A stretch of 64,000 nt of DNA. Origin: Pirellulales bacterium (GTDB lineage Bacteria > Planctomycetota > Planctomycetia > Pirellulales > JADZDJ01). Positions within the stretch are counted from its first letter, which is position 1, and the number at the start of each line of letters is the position of its first letter. The stretch lies in NCBI GenBank assembly GCA_020851115.1, contig JADZDJ010000212.1, forward strand, positions 1 through 64,000, in the 5' to 3' direction. Below the pieces are notes generated by a model. The model was not told the DNA's origin. It did no database searches and saw only the letters and a list, made by a program, of their open reading frames with translations. Shown one piece after another: positions 1 to 64,000 of the stretch. The position numbers and the translations under genes were made by a program.

Positions 1-1169
1 AATTGGGATTCAGCATCGTCTTGTTGGCGACCTGCGTCCAAGGCGCGCTGATATCGTCGCCGTACACTGTTTTTGGCAACCGCATGGAGCGAAACGCGCG
101 TGCGGCTTACGCAGGCAGTGCGCTCGTGCATCAGTGGGCGCTGTCGGGGTTAATCACATCGATCTTGACAATCGCTGGGATTGGCATCGCGTTCGGATCA
201 GGCTCTGCGAGTTTTGGCATCGTGGAATGGATTCTTGCAGTCATGTTGCCATTCATCTTGATCCGAGAATTTATCCGCCGCGTAGCCTTCGCTCACCTGC
301 GGTTGCGGACAGTACTGGCACTGGATGTCGGTGTCTGTCTGATGCAAATTGGCGGACTGACGGCACTTTGGGCCTCTGACTCACAGACGGCCGGAACTGC
401 GTTTGGCGCGATTGGGGTTGCCTGCGGCATCGCTGGTGGAGCGGCATGGTTCTTCATGCGCAGCCATTTCGCGCCGAGCCGGAAAAACGCGCTGGCCGAT
501 TTGCGATTGAACTGGTCATTTGGCAAATGGGCGTTTGGCGCGCAAGTCGCCTTGCTGGCAGCAGCCTACACAGTGCCCTGGCTTTTGGCATTTCTGATGG
601 GTACCGATGACACCGGTCGTTTTGCAGCCTGCATGAGCATCGTGATGGTGGTGAATCCGATCTTGATCGGGCTGAATAATTTTCTGGGGCCACAAGCCAT
701 TCACGTTTATCAGCGCGAGGGGTTGTCGGCGCTGCGTCGGCTTACCTGGCGATTTTCCTTGGTCCTTTTCGGATTGCTTGGCTTGGTTACCCTGCTGCTG
801 TGGTTTGCTGGTGGCGACCTGTTAGTGCGAATTTACGGGCAGAAATTCAGCGGCAATCAGCTCGTGGTGGCCATCTTGGCGATCAATATCTTGGCTTCGG
901 CGCTCGGCATGGGCATGGAAAGCGGCCTGACGGCTTTGCAGCGTCCGGACTTTGTGTTTTGGTCGCAGTTGAGTGGCTTAGCCGTTACGCTGACCGCCGC
1001 CGTTCCGTGGATTTTGCAGCAAGGCGTAGTCGGCGCCGCGTGGGCAGTGGTGGCCGGAACCATCACTACGACTGTCGCGAAAATCGGCTTGTTTACTTAC
1101 GCATTCCGAAAATACCAGATCAGCGATTGCTTTGACGCCCGCACCGAAAGGTGTGTGCAACCGCGGTGA
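1..1169 (+). CDS. Polysaccharide flippase, Wzx/MATE-like (5' end missing)
   Basis: The reading frame is open at the left edge, so the N-terminus lies outside the window; 388 residues are visible. It is a chain of about ten hydrophobic helices with few charged loops, as in the oligosaccharide flippase (Wzx, MVF/MATE-type) families that move lipid-linked glycan units across the inner membrane. The last helices (near GAAWAVVAGTITTTVAKIGLFTYAF) match the usual C-terminal pattern. It is followed at once by a polymerase/ligase-like membrane protein, glycosyltransferases and methyltransferases, which supports a role in export of the glycan made by this operon. The family call rests on hydrophobicity and context, so the exact class is uncertain. 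Confidence 0.7.
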   Translation, partial: LGFSIVLLATCVQGALISSPYTVFGNRMERNARAAYAGSALVHQWALSGLITSILTIAGIGIAFGSGSASFGIVEWILAVMLPFILIREFIRRVAFAHLRLRTVLALDVGVCLMQIGGLTALWASDSQTAGTAFGAIGVACGIAGGAAWFFMRSHFAPSRKNALADLRLNWSFGKWAFGAQVALLAAAYTVPWLLAFLMGTDDTGRFAACMSIVMVVNPILIGLNNFLGPQAIHVYQREGLSALRRLTWRFSLVLFGLLGLVTLLLWFAGGDLLVRIYGQKFSGNQLVVAILAINILASALGMGMESGLTALQRPDFVFWSQLSGLAVTLTAAVPWILQQGVVGAAWAVVAGTITTTVAKIGLFTYAFRKYQISDCFDARTERCVQPR

Positions 1170-1224
1170 GCGGAAGATCGTTTACGAATTCGCCGCGGTC
1201 CTCGGATTGGATCGCTTCCGTGCA

Positions 1225-2580
1225 ATGAATATTTGGATTTCCACCTTCGCATCCGATTCACCGATCCTCAACGGGATCTCGGTAGTGGAAGCTGCGCCGG
1301 CAGGCGTAAATCTACGGAGGATTGCGATTGTCGCCGGCGTGCTGTGCCTGTTGTTCGCATTGAGCAATCACGATTGGATGATCTCTTGCTATGAAGAGTT
1401 CAGCGAAACCAGCGATGTGATGGAGCAGGCTTCGGCGGAAGGAAATCCCGTGCGAAAAGCGGCAATTCTTCTGCTGGGCGTGACCGGAGCGATCGCTGTT
1501 CTCTGGCCCGGTGGATATTTGCTGCGAGCGCGCGGAGTGATGGGATCGCTCATCATTACGGCGGCCGCTTGGTGTGTACTGAGCTGGTTCTGGGCGATCG
1601 AACCGGCCATTGCTGCGCGGCGATTGCTTGCGTCTGGTTGCGTTGCGGTGGCGGCGTTAGCCGCGGCGCGTTGGCTCAAGCCGCGCGAATTGGCGGTGGT
1701 TGCTTTGGTCGGCTCAACATCGTACTTGATACTGGGTGGGCTGGTTGAAATTGGACTGGGCACGTGGCATCCCTGGCGCGGCGATTATCGATTTGCCGGC
1801 ACACTACACCCGAACAATCAGGGGATGAATTGCGCCGTACTGGTCATTGCTGCTTTGGAATTGTTGCGGCAGTCTTCACGCTGGAGGGTCGCACTGGCTG
1901 CACTTGCGATCGTGGGACTGGGCGGCTTGTGGCTGACAAAATCGCGCACGCCACTGGCGGCTCTCATGGGCGCTGAAGCTGCATTTTGGTTCCTCGCTAG
2001 TTCGCCGAGAACTAGAATCGTCTCTGCGCTGGCCGCCGTGTGGGTGGTTTGCGCTGGACTACTAATCCTGGGCCCGACAGTGACGGAGCGCGTCTTCGAC
2101 GCCGTCACGCTCGGGCGGGCAGACGACGATCAAGTCGCTTCCCTTACCGGCCGCGTGCCTCTGTGGGAAGAGTTATCGGAGTCGATTTGGCAGCGTCCAC
2201 TGCAAGGATACGGTTTTAACTGTTTTTGGACGTCAAACCACATCGACGAGATTTCCGAATCGCAATCGTGGGCAATTTCCGTGGCGCATTCGACCTACTT
2301 GGACTTGATCTTGGGCATCGGACTGATCGGCACTGGATTATGGGTAGCCGTCGTGATTATCGGGTTTTGCTTGTCGGCGCGGCGGCAAGCGATTTCGCCG
2401 CGCGCTTGTTTTGGATTCATCGGCGTGCTACTTGCATTTGGCTTGCTGCACGGCATGTTGGAATCGGCATTTGCCAATCCAGGTTTTGTGCCGCTACTGG
2501 CGCTCTCGGGCTTATCGATGTTGGCGTTTGTTGACGATAGCGCCTACGCACAAGCTGCCCTGCATGGCGGTGAAGCATGA
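1225..2580 (+). CDS. O-antigen ligase / polymerase family membrane protein (Wzy/WaaL-like)
   Basis: About 451 residues with ten or more membrane helices and one large periplasmic loop. The HPNNQG and LTKSRTPLAALMGAEAAF segments and the later loop with RVPLWEELSESIWQRPLQGYGF are typical of the O-antigen ligase/Wzy_C superfamily, which polymerises or transfers lipid-linked glycans on the periplasmic face. A TTG at 1132 would overlap the flippase gene by 38 nt; I prefer the ATG at 1225 (MNIWIS). The stop overlaps the next start by ATGA, so the genes are translationally coupled. Polymerase and ligase cannot be told apart from sequence alone. Confidence 0.75.
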   Translation: MNIWISTFASDSPILNGISVVEAAPAGVNLRRIAIVAGVLCLLFALSNHDWMISCYEEFSETSDVMEQASAEGNPVRKAAILLLGVTGAIAVLWPGGYLLRARGVMGSLIITAAAWCVLSWFWAIEPAIAARRLLASGCVAVAALAAARWLKPRELAVVALVGSTSYLILGGLVEIGLGTWHPWRGDYRFAGTLHPNNQGMNCAVLVIAALELLRQSSRWRVALAALAIVGLGGLWLTKSRTPLAALMGAEAAFWFLASSPRTRIVSALAAVWVVCAGLLILGPTVTERVFDAVTLGRADDDQVASLTGRVPLWEELSESIWQRPLQGYGFNCFWTSNHIDEISESQSWAISVAHSTYLDLILGIGLIGTGLWVAVVIIGFCLSARRQAISPRACFGFIGVLLAFGLLHGMLESAFANPGFVPLLALSGLSMLAFVDDSAYAQAALHGGEA

Positions 2581-3452
2581 TAAACACGATGACCAAACAG
2601 TTGCATCGACTTGCTCGCGGCGTATTACGTCGCAGCCGCGATGTTGCGCTGCGGCCCGAAGTCGTTTTCCGCGCGTATATGAAAGTAAAATACCGAACGA
2701 AGTTTCCTCCGGCAACGCTACCGACATGGGATGAAACGACGGGCGTGCTGCACAGACAGCGCCAATGGGTCGCCGCTCGCGAGCGGTTGAAAATCGCCGG
2801 CTTGCCGCTGCACCACGATGGCCCAAAGAATTGGGACACTCTCATCGCGCTGGCGGAAGTCTGGGCGGCGACGTCGCCCGATGCGGCCGTCCTCGATGCT
2901 GGAGCGGAATTGTATTCTGCCTTCTTGCCAGCTCTCTATGCCTGTGGCTATCGACGACTGGTCGGCGTCAATTTGGTGTTCCCGCGGGTGATCTACCGCG
3001 GCCCAATACGTTACGAACCTGGCGATATTACTCGCACTCGCTTTGCGGATGAATCGTTTCACGCGATCGCGTGCCTGAGTGTCGTGGAACACGGCGTCGA
3101 TTTGCAGTCGTTCTTCGCCGAAATGTCGCGGCTATTGAAAACTGGCGGCACTCTGATCGTGTCGACCGACTACTGGCAAGATCCAATCGACACGCGTGGC
3201 AAGATCGCGTTTGGCATGCCCATTCACGTCTTCACGCAAGCCGAACTGGTGGCGGCCGTTGAAATAGCCGCTGAATACGACTTGGATTTGATCGGCCCGC
3301 TCGCACTGAAGTGCGAAGATCGCGTCGTTCGCTGGGACGCCTATGGACTGGAATATACGTTTGTGACACTTGGTTTTCGCCGTGCGGAAAGAGCAAGCTC
3401 GCAGGAGAGCTTCGCGGAACGGTCTTCCGCGGCGGCCACCCATTTGGGATGA
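2577..3452 (+). CDS. Class I SAM-dependent methyltransferase
   Basis: 291 residues. A degenerate Rossmann motif I is seen at residues 105-112 (VLDAGAEL), followed by an acidic GDI segment, the CLSVVEHGVD motif and LLKTGGTLIVSTDYW, as in Methyltransf_11-type enzymes. The start ATGATAAAC overlaps the upstream stop by four bases. Its place between polymerase and glycosyltransferases suggests it methylates a sugar of the glycan or its lipid-linked precursor; the acceptor is unknown. The motif I glycines are fewer than usual (DAGAELYSAF instead of DxGxGxG), so binding may be atypical. Confidence 0.75.
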   Translation: MINTMTKQLHRLARGVLRRSRDVALRPEVVFRAYMKVKYRTKFPPATLPTWDETTGVLHRQRQWVAARERLKIAGLPLHHDGPKNWDTLIALAEVWAATSPDAAVLDAGAELYSAFLPALYACGYRRLVGVNLVFPRVIYRGPIRYEPGDITRTRFADESFHAIACLSVVEHGVDLQSFFAEMSRLLKTGGTLIVSTDYWQDPIDTRGKIAFGMPIHVFTQAELVAAVEIAAEYDLDLIGPLALKCEDRVVRWDAYGLEYTFVTLGFRRAERASSQESFAERSSAAATHLG

Positions 3453-3486
3453 AAATGTTGCCACGATGATTTGCGCGGCCAACAAC

Positions 3487-4650
3487 ATGAAAGTGCTGCT
3501 GATTTCCGACGTGTTCCCGCCGGGAATCTGTGGGATTGGGGATTACAGCGCCAAGCTGGCGAGCGCTTTGGCGGCGCGCGGCGTCGAAGTGAATGTGTTG
3601 ACAAAATTCATTCCAGGTGCGCCGCCGGAAGAAGAGATCGATGGCATCGCGGTGCATCGCCTCGCTCGCCATTGGACCCTTGCCGATGCGCGTCCGGTTT
3701 TACAAATTGCCGATCAACTGGGGCCAGGAACGATCGTGCATTTGCAGTATCCATCGCTGACCGGCTACGAGCGGCGGCCGATGATCAACCTGTTGCCAGC
3801 CATCTTTCGCACCTTGAAACGACAGTTTCCACTGGTCGTCACGATGCATGGGTTTCACGAACATCGGATGCGATGGAAGTTGCGGGCGTTGCCGATGTTG
3901 TGGACAAATACCGCCCTCGTCTTTGTGCATCGGCGCGATCGAGAGCTGGCGAGCCGATGGGCTCCATTTTCGGCGCGGCGATCGGTGATGATTCCAATTG
4001 CCTCCAATGTCGAAGCAGTTAATCTGGATCGATCGACGCGCGAGCAATTGCGGTGGGAGTATGGCTTTGCCGGGAATGACATCGTGGCGGCCTATTTCGG
4101 CGAAGTCCGGCCGGACAAGGGCCTGCATTCGTTGTTGTCGGCGATCGAGTCTTGCCGTCGGCGTAAGCTGAACGCCAAAGTGCTGGTGATTAGTACCGTT
4201 GGAACACAACTTCACGGGATGTCCTCGTACGAACGCGAGATGTTGGCGAAGCTCGACCAAGCCGCCCGCGATGGTTGGGCCAGCCTGGCTCGCGCAGAAA
4301 CGTCGGAGCGGGTCGCGCAACTACTGCAGGTGTCTGATCTGGCCGTGTTTCCATTTACGCTGGGAGCTGCCGAAAATCGCGGCAGTGTGCTTGCGGCGAT
4401 CATCAATGGACTGCCAGTGTTAACGACTCGCGGAATTTCCACGCCCATCCATTACGAAGCCGATTTTGGCGTCGAAACGGTCGCCGCCGGCGATCAATGC
4501 GCTTTAAATTCGCAATTGGTCAAGCTGATCGAATCACCGGTGGCTCGCGCGGCGTTGGCCGACAAATCCCGAGGCGCAGCCGGTCGGTTCTCGTGGAGTC
4601 ATATTGCCGATCAGACGATTGAGGTCTACCGAAAATGTCTCACGATGTAA
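3487..4650 (+). CDS. Glycosyltransferase family 4 (GT-B)
   Basis: 387 residues from the ATG at 3487 (MKVLLISDVFPPGICGIGDYS); the frame is open further upstream but that part overlaps the methyltransferase and is not protein-like. The N-terminal half shows the GT-B opening with the GIGDYSAKLASALAARG acceptor-side motif. The C-terminal half has YFGEVRPDKGLHSLLSAIE and DLAVFPFTLGAAENRGSVLAAIINGLPVLTT, matching the donor-binding half of Glycos_transf_1 proteins, although the usual E-x7-E pattern is modified to ENRGSVLAA. It should add a nucleotide-activated sugar to the growing repeat unit on the cytoplasmic face. It overlaps the next gene by 16 nt. Confidence 0.8.
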   Translation: MKVLLISDVFPPGICGIGDYSAKLASALAARGVEVNVLTKFIPGAPPEEEIDGIAVHRLARHWTLADARPVLQIADQLGPGTIVHLQYPSLTGYERRPMINLLPAIFRTLKRQFPLVVTMHGFHEHRMRWKLRALPMLWTNTALVFVHRRDRELASRWAPFSARRSVMIPIASNVEAVNLDRSTREQLRWEYGFAGNDIVAAYFGEVRPDKGLHSLLSAIESCRRRKLNAKVLVISTVGTQLHGMSSYEREMLAKLDQAARDGWASLARAETSERVAQLLQVSDLAVFPFTLGAAENRGSVLAAIINGLPVLTTRGISTPIHYEADFGVETVAAGDQCALNSQLVKLIESPVARAALADKSRGAAGRFSWSHIADQTIEVYRKCLTM

Positions 4651-5858
4651 AAGTGCTGGTCGTCGGCCAAACGCCGCCACCGTACCACGGGCAGGCGCTC
4701 ATGATTGAGCGGCTACTAGAACGGCAGTTTGCGCATGTACGCATCTTTCATGTGCGCATGGCATTTTCCGGTTCCATCGACGAAGTCGGCAAGTTTCGTA
4801 TCGGCAAGGTACTGCACTTGTTCAGCGTGGTAGCAAGGATCGTTTATCACCGCGTGATTCATGGCGTGAAAGTGCTGTATTACCCGCCGGCAGGGCCGAA
4901 CCGTGTACCGCTGTATCGCGATTTGGTCATCTTGATTTGCGTACGGTGGATGTTTCAACGCACGATCTTGCATTTTCACGCTGGCGGCGCGGCCGATGTG
5001 TACCCGACATTATCGCAGCCGATGAAATGGTTGTATCGTCGAGCATTGTTCAACGCGGATGCGGCGATTCGCTTGTCGCATAGCTCGCCAGACGACGGCC
5101 GCACGCTTCAGGCCAAGCGCCTGTACATCGTCCCGAACGGCATTGCCGATGAGTATCCGCGATTTGCAGCGAAAAAGGCCGACTCACCCTCGTTGCGAAT
5201 ACTATTCATGGGCATCCTGTGTGAATCGAAAGGGTTACTCGTACTGATCGACGCATGTAGACGAATGAAGTGTCGCGGTGTGCCGTTTGAATTGTACGCG
5301 ATCGGACAGTTTCAATCGACAGATTTTGAATCGACCGTGAGGGGTAGGCTCCGCGAATATGATCTCGAACACGTCGCTCACTTTCCAGGCGAACTGAGAG
5401 GAAATGCCAAATGGGAAGCGTTGTCGCGGGCCGACGTATTTTGCCTTCCCAGCTTTTATGAATTGGAATCGTTTCCGATCGTGCTGCTCGAAGCGATGTC
5501 CTTTGAACTACCGGTCGTGTCTACACGATGGCGTGGCATTGTCGAGATGGTTGACGACGGAATCACCGGCTATTTGGTCGCGCCGCACGACATCGAGGCC
5601 ATTGCCGATTCGCTGGAGCAATTGCAGACCTCCGCCGAATTGCGCCGGCGGCTCGGCAACGTCGGGCGAAGCAAGTTTTTGCGCGACTTTACCCTGGAAA
5701 AGCACTTGGAACGAATGGAACGCGTGTTTCTCGAAGCAGCGAACGGTCGCAGCGTTCAAGCGGCTGATAATTGTCGCTGGCGAGACGTGGAATCGCCCGA
5801 TCCATTGCTTTCCGCACCAGAATGTGAACCCATTTGCGGTTCGGAGGCTTTGACGTGA
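4635..5858 (+). CDS. Glycosyltransferase family 4 (GT-B)
   Basis: 407 residues, starting inside the end of the preceding gene. The N-terminus has VGQTPPPYHGQALMIERL, a loop typical of GT4 enzymes. The donor site is in ILFMGILCESKGLLVLIDACRRM and in CLPSFYELESFPIVLLEAMSFELPVVSTRWRGIVEMVDDG, with the ExFPIVLLEAM motif complete. It is predicted to be a cytoplasmic or membrane-associated retaining transferase of the same glycan pathway. The last 40 or so residues after the GT domain have no recognisable role. Donor and acceptor cannot be read from sequence. Confidence 0.85.
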   Translation: MSHDVKVLVVGQTPPPYHGQALMIERLLERQFAHVRIFHVRMAFSGSIDEVGKFRIGKVLHLFSVVARIVYHRVIHGVKVLYYPPAGPNRVPLYRDLVILICVRWMFQRTILHFHAGGAADVYPTLSQPMKWLYRRALFNADAAIRLSHSSPDDGRTLQAKRLYIVPNGIADEYPRFAAKKADSPSLRILFMGILCESKGLLVLIDACRRMKCRGVPFELYAIGQFQSTDFESTVRGRLREYDLEHVAHFPGELRGNAKWEALSRADVFCLPSFYELESFPIVLLEAMSFELPVVSTRWRGIVEMVDDGITGYLVAPHDIEAIADSLEQLQTSAELRRRLGNVGRSKFLRDFTLEKHLERMERVFLEAANGRSVQAADNCRWRDVESPDPLLSAPECEPICGSEALT

Positions 5859-6763
5859 AATTCAAGCATCTGACATCGAAGTTTCGTGAGCTTCGGCTGC
5901 ATCCAGGCTACCGTCGAAATCGGGCCGTCGTACTTTGGCGGGTCGCCGTATGGTCGGCACATTGCTTGTTGGGATTGCCAGCGCGGGCAAAGTTTCGTCG
6001 CTGGAAATTTCGTTTGTATTTGCCTCCCAAATGGCGTGGCGGAGGTTGTACTTCGCCCTACCTGTTCCGCGAAGATTATGAACCCGAAGTGAAATTGCTC
6101 GAGCGGTTTTTGCAGCCTGGCATGACATTTATCGACGGCGGCGCGAACACAGGTGTGTTTACCTTGACCGCGGCACACTTGGTCGGCCCGACCGGTCACG
6201 TGGTGGCGTTTGAACCTGGTGCGACATGCTTCGCTGCATTAGACCAGTCGATTCGCCTGAACTGTGTAAATCATGTGAACCTGCGACAACAGGCCATCTC
6301 GGATCGTTGCGGAAGGGCGAGATTTTATCATCACCATGAGCAAGAGAATTCGTTTTCTCTCGGTGGCGCTAGCGAGGTGATGTACGAGGAAGTCAGCACG
6401 ACCACGCTCGATACCACTTTCGAAGAACTGAAGCTAGATCGCGTCGATTGTGTCAAGCTCGACGTCGAAGGAGCTGAGGAATTGGTCTTCCGCGGCGGGC
6501 AAAAATTGCTCGCCCAATATCGACCATTGCTGCTGTTTGAGGTCAATCCCGAAGCCGCCGAGCGGTTGAGCTTGGCGGCCAATGGCGGCTGCACGGCACT
6601 GACTGAACTGAATTATCGCCTTTTCCGCATGGATCAGAATGGCCGGTTGCGCTCGGCGGCCAGCGCCGACGAATTTGGCAATGTGCTGGCAATTCCTGCG
6701 GAGAGGCTTGGCGAGCTTGGCATCGAAAGCTCAATGACTCATCGGCAAACCATCGCTTTGTGA
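5855..6763 (+). CDS. FkbM family methyltransferase
   Basis: 302 residues from the GTG at 5855, chosen because it overlaps the upstream TGA (GTGA) and has GGAGG seven bases before it; a TTG at 5834 is the alternative. The FkbM core is plain: [31 protein letters not shown] (SAM site), the FSLGGASE loop and [23 protein letters not shown] followed by [11 protein letters not shown]. Members O-methylate sugars or polyketides. In this context it is expected to methylate a hydroxyl of the polysaccharide. It is the second methyltransferase of the operon. Confidence 0.85.
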
Positions 6764-6798
6764 TCCCAGAACCTCAAACCCTTAACCCAAGTCTCTGC

Positions 6799-7878
6799 AT
6801 GTCTGTCGCCATCATCACTGGTTCCGCAGGCCTCGTCGGTTCCGCATCGAGCCGTTACTTCGCGAACCAAGGACTTGACATCGTCGGCATCGATAACGAT
6901 CTTCGTCGGCATCTGTTTGGCGCAGAAGCATCGACCTGTTGGCAGCGGGCGCAACTCGAAGCAGACTTAGGCGTCCGCTATCGCCATCTCGATGCTGATA
7001 TTCGCGATGCGGCAGCGATACAACGAATCTTTCGCCGCTACGGAAATCAAATCGTGCTGGTGATCCATGCGGCCGCACAGCCCTCCCACGATTGGGCCGC
7101 GAACGAGCCAGCCACGGATTTCACTGTCAATGCCGTCGGCACGTCGAACGTGCTGGAAGCAACGCGGCAGCATGCGCAAGATGCGGTGTTTATCTTCACT
7201 TCGACCAACAAAGTCTACGGCGACGCACCCAATCGGCTGCCGTTGGTCGAACTGGAGACGCGCTGGGAGATCGACCCCAACCACGGCTGGATGTTCGGAA
7301 TACCGGAAGAAATGTCGATCGACCAGTCGCTACATAGTTTGTTCGGCGCGTCGAAAGTGGCCGCCGATGTCCTCGTTCAAGAATATGGCCGCTACTTTGG
7401 CCTGAAAACCGCTTGTTTCCGCGGCGGCTGTTTGACCGGGCCGAATCACAGCGGGGCGCAACTGCACGGGTTTTTGGCGTATCTGATGAAGTGCGCCGCC
7501 GCAGGATTGCCGTACACGGTGTTCGGCTATGCCGGCAAACAAGTACGCGACAACATCCACAGCGCCGACCTTGTCCGCGCATTCGATCATTTCTTTCGTA
7601 ATCCGCGCTGTGGCGAAGTTTACAACATTGGCGGTGGCCGATTCAGCAATTGCTCGATGCTCGAAGCCATCGAGCTTTGTGAACAGATCACCGGCGAGCC
7701 GTTGGCGTGGACTTATCGCGAACAAAACCGCACGGGCGACCATGTATGGTGGATTAGTGACATCGCCAAGTTCCAGCGGCATTATCCGGCATGGCAGCTC
7801 ACCTACGATGTGCCACGGATCTTGCGCGAGATGTACGAATTCAACGCGGCGCGGTGGTTGGAGGCGGCAGTACCATGA
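6799..7878 (+). CDS. NAD-dependent epimerase, CDP-paratose/CDP-tyvelose 2-epimerase-like
   Basis: 359 residues from the ATG at 6799. The extended-SDR NAD site is [17 protein letters not shown]. The signature segments [75 protein letters not shown] and [19 protein letters not shown] closely follow CDP-paratose 2-epimerase (RfbE/TyvE) proteins. The family inverts C2 of CDP-paratose to make CDP-tyvelose; closely related enzymes act on other CDP- or UDP-sugars, so the substrate is inferred. The RfbF-like cytidylyltransferase in the same operon supports CDP chemistry, but CDP-glucose 4,6-dehydratase is not in the window. Confidence 0.8.
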
Positions 7879-8681
7879 TCGAGCTTGGCAAGTACAGCGT
7901 GCTAGGAGTCAACATCGATGCCGTCGATTACGACGCCGTGGTAGACCGTGTGGCCAATGCCGCGCACGAAGGCCGGCCGCTTACTGTGTCGGCCCTCGCA
8001 GTTCACGGCGTGATGACCGGTGTGCTCGATCGCTTCCATCGGCACCGGCTCAACAGCGTCGATCTCCTTGTTCCCGACGGCCAACCGGTGCGCTGGGCGC
8101 TCGCCTGGCTCCATCGAACGAGGTTGCCCGATCGCGTTTACGGGCCGACATTGATGCAGAAAGTATGCGCGCGTGCCGCGGTCGATGGCTTGCCAATTTT
8201 CTTGTTTGGCTCAACGCCAACAGTCATTCGAGCGCTGGAAGAAAAACTGACCGAGCGATTTCCGCTGCTGAAGATTGCCGGTCGCAAGCCATCGGCATTT
8301 CGGCGGCTGTCCGCAGCGGAGCGCGACGAAATCGTCAATGAAATTCGTATCAGCGGTGCAAAGCTCGCGTTCGTGGGCCTCGGCTGTCCGCGGCAAGAAG
8401 TATTTGTGTTCGAGATGCGCGATTTGCTCCAGATGCCGCTGTTGGCGGTCGGCGCAGCATTTAACTTTCATGCAGGAATTCTTTCGCAAGCACCACCGCT
8501 GTTACAACAATGGGGATTAGAATGGATGTATCGCCTCGTGCAGGAGCCGCGGCGATTGTGGAAACGTTATGTGTTGCTGAATCCATGTTATTTGGTCTTG
8601 TTAGGATTGCAAACAATGGGGCTGTGGCGCGAGAGTGTCGATCCACCGTGTTCAGCGATGGATGAACTTCGGTATGGATAG
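7875..8681 (+). CDS. WecG/TagA/CpsF family glycosyltransferase (GT26)
   Basis: 268 residues from the ATG at 7875, which overlaps the previous stop by ATGA. The family landmarks are present: [81 protein letters not shown], and [43 protein letters not shown]26 enzymes add ManNAcA, ManNAc or glucose to a lipid-linked sugar and act early in chain assembly at the membrane. The length is normal for the family (about 240-270). Confidence 0.9.
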
Positions 8682-8762
8682 AGATGCGATTGCGCTAAGT
8701 GGCCGACTCGCGGTCGGTTGCCAACGAGAATCACCTGCAAATCGGAAAGGGCAAAAAAGCAT

Positions 8763-9884
8763 ATGAAGGGCCAGACGCCAAAAGTTAGTATCGGATTGCC
8801 GGTTTACAACGGCGAGAAATATCTGGCCAGCGCGATTCAATCGCTGCTGGCACAGACGTTCACCGATTTTGAAGTTGTCGTTTCCGACAACGCCTCGACC
8901 GATGGCACGGCGGAAATCTGCCGGTGGTACGCCTCGCGCGACGCCCGCATTCGATATTATCGCGACGAAACCAATCGCGGAGTCGCCTGGAACTATGCTC
9001 GGACCTTCGAGTTGGCGCGTGGCGAGTTTTTCAGGTGGCAAGCCCACGACGACATTTGTCTGCCGACGCTGCTGGAGTGTTGCCTGGAACCCATGGAGAG
9101 CGACCCGTCCGTCGTCCTTACTTATCCGCGGTTGGCGGTCATTGATTCACAAGGGGAATTGCTGCCCAGCGACCCTACGGCCTGGCGACCACGATCCGGC
9201 AATTCGTCGGTTCAGCCGCAGTTAAGTTCGACGACCGACGCGGATCAACGCCGATTAGATTCGCCGCTGGCTTACCAGCGCTTTGGGGGCATTTTGCTGC
9301 ACACGGTGTGGTGTTTGGAACCCTATGGGCTGATGCGCAGCGATGCCGTTCGCTCAACAGGCATCCTGCGGAACTATTGCGGAGCTGAGAAGGTGTTTCT
9401 CGCCGAAATGGCGCTACGCGGGAAGTTTCACGAGATTCCCGATGTATTATTCTATGTTCGCCGTCATGCCGAGCAATACTCGCTGCTCCCTTCCGCGAGC
9501 GCGCAGCGAGAACTCGTTAACCCTGGGCGGATCCGTTGCCCTTTGCGATTACCACGGCAACTGCGGTCAACCTGGGGATTCCTCTGCATCATTCCACCGG
9601 CATCGATCAGTAACTGGCAACGCATTCGTTGCTTCGGCGTGTTGCTGCGATATGCTTTTCAGGTGAGCAAGTGGAAGCGCATCGTCGTGAACACGATACG
9701 CGACGTAGGGATCTCGGACGGATACTTGAAAGCAACCGATCAGCAATTGGCAGAGATCGGCGACTCCGACGAGATGCAATCGCTTGGTGTTGAATCGCCG
9801 CGGCAAACTTCGGCTGGTCGTGTCGCGGCAATTCATCATGAGAACGATGTCCATTGGTCGAACGATTCGGTCGTTGTGAGTTGA
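8763..9884 (+). CDS. Glycosyltransferase family 2 (GT-A)
   Basis: 373 residues from the ATG at 8763, preceded by an AAAGGGC ribosome-binding-like stretch. The GT-A domain covers the first 220 residues: VSIGLPVYNGEKYLASAIQSLLAQTFTDFEVVVSDNASTDGT, TNRGVAWNYARTFELARGEFFRWQAHDDICLP (metal-binding D-D in place of DxD), then GAEKVFLAEMALRGKFHEIPDVLFYVRRH. The C-terminal 120 residues are not conserved. I checked for a frameshift near 9500, where a second open frame exists, but the coding frame continues sensibly (helical segments ISNWQRIRCFGVLLRYAFQVSKWKRIVV). It transfers a sugar in the same pathway; donor unknown. Confidence 0.85.
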   Translation: MKGQTPKVSIGLPVYNGEKYLASAIQSLLAQTFTDFEVVVSDNASTDGTAEICRWYASRDARIRYYRDETNRGVAWNYARTFELARGEFFRWQAHDDICLPTLLECCLEPMESDPSVVLTYPRLAVIDSQGELLPSDPTAWRPRSGNSSVQPQLSSTTDADQRRLDSPLAYQRFGGILLHTVWCLEPYGLMRSDAVRSTGILRNYCGAEKVFLAEMALRGKFHEIPDVLFYVRRHAEQYSLLPSASAQRELVNPGRIRCPLRLPRQLRSTWGFLCIIPPASISNWQRIRCFGVLLRYAFQVSKWKRIVVNTIRDVGISDGYLKATDQQLAEIGDSDEMQSLGVESPRQTSAGRVAAIHHENDVHWSNDSVVVS

Positions 9885-9951
9885 TGACCAGCGAGCCGTT
9901 ATTGATTCATCTTGCAGAATTATGCATCAAACTGCGTGAGCGAGGCTTATC

Positions 9952-11013
9952 ATGCGAGTATTGGTTACAGGAGCGAACGGCTATATCGGTAGCGTACTGG
10001 TTCCGATGCTGTTGCATGAAGGACACGAGGTGGTCGGGCTGGATACCGGTCTGTTTGCCAATTGCTTGTTTGGCCCTGCGCCTCCGACAGTTGAACAGAT
10101 CATGTGCGACGTGCGCGACATCGAAGCGGCCGACCTGGTTGGATTCGACGCCATTTGCCATTTGGCGGCGCTATCGAACGACCCGCTGGGAGCGATCGAC
10201 GCCAGCTTGACCTACGATATCAACTACCACGCCACCGTCCGTCTCGCTCGATTAGCTCGCCATTCCGGCGTCGAACGATTTGTCGTCTCCAGTTCGTGTA
10301 GCTCGTACGGCGCGTCTGGAGACGAACTTCTCACGGAAGAGGCTTCGCTTCGTCCAGTGACGGCTTACGCCAAGAGCAAAGTGCTGGCCGACCGAGATCT
10401 TGCTGAATTAGCCGCCGACGATTTCAGTCCGACATTCTTGCGGAATGCCACGGCTTACGGCCTTTCGCCCAGGTTGCGGCTCGACTTGGTCATCAACGAT
10501 TTGGTGGCCTGCGCGGTGGTGACCGGTCGGATATTGATCAAAAGCGATGGCACTCCTTGGCGTCCGGTGGTCCATGTCGAGGATATTTGCCGGGCGTTTA
10601 TCGCCGTGTTGGCGGCCCCGCGCTCCGCGATTCACAATCAGGCGTTTAATGTGGGACGGACGGAAGAGAATCATCGCATCCGAGATTTGGCGGAAATCGT
10701 TCGTCAAACAGTTCCAGGCAGCCGATTGGAATATGCCGACGGCGGCGGCCCCGATGCGCGTTGCTATCGAGTCGATTGCGATAAATTGCTGCGCTGTGTA
10801 CCGGCATTCCGCCCACGATGGAACGTTCGCCAGGGAGTACAGCAACTGTTCGACGCGTTCCGCCAGGTGCCGCTCAAGGCGGATGATATTGCCACTGGGC
10901 GGTATGTCCGTTTGATCGTTCTGAAGCGGCTGATGGAAACCGACACGGTCGATTCTGGATTGCGTCCTCGCAGTTCAAATCGGATCGAGATGCCGTTCAA
11001 CACACCAGCTTGA
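9952..11013 (+). CDS. NAD-dependent epimerase/dehydratase (extended SDR)
   Basis: 353 residues. The NAD-binding GANGYIGSVLVPMLL motif opens the protein; the active-site serine lies in VVSSSCSSYG and the YxxxK pair in AYAKSK. Further landmarks are FLRNATAYGLSPRLRLDLVINDL and RPVVHVEDICRAFI. It belongs to the nucleotide-sugar epimerase/dehydratase group, but it lacks the N-terminal WxGKxVFVTG pattern of CDP-glucose 4,6-dehydratase, so its reaction is open. It is followed closely by an RmlC-like epimerase, a C-methyltransferase and a SAF oxidoreductase, with which it probably makes a modified deoxysugar. Confidence 0.8.
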   Translation: MRVLVTGANGYIGSVLVPMLLHEGHEVVGLDTGLFANCLFGPAPPTVEQIMCDVRDIEAADLVGFDAICHLAALSNDPLGAIDASLTYDINYHATVRLARLARHSGVERFVVSSSCSSYGASGDELLTEEASLRPVTAYAKSKVLADRDLAELAADDFSPTFLRNATAYGLSPRLRLDLVINDLVACAVVTGRILIKSDGTPWRPVVHVEDICRAFIAVLAAPRSAIHNQAFNVGRTEENHRIRDLAEIVRQTVPGSRLEYADGGGPDARCYRVDCDKLLRCVPAFRPRWNVRQGVQQLFDAFRQVPLKADDIATGRYVRLIVLKRLMETDTVDSGLRPRSSNRIEMPFNTPA

Positions 11014-11040
11014 TTGGTGGCCGAATGCTTGGGGGCCTTC

Positions 11041-11646
11041 ATGAAATTCACCTCTACCAATATTGCCGGCGCATTGGTGATCGATCTAGAGCCACAGATC
11101 GACCAGCGTGGATTTTTTGCGCGGGCTTGGTGTCGCGAAGAATTTGCGCGCGCGGGTTTGGCGATCGATTTGGCCCAGACGAACATTGCCTGGACCGAAC
11201 GGCGAGGAACACTGCGTGGGCTTCACTACCAGCTTCCGCCGCGCGAAGAAGCGAAGTTGGTGCGTTGCACCCGGGGTGCCGCCTATGTCGCGGTCGCCGA
11301 TATCCGAATGGATGCAAGCTCGCGTGGAAGCTGGTTAGGCGTTGAACTGACGGCGGAAAATCGCCGGATGCTGTATGTACCACCCGGTTGCGCTCAGGGC
11401 TATCAGACGTTGGTGGATGGCACAGAATTATTTTATCAGATGTCCACTTCTCATGCGCCGGAGTTTGCCGCCGGCATCCGCCACGACGATCCATCGTTCA
11501 ACATTCGCTGGCCACTGGCGGTAACGATGATTTCGGATTCCGACCGGTCGTGGCCGCTTTATTCTACCCCAGGGGCAGCCGAGAGTGCGGTTCCACAGCG
11601 CGCGGCGAGTTCCGCAACAGCCACGCCAACCGATCGTTCACAATGA
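11041..11646 (+). CDS. rfbC: dTDP-4-dehydrorhamnose 3,5-epimerase family protein (RmlC-like)
   Basis: 201 residues from the ATG at 11041, just after GGGGGCC. The cupin landmarks FFARAWCREEFARAGL, TLRGLHYQLPPREEAKLVRCTRGAAYVAVADIR and YVPPGCAQGYQTL are those of RmlC/RfbC, with the catalytic His in RGLHYQ and the usual basic residues. The family epimerises C3 and/or C5 of 4-keto-6-deoxyhexoses. No RmlA, RmlB or RmlD is present, so the substrate may be a CDP- rather than dTDP-sugar here. The last 35 residues are a low-complexity tail. The stop overlaps the next start by ATGA. Confidence 0.85.
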   Translation: MKFTSTNIAGALVIDLEPQIDQRGFFARAWCREEFARAGLAIDLAQTNIAWTERRGTLRGLHYQLPPREEAKLVRCTRGAAYVAVADIRMDASSRGSWLGVELTAENRRMLYVPPGCAQGYQTLVDGTELFYQMSTSHAPEFAAGIRHDDPSFNIRWPLAVTMISDSDRSWPLYSTPGAAESAVPQRAASSATATPTDRSQ

Positions 11647-12950
11647 ACACCATCGTTGATCAAGATGCCTGCTTGCATTCGCGATGCGCGGATGCTTCGA
11701 TTGCGTCCAGCACGAATTCCGTGTCAGAGGGTTGCCGTGCCTGTGGAATGACGCTACGGCACGTGCTGGTTGACTTGGGTACGACGCCGCTCTGTGAGAG
11801 CTATTTGTCGGCCGAGCAGCTTGCGGTCACTGAACCGGTTTATCCGCTAACAGTCTTTGTCTGTGAAAACTGCCTACTGGCGCAAGTGCCGGAGTACGTG
11901 AACGGCGAAGCGATCTTCAGCCATTACGCCTACTTTTCCTCGTATTCCGAGAGCTATTTGGACCATGCGCGGCGAAATACCGAATCGCTAATCAAACGCT
12001 TTCGCATCACACCGCTGAGCTGGGTCGTCGAACTGGCCAGCAATGACGGGTATCTGCTGCGGAATTTCGTCGAGCGCGGCATTCCATGTTTGGGAGTCGA
12101 ACCTGCCGCAAACATAGCGCAAGTGGCGCAACGGAACGGCGTTCCGACGCTCGACAAGTTTTTTGGCGAGCAAACGGCGCGCGATTTGGTTGCGCAAGGC
12201 CGCCGCGCCGATCTACTGCTGGCGAACAATGTTCTCGCCCATGTGCCGGACTTGAACGATTTCGTCCGCGGTATGAAATTATTGCTTGCCGCCGACGGGG
12301 TTGCAGTGATAGAAGTGCAACACCTGTTGCGACTGATCGAGGGTAATCAGTTTGATACCATCTATCACGAACATTTTTGCTATTTCACGTTACTCGCGTT
12401 CGAGCGAGTGCTGGCTTCGCACGGACTGACAATATTTGACGTGGATGAGATTTCCACGCATGGCGGCTCGCTGCGGTTCTATGTCAAGCACCGAGAGAAT
12501 TCGAGGTTGGCCATCCATGCGAATGTCAGCCAAGTGGCCGATTACGAGCGCCGGGCGGGGCTGTACGAACTGGCTGGTTACCGCGGGTTCGCGGAAAAAA
12601 CAGCCGAAGTCAAGCGTCGGCTCCTGGACTTCTTGATCAACGCCCGTCGCGCAGGCCATTCTGTGGCGGGTTATGGCGCTCCAGGTAAAGGAAACACTCT
12701 GCTGAATTACTGCGGCATCGGGCGAGACTTGTTGAGCTACACGGTCGATCGCAATCCATACAAGCAGGGCAAGTTTCTGCCCGGCTCACGAATTCCGATT
12801 TTTGCTCCGCAGCGTATCTCCGAAACCCGGCCGGATTTCGTCTTGATTCTGCCGTGGAATTTGAAAGACGAGATCGCCGGGCAACTTGCTTATGTTCGCG
12901 AGTGGGGAGGGCGGCTTGTAACTCCAATCCCAGAGTTGCAAGTGTGGTAA
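11643..12950 (+). CDS. C-methyltransferase with N-terminal zinc-binding domain
   Basis: 435 residues from the ATG at 11643, coupled to the upstream gene by ATGA. Three domains are visible: a zinc-binding N-terminus (CRACG then CENCLLAQ, the putative Zn-binding PF08421 type), a SAM-binding methyltransferase (VVELASNDGYLLRNFVERG, then LLANNVLAHVPDLNDFVRGMKLLL), and the C-terminal domain of sugar C-methyltransferases (HGGSLRFYVKH, VAGYGAPGKGNTLLNYCGIG, VDRNPYKQGKFLPGSRIPI). Characterised relatives methylate C3 or C4 of keto-deoxysugars. This strongly suggests that a branched deoxysugar is made by the cassette. Confidence 0.85.
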   Translation: MNTIVDQDACLHSRCADASIASSTNSVSEGCRACGMTLRHVLVDLGTTPLCESYLSAEQLAVTEPVYPLTVFVCENCLLAQVPEYVNGEAIFSHYAYFSSYSESYLDHARRNTESLIKRFRITPLSWVVELASNDGYLLRNFVERGIPCLGVEPAANIAQVAQRNGVPTLDKFFGEQTARDLVAQGRRADLLLANNVLAHVPDLNDFVRGMKLLLAADGVAVIEVQHLLRLIEGNQFDTIYHEHFCYFTLLAFERVLASHGLTIFDVDEISTHGGSLRFYVKHRENSRLAIHANVSQVADYERRAGLYELAGYRGFAEKTAEVKRRLLDFLINARRAGHSVAGYGAPGKGNTLLNYCGIGRDLLSYTVDRNPYKQGKFLPGSRIPIFAPQRISETRPDFVLILPWNLKDEIAGQLAYVREWGGRLVTPIPELQVW

Positions 12951-12974
12951 TGGAACCGCGGCGGTGGCGAGCGA

Positions 12975-14303
12975 ATGGATATGATGATTCTCGATCAAGT
13001 TCTGGCGCAGCGTGAGGCCGCAGGTCGACCGATTCGCATCGGTTTGATCGGAGCCGGCTTCATGGGTCGCGGAATCATACTGCAATTGGGCACGCCGCTT
13101 GTCGGCATGCGGCTATCGGCAATCGCGAGCCGCAATGTGGATACAGCATGTCGGGCCTGGTCGGATACAGGACTCGATCCGCCGGTGGTGGCGACCAATC
13201 AAACGGAGTTGGACAACTCCGTGGCGGCCAATCGGCAAGTTGTAACCTCAGATCCAATGCTACTCTGCCGTGCCGCGGGTATCGATGTCGTCATCGAAGC
13301 CACCGGGCAGGTTGAATCTGGCGCGCACACCGTTTTGGAGGCATTCGCTCAGCGCAAGCACGTGGTGTTGATGAACGCCGAATTGGATGCCACGATTGGT
13401 CCGATCCTCAAAGTTCGCGCCGACACTGCGGGAGTCTGCATTTCTAATGCCGACGGAGACGAACCGGCCATCGCGTTTCGTCTGCTGCGGCATGTGCAAT
13501 CGATCGGCTACCGCCCGGTGTTGGCGGGAAACGTCAAGGGGTTTTTGGATCGATATCGGACGGCGGCAACGCAGCAGGGATTTGCCGAGCGGACCAAGCA
13601 GAACCCCAAGATGGTCGCCTCGTACGCCGATGGAACCAAGCTTAACTTGGAAGCCTGTTTGGTAGCTAACGCCACAGGCTTCAGGGTTGGCCAGCGCGGC
13701 ATGCTGGGGCCGAAATGTTTGCATGTGAAGGACATCGTGAAGCATTTCTCGCCAGCGCAACTGCTCGCACAGCCACTTGTTGATTATGCGCTGGGCGCCG
13801 AACCAGGCAGCGGCGTGTTCGTGGTAGGATACAACGATCAGCCGTCGAAGCAACACTACATGCGCTATTTGAAAATGGGCGACGGCCCCTTGTACGTGTT
13901 TTATTCTCCGCACGTTTTGCCGCATTTGGAAGCTCCTTTGACGGCCGCGCAATTGGCCCTATTCGGCGGTGCGGCAATTACGCCTCGCGGCGCACCCGTC
14001 TGCGAAGTGATCGCCACAGCCAAGCGCGATCTCAAAGCCGGCGAAATTCTCGATGGGCTAGGTGGATTCGCCAGTTATGGTCTTATTGAAAATGCTGAGG
14101 TCGCGCGAGCGGAAAAAATGCTGCCGATGGGCTTATCGGTCGGCTGCCGTCTGCTTCGCGATGTAAGAAAAGATATGGCAATTGTCGATGCCGATGTTCA
14201 GCGGCCGGAGGGGCGGCTGTGCGATCGTTTGTGGGCAGAGCAAGATGGTCATTTTCAGCCCCTTGCTTCCAGTGCTTCCAGTGGACGATCCATTCCAAGT
14301 TGA
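12975..14303 (+). CDS. NAD(P)-dependent oxidoreductase with SAF domain
   Basis: 442 residues. A Rossmann dinucleotide site is at IRIGLIGAGFMGRGIILQL near residue 21. A dehydrogenase-like middle follows (VVIEATGQVESGAHTVLEAF; NADGDEPAIAFRLLRHVQ; GNVKGFLDRYRT). The C-terminus is a SAF-type module (CEVIATAKRDLKAGEILDGLGGFASYGLIENA), as in antifreeze/AFP-III-like and UxaA proteins. Such homoserine-dehydrogenase-like SAF proteins recur in polysaccharide clusters; their reaction is not established to my knowledge. It sits between the C-methyltransferase and the cytidylyltransferase, so reduction or isomerisation of a keto sugar is a reasonable guess. Confidence 0.75.
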   Translation: MDMMILDQVLAQREAAGRPIRIGLIGAGFMGRGIILQLGTPLVGMRLSAIASRNVDTACRAWSDTGLDPPVVATNQTELDNSVAANRQVVTSDPMLLCRAAGIDVVIEATGQVESGAHTVLEAFAQRKHVVLMNAELDATIGPILKVRADTAGVCISNADGDEPAIAFRLLRHVQSIGYRPVLAGNVKGFLDRYRTAATQQGFAERTKQNPKMVASYADGTKLNLEACLVANATGFRVGQRGMLGPKCLHVKDIVKHFSPAQLLAQPLVDYALGAEPGSGVFVVGYNDQPSKQHYMRYLKMGDGPLYVFYSPHVLPHLEAPLTAAQLALFGGAAITPRGAPVCEVIATAKRDLKAGEILDGLGGFASYGLIENAEVARAEKMLPMGLSVGCRLLRDVRKDMAIVDADVQRPEGRLCDRLWAEQDGHFQPLASSASSGRSIPS

Positions 14304-14342
14304 ATTCTCAAATCTCTGGTTATAGGGTACGAGTACCACACT

Positions 14343-15182
14343 ATGAAAGTTGTTCTCTTCTGCGGCGGCCTTGGCATGAGGCTGCGAGAGTATTCCGAAA
14401 ACACCCCCAAGCCGCTCGTCCAAATCGGCTCGCGCCCCGTGCTGTGGCAAGTGATGAAATATTACGCCCATTACGGCCACAAAGATTTCATTCTTTGCCT
14501 TGGTTGGCAAGGGGAGGCGATCAAACAGTATTTCTTGAATTATAACGAATGTACGTCGAACGATTTTGTGATGGATGGCCGCAAAGTCAACTTGTTGCAC
14601 AGCGATATTCACGATTGGAAGATCACCTTTGTCGATACCGGCGTCGATGCAAACATCGGCCAGCGGCTATTGGCGGTTCGGCGTCATCTGACGAACGATG
14701 ATGTATTTCTGGCGAACTACACTGACGGCCTCTCGGACCTGCCGCTGCCGCGCATGATTCACTACTTTCAAGACCGGCAGGCGACGGCCGCGTTTCTTGC
14801 CGTACGGCCGCAACAAAGTTGGCATTCGGTGCAATTCGGCGATGACGGCGCAGTGACCGATGTGCAGCAAATCAGCGACTCAGATATTTGGATGAACGGC
14901 GGATTCTTTGTGCTCAGTCAGCGCATCTTCGACCACCTTGACGACGGCGACGATTTGGTACTGCAACCTTTTCAACGTCTGATAACCGCGGGTGAACTCT
15001 ACGGCATGAAGTACGATGGCTTTTGGAGTTGTATGGACACCTACAAAGACAAGCAGCGGTTCGAAGACATGGTTGCCCGCGGCGATACGCCGTGGGAAGT
15101 CTGGAAGCACTTGCCGACATCGAACGCTTTAACTGCAGAAAAATCGAATATTCCGCCGCTGGCGAGGAATCTGTTGCGGTAG
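14343..15182 (+). CDS. Sugar-1-phosphate nucleotidyltransferase, glucose-1-phosphate cytidylyltransferase (RfbF)-like
   Basis: 279 residues. The nucleotidyltransferase signature is VVLFCGGLGMRLREYSENTPKPLVQIGSRPVLW. RfbF-specific features follow: YYAHYGHKDFILCLGWQGEAIKQYFLNY, ITFVDTGVDANIGQRL, YTDGLSDLPLPRMIHYF, WMNGGFFVLSQRIFDHL, and YDGFWSCMDTYKDKQRFEDM with a final PWEVW. RfbF makes CDP-glucose from CTP and glucose-1-phosphate. Where RfbF proteins usually have TYGDGVSD this protein has YTDGLSD, so specificity may have shifted. It fits with the CDP-paratose-2-epimerase-like gene. Confidence 0.8.
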   Translation: MKVVLFCGGLGMRLREYSENTPKPLVQIGSRPVLWQVMKYYAHYGHKDFILCLGWQGEAIKQYFLNYNECTSNDFVMDGRKVNLLHSDIHDWKITFVDTGVDANIGQRLLAVRRHLTNDDVFLANYTDGLSDLPLPRMIHYFQDRQATAAFLAVRPQQSWHSVQFGDDGAVTDVQQISDSDIWMNGGFFVLSQRIFDHLDDGDDLVLQPFQRLITAGELYGMKYDGFWSCMDTYKDKQRFEDMVARGDTPWEVWKHLPTSNALTAEKSNIPPLARNLLR

Positions 15183-15194
15183 GAAATCTTTCTT

Positions 15195-15839
15195 ATGCAA
15201 GCATTGCGGTTCGATAAAATACGCACGATTCTCTGCCTCGGCGCACACAGCGACGATCTCGAAATCGGTTGCGGCGGCGCATTGATGAAGTTACTGGCCG
15301 AACGACCAGACCTCCACGTCCAGTGGGTCGTCTTTGGCGCAACAGGCCAGCGTGCCGATGAAGCCCGTGCGAGCGCGGAAGCATTGCTTGCGTCGGCCGC
15401 GTCCATGCGAATCGAACTGCTTGCGTTCACCGATACTTGCTTTCCATTCCTCGGAATGGAAATTAAAGAACAATTTCGTCGGCTTCAAAACGAAGCGTCG
15501 CCCGACCTGATTTTTACCCATCGCCTGGAAGATCGACACCAAGATCATCGTCTGCTGGCCGAACTGACCTGGAACTCCTTTCGAGATCACTTGATCTTGG
15601 AATATGAGATTCCCAAGTACGAAGGCGATCTAGGTCAACCCAATTGTTTTGTCCGAGTTAGTGAAGATCTCTGCCGCCGGAAATGCGAACACTTAATGCA
15701 GTATTTTCCCTCGCAATTGCAAAAGCCGTGGTTTACCGCCGATGCCTTCCAGGCGCTAATGCGGCTGCGAGGCATCGAATGCAACTCGCCAAGCGGATTT
15801 GCGGAGGGATTCTGTTGCCGCAAGTTTGTGATGGAATGA
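15195..15839 (+). CDS. PIG-L family deacetylase
   Basis: 214 residues, 12 bp after the cytidylyltransferase. The zinc motif AHSDDLEIGCGG (residues 17-28) and the downstream HRLEDRHQDHR motif identify the PIG-L/LmbE family, which removes N-acetyl groups from amino sugars. It closes the operon. An acetamido-sugar precursor or intermediate of the glycan is the likely substrate. The gene converges with the vWA protein gene; a short hairpin (15910-15928) lies between them, but without a T-tract. Confidence 0.85.
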   Translation: MQALRFDKIRTILCLGAHSDDLEIGCGGALMKLLAERPDLHVQWVVFGATGQRADEARASAEALLASAASMRIELLAFTDTCFPFLGMEIKEQFRRLQNEASPDLIFTHRLEDRHQDHRLLAELTWNSFRDHLILEYEIPKYEGDLGQPNCFVRVSEDLCRRKCEHLMQYFPSQLQKPWFTADAFQALMRLRGIECNSPSGFAEGFCCRKFVME

Positions 15840-15940
15840 ATTCGTCGGCGTGCGAATGTGTTCGCGATCAGGATCGGCGCTGCGTCCGATCCGCCGCTTT
15901 CTACTGGGCGGAGAACCGAGCGTTCTCCACCCTGCTTCCG

Positions 15941-17704
15941 TTATTGCACCATTCGCACTTGCGGATTATCCACGATCTTCTTGAAGATCGCCGACAATTC
16001 GTTTTCGTACTCGCTGGGGTCGCCGCTGCTGTGCGGGCTTTCACCATTGTCGTTGGCGGTGCCTCCCATCCGGGCCATGCGATCCATGAAGTCGGAGTCG
16101 GCGGCCAGGCCAAGCGGCACTGGATACATCTTCCAACGCCCTGAATTCATGGTGTCGGCTTGCATTAATGCGGCGTCCTGATTGTAGTTGCTGCTGCCGC
16201 CGTAATAGTTGCCGCTCGGATTACTGCTGCGATAGCTGGAAATCGTGCTGCCGCTGCTCGTTTTCAGGTTCGGCATCCCGTCGGTCAGCAACACCACCAC
16301 TTTTTGGGTATTCTCGCGGCCTTGGCCTCCTTGGCTCTTCGGCTTGATGTGATTGTACCCTGCGATGAGCCCCGTTTCGGTAGCGGTGCTGGCACTCCCT
16401 TCGGCGACGGCTTGCATTGTCGTGCAGGCCTGCATCGCGGCAGTGTAGCTGCTCGTTAGCGGAACCAGCGGTGTAAGGTTCGACGGCGTAGTGTCTTTGT
16501 CAAACGTCACAATCGAAACCCAATCGCGCTGTGCAGCGTCGGGAATCGTTGAATTCCTCTTCAGTACTTCCTGCAGTGCGGCAATGACCGATCTCCGAGC
16601 CGCATGGGTCGGTTGCTCCGAGGGTGGAAAGTTGAACGTGCCGCCCGCGGTGCTTTCGCTGTGCATCGGGCAGTCCGAGCTATTTGCCGACAATGGCGTG
16701 AGCATCGAGCCGTCGGGCTTGCCGTCGCGACCGTTTAGCATCATGAAGTTGACGTAGGAGCGATAGCCGATGGTTGAATTTCGGTTCACAACCTCGTCGA
16801 GATAGCTTTTCCAGTAGGAGTAACTCGAGCTACTTCCGCTATTGGGTGCTGGCTTGGCATTGGGCATGATGCCTGGAATTTGCACGTCCATCAACCAACT
16901 GTAGGCCTTTTTCTTTTTCGTGGCACTCGAGTCGCTCTTCTTGATGCGATAGGCGCTGGGTATGGGAACGGTCACTGAAATGCCGCCAATCTTGACGGTT
17001 ACTTGCGACTTGGTGAGCGGCCCGCTACTGGCAATCAGTTTGCTATATGAGTTTACGCCCAGCGGTTCGCCGACGGATTCGACAGTGCCCGGATAAGCTC
17101 CGAAGCCAAAATCGCTGAACACCTGCTCCATCATCGATTTTTCGGTGCTGCCGTATTGGCCGCTGGGGTTGCCGTTGTCGGACCAGCCGCGCGTCGTGTC
17201 GTCGTTCATCGAACCAGAGAGATCAACGACGAAGCAAATATCGCGGGGATTGCCCATCGCAATCGCTTGAGCTTGGGCATCGAATCCGTTCAGACCAAGC
17301 ACGCGGCCGAAGAACGTGGGCGCCTGACCGCCGTGATTGGCGTCGAGCCGAGTGGTAATGCGAATGGCATTGCCCAACGCGGCCGATGGCTCAAATTGTC
17401 GCGACGTGGCGTCCCAGGTTCCATATTCCACGTCCGCGTTGTTGAGTTGAATTGGTCGCCCGCCAGCACAGTGATAGCCGGCGTACTCCTTCGCTTTAGT
17501 CGTAGGATCGGTCAGGGGCGAGCCGATTACTTGGGCCGCGGCCAGCGCCGAGGAATCTGCAGCCACTTGCAGTTGCGTTCGTACGAGCAGCATATAGCCG
17601 CAATCGACGCCAAAAGCCACCATGGCCATCAGGACGATCATTAAAAATGCCGCCAGCATTAGCGTGGCGCCGCGCCGATATGACAGAGTGTGAATTGTAT
17701 TCAA
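15941..17704 (-). CDS. TadG-like pilus-assembly protein with von Willebrand A domain
   Basis: About 587 residues if it starts at the TTG at 17704, which has GGAG eight bases upstream and places the protein start just before the Tad_N hydrophobic helix (RRGATLMLAAFLMIVLMAMVAFGVDCGYM). The frame stays open to 17845, but the added residues look non-coding. After the helix comes the Tad-type TQLQVAADSSALAAAQ, then a vWA domain with the MIDAS motif DLSGSMND and a later VVLLTDGMPN. A long insert interrupts the vWA domain. Membrane-anchored, mostly periplasmic. No other tad genes lie near, so it is an orphan; its role is not clear. Confidence 0.75.
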   Translation of the reverse strand: MNTIHTLSYRRGATLMLAAFLMIVLMAMVAFGVDCGYMLLVRTQLQVAADSSALAAAQVIGSPLTDPTTKAKEYAGYHCAGGRPIQLNNADVEYGTWDATSRQFEPSAALGNAIRITTRLDANHGGQAPTFFGRVLGLNGFDAQAQAIAMGNPRDICFVVDLSGSMNDDTTRGWSDNGNPSGQYGSTEKSMMEQVFSDFGFGAYPGTVESVGEPLGVNSYSKLIASSGPLTKSQVTVKIGGISVTVPIPSAYRIKKSDSSATKKKKAYSWLMDVQIPGIMPNAKPAPNSGSSSSYSYWKSYLDEVVNRNSTIGYRSYVNFMMLNGRDGKPDGSMLTPLSANSSDCPMHSESTAGGTFNFPPSEQPTHAARRSVIAALQEVLKRNSTIPDAAQRDWVSIVTFDKDTTPSNLTPLVPLTSSYTAAMQACTTMQAVAEGSASTATETGLIAGYNHIKPKSQGGQGRENTQKVVVLLTDGMPNLKTSSGSTISSYRSSNPSGNYYGGSSNYNQDAALMQADTMNSGRWKMYPVPLGLAADSDFMDRMARMGGTANDNGESPHSSGDPSEYENELSAIFKKIVDNPQVRMVQ

Positions 17705-18021
17705 GTGGGGTCTCCAATCTATCGATGACAAACTTGGATGCGTCGCACGAACCGGCCGAACGGTGTGCGATGCAGTGAGGAAGGTTGACGCGCCTGGCAT
17801 CAAAACATTGATGCGTCGATTCGCGTTGCTAACCATCCATGACAAGATACGGACTGACAGGGTTTACTCAACTCTGTAGTACAAATGGCCGAGAGTCAAA
17901 TGCGGCGCGATGGACAACTTGAGAATTTTTATCCCTCAGTCCGATGTTGCATTTTGGCAACACCCCTGATGCATTGCCGGCCGCAGGAATTGAGCGGACG
18001 AAGCGTAGCCAGTATTCGGAG

Positions 18022-19053
18022 TTATCGCCCGGCGCGTTCCAAGTTTTTCTGCCGCTTAGGTGCTTGATCGTGGGTCTCCTTTGTGGTTCCGGCTAGCTGC
18101 ATCAAGCCACTAGATGCGTGCGACTTCCCTTCGATCACGCGCCGTACGACCCACGGCGAAATGAATGCTGCATTGCCAATGAGCATCGCCAGCCCAAATG
18201 TCCACATGCCAAGAAAGGCGCCAATACTCAAATGCAAGGCCACGGCAATGGCCAGCATGATTGGCCGCGCCAGTCGCGGCCAGATCAGAGCGCAATAGAA
18301 CGTTTCCCAGAACACGGTGACGTGCGTAAGAATCGCCATGATCCACGGATGACGCCCCAACCATGTCATGTCGACCGACTGATATTCGAGGTTTGCCACG
18401 GCTCCCCAGATCGCCGTACCATCCCACCACGGGTCGCCCACAAGCTTTCCAATGCCCGAAAACAGATAGACGACGCACATGTGGACTTGAATCAATCGAA
18501 CGGCGAGATTTGCGCCAATGCTGGTTTCTATTGCCAATTCACGGTGCTTGCGACGCCGCTTGAGCCAGCGATCCACCGAGTAAGCGGCCCCGCTGGGACC
18601 AACCATCAGATACATCGCCAGCATGACGTTCGTGTCGTCCAGGCCAAATTGAGCGAGCGATGCGCGGTGGATATACGAGACGCTCGCGATGAACGCCAAG
18701 ATCGACATGACGCGGCTCCACAACCCAATCGTCAGCAGCGCAAAGACGATCAACGCTGCAATATGAACGCACCACAACATTGCTGGCGAGTCAATAAGGT
18801 AGAAATAGCTCCATTTGGTCGTCGCGTGGCCCGGCAGCGCCGAAATGGCTTCACGGGTCAACCATGGATGGCTATTGCCGAAGAAGTCTTCCAGCCCGAG
18901 GGTCCACACCAAATGGGTGTAAAACAGCATCGCGCCAGCCAGAATTCGCAGCAGACCGAGCGTCGCGGGATCGCTGGGCGAAAACCAAAACCGGTTCCAA
19001 CCATCCCAAGCGCCTTGCCGCAATTCGCGAAAATAGCCTGTCACAAGATTCAC
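18022..19053 (-). CDS. HTTM-domain membrane protein (vitamin K-dependent carboxylase-like)
   Basis: 343 residues from the GTG at 19053, which overlaps the upstream TGA (GTGA); a GTG at 19083 is an alternative. About eight membrane helices. HTTM landmarks are ATLGLLRILAGAMLFYTHLVWTLGL, the conserved RASLAQFGLDDTNVMLAMYLMVGPSGAAYSVDRW loop, and LIQVHMCVVYLFSGIGKLVGDPWWDGTAIWGAV. The family is related to gamma-glutamyl carboxylase, but the bacterial function is mostly unknown. The C-terminal 40 residues are basic and cytoplasmic. It forms a two-gene unit with the 210-aa protein upstream. Confidence 0.8.
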   Translation of the reverse strand: MNLVTGYFRELRQGAWDGWNRFWFSPSDPATLGLLRILAGAMLFYTHLVWTLGLEDFFGNSHPWLTREAISALPGHATTKWSYFYLIDSPAMLWCVHIAALIVFALLTIGLWSRVMSILAFIASVSYIHRASLAQFGLDDTNVMLAMYLMVGPSGAAYSVDRWLKRRRKHRELAIETSIGANLAVRLIQVHMCVVYLFSGIGKLVGDPWWDGTAIWGAVANLEYQSVDMTWLGRHPWIMAILTHVTVFWETFYCALIWPRLARPIMLAIAVALHLSIGAFLGMWTFGLAMLIGNAAFISPWVVRRVIEGKSHASSGLMQLAGTTKETHDQAPKRQKNLERAGR

Positions 19054-19682
19054 GATTGATCTCGCTCGAATGTGCCTGTCCACAGCACCTGATACAGTTT
19101 CGGATCGGAAAGCTTTATACCGGCAAGAACGTCTTGCGGTGAAGGAAGATTGTGCTGCACGAATTCCAGCTTGACTTTATCGGCCCCGGTAACATACATC
19201 AGATGTTGAGCATAGGATCGAGTCACCACCTTGAAAACTTCTCGAACCGATTGCCAACGCTGACGCATTTCAGCAGGCGCATCGGCCGGCAACTGCGGCG
19301 GCGTCATGTAGTCGAACAGCTTCGAGCTCAGCATGAAATGGCGGTGATAGATTTGCCGTGGCCATTGGTGGGCCAAGTCGGGGAAAACACCTTTCCGAGT
19401 TTCTCCGTCAGGCAGCTCGAGTTCGTAACGAACCAAGTGGCTCGGTCCGGGAGATGGCGCAAAAAAGCGATAGCCGTGATCGAGGTATGCGAGGTTTAAG
19501 TAGTCGCTGAAAGGCTGACGGATTTCCTGCACAAATTCGCTCGAAGGCGGCAAGGCCATCGGTGCCACGACGACGGCCGTCAAATGAAACAGCAGTGCCG
19601 CCGTCAGAAGTACGCGCCAAAAGGTCGCCAAACGGTGGTAGCTAGGCTCTGCGCTCGACGAATGCTTAGCAGAAATGTCCAT
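19050..19682 (-). CDS. Conserved membrane-anchored protein paired with HTTM
   Basis: 210 residues with one N-terminal membrane helix (FWRVLLTAALLFHLTAVVVAPMAL). Then come a proline-rich stretch and the recognisable block YLNLAYLDHGYRFFAPSPGPSHLVRYELELPDGE, which I have seen only in proteins encoded next to HTTM genes in planctomycetes. The bulk should be periplasmic. Translation is coupled to the HTTM gene by the GTGA overlap, so the two probably form a complex. No catalytic motif is seen and no function is assigned. Confidence 0.75.
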   Translation of the reverse strand: MDISAKHSSSAEPSYHRLATFWRVLLTAALLFHLTAVVVAPMALPPSSEFVQEIRQPFSDYLNLAYLDHGYRFFAPSPGPSHLVRYELELPDGETRKGVFPDLAHQWPRQIYHRHFMLSSKLFDYMTPPQLPADAPAEMRQRWQSVREVFKVVTRSYAQHLMYVTGADKVKLEFVQHNLPSPQDVLAGIKLSDPKLYQVLWTGTFERDQS

Positions 19683-19789
19683 TACGATAGTTCATCGGAA
19701 TGCACCGCGATAAAATGCGAGCTGTGCAAGAAAGTCTTCGATTGTGACGAAAGTAACGAGCAATCGAAGCACGCAAGCCGCGCTCGCAT

Positions 19790-19832
19790 GAAACAAAATC
19801 GCCCTCGCACGATTTTCACCGTGCGAGGGCGC
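19790..19832 (-). terminator. Rho-independent terminator of the TIGR03000 gene
   Basis: An 11-bp perfect inverted repeat (CGCCCTCGCAC and GTGCGAGGGCG, 19800-19831) with a 10-base loop lies about 50 bases after the stop codon. On the minus strand it is followed by the T-rich GATTTTGTTTC. It fits a factor-independent terminator for the gene ending at 19880. Confidence 0.75.
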
Positions 19833-19879
19833 AGGCTCTGTTGTCAAAAGTCGAGGAAGTTACGCTCCGCGAGCCACGT

Positions 19880-20914
19880 TCAGCGAGTCACCGCTGCCGT
19901 TTGTGCGATTTCCGTCGAGCCGAAATCCATGTTTAGCTCGCGGTCTTCGCCGCCGATTAGCGTAAGAGTTTCTTCCTTGGTCACTTCCCGGCCGTCGAGG
20001 TTGGCCACGACTCGCACGGTGTAGTCGTTCCACTCGGCGCCAGGAGCTAGTTTCGACGTTGTGAATTCACGTACTTCGCCCGTCGAGCTGGTTTCCCGGC
20101 CCGAGAGAAAAACCTTCGCATCGGCCGGAACTCGCAGGGTCAGCTTGGTCTTGGCCTTTTCACCCTTCGCCACCGGTGCTGCGGTGTTGAAGTTGAAAGC
20201 CAAGTGTGCTTGTTCGCCCATGCCCAATGTGATGCTCTTGGTTTCAGTCACGGTTTCGCCATTGCGTTGCATTTCGGCGCGCACTTCATAAGTGTACCGA
20301 TTGCCCGTGGACAGGCCGCGGCTGACAAATTGTCGCTCCGCGCCGGTGCTGGTGGTGGCAGCGCCGTTGACGAAGACTTTTGCGTCGCCCGGCACATTCA
20401 CGCTAATCATCGCAAGATGATCGCCGCCCAAACGACGATACACGGAACCTGGCATCGGAGCCGGTGGCGTGTCGCCGCTCGGCGCAGCCCCAGGAACGGG
20501 TGCCGTAGTGCCAGGAGCCGGGGTCGGTGCGGCCGGTGCGGCCGGTGCGGCATGCGCAGGGCCGTCATAGATCACGGTACCCCCCGAGCTTCCGCCGCTG
20601 GAACCCCAACTTCCGCCGCTCGAGCCGCCGCTGCTGCCGTAGTACACAGCGTATCCGCCGGAGCTTCCACCCGAGGAACCCCAGCTACCACCGCTAGAGC
20701 CCCAGCTTCCGCCGCTGCTATGCCAACGATGATGTCCCCAACTTCCGCCGCTGGAACCCCAAGATCCCCAGCTTCCACCACTCGATCCCCAGCTTCCGCC
20801 GCTGGAACCCCAACTTCCGTGACGCCCCCAGAAGGCGTCGGCTCGGTTGACATCGCAGGCCGCAACGGCAATTCCTACGACCGCGGCCAACACAAACTTC
20901 AAATTCCTGACCAT
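19880..20914 (-). CDS. Secreted Gly/Ser/Trp-rich protein with two TIGR03000 domains
   Basis: 344 residues. A signal peptide (MVRNLKFVLAAVVGIAVAAC, ending near NRADAFWG) is followed by about 85 residues of GSWGSSGG-type repeats with a few histidines. A Pro/Ala-rich linker comes next. Then there are two tandem domains of about 75 residues, each opening with a V-P-x-DAKVF motif (VPGDAKVFVNG and VPADAKVFLSG) and ending in a beta strand pair (AHLAFNF; RELNMDF). This is the planctomycete-specific TIGR03000 domain. The protein is probably exported and may be a matrix or envelope component; its function is unknown. It has its own terminator and is divergent from the FtsW/RodA-like gene. Confidence 0.85.
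   Translation of the reverse strand: MVRNLKFVLAAVVGIAVAACDVNRADAFWGRHGSWGSSGGSWGSSGGSWGSWGSSGGSWGHHRWHSSGGSWGSSGGSWGSSGGSSGGYAVYYGSSGGSSGGSWGSSGGSSGGTVIYDGPAHAAPAAPAAPTPAPGTTAPVPGAAPSGDTPPAPMPGSVYRRLGGDHLAMISVNVPGDAKVFVNGAATTSTGAERQFVSRGLSTGNRYTYEVRAEMQRNGETVTETKSITLGMGEQAHLAFNFNTAAPVAKGEKAKTKLTLRVPADAKVFLSGRETSSTGEVREFTTSKLAPGAEWNDYTVRVVANLDGREVTKEETLTLIGGEDRELNMDFGSTEIAQTAAVTR
20578..20820 (-). repeat. In-frame tandem repeats coding GSWGSSGG units
   Basis: Degenerate repeats of 21-24 bp built on CTTCCGCCGCTGGAACCCCA (plus-strand reading) occur about ten times inside the TIGR03000 gene. They encode GSWGSSGG. The high similarity at DNA level suggests repeat-number change by slippage or recombination. 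Confidence 0.8.
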
Positions 20915-21185
20915 TTGGCTTGACTCCCTGAACGTGTAAAGACGAACGACCTTGGGCTATGCGCGGGCTCTCACCCCCAAAACATACAAATCCTAGCACG
21001 TAAATCAAGTAGTTTGGGAAAGTTTTTCCGATTGCGCATTCTGACACAAGATGCTGTCGTGTCTGTAATTTTAACGATTTTTCGGCCAGATTTCTGTGCT
21101 TTTCCATCCAGTTCGGATCGTCTTGCATTGTATTTACTGGATATACTGCCCAGCCCGTTTGTCAGCACCAACCCGAACGGTCGCC

Positions 21186-22274
21186 ATGGATGGCTCGTTG
21201 TTTTCTCGCCCATTCCCTCTGTCAATCGTGCTGCCGGGCGCTGCCATCATGGCCAGTGGCATCGCGGTGCTCCATCGCAGTGAGCAAATCACCGAAAGCT
21301 CCGGCCGATTGCTGCCGCAGCAACTGGTATGGATGGCATTGGGGCTGTTCCTGGCCGGAAGCGTCGTTGCGATCGGTTACCGTTGCATTGCGCGCTGGAG
21401 CGCGACGATTCTCTTGGTTGCGATTGCCGCGTTGATCGCAGTGTATGTGTTTCCACCGGTCAACGGCGCGCATCGCTGGATTCGCTTCGGCAGCGTTGGT
21501 TTGCAGCCTTCGGAATTCGCGAAGCTCGCCTATATTTTGGCACTTGCACGTTATGCAATGCACCGCGATTTGAGCGCTGGCTTCTCGATACTGCTTCCTC
21601 CGCTGGCGATGGCCATCGTGCCGATGTTGCTCATCTTGCCAGAGCCCGACTTAGGAACGTCGCTCGTTTTTTTACCGGTCATGTTCGCCATGTTGTTTGC
21701 CGCCGGCGCTCGCCAGCGAGATTTGTTTCGACTGACGGCCGCCGGCCTGTTGCTCGTTCCGCTGCTCTGGAGCCAGATGAGCCGCGAGCAACGATCGCGG
21801 ATTACCGCCTTAGGGGAGCAAAATGGCCCGCACGACAAGCCCACGGCCGACGGATTTCACCTCGACCAAGCGAAACGCATGTTCGCTGCGGGTGGATTTT
21901 GCGGAAGTCTATTTGCGATCGCCAGCGATGATGATTTTCCTCCTTGTCGCGTGCCAGAACCTTTTACGGATTCGGTTTTCTGCGTGCTCGGCGAACGGTT
22001 CGGCCTGCTTGGCTGTGGAGTTCTGCTACTACTTTTTGGTTTGCTGATTCACGGTTGCGTTGGCATTGCCGCCGTCAGCGACGAGCCATTCGGTCGGTTG
22101 GTCGCTGTCGGTGTTGCTGCGTTATTTGCCACGGAAGTTCTCGTGAATACGGGTATGCTGGCTGGTCTGCTCCCGATCACCGGCCTGTCACTCCCGCTGG
22201 TCAGCTACGGCGGCTCCGGCCTGATCGCGCATCTGATTTCGCTGGGTTTGGTCGCCAGCATCGCTCGCCGATGA
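21186..22274 (+). CDS. FtsW/RodA/SpoVE family protein (SEDS)
   Basis: 362 residues from the ATG at 21186; the frame continues 30 codons upstream but that part is not membrane-like. About nine to ten helices. SEDS landmarks are RWIRFGSVGLQPSEFAKLAYILALARY, LPEPDLGTSLVFLPVMFAMLFAAGA (RodA-type PDLGT), and LLPITGLSLPLVSYGGSGLIAHLISLGLV. SEDS proteins polymerise glycan strands of peptidoglycan together with a class B PBP. No PBP gene is adjacent. The loop with DQAKRMFAAGGFCGSLF is shorter than usual, so it may be a divergent paralogue. Confidence 0.85.
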   Translation: MDGSLFSRPFPLSIVLPGAAIMASGIAVLHRSEQITESSGRLLPQQLVWMALGLFLAGSVVAIGYRCIARWSATILLVAIAALIAVYVFPPVNGAHRWIRFGSVGLQPSEFAKLAYILALARYAMHRDLSAGFSILLPPLAMAIVPMLLILPEPDLGTSLVFLPVMFAMLFAAGARQRDLFRLTAAGLLLVPLLWSQMSREQRSRITALGEQNGPHDKPTADGFHLDQAKRMFAAGGFCGSLFAIASDDDFPPCRVPEPFTDSVFCVLGERFGLLGCGVLLLLFGLLIHGCVGIAAVSDEPFGRLVAVGVAALFATEVLVNTGMLAGLLPITGLSLPLVSYGGSGLIAHLISLGLVASIARR

Positions 22275-22524
22275 AAGAAGCTCGGAGGCGCGATGCCCCT
22301 TGCGCTGCAACGGGAGAGGAAATGCCAAACGGCCGCGAATGACGGTCGCCCGACCGAGCATATGTGGTTGGCAGCGGGAATCTGTTTACCATACGATTAC
22401 GGGTATCACTTGGACTCTCCCGCCAGGCGCAGCGGTTGGCCGGCTCAATGCGGCAAGGGCCGCTCGAGGCGGTGCTGTTCAAGCAATTTGAAAAACCCGG
22501 GGAGTGCTGCTGGATCTTGGTGCC

Positions 22525-23907
22525 ATGCCTCTGCTCATCAAAAATGGTCGAATCATCACCGCGACGGCCGATGGCGTGGCTGACATCTGGTGCGCAGGAG
22601 AGTCGATTTCCACGATCGGCCGGAATTTGCCAGTTCCCCCTCAGGCCGAAGTGATCGACGCCGACGGCAAGTACGTCTTCCCCGGCTTTATCGATCCGCA
22701 CGTCCACATCTATCTGCCCTTTATGGGCACTTTGGCGAAGGACACCTACGCAACGGCCAGTCGCGCCGCGTTGGTCGGCGGCACGACGACGCTCATCGAA
22801 ATGGTCTGCCCGGCTCGCGGCGACGATCCACTGGATGCGTATGAACTTTGGAAATCGAAAGCCGCGGGACAATCGGCCTGCGACTATGCGTTTCACATGG
22901 GTGTCACTCGGTTCGACGACAAGACGCCGGACCAACTGCGAACCATTGTCGAAGACGGCACGACGTCGTTCAAGATTTTCTTGGCTTACCAAGGGGCATT
23001 TGGCATCGATGACACCGAGTTGTATCGTACGCTTGAACTCGCCAAGAACCTGGGCGTGATCGTCACTGCCCACTGCGAAAACGCCCAGCTCGTGGCTCAG
23101 CTCCAACACCAATTGCTCGCCGCAGGCAAGACCGGCCCCGAGTGGCACGAACCGTCGCGGCCGACGCGCGTCGAAGCGGAAGGCGTACATCATCTGGCAA
23201 CTTTCGCGGGGCTTACCGGCGCTCGCGTCTACGTGGTTCATACTTCCTGCAACGACGCCCTGCGCGTGGCTGAAGCTGCGCGCAATCGCGGCGTGCAAAT
23301 GTGGGTCGAAACGGTCATCCCCTATCTGATCCTCGACAAGACCCATGCCGAGTTGCCCGATTTCGAGGGGGCCAAATATGTGATGTCGCCGCCGCTGCGC
23401 GATCAATGCAATCAGCCGGCGCTTTGGAACGGCTTGCAAACGGGCCTCATCAGCACGGTCGCCACCGACCACGCCCCGTTCGACTACCACGGCCAGAAGG
23501 ACATGGGACGCGGCGATTTCACCAAAATCCCCAACGGCATTCCGAGTGTCGAAGATCGCGTCAACCTGCTGTACACCTACGGCGTGTGCCGCGGCAAGCT
23601 CGATCTGGCGACGTTCGTGGCGACGGCCAGCACGAACGCCGCGAAGATCTTTGGCCTGTTTCCACGGAAGGGCGCAATACTACCGGGGAGCGATGCCGAC
23701 TTGGTCATTTACGATCCGACCTACCGCGGCCAAATCTCCGCGAAGACGCAACACATGAACGTCGATTACAGCGGATTCGAGGGCTTCGCGATTGAAGGCC
23801 GACCATCCACGGTCGTCGTCCGCGGCAAGGTTCAAGTCCGCGACGGCGGATTTGTCGGCGATGATTCGCGCGGCCGGATGTTGAAGCGCCGGCCGGCGCA
23901 TCGCTGA
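22525..23907 (+). CDS. hydA: Dihydropyrimidinase (D-hydantoinase)
   Basis: 460 residues from the ATG at 22525. It is a complete cyclic amidohydrolase: metal ligands in GFIDPHVHIYLP, the carboxylated lysine in TTSFKIFLAYQG, histidines in VIVTAHCEN and VYVVHTSCN, and the aspartate in STVATDHAPFDY, plus the IPSVEDRV and GAILPGSDADLVIYDP C-terminal segments. It hydrolyses dihydropyrimidines or hydantoins to N-carbamoyl-beta-amino acids in pyrimidine breakdown. No preTA, hydC or transporter gene lies next to it, so the gene appears isolated. Confidence 0.9.
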   Translation: MPLLIKNGRIITATADGVADIWCAGESISTIGRNLPVPPQAEVIDADGKYVFPGFIDPHVHIYLPFMGTLAKDTYATASRAALVGGTTTLIEMVCPARGDDPLDAYELWKSKAAGQSACDYAFHMGVTRFDDKTPDQLRTIVEDGTTSFKIFLAYQGAFGIDDTELYRTLELAKNLGVIVTAHCENAQLVAQLQHQLLAAGKTGPEWHEPSRPTRVEAEGVHHLATFAGLTGARVYVVHTSCNDALRVAEAARNRGVQMWVETVIPYLILDKTHAELPDFEGAKYVMSPPLRDQCNQPALWNGLQTGLISTVATDHAPFDYHGQKDMGRGDFTKIPNGIPSVEDRVNLLYTYGVCRGKLDLATFVATASTNAAKIFGLFPRKGAILPGSDADLVIYDPTYRGQISAKTQHMNVDYSGFEGFAIEGRPSTVVVRGKVQVRDGGFVGDDSRGRMLKRRPAHR

Positions 23908-24549
23908 CGAGGGCACCCGACCGGTGCATGGCATCGCACAACTTGCGAACATCGCGGTTGGAAGGAGAAGTCGAGACACGTTGGCTTCGTCATCCAATGC
24001 ATCGATGCCTGTCGTTGGATGCATGTCTTGTCAAAGGTGATGGTTCGCACCAGCTTTCGGCGAACAACGAACCCAACACCCACCAGCGCGCGGCGAGGAG
24101 TTGCCGATGATCGGATGGCATTGGCCGCAGGCTTGATGTTGATACGGGCCTGACTGCTTGGTTGCTTGGCCTTTCTGTATATCCGTGCTTACGATGACTG
24201 TACTGAAGTATCCTACCAGCAATTCGACGTGCGTCAAGCGGCGGGGAGTAACCTACGTTCTAGCGAAGGGCGAGATGAAGTGTACCTGCAACCGCCTGGA
24301 TTGCCGCGTGATTCGCGGTGGGCGTCGTGGCGTGATTTTCAAATATTTTTTGCGTGGAAATGAAAAGCACTGCCATGGGCAAGTTTGCAATTTGACAGCA
24401 AGTGAGGGATCGTGCAAGATACACTTTCCCACCCCGCCCGAGGATTCGGGCGCACTCGAAAGCCCACCCTGCTACTACATTCCCCGCATTGCTGGTCAAG
24501 TCGCTCGCTTTGCGTCGCCTCCCAAAATTCCTCTACCGGAGTTCCCTGG
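23908..24549 (+). other. Gene-free stretch with one copy of a 57-bp repeat
   Basis: No convincing gene. Short open frames have no family signature and poor codon statistics. The part 24312-24368 is repeated in inverted orientation at 27839-27895. The final hundred bases, before the beta-helix gene, read open but do not resemble a protein. Confidence 0.6.
24312..24368 (+). repeat. 57-bp dispersed repeat, copy A
   Basis: Starts TTCGCGGTGGGCGTCGTGG and continues through GATTTTCAAA, a T-run and TTGCGTGGAAA to GAAAAGC. About 85 percent identical, by eye, to the reverse complement of 27839-27895 with one single-base gap on each side. The two copies flank the beta-helix gene and the GH95 remnant. 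Confidence 0.7.
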
Positions 24550-26949
24550 ATGTTTATGGACATCTCGCATTCGTTCCGCATTCTGTCGCTGATGGTCGTC
24601 CTGGCGGGAAGCGTTTCCGTCGCCCGTGAAATCCACGTCGCGACCGACGGCCACGACTTCGCGATGGGTTCCGCGGAGAAGCCCTTCAAGACTATTTCCG
24701 CGGCGGCGCAACAAGCGCAGCCCGGCGACACGATCACCGTTCACGCCGGAGTTTACCGCGAGCGGGTCGATCCTCCGCGCGGCGGCACGTCTCCCAGCCA
24801 GCGCATCACCTATCGGGCCGCAGACGGCGAGCAGGTCGTTATCACCGGTTCGGATTCATTCAAGACTTGGGAAAAAGTCAGCGGCGACACTTGGAAACTG
24901 GTCCTGCCGAATTCCTATTTCGGCGCCTTCAACCCCTATGCCGAAAAGGTCCACGGCGATTGGTTTAGTGACCAGGGACGCGGCCACCACCGCGGCAATG
25001 TGTATCGGAGCGGCAAGTGGCTGGCCGAAGCCCCCAATCTCGATGCCGTGATGAAGCCTGCGGGGGAAAACCCGATGTGGTTCGCGACGGTGGATGGCGT
25101 CGCCGCCGATGGTCCGCTGTATTTGATGAACATCGTTACCATCAAGCCGGAAACGGGCATCGCGGTAACCGCGAGCAAGGCGACGCAACGCAAGGGCACG
25201 CGGAACGCCCTGTGTTCCGAGGGGGGCGAATGCGTCGGATTCATTTCTCAAGGCGATTGGTTGCGATACGACGGTGTGGACTTCGGGGCCGAGACCAGCA
25301 AAGTTACCATTCGCGCGGCCGCGAATTCCAATGCGGGTGGTGTGATCGAACTTCGCGACGGCCGTTTCGACGGTCCGCTGCTGGGAATCTGTGAGGTTCA
25401 GCCGACGGGCGATTGGCAGAAGTGGCAGGACTTCACGGCCGCATTCCAATCGACTCAAGTCGTGAAGAATCTCTATTTGGTCTTCAAGTCTCTCCCGGCA
25501 GCAAAGGCCGAGACAAAGAGCCTATCCGAGAACCGGCCACGGAGAGGGGAACATGCACATTTTGCTCCCCGACCTTCTCAAGATGGTGCCGGGCCACAAA
25601 ATGAGCCAATCCCCGACGACTCTCGATCAGGCTCTAATGCGGCCAACAAAAACACCACGATTTACGCACAGTTCCCCGGAGTCGATCCCAATGAGGGCGC
25701 CGTTGAAGTGTGTATTCGCCCGACCGTGTTCACCCCGGAAAAGACCAACATCGACTACATCACCATTCGCGGATTCGAGTTGCGCAATGCAGCCACCAAT
25801 TGGGCGGCTCCCACCATGGGGCAGGTCGGACTCATCACCGCCTATTGGTGCAAGGGTTGGATCATCGAGGACAACGAAATCTGCTATTCCCGCTGCGGTG
25901 GCGTTGCGTTGGGCAAGTATTCAGACCAATGGGACGGCGCGCGTGGCACCACCGAAGGTTACTACCTCACGATTGAGGACGCGCTGAATGAAGATGGCTG
26001 GTCCAGGGACATGATCGGCTCGCACGTCGTTCGCAATAACCATATCCACCACTGCGGCGAGGTTGGCATCGTCGGCAGTCTGGGCTGCGCGTTCAGCCGC
26101 GTCGAGGGCAACGACATCCATGACTGCAACATGCAGGGCATCTGGGGAGGCGCCGAAATGGCGGGCATTAAATTTCACGGTGCCATCGATGTCGTCATTA
26201 CCAACAATCACATCCATCACAACGGTCACGTGGGCGGACTGTGGCTCGATTGGATGGCGCAAGGCACCCAGATCACGCACAATCTGTTTCACGACAATCA
26301 GGGCCACGACCTGTTTACCGAGGTGGACCACGGCCCGTTTCTTGTGGCCAACAACCTCTTTCTCTCACCCGGCGCCTACCTCACCAACTCCGAGGGAGCC
26401 GCTTTCGCTCACAACCTTGTCGCCGGCGAGCTACATATTATTCCTGATAGCCGTCGTACACCGTTTATGAAGGCTCACAGCACCGAAACCATCGGCTTGC
26501 ATAACTGTCCGGTGGGCGATGCTCGCTGGTACAACAACATTCTCGCCCGCGGTGCTAACCTGGGTGGATACAACCAGGCCGGCCCGGACTGGCCCTGCTT
26601 GATGGAAGGCAACTTGTTCGCCAAAGGCGGAACGCCTTCGAGATTTGAAACCAACTCGGTCGTCAAATCCGACTTCGACATCGGTGCGCGACTTACTCAA
26701 AAAGACGACGGCTGGTATCTGCAACTCAAGACCGACCCCAACTGGGCCGTGGAAACGAAACGTCAGCTCGTGACGACCGAACTGCTGGGCAAAGCAGTCG
26801 TCCCGAATCAGGGATTCACCAATCCCGACGATTCACCACTAAAAATCGACACCGACTACTTTGGACAAAAGCAAGATGCGACAAATCCATTTCCCGGCCC
26901 GTTTAAAACCCCTGTCACCGGCGAGATCAAAGTCTGGCCGAAACCATGA
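24550..26949 (+). CDS. Secreted right-handed parallel beta-helix protein with CBM6-like insert
   Basis: About 799 residues from the ATG at 24550 (a second ATG is at 24556). A signal peptide (FRILSLMVVLAGSVSVA) is followed by a DUF1565-like opening (REIHVATDGHDFAMGSAEKPFKTISAAAQQAQPGDTITVHAGVYRERV). A CBM6-like beta-sandwich comes at 25236-25491 (WLRYDGVDFG, GGVIELRDGRFDGPLLG, GDWQKWQDF, KNLYLVFKS). After a disordered linker come many parallel-helix turns (NNHIHHCGEVGIVG, GNDIHDCNMQGIWGG, NNHIHHNGHVGGLWLDW). Such proteins bind or cleave plant or algal polysaccharides. No catalytic residues can be assigned by eye. A broken GH95 gene follows directly. Confidence 0.8.
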   Translation: MFMDISHSFRILSLMVVLAGSVSVAREIHVATDGHDFAMGSAEKPFKTISAAAQQAQPGDTITVHAGVYRERVDPPRGGTSPSQRITYRAADGEQVVITGSDSFKTWEKVSGDTWKLVLPNSYFGAFNPYAEKVHGDWFSDQGRGHHRGNVYRSGKWLAEAPNLDAVMKPAGENPMWFATVDGVAADGPLYLMNIVTIKPETGIAVTASKATQRKGTRNALCSEGGECVGFISQGDWLRYDGVDFGAETSKVTIRAAANSNAGGVIELRDGRFDGPLLGICEVQPTGDWQKWQDFTAAFQSTQVVKNLYLVFKSLPAAKAETKSLSENRPRRGEHAHFAPRPSQDGAGPQNEPIPDDSRSGSNAANKNTTIYAQFPGVDPNEGAVEVCIRPTVFTPEKTNIDYITIRGFELRNAATNWAAPTMGQVGLITAYWCKGWIIEDNEICYSRCGGVALGKYSDQWDGARGTTEGYYLTIEDALNEDGWSRDMIGSHVVRNNHIHHCGEVGIVGSLGCAFSRVEGNDIHDCNMQGIWGGAEMAGIKFHGAIDVVITNNHIHHNGHVGGLWLDWMAQGTQITHNLFHDNQGHDLFTEVDHGPFLVANNLFLSPGAYLTNSEGAAFAHNLVAGELHIIPDSRRTPFMKAHSTETIGLHNCPVGDARWYNNILARGANLGGYNQAGPDWPCLMEGNLFAKGGTPSRFETNSVVKSDFDIGARLTQKDDGWYLQLKTDPNWAVETKRQLVTTELLGKAVVPNQGFTNPDDSPLKIDTDYFGQKQDATNPFPGPFKTPVTGEIKVWPKP

Positions 26950-27170
26950 AAGGCACTCCTTACAAGTATCGTTCTTGCGTTGCCCTTGACTGCCGTGGCA
27001 ACTGAAGCCTCGCACTTTGATGCCGGCAGCCAGTCAACCCAAAGTACTGAGCCACTGAGGCGTTGACCGTCGGCAACGGGCGGTTGGGCGCAATGCTCTT
27101 TGGCGGCGTGCGGAACGAGCGGATTCAGTTCAACAAGATCAGACTTTGGGGCGGGCTGAATGATTGGAGG
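26946..27170 (+). pseudogene. Decayed GH95 alpha-L-fucosidase N-terminus
   Basis: From 27057 one frame reads [17 protein letters not shown] then [16 protein letters not shown], which matches the conserved start of GH95 fucosidases ([28 protein letters not shown]). Just before it, in another frame, is a signal-peptide-like stretch (LTSIVLALPLTAVATEASHF) that ends in a stop. Nothing of the remaining 700 or so residues of a GH95 enzyme follows. I conclude that a fucosidase gene was cut down by frameshift and deletion; it begins in an overlap with the beta-helix stop codon (ATGA), so the two were once one operon. Confidence 0.7.
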
Positions 27171-27838
27171 ACTGCGATAGCCCAGGACTTGCGGACAGCG
27201 GCGGCAAGGGTGCGGGGGTAGCTTGGGCCAGGAGGCCACGCAGGCCAGGGATCATATCTCCGAAATCACCCTCCCGCGAACCGACCTTGGAAAATCACGG
27301 GCCACCGGGCAAGCGGTCTCTGAATTCTGTCGTGATTCCGTGCTTTCGTGGTCCGATCCCCGCCCGGCAGCCCTGATCCTAATGTTATATCTCACACCTC
27401 TTGACAGGTACCTATACATGCGATAACATGGACAGGCCAGCACGATCGCTGGCGCGGCCCGCCGTACCGAACGGCATGCGGTGGCCGACGATCATTGACA
27501 ATTCACTCCGCCGCTACCCACGGCCACCGCCCCGCCGTGTCGCAGTTCGCTCAGGGCTTATCCACTCGACGGCTTCCCCCATATCCGCCCCGCGCTTTTG
27601 CATGATTTCGCCGCTGGACGCCCGCACGATTCAAAAAACATCCAGCAGCCAGAAGCCAGCCGCCACCCCCTTATTTTCCATCGACCCTCGCCACCCCTCA
27701 AACTTCAAAAACACTCGTAAATTCCCGATCCATTTCGCTTCCGCCTGCCAGTTTTTTGCGCACCCCCCCGGAAATGAACCGGAAATGAATGCCGCGAAAA
27801 CCTTCACGGCGCTCGAGAAAAGTCGCACTTCTCCCGCT
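27171..27838 (+). other. Gene-free stretch between GH95 remnant and repeat copy B
   Basis: I see no supported gene. The minus-strand frame that runs in from the GspE fragment stays open here, but its residues (Arg/Ser/Trp-rich, no family pattern) look like read-through. The composition is normal and no tRNA-like or strong hairpin structure was found. Confidence 0.5.
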
Positions 27839-27895
27839 GCTTCTTTTCCACGCAAAAAATTTTTTTGAAAATCGCACCATGACGCCGACCGCGAA
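27839..27895 (-). repeat. 57-bp dispersed repeat, copy B (inverted)
   Basis: The reverse complement of this stretch aligns with 24312-24368: TTCGCGGT-GGCGTC-TGG, GATTTTCAAA, TTTTTTGCGTGGAAA and a final AGC are shared. It lies just beyond the point where the GspE-like coding sequence loses homology. Confidence 0.7.
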
Positions 27896-27974
27896 AAACG
27901 CCCATCGCGACCTCGCCAGCGGCAACCGCGAGCAGCTTGAGCACGAACCGCGGAGAGGCGTCCTACCGAGAGTT

Positions 27975-28425
27975 TCGCCAGCCGAGATTCGATCGACGAC
28001 GGCAATCCGAGATGCTCGACGAACTGGAACTTTGTTTCGGCGGCAAACAGCCGGATCACGGCTTTCTCGCCGTGGAGCGTGGGAAAGGTGCTGACGCGGA
28101 TTTCGCCGGAGAGCATTTCGCCGCGAACACGCCCTTCTTGCGGCAGATCCGTACGATAGGTGAGCAAGTCGGCCCGCACTTTCAATCGGGCGACGACGTC
28201 GCTCACTTTACCGGTGGGGAATTGGCCGACGGGTTGCAGGACGCCGTCGATGCGGGCCGATAGGCTGAGGCCATCGCCGGTCGGCAAGAAATGCACGTCG
28301 CTGGCGTCCAGTTGGTGGGCGACGGCCAGCACGGTTTCGACGAAATGCGTCGCGTATTGCTCGGATCCGGCATCGAGCGAAAGGAGTTGCTGTCGGAGCG
28401 TGTCAAAGGTCTGCATGCGTCCCAT
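27975..28425 (-). pseudogene. GspE/PilB-type secretion ATPase, N-terminal fragment
   Basis: The first 150 codons (ATG at 28425) encode ETVLAVAHQLDASDVHFLP, SLSARIDGVLQPVGQFP, VVARLKVRADLLTYRTDLPQEGRVRG, IRVSTFPTLHGEKAVIRLF, FQFVEHLGLPSSIESRLAKL. This is the standard N2 region of GspE/PilB/PilT-like ATPases. Homology stops exactly where the next segment should be the Walker A loop (GxxGSGKTTT); the frame then runs on for 110 unrelated residues. Without the nucleotide-binding domain it cannot work as a secretion ATPase. It is a truncated gene, with the break about 80 bp from repeat copy B. Confidence 0.7.
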
Positions 28426-28770
28426 TTTAGCCTAAAGGGAGGTGGTAGCTCAATTTAGTCGGCTCCTCACCATCGATTCGCGATCGATTGCCGCAAGCAG
28501 CGGCCGGACGCCACCTTGCAGCGAGCGTTAAAATTGACGCAGTCGATCGTGTCATTCATGGTGGCCAACGGCGGTTCTGGTCGTAATGGTCGCCGTATTC
28601 GCCGGGATTGGCGGATCGTCTGGCCTTGGAATGGGTGCAGCCTCATGGTTGGGTAATTCAACTTTTTGTCGGCGAATCACTTGTACGGCTCGACTTGATT
28701 GAGGATAGTTTCAAATGGTCGGACGGTGTTTGCATATCAGCGATTCTCGAAATGTGGAGACAGATCATCG
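28426..28770 (+). other. Intergenic region upstream of the symporter gene
   Basis: No gene supported. The bases directly upstream of the start at 28771 have a weak purine-rich stretch (GTGGAGACAGATC) that could serve as ribosome-binding site. No convincing terminator or riboswitch fold was found. Confidence 0.4.
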
Positions 28771-30264
28771 ATGAACTTTAACTGGCTGATCGATGGCCCG
28801 ATCGTCGGCGTTTATCTGCTCGCCACGATGATTGCCGGATTGGCGGTACGGAAGTACGTCGGCAAGGTCGAAGATTTCCTTGTCGCGGGCCGAGAGATGA
28901 ACTTGCACTTAGGAATTGCTTCGCTGGCAGCCACGGAGTTCGGCGTGGTGACCTGCATGTACACGGCTCAAAACGGCTTCGAAATGGGATTTGCCGGCGC
29001 CACTCCGGGAATTCTCATGGCGCTGGCGATGTTTGTTGTCGGAGTCACTGGGTTTTGCATTGAGCCTTTGCGTGCCGCGGGAGTGATGACCATCCCTGAA
29101 TTATTTGAGAATCGATTTGGGATGCGGATTCGTTGGGCCTCGGGGGTCGTGATTGTCTTGGGCGGGGTGTTGAATATGGGGGTCTTTCTACGGACGGGAG
29201 GCGAGTTCCTCGTTTTCGCCTGCGGCCTGAATGTCGGCTATCTCGAAATCACCATGACCGTGCTGCTGTTGGGTGTCGCGGTCTATACAGTGCTGGGCGG
29301 GATGCTATCGGTACTCGTGACAGACTACCTGCAATTTGTGGTCATGAGCGTGGGAATGTTGGCAGTCACAGTCCTCATCCTGGCGAATGTCGGGTGGGAT
29401 GCACTGGTGACAGCGGTGTCCGATCGCTATGGTCCCGGCGGATTCAATCCGTTCATCAACGAGAAGATGGGCGTGGCCTATGTCATATTTAATGCCTTGG
29501 TAGCCTTGGCGGCCATGCTCACCTGGCAGACGAACATTCAACGCGTGTTGGCCGCCAAAGATAGCCGCACCGGCCGCCGCATCTATTCCCATACCAGCTG
29601 CTTCTTCGTCTGTCGCTTCATACTTCCCGGCGTCTGGGGAATCGCCGCATTGGCAACCTTGAGCAGCGAGACGATCGGCGGCAATACCCTGTATGCGATG
29701 CCGAAGTTTTTGGCGGTGGCACTTCCGACCGGCATGTGCGGCTTGCTCATCGCCGCCATGCTGGCAGCAGATATGTCCACCGACTCGTCGTACATGTTGA
29801 CGTGGGGGAGCGTCATCTATAACGATATCCTGGCCCCATTGCGCCGGCGGCAAGCCTGGTCGGAAAAGTTCGGGCTGTTGGTAAATCGTGCCATCGTGAT
29901 CGCGATCGGAATTTTCCTCCTCATCTACGGCCTTTGGTATCCACTCAAGGGAGACTTGTGGACGTATCTGGGAGTCACTGCCACGATCTATTTGTCGAGC
30001 ATGACGGTGCTCTTGATCGCCTGCTGCTATTGGAAGCATGCGAATAACTGGGGTGCTGCCGCCGCCATTGTCGTCGGCGCGGCATTGCCGATCGCATACC
30101 TGATTCTTGAACAACTGCCGCGCTCCGAATCCATCGCCAAGTCGATCGGCCCGTACTATTCCGGCATTGCAACCTACGCGCTGGCCGCCTTGGCGATGGT
30201 GGTTGGCTCGCTTATCAAACCGCAGGTGGTTCGAAATCCCAACCTTGAGGAGAGATCATCATGA
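28771..30264 (+). CDS. Sodium:solute symporter (SSS family)
   Basis: 497 residues from the ATG at 28771; about thirteen membrane helices. SSS features include the unwound TM1 region (YLLATMIAGLAVRKYVGKVEDFLVAGREM), the SLAATEFGVVTCMYTAQNGFEMGFAG segment, VYTVLGGMLSVLVTDYLQFVVMSVGML, and the TWQTNIQRVLAAKD loop. The family couples Na+ entry to uptake of sugars, amino acids or organic acids; the substrate cannot be read. A 58-aa membrane protein follows with a four-base overlap, probably an accessory subunit. Confidence 0.85.
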   Translation: MNFNWLIDGPIVGVYLLATMIAGLAVRKYVGKVEDFLVAGREMNLHLGIASLAATEFGVVTCMYTAQNGFEMGFAGATPGILMALAMFVVGVTGFCIEPLRAAGVMTIPELFENRFGMRIRWASGVVIVLGGVLNMGVFLRTGGEFLVFACGLNVGYLEITMTVLLLGVAVYTVLGGMLSVLVTDYLQFVVMSVGMLAVTVLILANVGWDALVTAVSDRYGPGGFNPFINEKMGVAYVIFNALVALAAMLTWQTNIQRVLAAKDSRTGRRIYSHTSCFFVCRFILPGVWGIAALATLSSETIGGNTLYAMPKFLAVALPTGMCGLLIAAMLAADMSTDSSYMLTWGSVIYNDILAPLRRRQAWSEKFGLLVNRAIVIAIGIFLLIYGLWYPLKGDLWTYLGVTATIYLSSMTVLLIACCYWKHANNWGAAAAIVVGAALPIAYLILEQLPRSESIAKSIGPYYSGIATYALAALAMVVGSLIKPQVVRNPNLEERSS

Positions 30265-30437
30265 CCGCGCACTGGTTTTGGTTCGGTCTAACCGCGGCCT
30301 GCGTGCTTTGGTACTCGCTGATTACGTTGTATGTTGCCATCAAGGGTGCCGGCGACATTCGGACGATGCTCGGCGCCCTTCGTCGCAATAAGGCAGAAAT
30401 CGCCCATCAGACTGGCGACGATGCAGTCCGACAATAA
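30261..30437 (+). CDS. Small membrane protein coupled to the SSS symporter
   Basis: 58 residues (MTAHWFWFGLTAACVLWYSL..., ending DDAVRQ). It has an excellent ribosome-binding site (GAGGAGAG seven to eight bases before the ATG) and its ATGA overlaps the symporter stop. One membrane helix with aromatic residues is followed by a basic, then acidic cytoplasmic tail containing AIKGAGDIRTML. Small partners of this shape are known for symporters; here the role is inferred from the overlap. Confidence 0.7.
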   Translation: MTAHWFWFGLTAACVLWYSLITLYVAIKGAGDIRTMLGALRRNKAEIAHQTGDDAVRQ

Positions 30438-30770
30438 TCATCGATGGGAGTTTACCGCGGGGCGAAACAGTCTACCCAATGCTGCCGGCCGTGGGCGTGC
30501 TGTTGACCGGCCTCGCTTTGCAGCCGACCGTTAAACCGATGGAACGACACGACGACCGAAAGTTGCCGGTCGAGCGTCTGGTAATCTCAATGGGAATGAC
30601 AACGTGTGGCAATTGGCGTAAGGCTTCCTGATTCTCAGCGACGATCCGTGAGTACCCTTGACACTTGCAAAATCAAAGACTACACACGGCTTGGCGATGC
30701 AACTGCCGATGGCTGAACCACTTGCAAAATGATTGCGCGGAGTACATGATCTTGAACCCTGAACCGTCCC
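30438..30770 (+). other. Intergenic region
   Basis: No gene supported. Near its end, before the UPF0173 start, it carries the motif CTTGAACCCTGAACC, a member of a short dispersed repeat seen also at 33684-33712 and 38625-38658. Confidence 0.4.
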
Positions 30771-31451
30771 ATGTCTGAACTCACCTGGCTTGGCCATTCG
30801 TGCTGGTCGATCGCGACCGGCAAACACACGATTCTCGTCGATCCGTTTTTGGATGATTCGCCTACTGCGCCGGTCAAATCGGGTGATGTCGCCGCCGATT
30901 TCATCTTGATTACGCATGGCCATTTCGATCACATTGCCGATGCGGTGAAGATCGCCAAGCGCACGGGTGCGACGGTGGCCAGCAACTTTGAAATCTCTGA
31001 GTGGCTCGGCAAGCAAGCCGTCGGCAACTGTGTCGGCATGAATCTCGGCGGTGCAACGAACCTGCCCTTCGGCCGCTTGAAGCTGACGATTGCCTATCAT
31101 AGTTCCGTCTTGCCCGACGGCACGTACGGCGGCAACCCAGCGGGATTCCTGTTGACGCTTTCGGACGCGAAGATCTACATCGCCGGCGATACAGCGCTGT
31201 TCACCGACATGCAGCATTATGGCCGCGACGGCCTCGACCTGGCAATTCTGCCGATTGGCGACCTGTTTACGATGGGGCCGGAAGATTCGATCGAAGCAGT
31301 GAAGTTGCTCAATCCGAAACGCGTCGCGCCATGCCACTACAACACGTGGCCGCCGATTGCGCAAGACGCCGGCAAATGGGCCGAAATGGTTCGCTCGCAA
31401 ACTTCGGCAACGCCGGAAGTATTGCAGCCGGGCGGGAAGTTCAAAATTTAG
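30771..31451 (+). CDS. UPF0173 metal-dependent hydrolase (metallo-beta-lactamase fold)
   Basis: 226 residues. Opens with LTWLGHSCWSI and LVDPFLDDSPTAP; the metal motif is THGHFDH (His49, His51, Asp53, His54), with further ligands in YIAGDTALFTDM and PCHYNTWPPI. This is the YtkL/UPF0173 subgroup of metallo-beta-lactamase proteins, cytoplasmic hydrolases of unproven substrate. The length matches the family (about 225). It converges with the Rieske gene; the stop codons are adjacent. Confidence 0.9.
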   Translation: MSELTWLGHSCWSIATGKHTILVDPFLDDSPTAPVKSGDVAADFILITHGHFDHIADAVKIAKRTGATVASNFEISEWLGKQAVGNCVGMNLGGATNLPFGRLKLTIAYHSSVLPDGTYGGNPAGFLLTLSDAKIYIAGDTALFTDMQHYGRDGLDLAILPIGDLFTMGPEDSIEAVKLLNPKRVAPCHYNTWPPIAQDAGKWAEMVRSQTSATPEVLQPGGKFKI

Positions 31452-31775
31452 CTACTTCCTCGGCCGCGGCTCGGTCGCCACTTGAATCTCGTCTCCTTCG
31501 ACGCGGACCTCGAAGCTGTCGATCTTGATCTTCGGGCTGTCACACCAAGTGCCATCGCAGGTCTTGAACCGCCAGGCGTGCCAGGGGCAGGTTACAATGC
31601 CGTCGTAAACATCCCCTGCTCCCAGCGATGCCCCCATGTGCGGACATGTGTCATCAATGGCCATGAACTGGCCGCCGGAATTGAACACGGCCACGAGCCG
31701 CTCGCCGACGGGGACGGTGATGCCTTGGCCTTCGGGGATGGAGCCGACTTTCGCGACGGTGACGAACTCAGGCAT
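31452..31775 (-). CDS. Rieske [2Fe-2S] ferredoxin-like protein
   Basis: 107 residues. The two cluster-binding motifs are complete: CPHMGASL (Cys44, His46) and CPWHAWRF (Cys63, His66). The rest (VAKVGSIPEGQGITVPVGERLVAVF, IKIDSFEVRVEGDEIQVA) fits soluble NirD- or dioxygenase-ferredoxin-type Rieske proteins that carry electrons to a partner oxidoreductase. No partner oxygenase or nitrite reductase is adjacent. Confidence 0.9.
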   Translation of the reverse strand: MPEFVTVAKVGSIPEGQGITVPVGERLVAVFNSGGQFMAIDDTCPHMGASLGAGDVYDGIVTCPWHAWRFKTCDGTWCDSPKIKIDSFEVRVEGDEIQVATEPRPRK

Positions 31776-31907
31776 GAAGACTCTTGCTTCGATGAACCAA
31801 TAATAAGGGACAACACGCCGACTTGGCCACGAATTGGCGCTATAGAATCTGAACGAATCCGCTTTGTTGTTCTTAGAGTCTATTTGCGCGAATCACAGGT
31901 TCGATGT

Positions 31908-32627
31908 TCACCTCGGGAGTTTGCAAAGTTCCGCGAAGCGATCGAACACTTTATCTCCGACCGCCGCCATATTGGGAAGCTGCAGCGGGGTTTGATTTTG
32001 GATCGCGACCGGGTCGATGTAATCGAGGCCGCCAAGTTCGCAGCAGTTGCCGGTTTCGCAGAGCCATTCGTCGACAATGGTCTTTGTCACTTCCAGGTGG
32101 AATTGCAGGCCGAAGGCGTTCGACCCGTAGCGGAATGCCTGGTTTTCACATTGCGGACTGCGAGAAAGTTGCACGGCGCCACTCGGCAAATCGAACGTGT
32201 CGCCGTGCCAGTGGAAAACGGTCATCGGCGAAGCGATACCGCGAAACAGTGGATCGTCGGCTGCGGCAGGGAGCAGTTCCAAATCGTACCAGCCGATTTC
32301 TTTGATTCGGTTTTTGTAAACGCGCGAGCCGAGGGCTTTGGCGAGCAACTGCGAACCGAGGCAGACGCCGAGCACCGGCATTTTTCGTTCGATCGCCGTT
32401 TGAATCCACTTCACTTCATCGGCCAGAAACGGAAACGCGTCGGTCTCATCGACGTTCATCGGCCCGCCCATGACGACGAGGCCGCTGTATTGGCTCGCGT
32501 CGAACGTTGGCCGCCGCTCGTGAAAGGCGTCGAGCATTTTGTATGGCACTTCGCGGCGGTCGAGCGCGTCGCCGATCGTGCCGGGGCCTTCGTGCGGGAC
32601 ATGGCGAATGATAAGGGCGGGTTTCAT
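31908..32627 (-). CDS. Class I glutamine amidotransferase (GMP-synthase-like GATase domain)
   Basis: 239 residues from the ATG at 32627, which overlaps the stop of the radical SAM gene upstream (ATGA). The nucleophile elbow is VLGVCLGSQLLAKALG (Cys89), the catalytic His-Glu pair is in FGLQFHLEVT, and LVVMGGPMNVDE is the oxyanion segment. Stand-alone GATases of this type hydrolyse glutamine or act on gamma-glutamyl compounds; no synthetase partner is fused or adjacent. Substrate unknown. Confidence 0.85.
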   Translation of the reverse strand: MKPALIIRHVPHEGPGTIGDALDRREVPYKMLDAFHERRPTFDASQYSGLVVMGGPMNVDETDAFPFLADEVKWIQTAIERKMPVLGVCLGSQLLAKALGSRVYKNRIKEIGWYDLELLPAAADDPLFRGIASPMTVFHWHGDTFDLPSGAVQLSRSPQCENQAFRYGSNAFGLQFHLEVTKTIVDEWLCETGNCCELGGLDYIDPVAIQNQTPLQLPNMAAVGDKVFDRFAELCKLPR

Positions 32628-33781
32628 GCGCTTTGAGATTTCTTTCCCTGCCACGTATCACGGCGCGCCAGTTCGCGATCGAGCGCCGCGCGAATTGCCG
32701 GCTTATCAAGGCACCACGTCGGTGCGACGAAATAATCGGGCGGGGCGTCGCCGCTGATGCGTTCGACGATCATTTCCGGCGGCAGAAGTTCCAGGAAATC
32801 GACGAGGACTTGGATGTACTCGCCCCGCTCCAGCATACGGACTTCGCCGCGGTCGAGTTGCTCGGCCAGCGGCGTATCTTTCACGACGTACAAGTTGTGC
32901 AGTTTGACCGAATCGAGCCGCAGGCGTGCCACCTCGCGGGCGGTCGCGAGCATATCGTCGTGGGTTTCGCCGGGCAGGCCAAGGATGACATGCGCGCAAA
33001 TCTCAAATCCTCGTCCGCGGCTGCGCGCGACCGCGTCGAGCATTGAGTCGTGGTGATGACCGCGGTTCATCCAGTCGAGCGAGCGATTGTGAATCGTTTG
33101 CAGGCCGTATTCGACCGACAAGTACGTTTGCCCGGCGAGTTCTTCGAGCAGGTCGAGGACATCGTCCGGCACGCAATCAGGCCGCGTACCAACCGCCAGT
33201 CCGACGACTTTCGGATGCTCGATTGCCGCCTGATAGAGCGGTCGAAGCTTTTCGACCGGGGCGTAGGTGTTTGTCGCCGGCTGAAAGTAGGCAATAAATT
33301 GGTCGCAGTCGTATCGCCATTTCAGCCGCCGAATGCCCTCAGAAATCTGCCCCTGTACGTCCTTAGGAGACATCCGTGGCGAGCGCCGGCTGGGGCTGAA
33401 GCTGCGATTGTCGCAAAATGTGCAGCCTCCTTTGGCGACCGTGCCATCGACGTTCGGGCAGGTGAAACCCGCATCAATGCTCACCTTCTGAACTCGGGCG
33501 TGAAACTTTTGCCGTAAGTAGAAATTGTAAGCGTGATAACGCAGACTCGCAGCGCGCCAGGCGTGGAATGGGAGCAGGGGAGAACGGGGGGTAGAGAGAT
33601 GCTTGGGTGCGCAAATCGCCCATTCTCCGATTCTCCCGTTTTCCGCTTCGGGCGATTTCTGACTGCCGACTTCCGCCACCCGCCCTGAATCCTGAACCCT
33701 GAACCCCAAAACTTCCGCGTCAGCCGATTTTATCGCCTCTTCCGCAGCATCCTCCTTCATTTTTTCGCCAAAAATCACCAT
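32624..33781 (-). CDS. TIGR01212 family radical SAM protein (YhcC-like)
   Basis: About 385 residues from the ATG at 33781, though the conserved part starts only near 33560 (RYHAYNFYLRQKFHARVQKVSIDAGFTCPNVDG). The radical SAM cluster motif is CPNVDGTVAKGGCTFCDN; later blocks are FIAYFQPATNTYAPVEKL, LAVGTRPDCV, LSVEYGLQTIHNRSLDWMNRGH and HVILGLPGETHDDML. The region 33600-33781 includes a dispersed CCTGAA repeat and is probably not coding, so a non-ATG start closer to the domain is likely. The family may act in RNA or cofactor modification; function unproven. Coupled to the GATase gene. Confidence 0.8.
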   Translation of the reverse strand: MVIFGEKMKEDAAEEAIKSADAEVLGFRVQDSGRVAEVGSQKSPEAENGRIGEWAICAPKHLSTPRSPLLPFHAWRAASLRYHAYNFYLRQKFHARVQKVSIDAGFTCPNVDGTVAKGGCTFCDNRSFSPSRRSPRMSPKDVQGQISEGIRRLKWRYDCDQFIAYFQPATNTYAPVEKLRPLYQAAIEHPKVVGLAVGTRPDCVPDDVLDLLEELAGQTYLSVEYGLQTIHNRSLDWMNRGHHHDSMLDAVARSRGRGFEICAHVILGLPGETHDDMLATAREVARLRLDSVKLHNLYVVKDTPLAEQLDRGEVRMLERGEYIQVLVDFLELLPPEMIVERISGDAPPDYFVAPTWCLDKPAIRAALDRELARRDTWQGKKSQSA

Positions 33782-34101
33782 TTGCGTTGACCGCCGCCGG
33801 GGGGTGTGAATAGATTTAAAGGAAGCGACGTGGTGCGGTTCTCGGTACGAATTTAAGACCGATTCGGATTCCATTCCATTTTTCCATCCGTGCCAAACCT
33901 CTTCACGCGCCGTGGAGTAGACATTCCTGCTTACCCTGGTACGAGCTTTCCTGATCTCATTGGCAGGCAGGAATGTCTGCCCCACGAGGTACATCAGGCG
34001 GTTCCACAGGGCCATTCTTCTGTCGTCTATCATCGTAACGTGTGCCGCACGCGAGGAACAGCACAGGGGCTTTTCTCGCGCAAAAGCTGAGAGGTATTTG
34101 C
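33782..34101 (+). other. Intergenic region with a REP-like palindrome
   Basis: The open frame from the radical SAM gene extends across this stretch on the minus strand, but translation there shows no family pattern. It contains the 76-bp imperfect palindrome at 33911-33986. GAGAGG at 34089-34094 is the ribosome-binding site of the FHA gene. Confidence 0.5.
33911..33986. repeat. REP-like imperfect palindrome
   Basis: Two 20-base arms (33911-33930 and the complement of 33967-33986) match at 18 positions, including a perfect 12-bp AGACATTCCTGC / GCAGGAATGTCT core, around a 36-base loop. The right arm reads GTGGGGCAGACATTCCTGC on the minus strand and resembles a second copy at 40488-40517. Confidence 0.7.
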
Positions 34102-34575
34102 ATGTTTGGAGAATTGCTTCCCATCGGGGGCGGCGATCCGATCCCGCTCCTTAAGAAGAGCCTGCTCGTAGGCCGTCGCGAAAGCTGTGACATTGTGCTG
34201 CGGTTCGCCAATGTTTCCGCCCATCATTGCCAACTGTCGCTGAATGACGGCTATTGGTACGCCAGGGATGCCGGCAGCCGCAATGGCATAAAGGTCAACG
34301 GGATCCGTTGCCAAGAAAAGTTGTTGCAGCCCGGCGATACGTTGTCGGTCGCCAAGCACGACTACGAGGTGTCGTACTCTCCGAACGAACTAGGAGCGAT
34401 CGGCCCGCCGCCAGAAGACACCGTTAACGCGCCGCAGCGAATTTTTGGGCGGTCACTGCTCGAAGCCGCTGGCTTGGCCAAACCAGGGCTGAAATTTGCC
34501 GACGAGGGCAAACACCGTTACGATGTGTTCAATAACGACGCCGGGCAGATTCGCGACCCAAATAAGCCGACCTAA
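34102..34575 (+). CDS. FHA-domain protein
   Basis: 157 residues from the ATG at 34102 with GAGAGG upstream. The FHA core is in SLLVGRRESCDIVLRFANVSAHHCQLSLNDGYWYARDAGSRNGIKVNG, with the phosphothreonine-binding GRR-S-SAHH-SRNG pattern. The C-terminal 70 residues are not conserved. It binds phosphothreonine peptides and should serve a Ser/Thr kinase pathway, common in planctomycetes; no kinase is adjacent. RsgA follows after 119 bp. Confidence 0.85.
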   Translation: MFGELLPIGGGDPIPLLKKSLLVGRRESCDIVLRFANVSAHHCQLSLNDGYWYARDAGSRNGIKVNGIRCQEKLLQPGDTLSVAKHDYEVSYSPNELGAIGPPPEDTVNAPQRIFGRSLLEAAGLAKPGLKFADEGKHRYDVFNNDAGQIRDPNKPT

Positions 34576-34694
34576 ATGGATGAGTCGCTGGGGAACACCG
34601 ATTGATCGCGGCTAAAATGAGATAGAATTTGGATCTGGCTTAATCCGAGTTCGGCCGATTTCATCCGTGTTCCCTAGACTTCGCCGCTCTGCTG

Positions 34695-35870
34695 ATGTCG
34701 AAGGACAAGCGTAAAATTCGGGCCGACTTTCGCAAGAACCGCAACGTTCGGCAGCGTGGCGGGGATCTCACTCGGCGTTTCGATCGAGGCAACACCGATG
34801 AACTGGACGACGCCGTCCGCAGCGAGCGAATCAGCGGCAAAGGGGAATTGACCCGGCGGCGGATCGTGGTTGGAGCCGAAATCGAGTCCAACGCAGCCGG
34901 GTTTTCCGTCTCTCCCGCGGTTGATCTTTCCGCTTGTCGTCGCGGCCGAGTGCTCAGCGTACACGGCTTGCTCAGTGTCGTGGAAACCGAGACGCGAACG
35001 TATTTTCGCTGTGCCACGCGACGGCTACTGAGAACGTTATCGACCGAGCAGCGACATGTGGTGGCCGCCGGCGACGTCGTTTGGTTTCGCGCTGCCGACT
35101 TGAAGGCAATCGGCGCCGTTACTCTCGGCGGCGAATTGCCGGAGGGGATGATTGAACGCATTGAGCCGCGGCGGTCAGTTCTCAGCCGAACGGTGCGAAA
35201 TCGGCAGCATGTCATCGTTACCAACGTCGATCAACTCGTGATCGTCGCCAGCGCCGCGGAACCTCGAATCAAGCCGGGCCTGATCGATCGCTACTTGGTC
35301 AGCGCCGAAAAAGGTCGACTGCGTCCAATTGTTTGTATCAATAAAGTCGATCTCGTGGACCGCGCGGATTTGATGCCGCTCGTCGGCGTTTTTAGTCGCA
35401 TGGGTTACACCGTGGTGCTAGCATCCGCGACGGCTGGATTTGGCATTGAACCGCTCAGAAAAGTCCTGCATGGGCACGCGAGCGTCGTCGTCGGTCAAAG
35501 CGGCGTGGGAAAATCGTCGCTGCTCAACGCCATCGAACCTGGACTCGGCCTGCGGGTGAGGGAAGTCAGCGAAGAAACTCAGAAAGGCAAGCACACGACG
35601 ACTGCCGCCCAGCTATTGCCCTTAGCAAGCGGCCAAGGATACGTCGTCGATACTCCGGGCATCCGGCAATTTCAACTCTGGGACGTGATCCCTGCCGAGG
35701 TCGTCGGCTATTTTCGCGACATCCGCCCGCTGATCAACCATTGCCAATTCACCAATTGCACCCACCGGCATGAGGCCGATTGCGCCGTCAAAGACGCGGT
35801 GGCCGACGGCTGGTTGGACGCCCGGCGGTATGAAAGCTATTGCCAGCTTTTTGAAGGGGACATGGAGTGA
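34695..35870 (+). CDS. rsgA: Ribosome small subunit-dependent GTPase A
   Basis: 391 residues, longer than usual (about 300-350) because of a basic N-terminal extension (MSKDKRKIRADFRKNRNVRQRGG). The order of motifs is that of a circularly permuted GTPase: VDQLVIVASAAEP, NKVD (G4), VVVGQSGVGKSSLLNAI (G1), TTTAA (G2), VVDTPGIRQF (G3), then the zinc knuckle CQFTNCTHRHEADC. RsgA binds the 30S subunit late in assembly and is released on GTP hydrolysis. Confidence 0.95.
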   Translation: MSKDKRKIRADFRKNRNVRQRGGDLTRRFDRGNTDELDDAVRSERISGKGELTRRRIVVGAEIESNAAGFSVSPAVDLSACRRGRVLSVHGLLSVVETETRTYFRCATRRLLRTLSTEQRHVVAAGDVVWFRAADLKAIGAVTLGGELPEGMIERIEPRRSVLSRTVRNRQHVIVTNVDQLVIVASAAEPRIKPGLIDRYLVSAEKGRLRPIVCINKVDLVDRADLMPLVGVFSRMGYTVVLASATAGFGIEPLRKVLHGHASVVVGQSGVGKSSLLNAIEPGLGLRVREVSEETQKGKHTTTAAQLLPLASGQGYVVDTPGIRQFQLWDVIPAEVVGYFRDIRPLINHCQFTNCTHRHEADCAVKDAVADGWLDARRYESYCQLFEGDME

Positions 35871-36247
35871 ATGGATTCGTCGAAAGTTGCAGCGAACCAC
35901 CGTGCTTACCGGTTGTCCTCGAACCAGCCGGCGAGCCGGTAGCGCCAGCACCCGGAATGGCATGAATACCGGCTATCCCCCTGGTCCCTATCGTTGGGGT
36001 TCCGTGAGAACTCCGTGAAATTCCGCACATACTTGGAAGGACGCAGTAAGAATTCGTTCTTGTCGGCTGCCATGCCGATGTAGAATAATAGTATCGCAGG
36101 TGCGGTACGAAGTTTGCCCTTGAACGGTGGCATCTGCCAAATTGACTTACGAAGCGAGGCTCGATTGCAACAAACTATTCGCACGCCGTGCGAACCGCTG
36201 ATGGCCGCCTCGCGGAATTCCAACGATCTCCGGAGGCATAATAGAGC
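35871..36247 (+). other. Intergenic region between rsgA and hflX
   Basis: No gene supported. CGGAGG at 36229-36234 lies 13 bases before the hflX GTG and could be its ribosome-binding site at a long distance. No terminator stem of note. Confidence 0.4.
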
Positions 36248-37606
36248 GTGAAAGACCTACAGCGCACGGACAGTGTCGACCGTGAAGCGGCGTTTCTCGT
36301 CGGCGTCCTCATGAACGGGCGCTCAACCGAGGAGCATCCCCTGGAAGAACTCGAAGGCTTGGCCGAAACAGCCGGAGCCCGCGTGGTCGGAACACTTACC
36401 CAGCGCCGCGAAGCGCCGGATGTGACCACCTACCTCGGCAGCGGCAAAGCCGAAGAATTGCAACGACTGGCGGTCGCGTCGGACTCCGACGTGGTGATCT
36501 TCGATAACGATCTCACCCCGGCCCAAACCCGCAATCTCGAAAAAATCGTTGGTCTCAAAGTTCTTGACCGTACGGAACTGATTCTCGACATCTTCGCCAC
36601 GCGAGCGAAAACGTACGAAGCGCGTCTGGCGGTCGAACTTGCGCAATTGCAATACTCGTTGCCGCGGCTCAAACGCATGTGGACACATCTGGAACGGATC
36701 AAGCACGGCATCGGCATGCGCGGCCCTGGCGAGAAACAACTCGAAGTCGACCGCCGATTGGTTGAAAAACGGATCCACGACCTCAGCCTGGAACTCAAGC
36801 AAATCCACCGCCGCAAAGAACGCCAAGTACAGGCGCGAAACGATCGCATGACCGTTTCGCTCATCGGCTACACCAACGCCGGCAAGAGCACTCTCATGAA
36901 TGCTCTTACCGACGCTCACGTATTGGCCGAAGACAAGCTATTCGCCACGCTCGATACGCGGACCCGCCGCTGGCAATTGCCCGGCTGGGGGCCGGTGCTC
37001 TTGAGCGACACGGTCGGTTTTATTCGCAACTTGCCGCACGATTTGATCGCCAGCTTCAAGGCGACGCTTGAAGAAGCTCGTCAAGCCGACCTGCTGCTGC
37101 ACGTGGCCGATGCCAGTAGTCCGATTGCGGTGGAACAAATTTCCGCGGTCTACCGGGTGCTTGAAGAACTTGGCATTGAAGCCAAAGATACGCTGCTTGC
37201 GATAAACAAGATCGATGCTGTCCAGGATCGCGGCCAAGTCGAGTCGCTCCGCGCCCGCTACCCTAACGCGGTGCCGATTAGCGCCCGTCGCCGGATCGGG
37301 CTGGATCAGTTGACGGATGCCGTCAGCCGCGCACTCAGCCACAATTTTCTGGACGTAGATGTGGAAACGGGGGTCGAAAATGGCCGCTTGCTGTCGTATC
37401 TGGCGGCTCACGGAGAAGTGCTTTCACGGCGATACCACGACTCGCGCGTCGTGGTTCATTGCCGCATCTCACAGCGAAATCTGGGTCGCTTGCACGACGA
37501 ATCTGCGATTGTACGGCCCCATTTCAACGGGAACGGGCAGGTGAATGAAAACGGCCATGCGGCGCTGAATGGCGACGGCGTAGTGGCGTTTACCAGACAC
37601 GACTGA
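36248..37606 (+). CDS. hflX: GTPase HflX
   Basis: 452 residues, starting with GTG. The HflX N-domain is seen in DVTTYLGSGKAEELQRLA, FDNDLTPAQTRNLEKIVGLKVLDRTELILDIFATRAKTYEARLAVELAQLQYSLPRL and GIGMRGPGEKQLEVDRR. The G domain has VSLIGYTNAGKSTLMNAL (G1), LFATLDTRTRRW, LSDTVGFIRNLPHDLIASFKATLEEA (G3) and AINKID (G4). HflX splits stalled or hibernating 70S ribosomes. The last 40 residues (FNGNGQVNENGHAALNGDG) are a low-complexity addition. Confidence 0.95.
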   Translation: MKDLQRTDSVDREAAFLVGVLMNGRSTEEHPLEELEGLAETAGARVVGTLTQRREAPDVTTYLGSGKAEELQRLAVASDSDVVIFDNDLTPAQTRNLEKIVGLKVLDRTELILDIFATRAKTYEARLAVELAQLQYSLPRLKRMWTHLERIKHGIGMRGPGEKQLEVDRRLVEKRIHDLSLELKQIHRRKERQVQARNDRMTVSLIGYTNAGKSTLMNALTDAHVLAEDKLFATLDTRTRRWQLPGWGPVLLSDTVGFIRNLPHDLIASFKATLEEARQADLLLHVADASSPIAVEQISAVYRVLEELGIEAKDTLLAINKIDAVQDRGQVESLRARYPNAVPISARRRIGLDQLTDAVSRALSHNFLDVDVETGVENGRLLSYLAAHGEVLSRRYHDSRVVVHCRISQRNLGRLHDESAIVRPHFNGNGQVNENGHAALNGDGVVAFTRHD

Positions 37607-37792
37607 GCTTTCAGCGATACGGAGGTATGGAGAAGACGCCGTTCGTCCGGCAATTTTCCAGTTCTATCCTTTTCCTTTCGTACTTTTTCTGACTCGAAGA
37701 TTTTGGAGCAGACGCCTTTTTTGTTCTAGAATCTCCTCTTCTGCGGCTCAGTGCCTCGACGATTCAATAAATTTTGGCCCGAAAGCTCCACA

Positions 37793-38578
37793 ATGGCACG
37801 AACTCTCACCGGTGCCCGCGCGATTGTCACTGGAGCCTCCAGTGGACTTGGGCGAGAGATCGCCTTGGAGCTTGGCCGAAAAAGGTCACATGTCGTACTT
37901 GTCGCACGCCGCGAAGAGCGGCTACTCGAAGTCGCCGTGGAAATTGTGCAATGGGGCGGGAAAGCCGAGATTGTTGCGGGCGATGTCACAAGCCCTACGA
38001 TTCGTCAGACCGCGATCGACGCAGCGCAAGCGGCCTTTGGCGGCCTCGATATTCTCATCAATAATGCCGGTGTCGGCGCAATCGGCCGATTTGTCGATGC
38101 CGACGAGGAGCGGATGCGCCGCATCATGGAAATCAACTTTTTCGCGCCGGTCGAACTGACTCGAATAGCATTACCGCTACTCCAAGCCGGTCGAAACCCG
38201 ATCGTCGTCAACATCGGCTCAATTCTCGGCCACCGCGCGACGCCGCACGATAGCGAATATTGCGCAAGCAAATTCGCTCTGCGCGGATGGTCGCAAACCC
38301 TACAGGCCGAACTGCGTCTGCTAGGGATTGACGTGCTGCTGGTAAGCCCCGGCTCGACGCGGACTGAGTTTTGGAACAATTTATTGGAGCAAAAAGGCTC
38401 AGTGCCTTGGAGTCGCGATGGTGCCATGTCGGCCCAACGCGTTGCATACAACATTGTCAAAGCCATCCGCCACGGCCGCCGCTGGGAGCTGGTTCCTGGC
38501 TTGCGGAGCAAATTCTTTGTGCTGTCCAGTCGCCTGTTTCCACGAATTGTGGACCGAATCATGCGTCGATACGCGTGA
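37793..38578 (+). CDS. Short-chain dehydrogenase/reductase (classical SDR)
   Basis: 261 residues from the ATG at 37793; a GTG at 37751 would add 14 residues. NAD(P) motif TGASSGLGREIALEL, the NNAG motif in ILINNAGVGAIG, the catalytic Ser in VNIGSILGHRA and the YxxxK pair in YCASKFALRGW are all present. The LLVSPGSTRTEFW segment is typical. Arg in VARREERL after the second strand suggests NADPH use. Substrate unknown; it stands alone between hflX and an oxidoreductase gene. Confidence 0.85.
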   Translation: MARTLTGARAIVTGASSGLGREIALELGRKRSHVVLVARREERLLEVAVEIVQWGGKAEIVAGDVTSPTIRQTAIDAAQAAFGGLDILINNAGVGAIGRFVDADEERMRRIMEINFFAPVELTRIALPLLQAGRNPIVVNIGSILGHRATPHDSEYCASKFALRGWSQTLQAELRLLGIDVLLVSPGSTRTEFWNNLLEQKGSVPWSRDGAMSAQRVAYNIVKAIRHGRRWELVPGLRSKFFVLSSRLFPRIVDRIMRRYA

Positions 38579-38660
38579 AGGCTCAGGATTCAGAGGCGAA
38601 ATCAAAGAGGCTTCTGAAATTCTGAACTCCCGAACCCAGAATCCTGAATCCTGAATCGTC
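38579..38660 (+). repeat. CCTGAATCCTGAATC-type dispersed motif cluster
   Basis: Contains GCTCAGGATTCAGAGG and, 40 bases on, CCAGAATCCTGAATCCTG, which are inverted relative to each other. Similar strings occur at 33684-33712 (CCTGAATCCTGAACCCTGAA) and 30746-30762 (TTGAACCCTGAACC). They lie between genes or at doubtful gene starts. Confidence 0.5.
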
Positions 38661-38826
38661 TAGTGGAATTCCGCCGCCCGGTCGGCTATGCTAATACAAC
38701 CTGCCGCCTGCTTGCCGTCGATTCCTGGCGACCCGATCGCCACGCAGGCTCCCACCATGCAGGTTATTCTGATGAACGTTTTCAAATATGTCGGTTTCAT
38801 TTTCTGCGCGGGAAGGAGTGTTTCAC

Positions 38827-40326
38827 ATGTATAAGTTTTCACGTCGTCAGTTCTTGCAAACTTCGGCGCTGGCTGCTGCAGCCGCCACTTCCGGTTCGGC
38901 CGGTGGCTTATTCGCGGCGGAAAATTCGTCGTCGTCAGCCCCTAAAGGCGGCAACGAAAAATTGAGCTTCTGCGTGGTGGGGGTTCGAGGACAAGGAACC
39001 GGCCACATCGGCAATTTACTGAAACTGCGCGACGACGCCGATATCGTCGCCATTTGCGATGTCGATCAGAAATACGGCAATCTTCGCTGCGATGAAGTCG
39101 AGAGGGCCACCGGCAAAAGGCCGAAGTATTATCAAGACATTCGCAAGATGCTCGAAAACAAAGGGATCGACTGCGTATCGATGGCCATTCCCAACCACTG
39201 GCATGCGCTGGCGTCGATCTGGGCGATGCAGGCGGGAAAAGATGTCTACATCGAAAAGCCGGTCAGCCATAATGTTAGTGAAGGCCGCCGCATGGTCGAG
39301 ACTGCCCGCAAATACAACCGTATTTGTCAAACCGGCACCCAATGTCGCACGATGAAAGCCAACCGTGATGCGATGGACTTTATCCACAAGGGCGGCATTG
39401 GCGAAGTCAAGGTCGCCCGCGGCTTCTGCTACAAGCCTCGAAATTCGATCGGTCCAGTGGGGCAATATGACATCCCCAACCATCTCGACTACAACATTTG
39501 GTGCGGCCCGGCGCCTGCGCGGAAAACATCGCCCTACAAGGGAATTGAAGCGTTAGGCTGGGCGCCGCATTACGACTGGCACTGGAGATGGGAAACTGGC
39601 AACGGCGACCTGGGGAATCAAGGCATCCATCAAATGGATCTCTGCCGCTGGGCGCTGGGGGTCGATACACTGGCGCACGGTGTCGTATCCTATGGCGGTC
39701 GGTTCGGCTACACCGATGCCGGAACAACACCAAATACGCAAGTCATCGTGCTCGACTACGGCCCCAAGACATTGGTGTTCGAAGTCCGCGGATTGAAAAC
39801 CGAAGGTTACAAGGAAGCAGGCGGCGTCGGCATCTATGTCGAAGGAACGGATGGATACTTTGTCACTACCGGCTATACCACCGGTGAGGCGGTTTTAAAA
39901 GACGGCAGTAAGAAGGAATTCGCCGGCGGGCGATACGAAGAACACCACGCCAACTTCATCAAGGCCGTTCGCACTCGCAAGAAGGAAGATCTTAATGCCG
40001 ATATTCTGGACGGCCACCTTAGCAGCGCCCTCTGCCACCTGGGCAATATCAGCTATCGGCTGGGACAGCCCATGGCGACGGCCGGCGCGCTCGATCGATT
40101 GAAAGCGGCCAAACTGGGCGACCTTGCTCAAGACACGCTCGATCGCACGATCGAGCACCTGCTGCAAAACAACGTGAAACTCGACGGCGACTCACCGTTC
40201 CAATGCGGCGAATTCCTGACGTTTGATCCCAGAACCGAAACCTTTCCCGGCAATGCCAAGGCAACCGAACTTTGCACGCGCGAATACCGCAAGGGCTTTG
40301 AGGTTCCCGCGGCTGGCAAGGTGTAG
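38827..40326 (+). CDS. Gfo/Idh/MocA family oxidoreductase, Tat-exported
   Basis: 499 residues from the ATG at 38827, with GGAAGGAG upstream. The twin-arginine signal is FSRRQFLQTSALAAAAATSG. The NAD-binding domain follows (LSFCVVGVRGQGTGHIGNLL, DIVAICDVD), then the EKPVSHN motif with the conserved lysine and the substrate domain (GEVKVARGFCYKPR, WHWRWETGNGDLGNQGIHQMDLCRWALG). Planctomycetes have many exported members of this family, used on sugars or glycosides in the periplasm. The substrate is unknown; neighbours give no hint. Confidence 0.85.
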   Translation: MYKFSRRQFLQTSALAAAAATSGSAGGLFAAENSSSSAPKGGNEKLSFCVVGVRGQGTGHIGNLLKLRDDADIVAICDVDQKYGNLRCDEVERATGKRPKYYQDIRKMLENKGIDCVSMAIPNHWHALASIWAMQAGKDVYIEKPVSHNVSEGRRMVETARKYNRICQTGTQCRTMKANRDAMDFIHKGGIGEVKVARGFCYKPRNSIGPVGQYDIPNHLDYNIWCGPAPARKTSPYKGIEALGWAPHYDWHWRWETGNGDLGNQGIHQMDLCRWALGVDTLAHGVVSYGGRFGYTDAGTTPNTQVIVLDYGPKTLVFEVRGLKTEGYKEAGGVGIYVEGTDGYFVTTGYTTGEAVLKDGSKKEFAGGRYEEHHANFIKAVRTRKKEDLNADILDGHLSSALCHLGNISYRLGQPMATAGALDRLKAAKLGDLAQDTLDRTIEHLLQNNVKLDGDSPFQCGEFLTFDPRTETFPGNAKATELCTREYRKGFEVPAAGKV

Positions 40327-40487
40327 TGCAGTGAACTCTGTGTAATGCAGCGTACTCTTCACGCTCCGCCGAGAAGAAATAAACGCGTGCAGCCGGAGCT
40401 GCGTGCATCGCCAAACCCTCGCCAGTTGCGTCCTCACGGTGGAGTGTGAGGAGCCACCGGCCAAGCCCACGGTGAATTCCTGGGCTG

Positions 40488-40517
40488 ATTTGGTGGGCAG
40501 ACAATACTGCCTGCCAC
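40488..40517. repeat. REP-like palindrome, second copy
   Basis: GGTGGGCAGACAATACTGCC and the following TGCCACC form a short imperfect palindrome. It shares GTGGGCAGACA and CTGCCTGCC with the minus-strand reading of 33960-33986. It lies in the 237-bp gap between two genes. Confidence 0.55.
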
Positions 40518-40563
40518 CGTTGATATCTGGCGGACAACGATACTTGCCCCACGGCCAAACGTC

Positions 40564-41301
40564 ATGCCGCCGCTCGACATCCTCTTCGAAGACGATCATC
40601 TACTCGTCGTCAACAAGCCAGCAGGACTTTCAACGCAAGCGCCGGCGGGCATCGAGTCGCTAGAAATGTGCGTGCGCGAGTATCTACAGAGCAAGCGGCC
40701 GCAAGGCGCAATGCCGCTGCAGCGAATTTATCTTGGCGTTCCGCACCGCCTCGATCGATCCGTTTCAGGCGTCATCGTCTTTGCGAAAACGATCAAAGCC
40801 GCGCGCAAATTGTCGAAGCAATTCGAGCGTCGTCGAGTCAGGAAAACGTACTTGGCTGAGTTGGAGGGTGCCGTGAATCCTTTCGACGGAATGTGGACTG
40901 ATGCGCTTCGCAAAGTGCCACATGAAGCCCGCGTGGAAATTGTCGAGGCAGATCATCCCGAGGGACGGCAAGCGATTTTGCGATACCGCACGATCGACAC
41001 CACGCAGCACGGTTGCCTGCTCGAAATCGAACCTGAAACGGGCCGGATGCACCAGATTCGCGTGCAATCTGCCTCACGCGGTTGGCCGGTGCTCGGCGAC
41101 GCCCAATACGGCAGCCGTCTGCCGTTCGGCGAGCAGTTTGACGATGTGCGGCGGCGGGCGATCGCCCTTCACGCACACCAGATTTCATTCACGCCCCCAG
41201 GCGGCCTCCAGTCCGTCACCTTCACGGCTCCACTCAGCGCGAATTGGCCCACCCAGAATCAACCGAAGTTACCGCGACCACACGCGGCGCAGCGAGAATG
41301 A
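40564..41301 (+). CDS. RluA-family RNA pseudouridine synthase
   Basis: 245 residues. The catalytic motif HRLDRSVSGVIVFAKT (Asp64) and the flanking ILFEDDHLLVVNKPAGLSTQAP and LEIEPETGRMHQIRVQSASRGWPVLGDAQYG are typical of the RluA class. No S4 domain precedes the catalytic domain, as in RluA, RluC-short and TruC-type enzymes. It isomerises a uridine in rRNA or tRNA; the target position cannot be told from sequence. Confidence 0.9.
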   Translation: MPPLDILFEDDHLLVVNKPAGLSTQAPAGIESLEMCVREYLQSKRPQGAMPLQRIYLGVPHRLDRSVSGVIVFAKTIKAARKLSKQFERRRVRKTYLAELEGAVNPFDGMWTDALRKVPHEARVEIVEADHPEGRQAILRYRTIDTTQHGCLLEIEPETGRMHQIRVQSASRGWPVLGDAQYGSRLPFGEQFDDVRRRAIALHAHQISFTPPGGLQSVTFTAPLSANWPTQNQPKLPRPHAAQRE

Positions 41302-41576
41302 CGAACGTTCCAAACGGAAATGTTTGCCAGCTTGCGAAACTCAGGACGGCAAACATGAATACATCGCTGAATGTTCAGGCAGCAGTTTGATTGAGTTCAA
41401 AATTCGCGTCGGGCAGTCTAGTCAAGCGGTCCTGATGCAGCTTTTGCAATTCAATAGAGCGATGTTCCAACCTCACGGGATCGTGGCCGAATGGAGCAGA
41501 AATTCGTCGCCGGATCTCTCGAATATCGTCAATACTCCGGATTGGAAAATCTGGATTCATCGGCTTCTCCTTGGCG

Positions 41577-44500
41577 TCAGCCATCCTCCGCCGCACTTCG
41601 CTGTGTAAATCGCTCTCGCACGGCCGCGAGCCAATCCATCGTCGGCCAGGCATACGGGCGGAATTTTTCCAGTCGGCCTTCTTCCTCGTTATAGAAATAC
41701 GCCACGTGGGGGCCGAGCCGGCTGGCGACCGGCGAGTCGACCAAGTGGCTACTGTCTCCCGCGCTCATTTGGAACAGCACTCGATGGCCAAACTCACGCA
41801 ACAGTTGGCGATCGAACGCGCGATTGACAGAGTTGAGCGAATCGCACCAAACGATGGTGTAGACGCCCACCGCGGGGCCGTCGCGCAGAATCGCGGACAG
41901 CATTTTCGTCGGGCTGGGCGGTTTTTCGTCGCTGCCAAACGAGAATCCCATGTCGCTGTCGTCGCGGCGTAGGTCGCGGAAGCGTCCCAGACCGCAGATG
42001 AACAAGTAAAGTGCCGGATCGGTCTGCTGCTGTTTGGCTTGCCGCTCTTCGACTTGCTGGGCGATTTCCGCCACGATCGCTGGCAAATCGCGGCGGCCGC
42101 CGGCATGAATTTCGTGTGGTAGGATCGTGGAAAATGCCGCAAGGCCGCCGCGGAAATCGGCGATTTGCTCGACTAAGGGTACGTCCGTTGGGCGATCGTG
42201 TTCGAGTACGTAAAATTTCGCAGGACTGCCGGCGCCGAACGTGGACGATTCGACCGCGGTCGACTCGGTAGGACGATGTTGTGCGGCCAAGCCAACCATC
42301 GAGGCGGCGAGTATGCCGAGAACCGCTTCTTCGCGCTGGCCGACGATCAATAGATTGCTGCCGCTTTGGGGACGCAGCACAGCGGCGGTTGGATCTTTGA
42401 TCGCAATGGCATCGCCGAGCCAGGCGTGGATCGGCATCGATTGCACCGGCCAGTCTACGGCCCGCAGCATCTCTGCCAGCGTGCGATTGCGGGTCACATC
42501 AGATGGGACATTGCCTTCGAACACAATCGGTGGCGCTGGCACGTTGATCGTGCCTTCATCGACGGATTTGTCGGCCAATACGCGCAAGTTTTTCAAGTAG
42601 TCTTCGCGCCGTTCATCGGCCAGCCAGACGACTTGGAACGGATGATTGCCCGCCACCAGGCCGTTGGCGTCGTTGTAAATGGCTTCGCCGGGGCGGGAGA
42701 GCAGCCGTGCGGCCGAGTTTTCTTCACTCAGAATCAGATTGGCGTCCGATTCGCTGCACTGCAATGCAATGCGCACGGCCATTTGGCCGATCGTGCTGCG
42801 GGCCAAACTGTACGCCCCGCCCAACGTTTGTGAGCCGAGCAAAACGTGCATGCCGAACGCACGGCCTTGCCGCACCAGGCGATCGAGCAGCAGGGCGGCA
42901 TCTTGCGCGAGCTTGTCGTCGTCGGTAAAAAGCTCCTGGAACTCATCGACCACCAGCAACAGACGCGGCATCGAACGCAGTCCAACGGCAGCGCGGTAGC
43001 CAGATAAATCCTGAACACCGGCATCGCGGAACAGATCGCCGCGACGTTTTAGTTCAAGGTCCAACTTTTCCAACACACTCAGACCGAATTCCCGTTCACT
43101 TTCGATGGCGATCACCCGTGCATGCGGCAACAAATGCGTTGCATAAGTCTTGAATTCAACTCCCTTCTTGAAGTCGATGAGGTACAGTTCCAGTTGATCG
43201 GGACTATAGATGAGCGAAGCATTGGTCACCAGCGCATGCAGCAGCGTCGATTTGCCGGAGCCGGTTTTGCCAGCAATGAGCACGTGCTGCGAAGTCCCCT
43301 GACCCAAGCTCAAATATTGCAGCTTCGTTGCCCCGGCTCGGCCGAGCGGCACGCGAATGCTTTTGCTCGTGTCGCCTGCCCACCATTTGTCGCGCTGCGG
43401 AGCGACATAATCGAATGGCACTTCAACTCGCTTGGCTTCTTTGGCTCCGCGGCCGACAACATGCACCAGTCGCGTGAATTGCTCTTCGGACGGCGGCTTG
43501 TCGAGTTGCAATGGATAATTCTGCAGCCCCGAATCCTGCCACACAAATCGTTGGCCGCTCCAAGCGAGAGTGACCGCGCTTCTTTCTAATTCTCTCAGAT
43601 CAAATCGCGGCGGCAGCGGCTGATTCACATCGTTGACGACCAGCGTGTAGACGCCGCATCGCGCGCCGGTGGTCGCAATGCTGGTCAGTCGCCGGGCAGC
43701 GTTTTCGGTAAAATTCACCGGAAAATTTGCCACCACGAGCACGCGAAACGGCTCGGCGACTTCGCCGGCGAAGGCGTTGTATTCGTCGATCGACTTGAAC
43801 TCGTTGCGCAGGTATTTCTGAATGACGTTTTCCATTTGCTCGGTCAGATCGGCCAATCGCTGCTCGATCTGCTGCGGCTCGGTCCAAATGCGGTTCGTCA
43901 CGAGTTGCTCGTCATAGTCGGCTAAATGCATGAAACCGGCGAAGTTTTCGCCCAGACCGACCGGGTCGATGATTGTGAAACGCACTTTGCTCGGTGGAAT
44001 CGTCGTCAGCATCCTCAGCATCAGTGATTGCACCGCGGCAATCGCATGCCTTCGACCTTCCCCCGCTGCTTTAATCAGCAGCGAGGCGTTTTGCGGAAAT
44101 GGCAACCAAGCGGGCATGACGAACTTGGTCGGTAAAATGCCATTCAGCCGCTGGTCGCCGGAAATACCGGCAGGGATGGCCTCTAAATCGACTTGATACG
44201 CTCCAAACTGCAACGCCGGCGGCGGAACGGTCGGCGGCTGCCACGTGTTCCAACGCGGATTGCTCCATGCCGGAAAATAGCGATCGCTGTCGCGATGATG
44301 CTCTTCGATCACCTGGCGAATCTGTTGCATTGAGTTTTGCCAGGTCGTCGAGAGCGAATTCCAGTCTTCGTCGTGCGTGCGGCGGATCGTCGCAGTCGCT
44401 TCATGGAAGTGATCCTGGGCGGCGCGAAGCGTCGTTTGATAGTGTTCACGAATCGCTTCGAGTTTCGGCGGATAGCTGGAGTGGGCCTCGGCGATTGAGG

Positions 44501-45644
44501 CATCGCGATCGCGAGCCAACTCCGCGATGCGGACGTGATGCTTTTGTCTGGCGGCCAGTATCGCGGCATCGCGCCCGCTGACCGCGGCGGCAGTCGAGGC
44601 TGCCAGCTTGTCTTTGGCCGCTGCCAACTCGCTGTCCCGCCGCTCGACGATCCGTATCGACTCGGCGGCACAGCGATCTTTCGCATGCCGCCGGACGGTC
44701 TGCGCGGATCGATATCCACGGATCAGCGTCGAGTACAGAGCGTCATAGAGCGGTGCGATCGCCGTCGCCGCTTTTCGATGCAAAATAATTCCGGCGGTGG
44801 CCGATGCCACGAGCGTACCGATGCCGCCGACGATTAGCCACGTCCAACTCGTCCAGCCTTGGTTGTCGATGGCCAAGTAGGCAGTTCCACAAAAAATTGC
44901 CGTCAACGCCAAGCAGATGCCCAGCGGGTTTCCACCGGCAAGCATGCGTGCGGCCAGCGGCCTGGCGAGCGCCTGCGCTTGATCGAGCGCTCGCTGTGCG
45001 CTTTCGTGCAATTTGAGCATGGCATTGGTGTCGTTCGCGGTAGGCGCCTCGCTTGGCAAGGCGAAATTTCCCTCGCCGAGCGCGTGGTCTACGCTTGCCG
45101 CTTCAATCTCAGACCCTTCGCCAACGGCTGCTTCTGGGATCGGCCGCTGCATCCCTGCGTGCCGAAAACTTGCCAATTGCCGGTTCGCATGAGCAAGCGT
45201 CTGCTTGAGTGAGGCGATGAGAGCATCGACTTGTTTTTCTTCCTGTTCAAGTTGCAGCTTGGGAGCATTCTGCGTGGCCTCGAACACCGTATTGGCTTCC
45301 CAAACTTCCTCTCCCGCTTTTTTCTTCGCTCGTCGCTCGGTCTTGGCGCAATCGATGCGGGCTTTTTCGATGGTCCAGTGCAATTCGCTTTCGACCGACG
45401 AGTGCAATGTCTCAAACTGCATTTGCGCGCCGGCGATGACGGCATCGTATTCGCGCTGCGTGTTGTCGCGGTCCAACTGAAACCGCATGATCGCCCCTTG
45501 CCGCGCATCGCTCAGCGCTTGCTTGGTTCGATCCGAAGCGGCAGCGAATTCCGATCGCGTCTGTCCTTCGGCCAGTTCTCGCTCAAACGCCAGCGTATGC
45601 AGCCGAGCGAGGAGTTCACGATGAGTTTCGGGGGTAAGGGACAT
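41577..45644 (-). CDS. Membrane FtsK/SpoIIIE (EccC/EssC-like) ATPase of a T7SS-like locus
   Basis: 1355 residues. Residues 1-160 and 310-460 are charged coiled coils. Between them two membrane helices lie near 241-287. Three ATPase-like modules follow. The first (about 480-700) has lost its P-loop (IKAAGEGRRHAIAAVQS). The second is canonical, with Walker A AGKTGSGKST (791-800), FtsK-type ELYLIDFKKGVEF and Walker B LLLVVDEF (about 896-902), then SQTLGGAYSLARSTIGQMAVRIALQ. The third has a degenerate loop (LLIVGQREEAVLG). One active and two degenerate motor domains after paired helices is the plan of EccC/EssC secretion motors. The three helical genes upstream complete a likely operon. Confidence 0.85.
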   Translation of the reverse strand: MSLTPETHRELLARLHTLAFERELAEGQTRSEFAAASDRTKQALSDARQGAIMRFQLDRDNTQREYDAVIAGAQMQFETLHSSVESELHWTIEKARIDCAKTERRAKKKAGEEVWEANTVFEATQNAPKLQLEQEEKQVDALIASLKQTLAHANRQLASFRHAGMQRPIPEAAVGEGSEIEAASVDHALGEGNFALPSEAPTANDTNAMLKLHESAQRALDQAQALARPLAARMLAGGNPLGICLALTAIFCGTAYLAIDNQGWTSWTWLIVGGIGTLVASATAGIILHRKAATAIAPLYDALYSTLIRGYRSAQTVRRHAKDRCAAESIRIVERRDSELAAAKDKLAASTAAAVSGRDAAILAARQKHHVRIAELARDRDASIAEAHSSYPPKLEAIREHYQTTLRAAQDHFHEATATIRRTHDEDWNSLSTTWQNSMQQIRQVIEEHHRDSDRYFPAWSNPRWNTWQPPTVPPPALQFGAYQVDLEAIPAGISGDQRLNGILPTKFVMPAWLPFPQNASLLIKAAGEGRRHAIAAVQSLMLRMLTTIPPSKVRFTIIDPVGLGENFAGFMHLADYDEQLVTNRIWTEPQQIEQRLADLTEQMENVIQKYLRNEFKSIDEYNAFAGEVAEPFRVLVVANFPVNFTENAARRLTSIATTGARCGVYTLVVNDVNQPLPPRFDLRELERSAVTLAWSGQRFVWQDSGLQNYPLQLDKPPSEEQFTRLVHVVGRGAKEAKRVEVPFDYVAPQRDKWWAGDTSKSIRVPLGRAGATKLQYLSLGQGTSQHVLIAGKTGSGKSTLLHALVTNASLIYSPDQLELYLIDFKKGVEFKTYATHLLPHARVIAIESEREFGLSVLEKLDLELKRRGDLFRDAGVQDLSGYRAAVGLRSMPRLLLVVDEFQELFTDDDKLAQDAALLLDRLVRQGRAFGMHVLLGSQTLGGAYSLARSTIGQMAVRIALQCSESDANLILSEENSAARLLSRPGEAIYNDANGLVAGNHPFQVVWLADERREDYLKNLRVLADKSVDEGTINVPAPPIVFEGNVPSDVTRNRTLAEMLRAVDWPVQSMPIHAWLGDAIAIKDPTAAVLRPQSGSNLLIVGQREEAVLGILAASMVGLAAQHRPTESTAVESSTFGAGSPAKFYVLEHDRPTDVPLVEQIADFRGGLAAFSTILPHEIHAGGRRDLPAIVAEIAQQVEERQAKQQQTDPALYLFICGLGRFRDLRRDDSDMGFSFGSDEKPPSPTKMLSAILRDGPAVGVYTIVWCDSLNSVNRAFDRQLLREFGHRVLFQMSAGDSSHLVDSPVASRLGPHVAYFYNEEEGRLEKFRPYAWPTMDWLAAVRERFTQRSAAEDG

Positions 45645-45774
45645 GGACGCGGGCGATCTAGCTGAATGGGCTGGCGACAGGGTTACTCAATCGATGAAGG
45701 AGGAATGATCCACGGATGTGTGTGCGATTCATTCGTCTTTCATTATTTTTCAATTTCAATGGATCACATGAGTT

Positions 45775-45996
45775 TCATTCACAATCTCTTTCCGCCGTGC
45801 CCAGCACCTCCGCTAATCGGCCAACGGCTTCGAGCGCGGCGGCGATCTGAGGCTCGATCGGGTCAATATACGTTTCCTCAAATCGTTGGCGATTGGCATC
45901 GTGCCAGTGTTCCTTCGTGTCTTCCCAGTGGACGCGGAGCGTTTTCCAGGCTGAGGAAATTTTCGCGGCACCAGTGGTTAAATCCGCAATTCTCAT
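45775..45996 (-). CDS. Small WXG100-like helical protein
   Basis: 73 residues (MRIADLTTGAAKISSAWKTL...). It is predicted to be two helices joined by a turn. The middle has VHWEDTKEHWHDANRQRFEETYIDP, in which a Trp is followed by a conserved Phe and Tyr at the spacing seen in WXG100 proteins (W-x-D-x-x-x-x-F). It lies two bases after the 224-aa helical protein and 130 bp before the FtsK-like gene. A secreted substrate or structural partner of the ATPase is the inference. Confidence 0.65.
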   Translation of the reverse strand: MRIADLTTGAAKISSAWKTLRVHWEDTKEHWHDANRQRFEETYIDPIEPQIAAALEAVGRLAEVLGTAERDCE

Positions 45997-45998
45997 GG

Positions 45999-46673
45999 TC
46001 AGACCGTCTCCTCAGCGCTAGACTCGCTGGCGGTTTCGGTTGGATGGGTTTGGGAGTCGGTGTCGGCAGCGGTTGATTCAATGGAACGGATTTGGATGGC
46101 TCCCACTCCCGGACCCTTTGGCTCTTCGCCTTCGGCGGGCCGCACGATCGACTCAGTTCCTACCACAGCTTCCCACGGAATCGCCTTTGGCGCTTGAGCC
46201 GCAGCATAGCGATCGAGTGCTGCCGACATCCGCTGGAGCACCGCCATCGCCCGCGGCACATCGCCATCGAGCATCGCCATTAACTGTTGCAAGGGACCGC
46301 GAAATTCGTCAACCGCCCGTGGCGCGGCAATGCACCACCGTCGCACGGCATCGATCTTTTGGTCGGCATATTCGAGGCGGCGCTTGCATCGATCGACCTG
46401 TTTTTTTTCCTCGGCGCATGCTGGCACGTAGTTGTCAATTTTCTTAAATGTGCGGGCATTCACCAAATCGTCCTTCGCGCGGGCCAGCATGTCGCTGCTG
46501 CGACGGGCCTCGCTGCGCCAATGGGCAGGCCGGTCTTGCGTGATCCATTGCAACGCCCGTTGCGACTCGATTTCCAAATCGATCACCGCCTGTCGAACCA
46601 GGGTGGCAAAATTTGCGAGCGCCGCTCGGAAATCGGCGATGGCTGCAACATCGGTGACGCTGGCTTGCGGCAT
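45999..46673 (-). CDS. Helical protein of the T7SS-like locus
   Basis: 224 residues from the ATG at 46673 (MPQASVTDVAAIADF); an upstream start at 46712 is possible. The first 170 residues are long amphipathic helices (FRAALANFATLVRQAVIDLEIESQRALQWI, then HWRSEARRSSDMLARAKDDLVNARTF and EEKKQVDRCKRRLEYADQKIDAVRRW). The C-terminal 60 residues are acidic and disordered. The shape and the QW/HW positions recall LXG/WXG-type secreted proteins. Not otherwise recognised. Confidence 0.65.
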   Translation of the reverse strand: MPQASVTDVAAIADFRAALANFATLVRQAVIDLEIESQRALQWITQDRPAHWRSEARRSSDMLARAKDDLVNARTFKKIDNYVPACAEEKKQVDRCKRRLEYADQKIDAVRRWCIAAPRAVDEFRGPLQQLMAMLDGDVPRAMAVLQRMSAALDRYAAAQAPKAIPWEAVVGTESIVRPAEGEEPKGPGVGAIQIRSIESTAADTDSQTHPTETASESSAEETV

Positions 46674-46775
46674 AATTGCGAAATTGCTTAACCGCGAATG
46701 ATCGCTAGTCAACGCGAACGAGGATGAATCGAGACTTTCCGCAACTTGCGACCATGAGCGAGAATGAGCGGTTCC

Positions 46776-47048
46776 TTATCGCTGTTGCAAATACTCTTCG
46801 ATTTTTTCTACCTTGCGTAGTAAATACGGAATATATTCATTCGTCGATTCAACGAATCTGGCCATCGTGCGCATTTGCTGTTCAAATTCTTCGACGAACT
46901 TGCGATGCTCTTGGTCGCGCCAAGTGTTGCTCAGGTTATTGAGCTGCCGTTGCACACCCTGCATCTGCGTCAGCATTTCACCGCTGAAGCGCTTCAGGTG
47001 CTGCACAAAATGGCGCAAATCTCCAGGATCGACAATCGCTTGTGACAT
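46776..47048 (-). CDS. WXG100 family-like protein
   Basis: 90 residues from the ATG at 47048 (MSQAIVDPGDLRHF). It has the size and helical-hairpin layout of ESAT-6/WXG100 proteins. Helix 1 is LRHFVQHLKRFSGEMLTQMQGVQRQLNNL, the turn has the conserved Trp (SNTWRD), and helix 2 continues EHRKFVEEFEQQMRTMARFVESTNEYIPYLLRKVEKIEEYL. It is the first gene of the locus; about 100 bp separate it from the next. The open frame upstream of 47048 is not protein-like. Confidence 0.75.
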   Translation of the reverse strand: MSQAIVDPGDLRHFVQHLKRFSGEMLTQMQGVQRQLNNLSNTWRDQEHRKFVEEFEQQMRTMARFVESTNEYIPYLLRKVEKIEEYLQQR

Positions 47049-47728
47049 GGTAGGCTCGCTGAGGATGCGAAGTACGGGACACGCAACCGTGGCTGCTGGA
47101 CAATCGTGGCCGAGCAGCATCGGCCAAGTCCTGATCGGGACACGATGCCGCGACCCATGCGTCACGCCGAGACTTGAACAAGATCGTGGTGCGTCGCCCC
47201 CAGTTCCGGGTGGGGAATCTCGACTGCTTACTTCCATCATAACCCTTCTCGACGATGGAAAGTACGATATTTTGGTCTCTTCAGAGGAAGTTCTGGTTGT
47301 TTTCCTCATCCCAAGCCGCACCCGTCCGCATGGAGGCGGCTATCGATACAACCGCGCCTACCCGACTCCCTAATTCTTCTCGATTGGCGAGGATTGGCAA
47401 CTTGGAGGCTTGCAAGCGTGTATAGCTTTCAAACCTGCGGAAAAACCGCCTTGCTTCTATCGGAGACCCCAGCTACACTCCCGCTCCCCGCAGGCTCCTC
47501 GGAAACGGACTGTTGACGATTTGTCGGTTTTTTGCGGGACTTATCAAAGATTTCCGTTCTGGCGGGCCGCTAGACCTTTCCCTGAAAATGCCAGGCGGCA
47601 TCATCGTTCCGATGCGTCAAACTCCGCCGGTATACGGGTTTATTCACAATTCAAACAGTTGTAATCGCATTTTAGGCTTTTAGAATAGAGTATTCGGGCC
47701 TGAAATCGGCAGCCAAGGAAGGCAAACG
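47049..47728. other. Divergent intergenic region upstream of the T7SS-like locus
   Basis: 680 bp with no supported gene; it must hold the promoters of the minus-strand WXG locus and the plus-strand gene at 47729. A sigma70-like promoter for the latter is listed separately. No terminator, riboswitch or tRNA fold was seen. Confidence 0.5.
47659..47686 (+). promoter_or_regulatory. Sigma70-like promoter for the secreted protein gene
   Basis: TTGTAA (47659-47664), 16-base spacer, TAGAAT (47681-47686). The gene starts at 47729 with AAGGAAGG about eight bases before its ATG. Confidence 0.4.
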
Positions 47729-48073
47729 ATGAAAGCCACGGCATTTGGGCTGATTGGCGGAACAGTTTTCGCATTGGCATTCTGGTCGGTCGTCGGGCGT
47801 GGTCAGCCGGCGGCCGCCGAGCATAGCGTGTATCAGCCATCGGGCGATTTGATTGCGCTCAGCACGATGATCGAAGTCGATCGGCAGGCAGTTCAGCAAA
47901 TTGCCGTCGTCGACCCTCGAACTCGTACCATGAGCGTATATCACATCGAGCCGAAGTCGAGTGCCATTAAGCTCAAGAGTGTCCGAAACATCGAAGCCGA
48001 TTTGCAAATGCCCGAATATAATGCCGTCGAGCCGTTGCCAAAAGAAATTCGGGCAATGCTTGAGCGGCGATAA
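47729..48073 (+). CDS. Small secreted protein, unknown function
   Basis: 114 residues. A signal peptide or membrane anchor (MKATAFGLIGGTVFALAFWSVVG) leads to about 85 residues with a beta-rich middle (ALSTMIEVDRQAVQQIAVVDPRTRTMSVYHIEPKSSAIKLKSVRNIEADLQM). Resembles small conserved planctomycete proteins of unknown role. A ribosome-binding site (AAGGAAGG) supports the start. Confidence 0.7.
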   Translation: MKATAFGLIGGTVFALAFWSVVGRGQPAAAEHSVYQPSGDLIALSTMIEVDRQAVQQIAVVDPRTRTMSVYHIEPKSSAIKLKSVRNIEADLQMPEYNAVEPLPKEIRAMLERR

Positions 48074-48209
48074 TGCCAAGCGCTGCGAGCCGAGCAGCGC
48101 CCGAACTAACAGGCATCATGATGGTAATTGATGGTCCGCTCGGCTCGCGGAACCGAAAATCCGGCGAACGGAATCGCCTCCAATAGAATACGGCTCGACG
48201 GAGGCAATT

Positions 48210-49511
48210 ATGGCCCGAAAACTTATCGATCAAGACGAAGCCGCCCGCATTTTGGGTGTTTCGGCGGACGAAGTCGGATCGCTGCGCGACCGGAAGAAGC
48301 TATTCCCCTATCGCGACGGCGACCAGTGGAAGTTCAAGCAAGAAGATGTCGAGCGGTTGCGCGACGATATGCAGGCTGAAAAATCCAACGGCGGAGTTAC
48401 CTGGGAAAATCCATCCGACTCAAGCGCCGGCGATTCCGAAGAAATCGAACTGCAAATGAGCGACGATCTCGATTCGATCTTGCTCAGCGAAATCGAACTC
48501 GGCAAGTCGGGCACGGAAGGCCCCAGCACGATTATCGGCAAGGGAGACAAAGGAGCGATCAGCGAAGATGATGATTTCAATATCATCACCGACGACAAAT
48601 CGGCCGCTCATGCGCCCGATGTGACGCTGGCCAGCAGTTCCGGCCTCAGCTTCGGAACCGGCACCGGTTCTGGGCTGGGCGATTCGGGCTTGAACCTCGG
48701 AGGCAGCGACGTCCAGCTTGCCGCCACCGGTTCGGAACTCACCAAGAAGGCTAGCAGCAGCGACAAATTATTCGGTTCCGATGCCTTGAAACTGTCCGAC
48801 GACGAGTTGTCGTTGGTCGCGCCTTCCAAGCCGGGAGATTCATCGAAGAAAGGGCTAGGCTCGGCGGTCAATTTAGCGGAAGAAGACTCGGAATCGGCTT
48901 TGGGCGCCAGCAGCGATGTGACCCTCAGCCCAAGCGACAGCGGCATTCATCTCATCAGCGCCTCCGACAGCGGCCTATCGCTCGAGGAGCCAGTAGCGCT
49001 GGGAAGTTCGGCCAAGAAACTGCTCGAATTGAGCGATGAAGACGTGATTTCGCTCGAAGAGTCGCCGGCCGGCTCCAGCGTGGCGATTGCGGGCGAAAAA
49101 GCCGACGACGAATTCTTGCTGACGGCGGTCGACGAAACCACCGGCGACGAATCGGACAGCGGATCGCAAGTGATCGCACTCGATGCCGACGACGAACTCA
49201 GTTCGGGCATGTTCGCCCCGGTGGCGTCAACGACCATGTTGGAAGAAGATTCGTCGGCCGGAGCCGCGCTCGGTACGCCGGCCGCGGGCGCTTCGCCGTT
49301 GCTGGGCGCCGCTCCGGTCAGTGTAGCCGCCGGGTCGGAAGCGCCTTTTACGACGATGAACGTCCTTGCGCTTTTTACCTGCGTGGTGCTACTGCTCGTA
49401 TGTGGCATGATGGCATACGACCTGATGCGAAACATGTGGAGTTGGAATGGCCCGATCGAACTGAACAGTTCGATTTTGAATGCGTTTGGAAGCATGCTGC
49501 CGGGAAAATGA
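48210..49511 (+). CDS. DNA-binding (excisionase-like HTH) protein with C-terminal membrane anchor
   Basis: 433 residues with GGAGG seven bases before the ATG. Residues 1-55 form a MerR/excisionase-like winged HTH (LIDQDEAARILGVSADEVGSLRDRKKLFPYRDGDQWKFKQEDVERLRDDM). Then come about 300 Ser/Asp/Glu/Gly-rich residues with recurring SDSGL/SDDEL units (likely disordered). Near the C-terminus lies one membrane helix (TMNVLALFTCVVLLLVCGMMAYDLM). A DNA-binding head tethered to the membrane by a flexible acidic arm is unusual; a role in transcription or in anchoring DNA is possible. It is followed closely by an OmpA lipoprotein gene. Confidence 0.75.
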   Translation: MARKLIDQDEAARILGVSADEVGSLRDRKKLFPYRDGDQWKFKQEDVERLRDDMQAEKSNGGVTWENPSDSSAGDSEEIELQMSDDLDSILLSEIELGKSGTEGPSTIIGKGDKGAISEDDDFNIITDDKSAAHAPDVTLASSSGLSFGTGTGSGLGDSGLNLGGSDVQLAATGSELTKKASSSDKLFGSDALKLSDDELSLVAPSKPGDSSKKGLGSAVNLAEEDSESALGASSDVTLSPSDSGIHLISASDSGLSLEEPVALGSSAKKLLELSDEDVISLEESPAGSSVAIAGEKADDEFLLTAVDETTGDESDSGSQVIALDADDELSSGMFAPVASTTMLEEDSSAGAALGTPAAGASPLLGAAPVSVAAGSEAPFTTMNVLALFTCVVLLLVCGMMAYDLMRNMWSWNGPIELNSSILNAFGSMLPGK

Positions 49512-49604
49512 GGAGTGGCGAATGGCTGGTGGTGGTCAACAGACCATATTCCTGCCAACGACCAACGGACTAACGGACCAGTTGCGTTCGAAAGGAGTCG
49601 AACG

Positions 49605-50396
49605 ATGCGATTACTTCAATACTTGTCATGGATGGCTTGCAGCGCGGCTTGCTGCTTTGCCGCCGGTTGCATGGTGCCAAAAAACCAATTGACCTCGGCC
49701 CAGTCGCTCAATCAGATGCTCGCCGAGCAGAACCGCGCGCAAATTGCCGAAATCGAGAATCTGCACTCCCACTCGACGACGCTAGAAGACAAGCTGATCC
49801 GCGCTGAAGAGCAAATTGCCACGATCGACAAGCAATGGCGGGATGACCGCCAGCGCTTAGCCGCCTTCGAGCAAGAGCTGACCGACGGCCGCGGCAACAA
49901 ACTGCCGCCCGGAATCAGCACGCAATTGGCAAACCTGTCGCGCCGCTATTCGAGCATTGAGTTCGATACGGTTACCGGCGCTGCCAAGCTCGACGGCGAC
50001 GTGCTATTCGATAGCGCCGACGTGGAGTTGAAAGAAGATGCCCAGGAAATGCTGGCCCAGTTCGCCAAGATTCTGCAAACTCCCGAGGCCCGAGATTTGA
50101 AGCTCATGGTGGTCGGCCATACGGACAGTTTGAAAATTGCCCGTCGCGGGGCCCGCGAAAAATTCCCGGATAACTTTCATCTCAGTTCGGCCCGTGCGCT
50201 GTCGGTTGCTCGTTTTCTCACCAAGCAAGGGGTTCCTGAAAACCAAGTGGGCGTCTCCGGCTTCGGTAGCCATCAACCGATCGCTTCCAATGTCACGGCG
50301 GAACAGCGCCGCTTGAACCGCCGCGTAGAAATTTTCGTCCTGCCCCCCGATGCGCCAGTTGTCGGCTGGACGGAAACGACAACGAGCTTATATTAG
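49605..50396 (+). CDS. OmpA-family lipoprotein
   Basis: 263 residues from the ATG at 49605, with AAAGGAG before it. The lipobox is CFAAGC after a short signal peptide, so the protein is lipid-anchored. A coiled coil follows (SLNQMLAEQNRAQIAEIENLHSHSTTLEDKLIRAEEQIATIDKQW). The OmpA domain has DGDVLFDSADVELKEDAQEML, LMVVGHTDSLKIA, HLSSARALSVARFL and GFGSHQPIASN...RRLNRRVEIFV, including the peptidoglycan-binding Asp and Arg. It should tether the outer membrane to the cell wall. Confidence 0.85.
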   Translation: MRLLQYLSWMACSAACCFAAGCMVPKNQLTSAQSLNQMLAEQNRAQIAEIENLHSHSTTLEDKLIRAEEQIATIDKQWRDDRQRLAAFEQELTDGRGNKLPPGISTQLANLSRRYSSIEFDTVTGAAKLDGDVLFDSADVELKEDAQEMLAQFAKILQTPEARDLKLMVVGHTDSLKIARRGAREKFPDNFHLSSARALSVARFLTKQGVPENQVGVSGFGSHQPIASNVTAEQRRLNRRVEIFVLPPDAPVVGWTETTTSLY

Positions 50397-50471
50397 CCCG
50401 ACCACTTGGCCACCCATTTCCGTGGCAACGCGGCAATCGGCGAATGCGTTCGATTGGAACCAGCGATGGAC

Positions 50472-50499
50472 TGGAATCGTCGACTCAATCGCCTATAAT
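50472..50499 (+). promoter_or_regulatory. Likely tmRNA promoter
   Basis: TGGAAT (50472-50477), a 16-base spacer and a perfect TATAAT (50494-50499) lie about 50 bp before the mature tmRNA 5' end at 50548. The leader would be removed by RNase P. Confidence 0.5.
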
Positions 50500-50547
50500 T
50501 GAATGGTATAGTGAGTTTGCCAGCAAGCACTGTATGAGGAGTGCCCT

Positions 50548-50914
50548 GGGGGCGAACTGGGTTCGACCGGATAGGTTGAAAGGGGAGGTGGCGTGCCGTG
50601 GTTGGTCAGCTGGCCACGTAAAAAGCCGACCAAAATCTCAGTTGCCAACAGCAACTTTGCTCTGGCCGCCTAGAGATAGGCGTCCCTGACTGAGGGCTTT
50701 CGTCGGAGAGGCCCAAAAGTCAGTTGCCAATTCCGAATCGCTGCGGGTCACCGCCTGGTATCCCCGCGGCTAAACCAGTTCCGGGCTAGCCTGCGAAGCA
50801 CCCCGGCGGTTGGGGACCAGCGAGTGAAAAACGTCCGTCAAATCATCCGTCTACGCACGTAGAAGCCACCCACTGAAATATCGCGGGACGCGGGTTCGAT
50901 TCCCGCCGCCTCCA
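50548..50914 (+). ncRNA. ssrA: Transfer-messenger RNA (tmRNA)
   Basis: About 367 nt. The 5' end GGGGGCGAACTGGGTTCGAC is the conserved tmRNA start, and its first seven bases pair with CGCCTCC near the 3' end, leaving A50914 as discriminator; CCA is not encoded. The T arm is GCGGGTTCGATTCCCGC. The tag reading frame is GCC AAC AGC AAC TTT GCT CTG GCC GCC TAG (50644-50673), giving ANSNFALAA, with the usual FALAA-type degradation signal. It rescues stalled ribosomes. An integrative element is inserted at its 3' end; the 3' end is restored by the attachment-site repeat. Confidence 0.93.
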
Positions 50915-52208
50915 TCCCCCCATATTGTAGGGTATCGCAAGAAGTCGCGAAACCTTGCAATTCGGGGGTTTTTTCATGCGCGGCCATTGTCGGTTGCGGC
51001 TCGTTGCGCGTCAAAACGAGCGCGTGCTGCGCCGCTTTTTGCGCCGCTTTTTCGTCGGCCGTTTCACCGCCCATTGTGGCCCGCTCAAAGTCGGCGTCGG
51101 TTACGTCCACGTAGTGTCGCATTGCCACGGCTTGGGTATTGCCCAACCACTTCGCGACAACCGCCAACGGGAATTGTCGGGCCAGGTCTGTTTCACAGCT
51201 TGCCCGCATCGAATGCCACAAGCGGGGCCAAGGTTCAAGACCGGCGCGACGGACAACCTTTTCCAGCGTGGTTCGGAGATTGGCGTTTCCCCATCCGGCC
51301 GGGCCTTGGGCGCGTCGCCGATATTCTTCGGGTGCGACATATTCGGCTCCATCGGGGGCTTTATCCCAGGCAGCTTCCAGGTGCGGTCGAATGGCGGGGA
51401 ATAGTGGAATCACGCGGTAGCTTCGGCCCGCCAAGTGTTGCGTCTTGGGGCTAGGCACGGTCAACCGCCCGCGTTCCCAATCCACATCTTGCCAGCGTAG
51501 GCTAAGGGCTTCACTCGGCACGCGCAAGCCGGCAAATCGGGATAGGGCAATGAGCAGCTTCCAAGTAACGTTAGGTGCGTGGTCAATCACACGTTGCACG
51601 TCGGCCGCAGGGACATAGGCGCGCCGCTCCGATGCGTCACCAGGCCGATGACGGACAAACTCAAACGGGTTTGCATCGACCAAACCTTGTCGCTTGGCGT
51701 GGGCAAAGAACATGCGGGCGTGTTGCAGCCGCTTGTGAATCGTGGTTGCCCGAAGGTTCGCCGCCAACATGGTTTGTCGAAACGCTTCGGCTTTGGCTGG
51801 CGTCACGTCGGCAAGTGGGCAATCGGCCCCCAGGAAACCCGTTAAGGCGTTGATAACCTGTCCCCAGGCAATCAGACTCGCCGGCTTGTAGTCGCCTTTG
51901 CGGGCCGCCAGCCAGGCTTGCAGAAACGGCCCCAGCGTTGCCGTCGCCTTCGTTTCTGGCATCGCAATCAGCCCGACCGCCGCAAGTTTCTTCGCCATGC
52001 GCGGTTCAAGGTCCGTCACCCACTGGGCCAACTCGCCTTCGACGGGGTGCTTGTAGTGGAGCGATTCGAGTAGTTGCTCCACGCGGTACTTGATGCCTTC
52101 GGCCGTGCGCTGGGAAACCTTGCCTAGCCGGATCGTCGGCCTCTTGCCGTCAGGAGCGACGAACAGAATCCGTCGGCTGCCGTTCTTGTCGCGCGCGATG
52201 CTGGCCAT
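50838..52208 (-). CDS. Tyrosine recombinase/integrase with C-terminus running into tmRNA
   Basis: 456 residues in the integrated state. N-terminal SAM-like core-binding domain about 90-185 (LGPFLQAWLAAR...TTIHKRLQHARMFFAHAKRQGLVDANPFEFV). Catalytic residues: Arg229 (AGLRVPSEAL), Lys255, His332 and Arg335 (WHSMRAS), Trp354 (WLGNTQ), Tyr366 (MRHYVDV). Residues from 432 on (MEAAGIEPASRDI...) are encoded by the att core and the tmRNA 3' region read backwards, so they are not native to the element. It starts three bases after the HTH gene stop. See the finding on the alternative C-terminus at the other end of the element. Confidence 0.92.
   Translation of the reverse strand: MASIARDKNGSRRILFVAPDGKRPTIRLGKVSQRTAEGIKYRVEQLLESLHYKHPVEGELAQWVTDLEPRMAKKLAAVGLIAMPETKATATLGPFLQAWLAARKGDYKPASLIAWGQVINALTGFLGADCPLADVTPAKAEAFRQTMLAANLRATTIHKRLQHARMFFAHAKRQGLVDANPFEFVRHRPGDASERRAYVPAADVQRVIDHAPNVTWKLLIALSRFAGLRVPSEALSLRWQDVDWERGRLTVPSPKTQHLAGRSYRVIPLFPAIRPHLEAAWDKAPDGAEYVAPEEYRRRAQGPAGWGNANLRTTLEKVVRRAGLEPWPRLWHSMRASCETDLARQFPLAVVAKWLGNTQAVAMRHYVDVTDADFERATMGGETADEKAAQKAAQHALVLTRNEPQPTMAAHEKTPELQGFATSCDTLQYGGMEAAGIEPASRDISVGGFYVRRRMI
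50894..50914 (+). repeat. Attachment-site core, tmRNA side
   Basis: 21 bases starting GTTCGATTCC and ending GCCGCCTCCA; the 3' half of the tmRNA T loop/T stem and acceptor. Identical to 57110-57130; the flanks differ on both sides. On the minus strand it encodes MEAAGIE of the integrase. Confidence 0.9.
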
Positions 52209-52211
52209 AGC

Positions 52212-52445
52212 TCACTTGCCTTTCGTTTTTTGGTTGCTCTTTTGCTTTGGGCCGACTAATTGCAGACCCAGATATTCGCCGATTTTGTCGCTGGCCTCTT
52301 GTCCCAGGCCACAAATTTTGTTTACGAACCGCGACAACTGCGCTTCGCTAATTCCCAAATCTTTCGAGATGCGATAGCGAGAAACGTCGGCGTTCAGAAT
52401 TGCTTCTCGCAGTTGCTCCGAAAGTAGCTTTGCTTTGTTGGTCAT
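52212..52445 (-). CDS. Small HTH DNA-binding regulator
   Basis: 77 residues. The helix-turn-helix is plain: LREAILNADVSRYRISKDLGISEAQLSRFVNKICGLGQEASDKIGEYLGLQL, an XRE/Cro-like fold. It lies directly upstream of the integrase gene and shares its transcript, so it probably controls integration. A palindrome sits in its own promoter. The basic tail is GPKQKSNQKTKGK. Transcription is predicted to begin at or next to its ATG. Confidence 0.8.
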   Translation of the reverse strand: MTNKAKLLSEQLREAILNADVSRYRISKDLGISEAQLSRFVNKICGLGQEASDKIGEYLGLQLVGPKQKSNQKTKGK

Positions 52446-52451
52446 AATGGC

Positions 52452-52480
52452 ATCCTAGAGAATACTTACGTAAATGTCAA
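52452..52480 (-). promoter_or_regulatory. Promoter of the HTH-integrase operon with palindromic operator
   Basis: On the minus strand: TTGACA (52480-52475), exactly 17 bases, TAGGAT (52457-52452). The spacer contains the perfect palindrome TTACGTAA (52466-52473), a good operator candidate for the HTH protein itself. The ATG of that gene is at 52445, seven bases from the -10 box, so the message may be leaderless. Confidence 0.65.
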
Positions 52481-52587
52481 GTGCATGGGTTTCACTCCGC
52501 TTTGCCAAAATTGGCAGCCACCATTTTGCGCCTATTGCGTCCGGGCGGGTCGGTTCGATGTTTGATACCCCCGAATTTCGCCGTTTT

Positions 52588-52818
52588 TCAATTTGCCGAC
52601 GGCTCGCCGTACCACCGAACGAATTTGATGAACCGGCGGCAACCGGCGCAATCCCGCCGAACGGATTGCCCATCGTGGATTGGCACATTTTGCCAGGTCG
52701 TAGAACCGCAACGACAAACCGGCTTGGCCTTTGGCGGCTTGGGCGGTTCCGTCTTAGCAGGCCGCACCGCAGGAGCGGAGCAAAGCCCTTCCAAAAACTT
52801 TTTGGCGTCGTACTGCAT
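52588..52818 (-). CDS. Small zinc-ribbon protein
   Basis: 76 residues. A proline/lysine linker (PPKPPKAKP) is followed by a four-cysteine ribbon: CRCGSTTWQNVPIHDGQSVRRDCAGCRRFIKF. It has the size and pattern of phage or element-encoded Zn-finger proteins. It lies in the replication part of the element. Function not known. Confidence 0.6.
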   Translation of the reverse strand: MQYDAKKFLEGLCSAPAVRPAKTEPPKPPKAKPVCRCGSTTWQNVPIHDGQSVRRDCAGCRRFIKFVRWYGEPSAN

Positions 52819-52872
52819 GTAAAAGCTCCGGCCTTGTGTTGTGCGAAACCGACCCCCTACCTACCCTAAAGA

Positions 52873-52920
52873 AATGACCCATAACGACCCAAACGACCCA
52901 AACGACCCATAACGACCCAT
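52873..52920 (+). repeat. Iteron-like direct repeats of AACGACCCA
   Basis: Five near-identical 9-10-base units (AATGACCCA, TAACGACCCA, AACGACCCA, AACGACCCA, TAACGACCCA) run head to tail. Two inverted units (TGGGTCATT twice, 52967-52984) lie 47 bp away inside the end of the ATPase gene. Possible replication origin of the element. Confidence 0.6.
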
Positions 52921-52929
52921 ATGGATTAA

Positions 52930-54657
52930 CTAAAACAGCCCATTATCGGCCGCGTTTCGCTCGCCGTGGGTCATTTGGGTCATTTGGGGCGCTTCCTCAA
53001 GCCCCAGGCCCAGGCCGTAGTTGGATTGCACCGATTGAAGGGACGCAAGTGCGTCGGGCAGATAAGCCCGCCGACCGCCGTACTTGTGGCTCGCGATGCC
53101 GTACCGCTTTAGCAGCCGCCCGATGCCATGCGCCGACCAACGGTCAAACATGTTCGGCTCGGCCATTTTCGCTTTTGCCAAAATGTCGCCAGGCGTCGGC
53201 CGCTCGCCGTTCCGTAGGGCGTCGGTCAAAATCCGCAGCAAAGTTTCATCCGTGTCGGGGGTCTGATCGTCGCGGCAAAGGTCTATGGTCGATAGTGCGT
53301 GTGCCTCGACCAGTCCGCGAAGCCCGTGTGCCCCGTGCGATTCAATCCACGCGGCCAGACTCAGCAGAGGTTGCCATAACTCATAGTCCCGCCCGCTCAT
53401 TGAAGGGCATACGTCCGTTCGCTCCGCCAGGTCTAGCCACGTCGCCCCATGCTCTAGAGCCAGTGAGTGAAGGTCATCGCGCAGCCGTTGCCACGCGGCC
53501 GGTTCGCCGTCGATGCGCCGTCGCGGTTTTTCGCTGCCGGGTGGCGCGCGAAACATCGTGACAGGGATGCACCTCGTCGCCAATGCGGTCGGCAGGCCCG
53601 CGATGCAAGCGAGTGCCTTCGGCCCGAAAACGTCGAATTCGATGGTGCGAAACGAATCTCCGACGGCTTCCAGCCTCGTCGCGCGCCCGCCGCGCTTGTA
53701 ACCGGCGAGCAGCATTGATAGCAGATCGGCCGTTGCCGGGTCGCTCCCTTGCCGCAATCGTTCGGCCTCGTCCAGCAGTAGCGTTCCTCCCCTGTCATTC
53801 ATCGTGCGAAACAGTGCCGCGGCCGTCAAATTAGACGATGCCAGTGGGCGAAACGTCAACCGCGACAGCACCTCAAACACTCGCGACTTTCCGCTTCCGG
53901 CAGGACCGCCAACGAACAAATACGGCACGGCGGGCCAGGCGTGATAAACATAGGTAAGCATCGCCCAGAGGGACAACGTTGCCGTAATGCCCGCTGCTTG
54001 CTCCGGCGGTAGGTCAACAAATAGGGCAAATTGCTCGCACAGTTGTGCAAATATCTCCGCCGGATCGGCAACCGGCGAGCCTCGCAGCCACTCCCGCCTT
54101 GCATCGGCCGACCAGCCGCAAACCGCGTTGCCGCTCGGCTGGCTCGGCTGTGGGTGGACGAACAGTCGACCGGCTGCCCCCAGTTCAACACTGCCGGTCA
54201 GCGTGCGGCATTCACGCCGCCCGTCGGCGTGGCGGACGTATATCAGCCACCGCCCGACGATATGACCGTCGATTTCCGAACGTACCGGAACCGATAAGCC
54301 CGATGCCAGCGGCGCGATGAACCGCTCCGGTCGCACGATTCGCGACGGGTCAACTTCGGGGTAGGTTGCAATTGTTGGCGGTGCGGTTTGCGATTGCGCG
54401 GCCTCGTTGGCCAGAGCCAATTCCAATGCCGCGTCGGCCGCGTCGGCCACCGCGATAATCTGCCCATCGACCGCGCCTAGCTCGGCAGGATCGACCGCCA
54501 ACTTATTCGCCAGCGCCGCGATGAAGCGCCGACGGCTCGCTGCGCTGTTCGGGTCGAACGAATCGCGGTAGACCACTTCGCCGGCCCGCGATTCAACAAT
54601 CCGCTGTGGCTTGCCGTTCGATGGGGCGACCGACAACATGATAGCAGGAATGCTCAT
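52930..54657 (-). CDS. P-loop ATPase, primase/helicase-like (DUF3631-type C-terminus)
   Basis: 575 residues. Walker A is FVGGPAGSGKSRVFEVLSRL, Walker B GGTLLLDEAERLRQ, and a sensor-like segment GGRATRLEAVGDSFRTIEFDVFGPKALACIAGLPTALATRCIPVTMFR follows. The section after it (PAAWQRLRDDLHSLALEHG...CPSMSGRDYELWQPLLSLAAWIE) follows the DUF3631 pattern found at the C-terminus of virus and plasmid primase-helicases. The first 200 residues are not recognised. It should be the replication initiator or helicase of the element. The ATGA overlap couples it to the DnaB-N gene. Confidence 0.75.
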   Translation of the reverse strand: MSIPAIMLSVAPSNGKPQRIVESRAGEVVYRDSFDPNSAASRRRFIAALANKLAVDPAELGAVDGQIIAVADAADAALELALANEAAQSQTAPPTIATYPEVDPSRIVRPERFIAPLASGLSVPVRSEIDGHIVGRWLIYVRHADGRRECRTLTGSVELGAAGRLFVHPQPSQPSGNAVCGWSADARREWLRGSPVADPAEIFAQLCEQFALFVDLPPEQAAGITATLSLWAMLTYVYHAWPAVPYLFVGGPAGSGKSRVFEVLSRLTFRPLASSNLTAAALFRTMNDRGGTLLLDEAERLRQGSDPATADLLSMLLAGYKRGGRATRLEAVGDSFRTIEFDVFGPKALACIAGLPTALATRCIPVTMFRAPPGSEKPRRRIDGEPAAWQRLRDDLHSLALEHGATWLDLAERTDVCPSMSGRDYELWQPLLSLAAWIESHGAHGLRGLVEAHALSTIDLCRDDQTPDTDETLLRILTDALRNGERPTPGDILAKAKMAEPNMFDRWSAHGIGRLLKRYGIASHKYGGRRAYLPDALASLQSVQSNYGLGLGLEEAPQMTQMTHGERNAADNGLF

Positions 54658-55151
54658 CGTCGGCCCCCTTTCCGCGCGGCCTTCGTGCGGTGGGCCAAAG
54701 CGCGTTCCGTTGCGCGGCGGACTGCGGGCGACACGCTCGGCCCCGGCTCGCAGCGGTGCGCCGCCTGGATGAGGCTGACGCCGCGCTCCATCGCGTGCCG
54801 TCGGCGCGACATCTCCGCGACTCGCGCGACATAGTGAGGCAGACTTATCGCAGTGGGCGACATCGTAAATAGCTCTGCCAGCGCCGCGGCCGATACGCCG
54901 CGTTCGGGGTCGTACTCTCCGCCGTCGCGAAGCTCGCCGACCAGCAGCGTTGCGTCGGGGGGTAGACCGCGACCACGCAACCGCAACATCGCGGTGTATA
55001 TCGTCCGCAGCGCGTCATCGGTCAGATCGGCCGGCTCCAGCGCGGCCGCCACGTCGGCGATGCGCTCGGGGGCCAACAAAATGACCCCCAAAATCGCCCG
55101 CTCGGCATCAATATCGCGCGGTGGCGCGCGGTCCAATGGGTCGGATTTCAT
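54654..55151 (-). CDS. DnaB-like helicase N-terminal domain protein
   Basis: 165 residues. The N-terminal domain of replicative helicase DnaB is seen in PPRDIDAERAILGVILLAPERIADVAAALEPADLTDDALRTIYTAMLRLRGRGLPPDATLLVGEL and SAAALAELFTMSPTAISLPHYVARVAEMSRRR. The RecA-like motor domain is absent, and a basic tail follows. It may act as adaptor recruiting host helicase or primase, or as partner of the P-loop ATPase whose gene it overlaps by four bases. Confidence 0.75.
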   Translation of the reverse strand: MKSDPLDRAPPRDIDAERAILGVILLAPERIADVAAALEPADLTDDALRTIYTAMLRLRGRGLPPDATLLVGELRDGGEYDPERGVSAAALAELFTMSPTAISLPHYVARVAEMSRRRHAMERGVSLIQAAHRCEPGPSVSPAVRRATERALAHRTKAARKGGRR

Positions 55152-55366
55152 CGCTCGCCCCCCTTTGCCGCGTCGGTCTGCTGGCTCAGCCAGGCCTGTA
55201 GGTCAGCCATGGGGTACAGCACAGACTGCCGCTTGCCGCGACCAATCCGCAGGCAGGGGATCGGGCCGCGAGGAGCCGATAGGCCCCAGAGGGTGCGGGC
55301 ACTGATGCCCAGGGCCTTCGCCGCGTCGTGGGGCCGTAGGGCCAGGGTAGTAGGTGTCGTCGTCAT
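55148..55366 (-). CDS. AlpA/excisionase-like DNA-binding protein
   Basis: 72 residues from the ATG at 55366 (MTTTPTTLALRPHDAAKALGIS). The HTH reads RPHDAAKALGISARTLWGLSAPRGPIPCLRIGRGKRQSVLYPMADLQAWLSQQ, the winged-helix pattern of AlpA and MerR-type excisionases. It probably bends att DNA for excision or regulates the replication genes; its stop overlaps the DnaB-N start. Confidence 0.75.
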   Translation of the reverse strand: MTTTPTTLALRPHDAAKALGISARTLWGLSAPRGPIPCLRIGRGKRQSVLYPMADLQAWLSQQTDAAKGGER

Positions 55367-55514
55367 CTCGGTCTCTCCATCGGGCCGCCGGCCGCGAAGT
55401 GCGGCCTGCATAACCGTTGGCGCAGCGTTCCGTAAACGAAAGGGAACAGTGGTGCAGTCGCAACAAGACGCCCAGAAATAGCCGGGCTAGCGCGAAAAAG
55501 AAAAATATTTGCGC

Positions 55515-55535
55515 GTTCCCTAGGAGATAGGGAAC
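55515..55535. promoter_or_regulatory. Inverted repeat, operator or terminator
   Basis: GTTCCCTA, five-base loop, TAGGGAAC (8 of 8 paired). On the minus strand it follows the 260-aa gene by 18 bases, and an AT-rich tract with T-runs lies downstream, so it may terminate that gene or control the AlpA-like gene. Confidence 0.5.
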
Positions 55536-55552
55536 GATGGAACACCCGCCCG

Positions 55553-56335
55553 TTATTCGTCCTGATTCATTTTGTCGGGCGTTCGGGCGTCATAGAAATC
55601 GCGGGGTTGGAACTCGCCGTTCAGTGCTTTCATCGCCGCCACAAGCCGGGGCAAATTGCAGCACAGCATTCGATACTTGGCGTGCCCTTGAAACTGATGG
55701 GTAAAAAATGCCGACGCGGTACGCTTTGCCACTCCCGCCAGCCGGGCCAGTTCGTTGTTGCCGATGGGTTCCAGATTCAGGCAACCGCCGTCGGCGTACC
55801 TGTGGTGTCTCGTCAGAGCCGCAATCAGCTTCACCCGACCTTCGCCGCGTTCGGTACTCCTTTTCGGTTTTATGGGCGTTGAAGTATCGCTTGCGGCTTC
55901 CGCTTCATCAACAAGCAATTTCACTTCGCCCTGATACGTCGCCCAGTGGTTGCGCAACTCCGGGACGCGGTCGCTCATCAATACACCATACCGCAGCGCC
56001 AATCGGTGTTCGTCTAAAACCGACCGATCATCGCCCAACAACGGCAGCGATGGAAGCTCCCGCCACGGGTCAATTCGCTCGCTCCAGACGACAAGGGAAT
56101 CGTAAATTGCCGCCAACAGTGCCAGCCGCTCGTCGTACGTGAGTGCGACATGTGAAAACGGGACCGGAATCACACCAGCCTCAAAGCCATCGTCATCGAG
56201 GTGGATGGGTGGATCGCTCGCCCATCGCCGAACGGCGGCGCGCCACCAGTCCCGATTGTCCTTCACCAACGGAACCAGCCGATGATAGACCTCATTCAGC
56301 GGGTCGTTGTCGATCACGAGAACCTGCCTTTCCAT
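55553..56335 (-). CDS. Element-encoded hypothetical protein with C-terminal HTH
   Basis: 260 residues. The first 150 are acidic and helical without a known pattern (WWRAAVRRWASDPPIHLDDDGFEAG, YDERLALLAAIYDSLVVW). Near the C-terminus a winged-helix-like segment is seen: VKLIAALTRHHRYADGGCLNLEPIGNNELARLAGVAKRTASAFFTHQFQGHAKY. Likely a DNA-binding protein of the element, perhaps in replication control. Not recognised beyond that. Confidence 0.65.
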   Translation of the reverse strand: MERQVLVIDNDPLNEVYHRLVPLVKDNRDWWRAAVRRWASDPPIHLDDDGFEAGVIPVPFSHVALTYDERLALLAAIYDSLVVWSERIDPWRELPSLPLLGDDRSVLDEHRLALRYGVLMSDRVPELRNHWATYQGEVKLLVDEAEAASDTSTPIKPKRSTERGEGRVKLIAALTRHHRYADGGCLNLEPIGNNELARLAGVAKRTASAFFTHQFQGHAKYRMLCCNLPRLVAAMKALNGEFQPRDFYDARTPDKMNQDE

Positions 56336-56542
56336 CGGGCCGGACCACCGCAGCGCGCGGAAGGCAGAAAACGCGCCGCCGATGGTCCGCGTTAGGCCAC
56401 GTCACCCGTCGGCTCGCGGCCACCCTTGAAAACAACAATAACAACGTTTGTTCGCCGGTCAACCCGGCTGCCCCCGCGATGGAGGGCGAGAAATTCCTCG
56501 CGCACGCGCACGCGTACTTCGACATCAACCAATAACTAAAAC

Positions 56543-56779
56543 CTACAAGCCACCATCAATTTCCGCCTTTTCTCCGAGCCGCTGTCTCAGTTCAAATACC
56601 GCCCTCCAAGCTTCCGCCGCAGCGCTCATGGCCGCGCGCCACGACTCGCACAGCAGGTCTCCACTGGGCCGCTCATCATACTGCCTCGGCATGAGATCAT
56701 AAAGATCGTCGCAGAAGGCATGGATTCGGACCGTCAGTTCATCGACCCTCTTAAACTTCGTTCGCGGTCGACCTGGCAT
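56543..56779 (-). CDS. Small helical element protein
   Basis: 78 residues (MPGRPRTKFKRVDELTVRIHAFCDDLYDLMPRQYDERPSGDLLCESW...). The N-terminus has the AT-hook-like GRPR motif. The rest is two helices with LYDLMPRQYDERP. Similar small proteins, as I remember them, are common in planctomycete integrated elements. Function unknown. Confidence 0.6.
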   Translation of the reverse strand: MPGRPRTKFKRVDELTVRIHAFCDDLYDLMPRQYDERPSGDLLCESWRAAMSAAAEAWRAVFELRQRLGEKAEIDGGL

Positions 56780-56927
56780 GATTGCAGCTCCCCATTTTCC
56801 CCCTGGTTAAGATTGTAAACCCGCATCCGGCGAGGTTTAAATAATTAAATATATAGGCGGCAATGCGCCCGCGGGGTGTGGTAAAAATATCTTAGGTCTG
56901 GGGCCCCCATGCCCCACCCCCCTCCCG

Positions 56928-57131
56928 TCACACGCTGCACCCACCGATGATGCCCATAACCGCCTCTTTGACTTCCGCCGGCAGGTCTGGCCAAGCATCG
57001 ACCACAGCCGCCAAATCAGGGTCCAGCGGGGCTTTTTGTGCGCCGAGTGCGCCGCTTTTTGCGCCGCTCTGGTTGCCAACCCCGTTATTTCCCGACGATT
57101 GCGGCCCAAGTTCGATTCCCGCCGCCTCCAC
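56928..57131 (-). other. Alternative integrase C-terminus, displaced by integration
   Basis: An open frame of 67 codons begins at the att core (MEAAGIE, core-encoded, GTG start only by chance) and continues LGPQSSGNNGVGNQSG then AKSGALGAQKAPLDPDLAAVV and DAWPDLPAEVKEAVMGIIGG. It is in the same frame across the core as the integrase at the other end. When the element is excised the two halves would join, giving an integrase of 498 residues. The amphipathic DLAAVVDAWPDLPAEVKEAVMGII segment is protein-like. In the integrated state it has no start of its own. Confidence 0.7.
57110..57130 (+). repeat. Attachment-site core, distal side
   Basis: Identical 21-bp copy of 50894-50914. The sequence before it does not rebuild a T stem, so this is only the displaced tmRNA tail, not a tRNA or second tmRNA. 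Confidence 0.9.
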
Positions 57132-57145
57132 TTTCTTTCAATACG

Positions 57146-57183
57146 AGCCCTTCGGCGAGAACGTCGAAGGGCTTGCTTATTGT
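57146..57183 (+). terminator. Original tmRNA terminator, now 6.2 kb away
   Basis: AGCCCTTCG and CGAAGGGCT pair around a 10-base loop (57146-57173), followed by TGCTTATTGTGG. It lies 16 bases after the distal attachment core, the position expected for the terminator of the tmRNA before the element came in. Confidence 0.6.
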
Positions 57184-57410
57184 GGCGTAAAGAGTTGCGC
57201 CGTTAAGAGTGCAGCCTTCGACAGAACAGCGCGTGCGCTGGAATCCGTCGCTTGGTGAGACGAATTGAGTTGCTGAGTGTGCATGATGGAGGAGCACACG
57301 GAGCGCTTGACGAAATATGAAAATGGATTCGGGAATTCAATGAATGAAAAGAAGGCCATTGGGAGTTTTAATGAAAAGAAACAGATCATGCTTCGACCGG
57401 GCAGAAACAT

Positions 57411-60400
57411 ATGACCAAACAAGACGGAAAATCAACGGTTCGCGCATGGCGGGAACGGATCACCATTCCAACCTATGGCATTGGCTCACCGGAAGCCAAT
57501 CCAGTTTTCTTGGAGAAGCGCGTTTACCAGGGGAGCAGTGGGTCTGTCTATCCCTACCCGGTGATCGAATCGATTTCGGACGAGAAGGTCGATCGCACAT
57601 ACGACGCGGTATTTATCGAAAATGAATTTCTCAAAATTCTGATCCTGCCGGAACTGGGTGGTCGAGTACAGATGGCGCTCGACAAGACAAACGACTATCA
57701 CTTTGTCTACTACAACCGCGTGATCAAGCCGGCGCTGGTTGGCTTGGCGGGGCCTTGGATTAGCGGTGGCATCGAATTCAATTGGCCGCAGCATCACCGG
57801 CCTAGCACGTTCCATCCACTGGATGCGGATGTGATTACAAGCGACGACGGTTCGTGGACGGTTTGGTGCAACGAGATCGATCGCATGGTGGGGACGCGCG
57901 CCATGCATGGCTTCCGATTGTATCCTGGCAGGGCGTATCTAGAAGTTCTCGTGCGATTGTCGAACCGTACTCCGCTACCCGAAACATTTTTGTGGTGGGC
58001 CAATCCGGCCGTACATGCAGACGAAAACCACCAGTCCATTTTCCCGCCCGATGTGCATGCCGTCATGGATCATGGCAAGCGCGACGTGAGTACATTCCCG
58101 ATCGCCAAGGGTGAGTATTACAAAGTCAATTATTCGCCGGGGACTGATATCAGCCGGTACAAGAATATTCCCGTGCCCACGTCGTTTATGGCGCATCACT
58201 CGGATTACGACTTTGTGGGTTCCTATGATCACGGCCGGCAGGCGGGGCTTCTTCACATTGCAAACCATCATATTTCACCCGGCAAGAAACAATGGACATG
58301 GGGCTGCGGTGAATTCGGAAAAGCGTGGGATCGGCAGCTTACCGATGACGATGGTCCGTACATTGAGCTGATGTGCGGCGTGTACACCGACAACCAGCCT
58401 GATTTCAGTTGGCTTAGCCCCGGCGAAGAAAGGTCGTTTTCGCAATATTTCATGCCCTACAAAGGCGTGGGCGTGATCAAGAACGCCACCATCGACGCAG
58501 TGCTTGGGCTCGAATTGGAAGGTTCGCGCGCGGCCGTTCGCGTTTACGTCACCGCCGAGCGCCTCTCCGCTCGAGTCGTCCTCAAGGCTCGTGAAAAGAT
58601 CGTGCTTGATGAACAATTCGATGCCGATCCACATTCCTGCCGCGAGTTTCAGGTCGACTTGCCAAGCGACGTTGAACCAGCCAAAGTGCGAGTTTCTATT
58701 CACGATGCCGCCGGAGTGGAATTGGTCAGCTACTCGCCCAAAACACACGATGCCGACTTGCCGGTTCCGGCGCAGCCGATTGCTAAGCCTGTGGATATCG
58801 ACACCAACGAATCGCTCTATCTGGCCGGATTGCACCTGGAGCAATATCGTCATGCGACCCGCAAGGCGGAAGACTATTTCGGCGAAGCCCTGCTGCGTGA
58901 CCCGACAGACTTGCGCTGTAATCTGGCGCTGGGCCGAACCCATTACCGTCGCGGCCAATATGGGGCCGCGGAATCGCTGTTTCGAGCGGCCGTTGAACGA
59001 GCGACTCGCCACAATCCGAATTCATTCGCGGGCGAATGCCACTATGATCTCGGCCTGTCTCTCGTGGCCCAGCGTAGGGATGAGGAGGCAGAGGATGCTT
59101 TTTATAAGTCCACATGGTCTCCACCCTATCAAGACGCGGCGTACTTTCAATTAGCTCGCATTGCGTTCCGTCGAGCTGATTGGGCAGCCGCGGAAGACTT
59201 ATTGCAGCGCTGCCTCGATCGCAACGCGCGCCATCAACAAGCTATCCACCTGCTGGTTGTCTCGCTCGTATTGCAAAACAAAGGTGAAGTCGCGGCCAAA
59301 TTGATCGATCGTGAATTGCAACGCGACCCATTCAACGTCGGCGTTTTATTTGAGATCGAATACGCTTTCGATCACGGCTCGACACAGTTCAAACGCCGCC
59401 TGGGCAGCGAGTCTCATCATTACGTTGAACTCACATGCGACTATGCCGCAGCGGGCTGTTACGAACGCGCAAGCGCCGTTTTACGATCGTATTTGGAGCG
59501 GGCGACAGGGCAACCAGACTCATCGCTTGTCTATTATTACCTGGCTGAATTCGCCGAACAAATGGGAGACTCGCAGGAGGCTATTCGATTCTCAATGCTA
59601 GGCGCGAAGCTGCCGCGGCAGGGATTCTTCCCGAATCGACTAGAGGATCTGGCTGTGCTAGAGACGGCCGTCTCGCGACTTCCAAGCGATTTTCGCGCCC
59701 ATTGCGACATCGGCAACTTGCTTTACAGCAAGCGCCGTTACGATGATGCAATCGACGCCTGGGAAAACGCCCGCGACCTGGCCCACGACTTCGCCCAACC
59801 GAATCGGAATTTGGGCTTGGCGTACTATAATCATTGCAAGGATCCTGTGTCCGCATGGCGATCGCTAGAAAAAGCTTTTCATCTCAATCCAGACGACTCT
59901 CGCGTGTTGTATGAATTGGATCAGCTTGCCAAACGATTAAATCACGACGCCGAAGAACGCCTACTGCGATTGCAAGCGCATCCCGATGGTGTGCGTCGCC
60001 GCGACGACCTGACGATCGAGCAAATCACATTGTTAAATCAACTCGGCAGACACGAACAGGCGCTCGAGCTTCTGCGACTCAGGCAGTTTCATCCGTGGGA
60101 AGGCGGAGAAGGAAAAGTATCGGCGCAGTACGTGTTGAGCTTAACGGAATTGGCTCGCAAGGCTATGGCCGACGATCGATTTGACGACGCGGTCGATTTC
60201 CTGGAACGGGCGCTTGTCTGGCCGCACTCATTGGGAGAGGGCAAGTTGGCCGGGATTCAAGAAAACAATATCCACTACTGGCTCGGCGAAGTTCATCGGC
60301 AATTGGGCCATGAAGTGGCCGCCCGTGAGTGGTTCCAACGCGCAAGCATTGGGCTCGCCGAGCCATCATCGGCGCAATATTACAATGACCAACCGCCGGA

Positions 60401-60761
60401 AATGATCTTTTATCAAGGGTTAGCCCTGCGAGCTCTCGGCGATGAAACCAGCGCGATCGACCGCTTTGAACGACTGATCGGATATGGTCGCGCCCATCTC
60501 GACGATGATACAGCCATCGATTACTTTGCCGTTTCGCTGCCCGATTTCTTGGTATTCGAGGCCGATCTCGCGGTGAAGAATGAACTGCACTGCCGATACA
60601 TGCTCGCGTTGGGATATCTTGGGCTCAACAACGACCGCCTGGCGGAGCAAGCGTTCGCGAATATACTGCAGAACGATGTGAATCATTTGGGCGCTCTCGT
60701 TCATCGCAAGTTATGCAAAGTGGAAGCGCGGCCGGTCCCGCACATGTCCTCGCAGCCATGA
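57411..60761 (+). CDS. DUF5107 and TPR-repeat protein
   Basis: 1116 residues. The first half is a DUF5107 domain, a galactose-mutarotase-like beta-sandwich (VFIENEFLKILILPELGGRVQMALDKTNDYHFVYYNRVIKPALVGLAGPWISGGIEFNWPQHHRPSTF; GLLHIANHHISPGKKQWTWGCGEFGKAWDRQLTDDDGPYIELMCGVYTDNQPDFSWLSPGE). Many TPR helices follow (DLRCNLALGRTHYRRGQYGAAESLFRAAV; DYAAAGCYERASAVLRSYLERATG; ALRALGDETSAIDRFERL). No signal peptide, so likely cytoplasmic. It precedes a sugar transporter and another mutarotase-like protein. Confidence 0.85.
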   Translation: MTKQDGKSTVRAWRERITIPTYGIGSPEANPVFLEKRVYQGSSGSVYPYPVIESISDEKVDRTYDAVFIENEFLKILILPELGGRVQMALDKTNDYHFVYYNRVIKPALVGLAGPWISGGIEFNWPQHHRPSTFHPLDADVITSDDGSWTVWCNEIDRMVGTRAMHGFRLYPGRAYLEVLVRLSNRTPLPETFLWWANPAVHADENHQSIFPPDVHAVMDHGKRDVSTFPIAKGEYYKVNYSPGTDISRYKNIPVPTSFMAHHSDYDFVGSYDHGRQAGLLHIANHHISPGKKQWTWGCGEFGKAWDRQLTDDDGPYIELMCGVYTDNQPDFSWLSPGEERSFSQYFMPYKGVGVIKNATIDAVLGLELEGSRAAVRVYVTAERLSARVVLKAREKIVLDEQFDADPHSCREFQVDLPSDVEPAKVRVSIHDAAGVELVSYSPKTHDADLPVPAQPIAKPVDIDTNESLYLAGLHLEQYRHATRKAEDYFGEALLRDPTDLRCNLALGRTHYRRGQYGAAESLFRAAVERATRHNPNSFAGECHYDLGLSLVAQRRDEEAEDAFYKSTWSPPYQDAAYFQLARIAFRRADWAAAEDLLQRCLDRNARHQQAIHLLVVSLVLQNKGEVAAKLIDRELQRDPFNVGVLFEIEYAFDHGSTQFKRRLGSESHHYVELTCDYAAAGCYERASAVLRSYLERATGQPDSSLVYYYLAEFAEQMGDSQEAIRFSMLGAKLPRQGFFPNRLEDLAVLETAVSRLPSDFRAHCDIGNLLYSKRRYDDAIDAWENARDLAHDFAQPNRNLGLAYYNHCKDPVSAWRSLEKAFHLNPDDSRVLYELDQLAKRLNHDAEERLLRLQAHPDGVRRRDDLTIEQITLLNQLGRHEQALELLRLRQFHPWEGGEGKVSAQYVLSLTELARKAMADDRFDDAVDFLERALVWPHSLGEGKLAGIQENNIHYWLGEVHRQLGHEVAAREWFQRASIGLAEPSSAQYYNDQPPEMIFYQGLALRALGDETSAIDRFERLIGYGRAHLDDDTAIDYFAVSLPDFLVFEADLAVKNELHCRYMLALGYLGLNNDRLAEQAFANILQNDVNHLGALVHRKLCKVEARPVPHMSSQP

Positions 60762-60831
60762 TCACCCCGGAACCCAGGGCGCAAAGAATCGCGGCAGCGG
60801 AGATTCGCCCGAATTGGTCGAGGACGACAAG

Positions 60832-62241
60832 ATGTTGCAGCCTACAGTAAACGGCCCGCAATTCCGCATGGGATTCCTGTGGACGATCTGCCTCGTTGCC
60901 GCGATGGGCGGGTTGTTGTTCGGATACGACTGGGTCGTAATCGGCGGGGCGAAGCCATTCTATGAATTGTATTTCGGGATATCCGAGGATTCCTTCATGC
61001 AAGGCCTGGCGATGAGCGCCGCTCTGTTTGGTTGCCTCATCGGGGCAGCCGCATCGGGCATGTTCACCGACCGTTTTGGACGCAAATGGCTACTCGTCTT
61101 GTCGGCATTTCTATTCGCTGCAAGTTCTGTCTGCACCGCCCTAGCCCTGGAGTTCGTTACGTTTAGCCTTGCGCGGCTGGCTGGCGGAATTGCGATCGGT
61201 CTGGCGTCGAATTTGTCGCCAATGTATATCGCTGAGATCAGTCCCGCGCAAAAGCGTGGTCAATTTGTAGCGATCAATCAACTTACGGTTGTGATAGGTA
61301 TCCTGGCGGCTCAAATCGTCAATTGGTTAATTGTCCGAAACGTTCCAGCCGGTGTAGCTTCGGCGGCTCTCGCAGGTAGTTGGTACGCCGATGTTGGTTG
61401 GCGTTGGATGTTTGCGGCATGTGCAGTTCCTGCCGCCGTCTTTTTTTTGATGATGCTATTCGTACCCGAAAGCCCAAGATGGCTGGCGAAAGCAGGCCAA
61501 TTTGACGCCGCCGAAGAAGTATTACGAAAAGTCGGCGGCAGCGATTATGCCCATTCCGAAATCGAAAATGTTCGCCAAACGCTCAATCGCGAAGAAGTCG
61601 GTCGGGTGCCCTTTCGCGATTTATTGACGCCTGGCGTTGCGCGCATTCTTGGGCTTGGTATTGCGCTTGCCGTATTGCAACAATGGTGCGGCATCAACGT
61701 GATATTCAACTATGCGCAAGAAGTGTTTACGGCCGCCGGCTACAGCATTACCGGCGTTATGCAATCCATCGTCGTGACCGGCATCGTGAATCTCGTGTTT
61801 ACCTTTGTCGCCATTTTTACAATCGACCGTTGGGGGCGACGTCCATTGATGCTGCTCGGCGCCGCGGGGCTCGCATTGATTTATATCATCCTCGGCGCTG
61901 CCTATTATGAACATAGTCGCGGGGCTCAGATGGTGACGCTGATCGTCGCCGCGATCGGTTGCTATGCGATGACGCTTGCGCCTGTTACCTGGGTGGTGAT
62001 CGCCGAAATATTCCCCAACCGCATTCGCGGTACGGCAATGTCGGTTGCCGTGTTTGCGCTGTGGATGGCGTGCGCAATCCTCACGTTCACTTTTCCTTAT
62101 CTTAATCGTTATTTGGGCGCGCACGGCACTTTTTGGCTTTACGCGGCAATCTGCATCGTAGGCTTTATTTTCATTTGGCGGCGGCTGCCCGAGACGAAGG
62201 AAAAAACGCTGGAGCAAATCGAAGCTGAGTTGGCGACTTGA
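60832..62241 (+). CDS. Sugar porter (MFS, sugar transporter family)
   Basis: 469 residues from the ATG at 60832 with GAGG nine bases upstream. Twelve helices. Sugar-porter signatures are GGLLFGYDWVVIGGA, GMFTDRFGRKWLLVLSA, LARLAGGIAIGLASNLSPMYIAEISPAQKRGQFVAINQL, PESPRWLAKAGQFDAAEEVLRKVGG, ILGLGIALAVLQQWCGINVIFNYAQEVF, FTIDRWGRRPLMLLG and the final LPETKEKTLEQIE. It should bring in a hexose or pentose by proton symport. The stop overlaps the next gene. Confidence 0.9.
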   Translation: MLQPTVNGPQFRMGFLWTICLVAAMGGLLFGYDWVVIGGAKPFYELYFGISEDSFMQGLAMSAALFGCLIGAAASGMFTDRFGRKWLLVLSAFLFAASSVCTALALEFVTFSLARLAGGIAIGLASNLSPMYIAEISPAQKRGQFVAINQLTVVIGILAAQIVNWLIVRNVPAGVASAALAGSWYADVGWRWMFAACAVPAAVFFLMMLFVPESPRWLAKAGQFDAAEEVLRKVGGSDYAHSEIENVRQTLNREEVGRVPFRDLLTPGVARILGLGIALAVLQQWCGINVIFNYAQEVFTAAGYSITGVMQSIVVTGIVNLVFTFVAIFTIDRWGRRPLMLLGAAGLALIYIILGAAYYEHSRGAQMVTLIVAAIGCYAMTLAPVTWVVIAEIFPNRIRGTAMSVAVFALWMACAILTFTFPYLNRYLGAHGTFWLYAAICIVGFIFIWRRLPETKEKTLEQIEAELAT

Positions 62242-63293
62242 TCGGCAATGGGCCGTTCGTCGCTCAATTTCGTCGCCATGGAGTACGAGCAGTGAGTTGC
62301 CGTTTGGAACATACCCACGTCGGCTCATGGTCGGCAATTGTTTTGCAAAACGACGCGATGTGCGTCACCGTCGTTCCGGAAATTGGCGGAAAAATCCTCT
62401 CACTACGTTCGCTGCGCACAGGCCGAGAATGGCTGTGGACGAATCCATACCTCCCATTCAGAAAACCGCCGCCCGGCTCGACCAACTTCGGCGCGTTCGA
62501 TGCTGGCGGCTGGGACGAATTATTTCCTACCGTAAACGCCTGCCAAATTCCAAATTCTGCTTGGGGCGACCGCAAAATCACCGACCACGGCGAACTTTGG
62601 TTTCGTCAGTGGAAAACCCTCGTTACAGGTGTCGATTCGCAATCGATCGCAACGCTGACAACTGCCGTCGATGATCGCGATTTGCCATTCCGGTTTGAGC
62701 GCACTCTGACGCTTCCCGATGGTTTGGCCCCCCTTGCTGCACGTTACTCGCTAACGAATAGGTCAACGCTACCGATGCCGATGATCTGGGCAGCGCACCC
62801 GCTATTGGCAATTGAACCTGGCGATTCATTCTGCCTGCCGGAGGGCACGCGCGTGAGCTATACCGGAACCATTGGCCTGGAACTGCCGCCGAACTTGACC
62901 GAGTTTGCATGGCCAAATTTGCCGCTTGCCACCGGCGGATCGCTGGACCTCAGCCGCGCGCCCCAACCATCCGCGCGAGTCGCGATCAAGCTGTTTGTAG
63001 AGAATGTGCAAGGAAACGCGATCGGGATCGTCAGCCGAGACCAAACCGAAGTCTTACGTTTGCATTTGGAGCAAACTCACGCGACGCACATCGGTTTATG
63101 GCTCAATTACAATGCATGGTCTGGCGCCAATACTCCACCCTATTACAACGCCGGGATCGAACCGACAAACTTTCCTCACGACGATCTAAGGATTGCCACG
63201 GAAATGCGGAGTTCAGAACTTGCTCCCGGTGCATTCTGTGACTGGGAGTTAAGCGTTTCCTTCGACGAATCAACGACCCGCCTGCCCTCCTAG
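62238..63293 (+). CDS. Mutarotase-like (aldose 1-epimerase fold) protein
   Basis: 351 residues from the TTG at 62238, which overlaps the transporter stop (TTGA); a GTG at 62292 is the alternative. The fold is seen in VVPEIGGKILSLRSLRTGREWLWTNPYLP, GAFDAGGWDELFPTVNACQIPNSAWGDRKITDHGELWFRQW and MIWAAHPLLAIEPGDSFCLP, where His in DHGELW and in AAHPLL stand at the places of the mutarotase catalytic histidines. It may interconvert anomers of the sugar taken up by the transporter. Confidence 0.75.
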   Translation: MIGNGPFVAQFRRHGVRAVSCRLEHTHVGSWSAIVLQNDAMCVTVVPEIGGKILSLRSLRTGREWLWTNPYLPFRKPPPGSTNFGAFDAGGWDELFPTVNACQIPNSAWGDRKITDHGELWFRQWKTLVTGVDSQSIATLTTAVDDRDLPFRFERTLTLPDGLAPLAARYSLTNRSTLPMPMIWAAHPLLAIEPGDSFCLPEGTRVSYTGTIGLELPPNLTEFAWPNLPLATGGSLDLSRAPQPSARVAIKLFVENVQGNAIGIVSRDQTEVLRLHLEQTHATHIGLWLNYNAWSGANTPPYYNAGIEPTNFPHDDLRIATEMRSSELAPGAFCDWELSVSFDESTTRLPS

Positions 63294-63347
63294 AATGAGA
63301 AAGCGAGCGTAGCCAACCATAAGCTGCCTCCGCAGTGGAACGGAAGC

Positions 63348-64000
63348 TTAGAGTTCCAGTTCCCGAAACGCACGCAATCCAACAACCAAAGGCCAGATGG
63401 TGGAAATGAGTCCCGCGACAATCGTCAGGCTAATCCCCGTGGCAATGCCGGCCGCGCTGCCAAGGAATTGGAACAGTGCGCCGGCGTTGGCAAACTGCTC
63501 GCTTTGGGCCGCCAGATTAAGATGCACCGGCAAGGCTGTGAAAAGAATCACGATCACAATATAGACCGCGCTGATCACAAGGTTCAGTGTTCCGCCAAAG
63601 CCGGCGGCGATTTTCGACGGCGAGTGTTCGCGCAAATCGGGCATCTTCGCGCCCAGGCCCACCGCAATCGCCGACAAGCCAAGGCACAGGACGGCGCAGG
63701 CGATTTGATGTACCACGATTGTCGCCGTCGGCAGTTGCAACATCAGATCGCTGAGCAAAATCAGCAACGCGCACGGTACCAGCGACCCCACGGCGGCGAA
63801 CAGATACTTTGCCCATAAGATCGTATCTCGATCGATCGGCAGCAAGCCCAAGATCCACAGTTGACGCCCTTCGAGGCTGACCATCGGAAAGATAAATCGG
63901 GTGGTAAACGTCGAAAGAATCAATCCGACGACCGCCAGATTCAAGAAACCGATCATTTGCGAATACATCTGATTGGCGGCGATGCGGTGAATGTTCAAGA
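63348..64000 (-). CDS. ABC-2 type permease, putative ABC exporter (5' end missing)
   Basis: At least 216 residues, running off the right edge. Six hydrophobic helices; the segment FIFPMVSLEGRQLWILGLLPIDRDTILWAKYLFAAVGSLVPCALLILLSDLML is typical of permeases of the ABC-2 class called putative ABC exporters. The IHRIAANQMYSQMIGFLN segment before the first helix suggests more coding sequence upstream. The ATP-binding partner should lie outside the window. Confidence 0.7.
   Translation of the reverse strand, partial: LNIHRIAANQMYSQMIGFLNLAVVGLILSTFTTRFIFPMVSLEGRQLWILGLLPIDRDTILWAKYLFAAVGSLVPCALLILLSDLMLQLPTATIVVHQIACAVLCLGLSAIAVGLGAKMPDLREHSPSKIAAGFGGTLNLVISAVYIVIVILFTALPVHLNLAAQSEQFANAGALFQFLGSAAGIATGISLTIVAGLISTIWPLVVGLRAFRELEL

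What the first reader, a model, noticed from the sequence alone, without database searches (positions are those of the whole stretch)
41577..47048. A type VII-like secretion locus with a three-module FtsK motor
The 1355-aa ATPase has coiled coils, two membrane helices and three motor modules, of which only the middle one keeps Walker A and B. In EccC of actinobacteria and EssC of Firmicutes the plan is similar, but the first module is the active one and EssC has FHA domains. Three small helical genes upstream (90, 224 and 73 aa) include two WXG100-like proteins. EccB, EccD, EccE or EsaA-like genes are not seen. It may be a minimal or different T7SS of planctomycetes.
Basis: partly seen in the sequence, partly recalled or inferred. 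Interest (0 to 1): 0.72.

Follow-up and report, generated by a model that had tools for sequence, protein, structure and literature searches.

The report
Membrane-anchored planctomycete WXG100–FtsK secretion-like operon
Four neighbouring genes in this planctomycete encode a cut-down relative of the type VII protein-export machine (a membrane motor plus three small helical partners); the same four genes are kept together, or separately but always all of them, across the phylum, and plasmid relatives carry enzyme toxins in the slot of one partner.

Summary
[quoted passage not shown] The set is not chance. In 246 planctomycete genomes the ATPase occurs in 31, and the three partners in 30, 29 and 30, all within those 31. 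In Planctomycetales the four genes are scattered over up to four chromosomal sites yet all are kept. ATPase sequence and structure are nearest to EccC/EssC, but the protein fails their family cut-offs, has no fourth module, and YukD and YukC (EsaB, EssB) are absent. The wider class was noted in one 2012 footnote (planctomycetes included) and described beside CoCoNuT loci in 2024. New here are the conserved membrane-anchored four-gene unit, the second W-x-D protein, and evidence that the middle gene is a cargo slot: plasmid relatives carry nuclease domains there (one with an immunity gene), four Phycisphaerae an Imm33-like domain. Most likely it is a minimal T7SS-like exporter; export itself is inferred, not shown.

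The parts
46776..47048 (-). WXG100-family protein (90 aa), W-x-D in the turn, invariant Y86 near a conserved C-terminal end YL(Q/E/D)QR
   Evidence: Pfam WXG100 35.2 bits over cut-off; 45/45 relatives hit; best PDB profile match H. pylori HP0062, E 6e-13
45999..46673 (-). mid protein (224 aa): long antiparallel helical hairpin (helices 9-80 and 87-160) with a disordered acidic tail; proposed carrier/cargo protein
   Evidence: AlphaFold2 model with helices at pLDDT 87-99; conserved gene position; plasmid relatives with C-terminal nuclease domains
45775..45996 (-). short WXG100-like protein (73 aa), W-x-D and a conserved near-C-terminal Cys
   Evidence: profile-profile match to the WXG100 family; EsxA best PDB match; 78/79 relatives keep W-x-D
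41577..45644 (-). 1355-aa FtsK/EccC-like ATPase: coiled coil, two membrane helices, coiled coil, three RecA-like modules, middle one catalytic
   Evidence: FtsK_SpoIIIE 122 bits, EccCa 124 bits below its cut-off; Foldseek best 4nh0 EccC E 2e-33; hydropathy; Walker invariance

Best explanation
The locus encodes a membrane-anchored, minimal type-VII-like export unit. The ATPase probably forms a ring at the inner membrane through its TM hairpin; ATP hydrolysis in the middle module drives it. The WXG100 protein and the short W-x-D protein are the hairpin partners that dock substrate on the motor. The mid protein, a 70-residue-helix hairpin, is the carrier/substrate whose C-terminal end is the exchangeable cargo slot (disordered tail in most planctomycetes, Imm33-like domain in some Phycisphaerae, nuclease in plasmid relatives). 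Shown by computation: the gene set, the folds, co-occurrence, kinship to EccC/EssC and to plasmid cassettes with toxins. Inferred: ring formation, docking, the export direction and the cargo role.
For: Four-way co-occurrence 31/30/29/30 of 246 genomes, all nested. Genes scattered but all kept in Planctomycetales, e.g. G105 ATPase 234 kb, WXG 711 kb, short WXG 1936 kb, mid 2664 kb. Upstream order WXG-mid-short-ATPase in 65 of 80 loci with enough sequence. EccC best by profile and by structure. WXG100 membership. Plasmid relatives with WXG + mid-slot nuclease + small protein + ATPase: Helicobacter WHH nuclease followed by SUKH immunity, both over Pfam cut-offs; the Caballeronia mid-slot protein is 436 aa, in a layout the CoCoNuT paper describes with a coiled-coil/D-ExK nuclease fusion. 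The mid profile scores 14-19 bits on three plasmid proteins against at most 9.8 in 176 coiled-coil controls. Gut element MT836827: W-N-D small domain (17.6 bits vs 11.6 highest control) fused to a HELGH-motif protein.
Against: No secretion data. No outer-membrane or channel component found near the genes. Plasmid relatives of the ATPase lack TM helices and sit in conflict/defence loci (PMC11090510), so the cassette may have a non-export ancestral role. The Helicobacter mid-slot protein does not match the mid profile (-4.8 bits), so there the slot argument is positional. No toxin domain was recognised in the window's mid protein.
Confidence: 0.6

Rival explanations
1. An intracellular conflict or stress module rather than an exporter: the ATPase-WXG unit works inside the cell like the cassette attached to TerY-P and CoCoNuT loci, moving or unfolding nucleoprotein or effector complexes.
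For: Closest relatives outside the phylum sit beside VWA, PP2C and kinase genes (Caballeronia), TerD genes (Rhodococcus) or Hsp70/GrpE (R. pseudokoreensis); they have no TM helices; the literature links them to restriction and stress systems. One planctomycete ATPase is fused to a Ser/Thr kinase (L128).
Against: Planctomycete ATPases have a membrane hairpin and no conserved neighbour other than the three partners.
Confidence: 0.25
2. A DNA translocase or conjugation-type motor: the middle module pumps DNA and the WXG100-like proteins are accessory.
For: VIA-align gives single-module Z 30 to FtsK motor domains; in the small tree the FtsK sequences branch next to this clade.
Against: NCBIfam EccCa 124 bits against FtsK 26 bits; Foldseek E 2e-33 to EccC against 3e-17 to FtsK; strict WXG100 partnership; the genome has a separate FtsK with a 217-bit domain; no recurrent relaxase or mating genes in the neighbourhood.
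Confidence: 0.08
3. A housekeeping envelope-assembly device: the three small proteins are themselves the exported structural product and no toxin or cargo is involved. (This overlaps with the best explanation on export and differs on cargo.)
For: Most planctomycete mid proteins carry only disordered tails; no immunity gene in the operon; one copy per genome, retained even when scattered.
Against: Patchy distribution, 31 of 246 genomes; plasmid relatives with nuclease cargo.
Confidence: 0.3

Closest known systems
WXG100 plus three-domain FtsK/HerA 'mobile T7SS' (Zhang et al. 2012, PMC3482391 footnote 6; CoCoNuT-linked EssC-like ATPases, PMC11090510)
   Same: Three FtsK/HerA modules with only the middle one active, N-terminal coiled coil, WXG100 partner(s), no Ecc/Ess accessory genes seen; planctomycetes named in the 2012 footnote
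   Different: Planctomycete ATPases have a membrane hairpin; the four genes form a stable single-copy set with no TerY-P, VWA or nuclease neighbours; the mid protein usually has no toxin domain
Helicobacter HP0062/HP0066-type WXG100-FtsK pair and plasmid pNHP190012_1
   Same: HP0062 is the best solved-structure match of the WXG100 and also has W-R-D; the plasmid locus has WXG, mid-slot protein, small protein, ATPase in the same order
   Different: The plasmid mid-slot protein is a WHH nuclease followed by SUKH immunity; its ATPase is 823 aa without TM helices
T7SSa (ESX) and T7SSb-T7SSj (Ess and variants, PMC11217815)
   Same: Membrane FtsK-type ATPase and WXG100 protein; EccC is the nearest profile and fold
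   Different: Three instead of four C-terminal NTPase modules, EccCa/EssC cut-offs not reached, YukD and YukC absent, W-x-D instead of W-x-G, extended N-terminal coiled coils
LXG effectors with Lap partner proteins of T7SSb (from general knowledge)
   Same: A long helical carrier, small WXG-like partners and an exchangeable C-terminal domain would be the same logic
   Different: No significant fold match to LXG complexes (8gmh_C only at E 0.34); homology not claimed

Membership tests
Type VII secretion system (ESX/Ess) | FtsK/SpoIIIE ATPase of EccC/EssC type | tested here: met
   EccCa best NCBIfam hit 124 bits; EccC 4nh0 best in PDB by sequence and by Foldseek
Type VII secretion system (ESX/Ess) | EccC/EssC equivalog score reached | tested here: not met
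   124 of 509 (EccCa), 96 of 778 (EssC), 83 of 347 (EccCb) bits
Type VII secretion system (ESX/Ess) | four C-terminal NTPase modules in the ATPase | tested here: not met
   three modules in the model of 455-1340; four are stated for T7SSc-j
Type VII secretion system (ESX/Ess) | WXG100 protein encoded with the ATPase | tested here: met
Type VII secretion system (ESX/Ess) | W-x-G motif in the turn of the WXG100 protein | tested here: not met
   W-x-D in 58 of 58
Type VII secretion system (ESX/Ess) | T7SSb core partners YukD/EsaB and YukC/EssB | tested here: not met
   no hit in the whole genome while the B. subtilis control rings
Type VII secretion system (ESX/Ess) | T7SSa partner EccB | tested here: inconclusive
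   no hit, but no control genome rang either
Type VII secretion system (ESX/Ess) | T7SSa partners EccD and EccE, T7SSb partners EsaA and EssA | not tested
Type VII secretion system (ESX/Ess) | YxxxD/E export signal on the hairpin pair | tested here: inconclusive
   WXG100 ends in YLQQR-type sequences; the residue 4 after the invariant Y156 of the mid protein is rarely D/E; the signal might be of another kind
Type VII secretion system (ESX/Ess) | ATPase-dependent secretion of the WXG100 protein | not testable with these tools
   needs a secretion assay
WXG100 + three-module FtsK cassette (Zhang 2012 / CoCoNuT-linked) | three FtsK/HerA modules, only the middle one with Walker motifs | tested here: met
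WXG100 + three-module FtsK cassette (Zhang 2012 / CoCoNuT-linked) | common ancestry of the ATPase with plasmid/CoCoNuT-type members | tested here: met
   catalytic-module tree groups planctomycete and plasmid ATPases outside EccC and FtsK, support 0.78; modest support, few outgroups
WXG100 + three-module FtsK cassette (Zhang 2012 / CoCoNuT-linked) | no transmembrane helices in the ATPase (stated for CoCoNuT-type) | tested here: not met
   two hydrophobic helices here and in 73 of 100 relatives, one in 20; none reach 2.0 in plasmid relatives
DNA translocase FtsK/SpoIIIE | closest profile is FtsK | tested here: not met
   FtsK equivalog 26 bits vs EccCa 124; separate FtsK in the genome

The most novel reading that the evidence does not exclude
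Planctomycetes, which are diderm, have a stably kept, membrane-anchored exporter made of only four proteins: an exchangeable hairpin carrier, two W-x-D adaptors and one motor. It descends from a mobile toxin-delivery cassette, would be the smallest protein-export machine of the type VII kind, and would be the first shown in a diderm outside the mycobacteria.
Probability: 0.35. Interest if true: 0.8.

Novelty: new variant of a known kind. Interest (0 to 1): 0.55.

Why it matters
Type VII secretion is treated as a Gram-positive/actinobacterial machine that needs several membrane partners (PMC11217815 surveys only Bacillota and Actinomycetota). A conserved four-gene unit in a diderm phylum gives a natural minimal version, so one can test directly which parts are enough for WXG100-dependent transport. 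The tie between planctomycete carrier proteins and plasmid toxin/immunity loci also suggests how a mobile weapon may have been turned into a resident machine.

Tried and rejected
PADLOC hits to SspH/mad8 reflect the shared FtsK module only. Conserved neighbours beyond the four genes: none recurrent apart from lineage synteny. WXG near the ATPase in Planctomycetales: absent locally, then found elsewhere by whole-genome search. Iterated HMMs of the WXG and short families merge and the mid HMM drifted into WXG, so later tests used curated alignments; mid-vs-WXG homology is weak (27%) and not claimed. Fold search of the mid model: only generic coiled-coil matches, none at E<=0.001. Module register against EccC: sequence and structure disagree, left open. 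Viral contigs: no relative of A1 or of the Caballeronia ATPase. The own-genome FtsK could not be extracted for the tree.

Full report
What is there. On the minus strand of the window four genes follow one another: WXG100 (46776-47048), mid (45999-46673), short WXG (45775-45996) and ATPase (41577-45644). The mid stop and the short-WXG start almost touch; the other gaps are about 100-130 bp. Downstream lies a convergent gene.

The WXG100 protein passes Pfam's cut-off (35.2 vs 27.3 bits) and all 45 relatives tested hit the same family. Its profile's best solved structure is H. pylori HP0062 (E 6e-13), ahead of B. anthracis EsxB and S. aureus EsxA. HP0062 also has W-R-D in place of W-x-G. W-x-D is fixed in the planctomycete family (58 of 58), and position Y86, near the YL(Q/E/D)QR end, is invariant. 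The 73-aa protein has no Pfam hit of its own, but its family profile matches the WXG100 family (hhalign 87%) and EsxA (E 1e-4); W31 and D33 are invariant and a Cys near the C-terminus is nearly so. The 224-aa mid protein is predicted as two antiparallel helices of about 72 residues (pLDDT mostly above 96) and a disordered tail; fold search finds only generic coiled coils.

The ATPase. Residues 1-235 and 300-460 look coiled-coil, with hydrophobic helices at 241-259 and 270-288. Residues 455-1340 were modelled (pLDDT 84.8, pTM 0.79) and show three modules. Only the middle module has Walker A 792-799 and Walker B D900/E901, invariant in 23 relatives. The nearest NCBIfam model is EccCa (124 bits, cut-off 509), then EssC (96); FtsK scores 26. 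Foldseek: EccC 4nh0 E 2e-33, EssC 4lya E 3e-23, FtsK E 3e-17. VIA-align: two-module overlays of EssC/EccC cover 484-499 residues at Z 28, rmsd 6.6-7.5. Which EccC modules correspond to which modules here is unresolved: profile comparison prefers NBD1-NBD2 for modules 2-3, the overlays use ATPases 2-3.

Is it more than chance? Searching 246 planctomycete genomes gave the ATPase in 31, WXG100 in 30, mid in 29 and short WXG in 30; every genome with a partner is one of the 31. The exceptions are G219 (80% complete, 880 contigs; ATPase and short WXG only) and G107 (ATPase and WXG only; its ATPase is short, without a TM hairpin, and branches basally). A named-genome scan found 391 relatives; the best 80 are nearly all planctomycete contigs from Pirellulales, Isosphaeraceae, Gemmatales, Phycisphaerales and others. 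In 65 of 80 loci with enough upstream sequence the three partners precede the ATPase on the same strand (the WXG and short HMMs cross-detect, so this count rests also on the listed coordinates). Twelve loci lacked them. In the seven Planctomycetales genomes searched whole, the partners turned up elsewhere, one copy each: G105 has the four genes at 234, 711, 1936 and 2664 kb of one chromosome, and G024 has WXG alone, mid and short side by side, ATPase elsewhere. Retention of a scattered set is evidence of a functional unit that synteny alone cannot give.

Relatives outside the phylum. Plasmids of Rhodococcus, Deinococcus, Caballeronia and Helicobacter carry ATPases matching over modules 1-2 or 1-3 and, beside them, WXG100 proteins (40, 35, 86 and 58 bits to the planctomycete profile). 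In Caballeronia the order is WXG, 436-aa protein, 113 aa, 76 aa, ATPase, flanked by VWA, PP2C and kinase genes; this is the CoCoNuT/TerY-P arrangement described in PMC11090510, which reports a coiled-coil/D-ExK nuclease fusion there. In Helicobacter it is WXG, 340-aa WHH nuclease, SUKH immunity protein, 77 aa, ATPase. The curated mid profile scores 16.4, 19.0 and 13.7 bits on the Rhodococcus, Deinococcus and Caballeronia proteins, above all 176 coiled-coil controls (highest 9.8) and all reversed copies, but not on the Helicobacter one. Four Phycisphaerae mid proteins end in an Imm33-like domain, three of them over the Pfam cut-off. A human-gut mobile element has an ATPase of the same kind next to a protein with a W-N-D small domain and a HELGH motif. 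The plasmid ATPases lack TM helices. In a small tree of catalytic modules planctomycete ATPases are one clade (0.99) and join the plasmid ones (0.78), apart from EccC and FtsK.

How it most likely works. Shown by computation: the gene set, folds, kinship and co-occurrence. Inferred: the ATPase sits in the inner membrane as a ring; WXG100 and the short W-x-D protein, with the mid hairpin, form the loaded complex; the mid C-terminus is the cargo end; hydrolysis in the middle module moves the complex. Why most planctomycetes keep a carrier without a recognisable cargo is open; a structural or domesticated role is a serious rival.

What is known. Zhang et al. [quoted passage not shown] A 2016 paper calls HP0062/HP0066 a minimal T7SS set. 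The 2024 survey of T7SS variants covers only Bacillota and Actinomycetota and states four NTPase modules. In the open-access library searched I found no paper that describes the planctomycete operon itself; subscription papers such as Sutcliffe 2011 and Anantharaman 2012 could not be read. Hence: new variant of a known kind.

Noticed in passing
L128:6325-11610: In one planctomycete the ATPase gene is fused in frame behind a Ser/Thr protein kinase domain (Pkinase E 9e-45), a link to the kinases found in T7SSc/T7SSd loci.
   Followed up: partly
L065:7554-8615, L101:4890-5960, L136:1581-2600, L137:7665-8645: Phycisphaerae mid proteins carry a C-terminal Imm33-like domain (PF24719), an immunity-type fold fused to the hairpin.
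   Followed up: partly
L193:584-7647 (MT836827.1, human faecal scaffold): Mobile element with ThiF/E1-like gene, three-module-type ATPase (1423 aa), a protein with a W-N-D WXG-like N-terminus and a HELGH metallopeptidase motif, and recombinases.
   Followed up: partly
L037, L039, L042, L053, L054, L070, L090, L093 (ATPase C-termini): ATPases whose partner genes lie elsewhere in the genome end in a conserved acidic tail D-L-x-x-[FW]-[STR]-[IV]-x; it may be a tether or docking peptide that replaces gene proximity.
   Followed up: no
window 50838-54657: Phage-type integrase gene (Pfam Phage_integrase) with a small gene and a 575-aa unannotated gene: probably a small integrated element about 3.8 kb from the WXG100 gene.
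   Followed up: no
L182:9450-10394 (Rhodococcus plasmid): The mid-slot protein has a C-terminal part without Pfam hit (RIANGFHRVWVARRLGLD) that resembles ParB-like toxin domains by eye; TerD-family genes lie next to the cluster.
   Followed up: no
L058 (genome G107): Outlier with a TM-less 1006-aa ATPase and WXG100 but no mid or short gene found; it branches at the base of the planctomycete clade, possibly a transitional form.
   Followed up: no

Follow-up and report, generated by a model that had tools for sequence, protein, structure and literature searches.

The closest described parallel to the locus analyzed here is the Myxococcus phage Mx8, the sole integrase precedent found in our literature search (PMC6070905). 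According to that review, int acquires a different 3' end when Mx8 integrates and its activity is modified, not lost, and the altered prophage enzyme has been reported to be active with changed specificity (Tojo 1996 and Magrini 1999, in PMC6070905). Archaeal suicidal integrases of the SSV type likewise have the att site within an integrase gene that is altered by integration, the gene being split and its catalytic part separated (PMC8371274). In the integration-dependent immunity of mycobacteriophage BPs, attP lies in a coding gene and the phage and prophage C-termini differ; that gene is a repressor, from which a degradation tag is removed (PMC4557955). Finally, Islander-type integrases of tRNA and tmRNA islands target the 3' end of the gene, with the displaced 3' fragment at the far end and the integrase beside the restored gene, a definition that does not include an integrase frame continuing across the two att sites into a conserved tail (PMC4383910).

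Here we analyzed a 64,000-nt stretch of DNA from a Pirellulales bacterium (contig JADZDJ010000212.1; hereafter the window). First, we found one tmRNA gene within the window by both ARAGORN and Rfam (50548-50914, plus strand; RF00023, 143 bits), which is the attB target and is intact after integration of an element of about 6.2 kb (50915-57130) in this planctomycete chromosome segment. The last 21 nt of the tmRNA, GTTCGATTCCCGCCGCCTCCA, constitute the att core on the integrase side (attL, 50894-50914), and an exact direct repeat, 100% identical and at a spacing of 6216 nt, constitutes the core at the distal end (attR, 57110-57130; the end given initially, 57131, was one nucleotide too far). With this 3'-end repeat at both ends, an integrase inside and the tmRNA whole, the locus is a tRNA/tmRNA genomic island. 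Two genomes of the same family have a tmRNA without an adjoining copy of the element, and their flanks are not syntenic with those found here. All genes of the element are on the minus strand. Besides the integrase at the tmRNA end and small unknown genes, they encode a small HTH protein upstream of the integrase (52212-52445; weak HTH_26 and repressor matches), a 575-aa protein with the Walker A motif GPAGSGKS that is a probable replication helicase (52930-54657; PHROG 21086, 1.6e-7), a replication protein with a DnaB N-terminal domain (54654-55151; PF00772, 1.6e-18), and an HTH_17 excisionase-like protein that is a candidate directionality factor (55148-55411; Pfam HTH_17, 1.8e-6; PHROG 66 excisionase, 1.3e-5). 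Short GACCCATAACGACCCA-type repeats at 52872-52919 of the window, upstream of the integrase and HTH genes, are possibly an origin or a regulatory region.

The element-encoded part of the integrase (50915-52208) matched Pfam PF00589 (2.6e-11) and PHROG 1 integrase (2.3e-37), and it has the catalytic residues of a tyrosine recombinase: R229, K255, H332, R335 and Y366, invariant among 15 homologues, and N357 at the H/W position, likewise invariant. All of them are upstream of the core, whose codons start at 432. In the integrated state the reading frame (50838-52208, 456 aa) crosses the left core, where it codes for MEAAGIE, and reaches a stop 18 codons further on, within the tmRNA gene. The end of the protein (50838-50893) is hence host-encoded, reading PASRDISVGGFYVRRRMI followed by a stop, as the initial annotation had proposed; across the family, such integrated-state ends are unconserved host peptides. 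The AlphaFold model of the integrase showed order to about residue 400 and disorder beyond. Because the catalytic residues precede the core and the model loses order only after about residue 400, the integrated and circle forms are both predicted to retain the whole catalytic enzyme. Thus, in contrast with the SSV-type integrases, Y366 stays on the element's side of the core, the catalytic domain remains whole and only the tail is swapped.

At the distal end, the right core continues in the integrase frame into LGPQSSGNNGVGNQSGAKSGALGAQKAPLDPDLAAVVDAWPDLPAEVKEAVMGIIGGCSV and a stop, which is the element's own integrase tail of 60 residues (56928-57109, minus strand), with a conserved helical hairpin, DPDLAAVVDAWPDLPAEVKEAVMGII, and the end DPDLAAVVDAWPDLPAEVKEAVMGIIGGCSV. 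When the cores were joined as in the circle, 438 residues from the ATG and the 60 of the tail gave an integrase of 498 aa. The initial annotation had claimed a core inside the minus-strand integrase frame coding MEAAGIE, the same core and frame leading into a 60-residue segment, and a 498-residue circle integrase with the element's own tail. Each of these held up, with two identical cores in one frame and neither a stop nor a frame break in the joined sequence, and the swap of the tail on integration is confirmed. In the model, which was made for the element's tail alone (integrase and tail were modelled separately as two halves, not as the joined 498-aa protein), helices at 31-38 and 45-55 formed a helical hairpin with a pLDDT of about 87. 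In contrast with BPs, the gene concerned is the integrase and the tail is a helical domain, and no common ssrA-like motif could be seen by eye at the tail ends.

The likeness to Mx8 is closer. In both cases the attP core is inside the int frame and integration gives the gene a host-derived 3' end, and the Mx8 Int end has a tRNA-complement-like peptide, STGLEPV, with tandem 11-nt repeats upstream of it inside int. However, the tail profile had no match to Mx8 Int (domain E 0.16, in the wrong region), and the tail described here is a domain conserved across a phylum, in small elements as well as phages, and at many tRNAs and tmRNA.

The initial annotation had suggested that the distal tail might be a conserved integrase end, a proposal it would have abandoned had homologues never carried it. 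Homologues do carry it, and alignment of homologues, a phylum survey and phage contigs all agreed in this respect. The helical domain has the consensus PELAxxVxAWPxLPxxxxxxILxLV and was present in 82 of the 392 Planctomycetota genomes that made up the survey sample; in a separate count, 35 of the 58 nearest relatives had it. The att targets across the family included tmRNA and tRNAs for Arg, Ser, Val, Met, Glu, Ile, Ala, Asn and Leu. A search of the element's own genome returned eight copies at E<1e-5, and an alignment-based search nine at E<1e-6. This 5.2-Mb assembly contains at least nine tail-bearing elements or remnants (contigs C78, C106, C133, C134, C146, C162, C212, C225 and C298), and several of these contigs end at the elements, which suggests repeats breaking the assembly. 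Comparison of the tail with Pfam, PHROGs and NCBIfam revealed no known family, plasmid records gave no match to it, and annotated phages yielded distant integrases only. A PADLOC scan gave no hits. Viral contigs gave no match with the tail alone as query, whereas the integrase alignment did find matches. Several integrases found through their tails matched the profile only distantly (E 1e-10 to 1e-17), and the design is therefore common to more than one integrase lineage. Two further observations were made. An XRE-type HTH regulator in L107 (9462-10115) ends in a tail-like IDGWHGLPAEMKVDIAAMVRAA (E 5e-5), perhaps a hint that the tail is an interaction hairpin. In L020 and L022, both labelled Candidatus Kuenenia, integrases 62-63% identical to that of the element adjoin tmRNA, a closeness to the copies of other Planctomycetes that suggests misbinning or recent transfer.

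We then considered whether the join between core and tail is open throughout the family. Among the elements retrieved through their integrase, 24 had an att pair, and in 23 of these the integrase frame met no stop in the first 56 codons beyond the core (a few of the 24 were first fetched through the tail, and because some share ancestry they do not count as 24 independent events). When the same elements were read in the other two frames, 10 of 48 readings reached this length. The open tails of the 23 elements spanned 56-136 codons, mostly 56-81 with a median of about 63, and the targets of the integrase-first elements were tmRNA and at least eight tRNAs. L077, the one element that differs, keeps the frame but has a stop between core and tail. 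It is an array with three identical att cores (7117, 9910 and 11944) and two tails sharing the same in-frame stop, and this lineage is perhaps decaying. In L083 and L094 the integrase apparently crosses a tRNA core (apparently tRNA-Leu) in the sense direction, opposite to the other elements, with the tail still in frame. Starting from the tails instead, we looked at the matching core downstream: in 29 of about 35 cases an ORF of 410-547 aa, in frame with the tail, led into it, and most of the other cases were array copies or partial elements. Complements of tRNA 3' ends, among them GIRTHD, GLEP and SNP, stood in frame ahead of many tail copies. No stop separated motif and tail in 67 of the 72 tails with a recognised upstream T-loop complement, a short pattern of which some matches may be due to chance. 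The motif occurred in all three codon phases, with the tail following, and thus it is not the tRNA sequence that dictates the frame.

Comparison of 21 disjoint tail pairs over the 28-codon domain revealed 147, 99 and 211 differences at codon positions 1, 2 and 3, respectively (p=9e-9 for the third-position excess), a pattern that shows protein-level selection on the tail domain. Pooled tail pairs gave a pS of 0.58 and a pN of 0.30, values that are biased by the choice of pairs according to protein identity. Close pairs differed at few positions, and their individual dN/dS values ranged up to above 1, in part because arm sites keep synonymous positions fixed.

These candidate arm-type integrase sites are found to either side of the core. 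On the P side (51028-51060), GCGGCGCAAAA repeats code for AAQKAAQ at 113 nt from the core; on the P' side (57037-57068), the same DNA in another frame codes for SGAKSGA at 41 nt from the core, and the two are identical at 21 of 21 positions. As the DNA matches while the residues differ, the repeats appear to be DNA sites, most likely arm-type sites of the integrase. Most elements had a short repeat on both core sides, typically about 98-148 nt away in the direction of the integrase and 38-54 nt away towards the tail, with several elements not exceeding shuffled controls. The repeats were alike within an element and unlike between elements (GCGGCGCAAAA here, GGTGGTGCAA in L048, GCGACGCA in L174). 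If this reading is correct, attP and both of its arms are inside the integrase gene. The tail-side repeats could also mean that the distal region is conserved for the P' arm sites of attR and attP, its open frame being incidental. However, the conserved helical domain extends beyond the repeats and has changed mostly at third positions, and we regard this explanation as very improbable; as a full account it is refuted by the codon-position pattern and by the frame test, in which 23 of 24 frames were open and the other frames mostly were not.

The initial annotation had also proposed two protein forms, one for each state of the element, and naturally contiguous genes, found in a pair of phage contigs and at a tandem junction, lend support to this idea. 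In L203 and L204, IMG/VR contigs of about 35.7 kb that come from different samples and are identical where compared, integrase, core and tail make up one uninterrupted gene (tail E 5e-16). In L204, several kilobases of other genes flank the int gene on both sides and a large terminase is encoded about 17 kb away. Such surroundings are as expected of a phage genome rather than of the end of an integrated copy; both contigs were classed as linear. The single gene of the free form was thus seen in relatives and not in this very element. In one 556-aa ORF at the tandem junction of L153, a partial integrase (profile positions 211-418) is continuous with the tail of the next element. L211, which has VINPTQ repeats on both sides of the core and an end without a match to the tail profile, looks like another contiguous form. 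More distantly related integrases of other viral contigs (L207-L210 and L215-L241) stop soon after the catalytic domain, with neither a tail nor a tRNA-like peptide; catalysis in the wider family thus does not require the tail, and these integrases offer a useful outgroup for timing its gain.

Some tails have an in-frame ATG, GTG or TTG upstream, and the distal end of an integrated element might thus express the tail by itself, as a small protein such as a directionality factor. The phages and the tandem junction carry the tail fused, which makes this extremely unlikely. A start-codon scan also led us to reject a separate gene: 42 of 89 tails had no in-frame ATG, no start position was conserved, and 10 of 89 had no start codon of any kind between the upstream stop and the domain.

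The swap itself, the open join across the family, the selection on the tail and the contiguous phage genes are all visible in the sequences, and the tail swap is well supported. We propose, as the probable reading, an integrative element with attP (core and arms) in the last third of int, whose tailed form, made only by the circle, is tuned for integration, and in which loss of the tail stabilises the integrated state. The gene in the circle would comprise, in order, the catalytic domain, the P-arm repeats, the core, the P'-arm repeats and the conserved tail of two helices, 498 aa in all. In the integrated copy, where recombination with the 3' end of the tmRNA has cut int at the core, the whole catalytic enzyme is kept and ends in a short host-encoded peptide. 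The tail is left as a stub at the far end, with no conserved start codon of its own, until excision restores the joined gene. In line with the initial annotation's idea that the two forms could bias the enzyme to integration or to excision, we infer that the tailed enzyme would be suited to attP x attB integration, whereas excision from the stabilised integrated state would be carried out by the tail-less enzyme together with the HTH_17 factor. As the enzyme carries the tail only in the free element, the role for which the tail is selected must lie in that state, and most likely the tail favours integration by the circle-made enzyme.

Two other explanations accept the swap and differ on its consequence. 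The tail might be needed for any useful activity, so that integration inactivates the enzyme and excision relies on the enzyme of another element or on a superinfecting copy. This would suit a selected tail that gives way to unconserved host peptides; nine tails in one genome make help in trans possible, and archaeal suicidal integrases are maintained by such help (PMC8371274). On the other hand, the integrated form keeps all catalytic residues and modelled domains, distant relatives exist without a tail, and the element encodes a candidate excisionase, so that we consider self-inactivation unlikely. Alternatively, attP may overlap int for compactness, with arm-like sites on both sides inside the gene so that int and attP move as one module; the tail would then aid folding or stability, and the two forms would not differ in direction. 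In a 1999 study of Mx8 the last 30 residues of Int were reportedly dispensable for integration, and a tail need not matter in that phage. A mere by-product is nevertheless difficult to reconcile with a tail that occurs phylum-wide at many tRNA targets, is lost at each integration and acts only in the free state, and we judge it improbable. Our preferred reading remains the tailed, circle-made enzyme tuned for integration.

The principle is known from Mx8; what is new is that the tail is conserved and spread over a whole phylum, and that the arm sites are coding. Our literature search, with most subscription journals outside its reach, found no report of the swap in Planctomycetota or of a conserved tail. 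More tentatively, and with somewhat less than even confidence, tyrosine integrases across the phylum may have a domain devoted to integration that the recombination event itself switches off, the C-terminus reading the state of the element and giving direction without, or besides, a directionality factor. State-dependent integrase ends were known experimentally from Myxococcus phages, and a conserved, phylum-wide tail turns this odd case into a general design, with many natural pairs of free and integrated forms for testing how a tyrosine integrase gets its direction. The swap accounts as well for the tRNA-antisense peptides (GIRTHD, GLEP) found where integrases of this group end, and it means that, in this group, the annotated C-terminus of an integrase and the small ORF at the end of an island are two halves of one protein.
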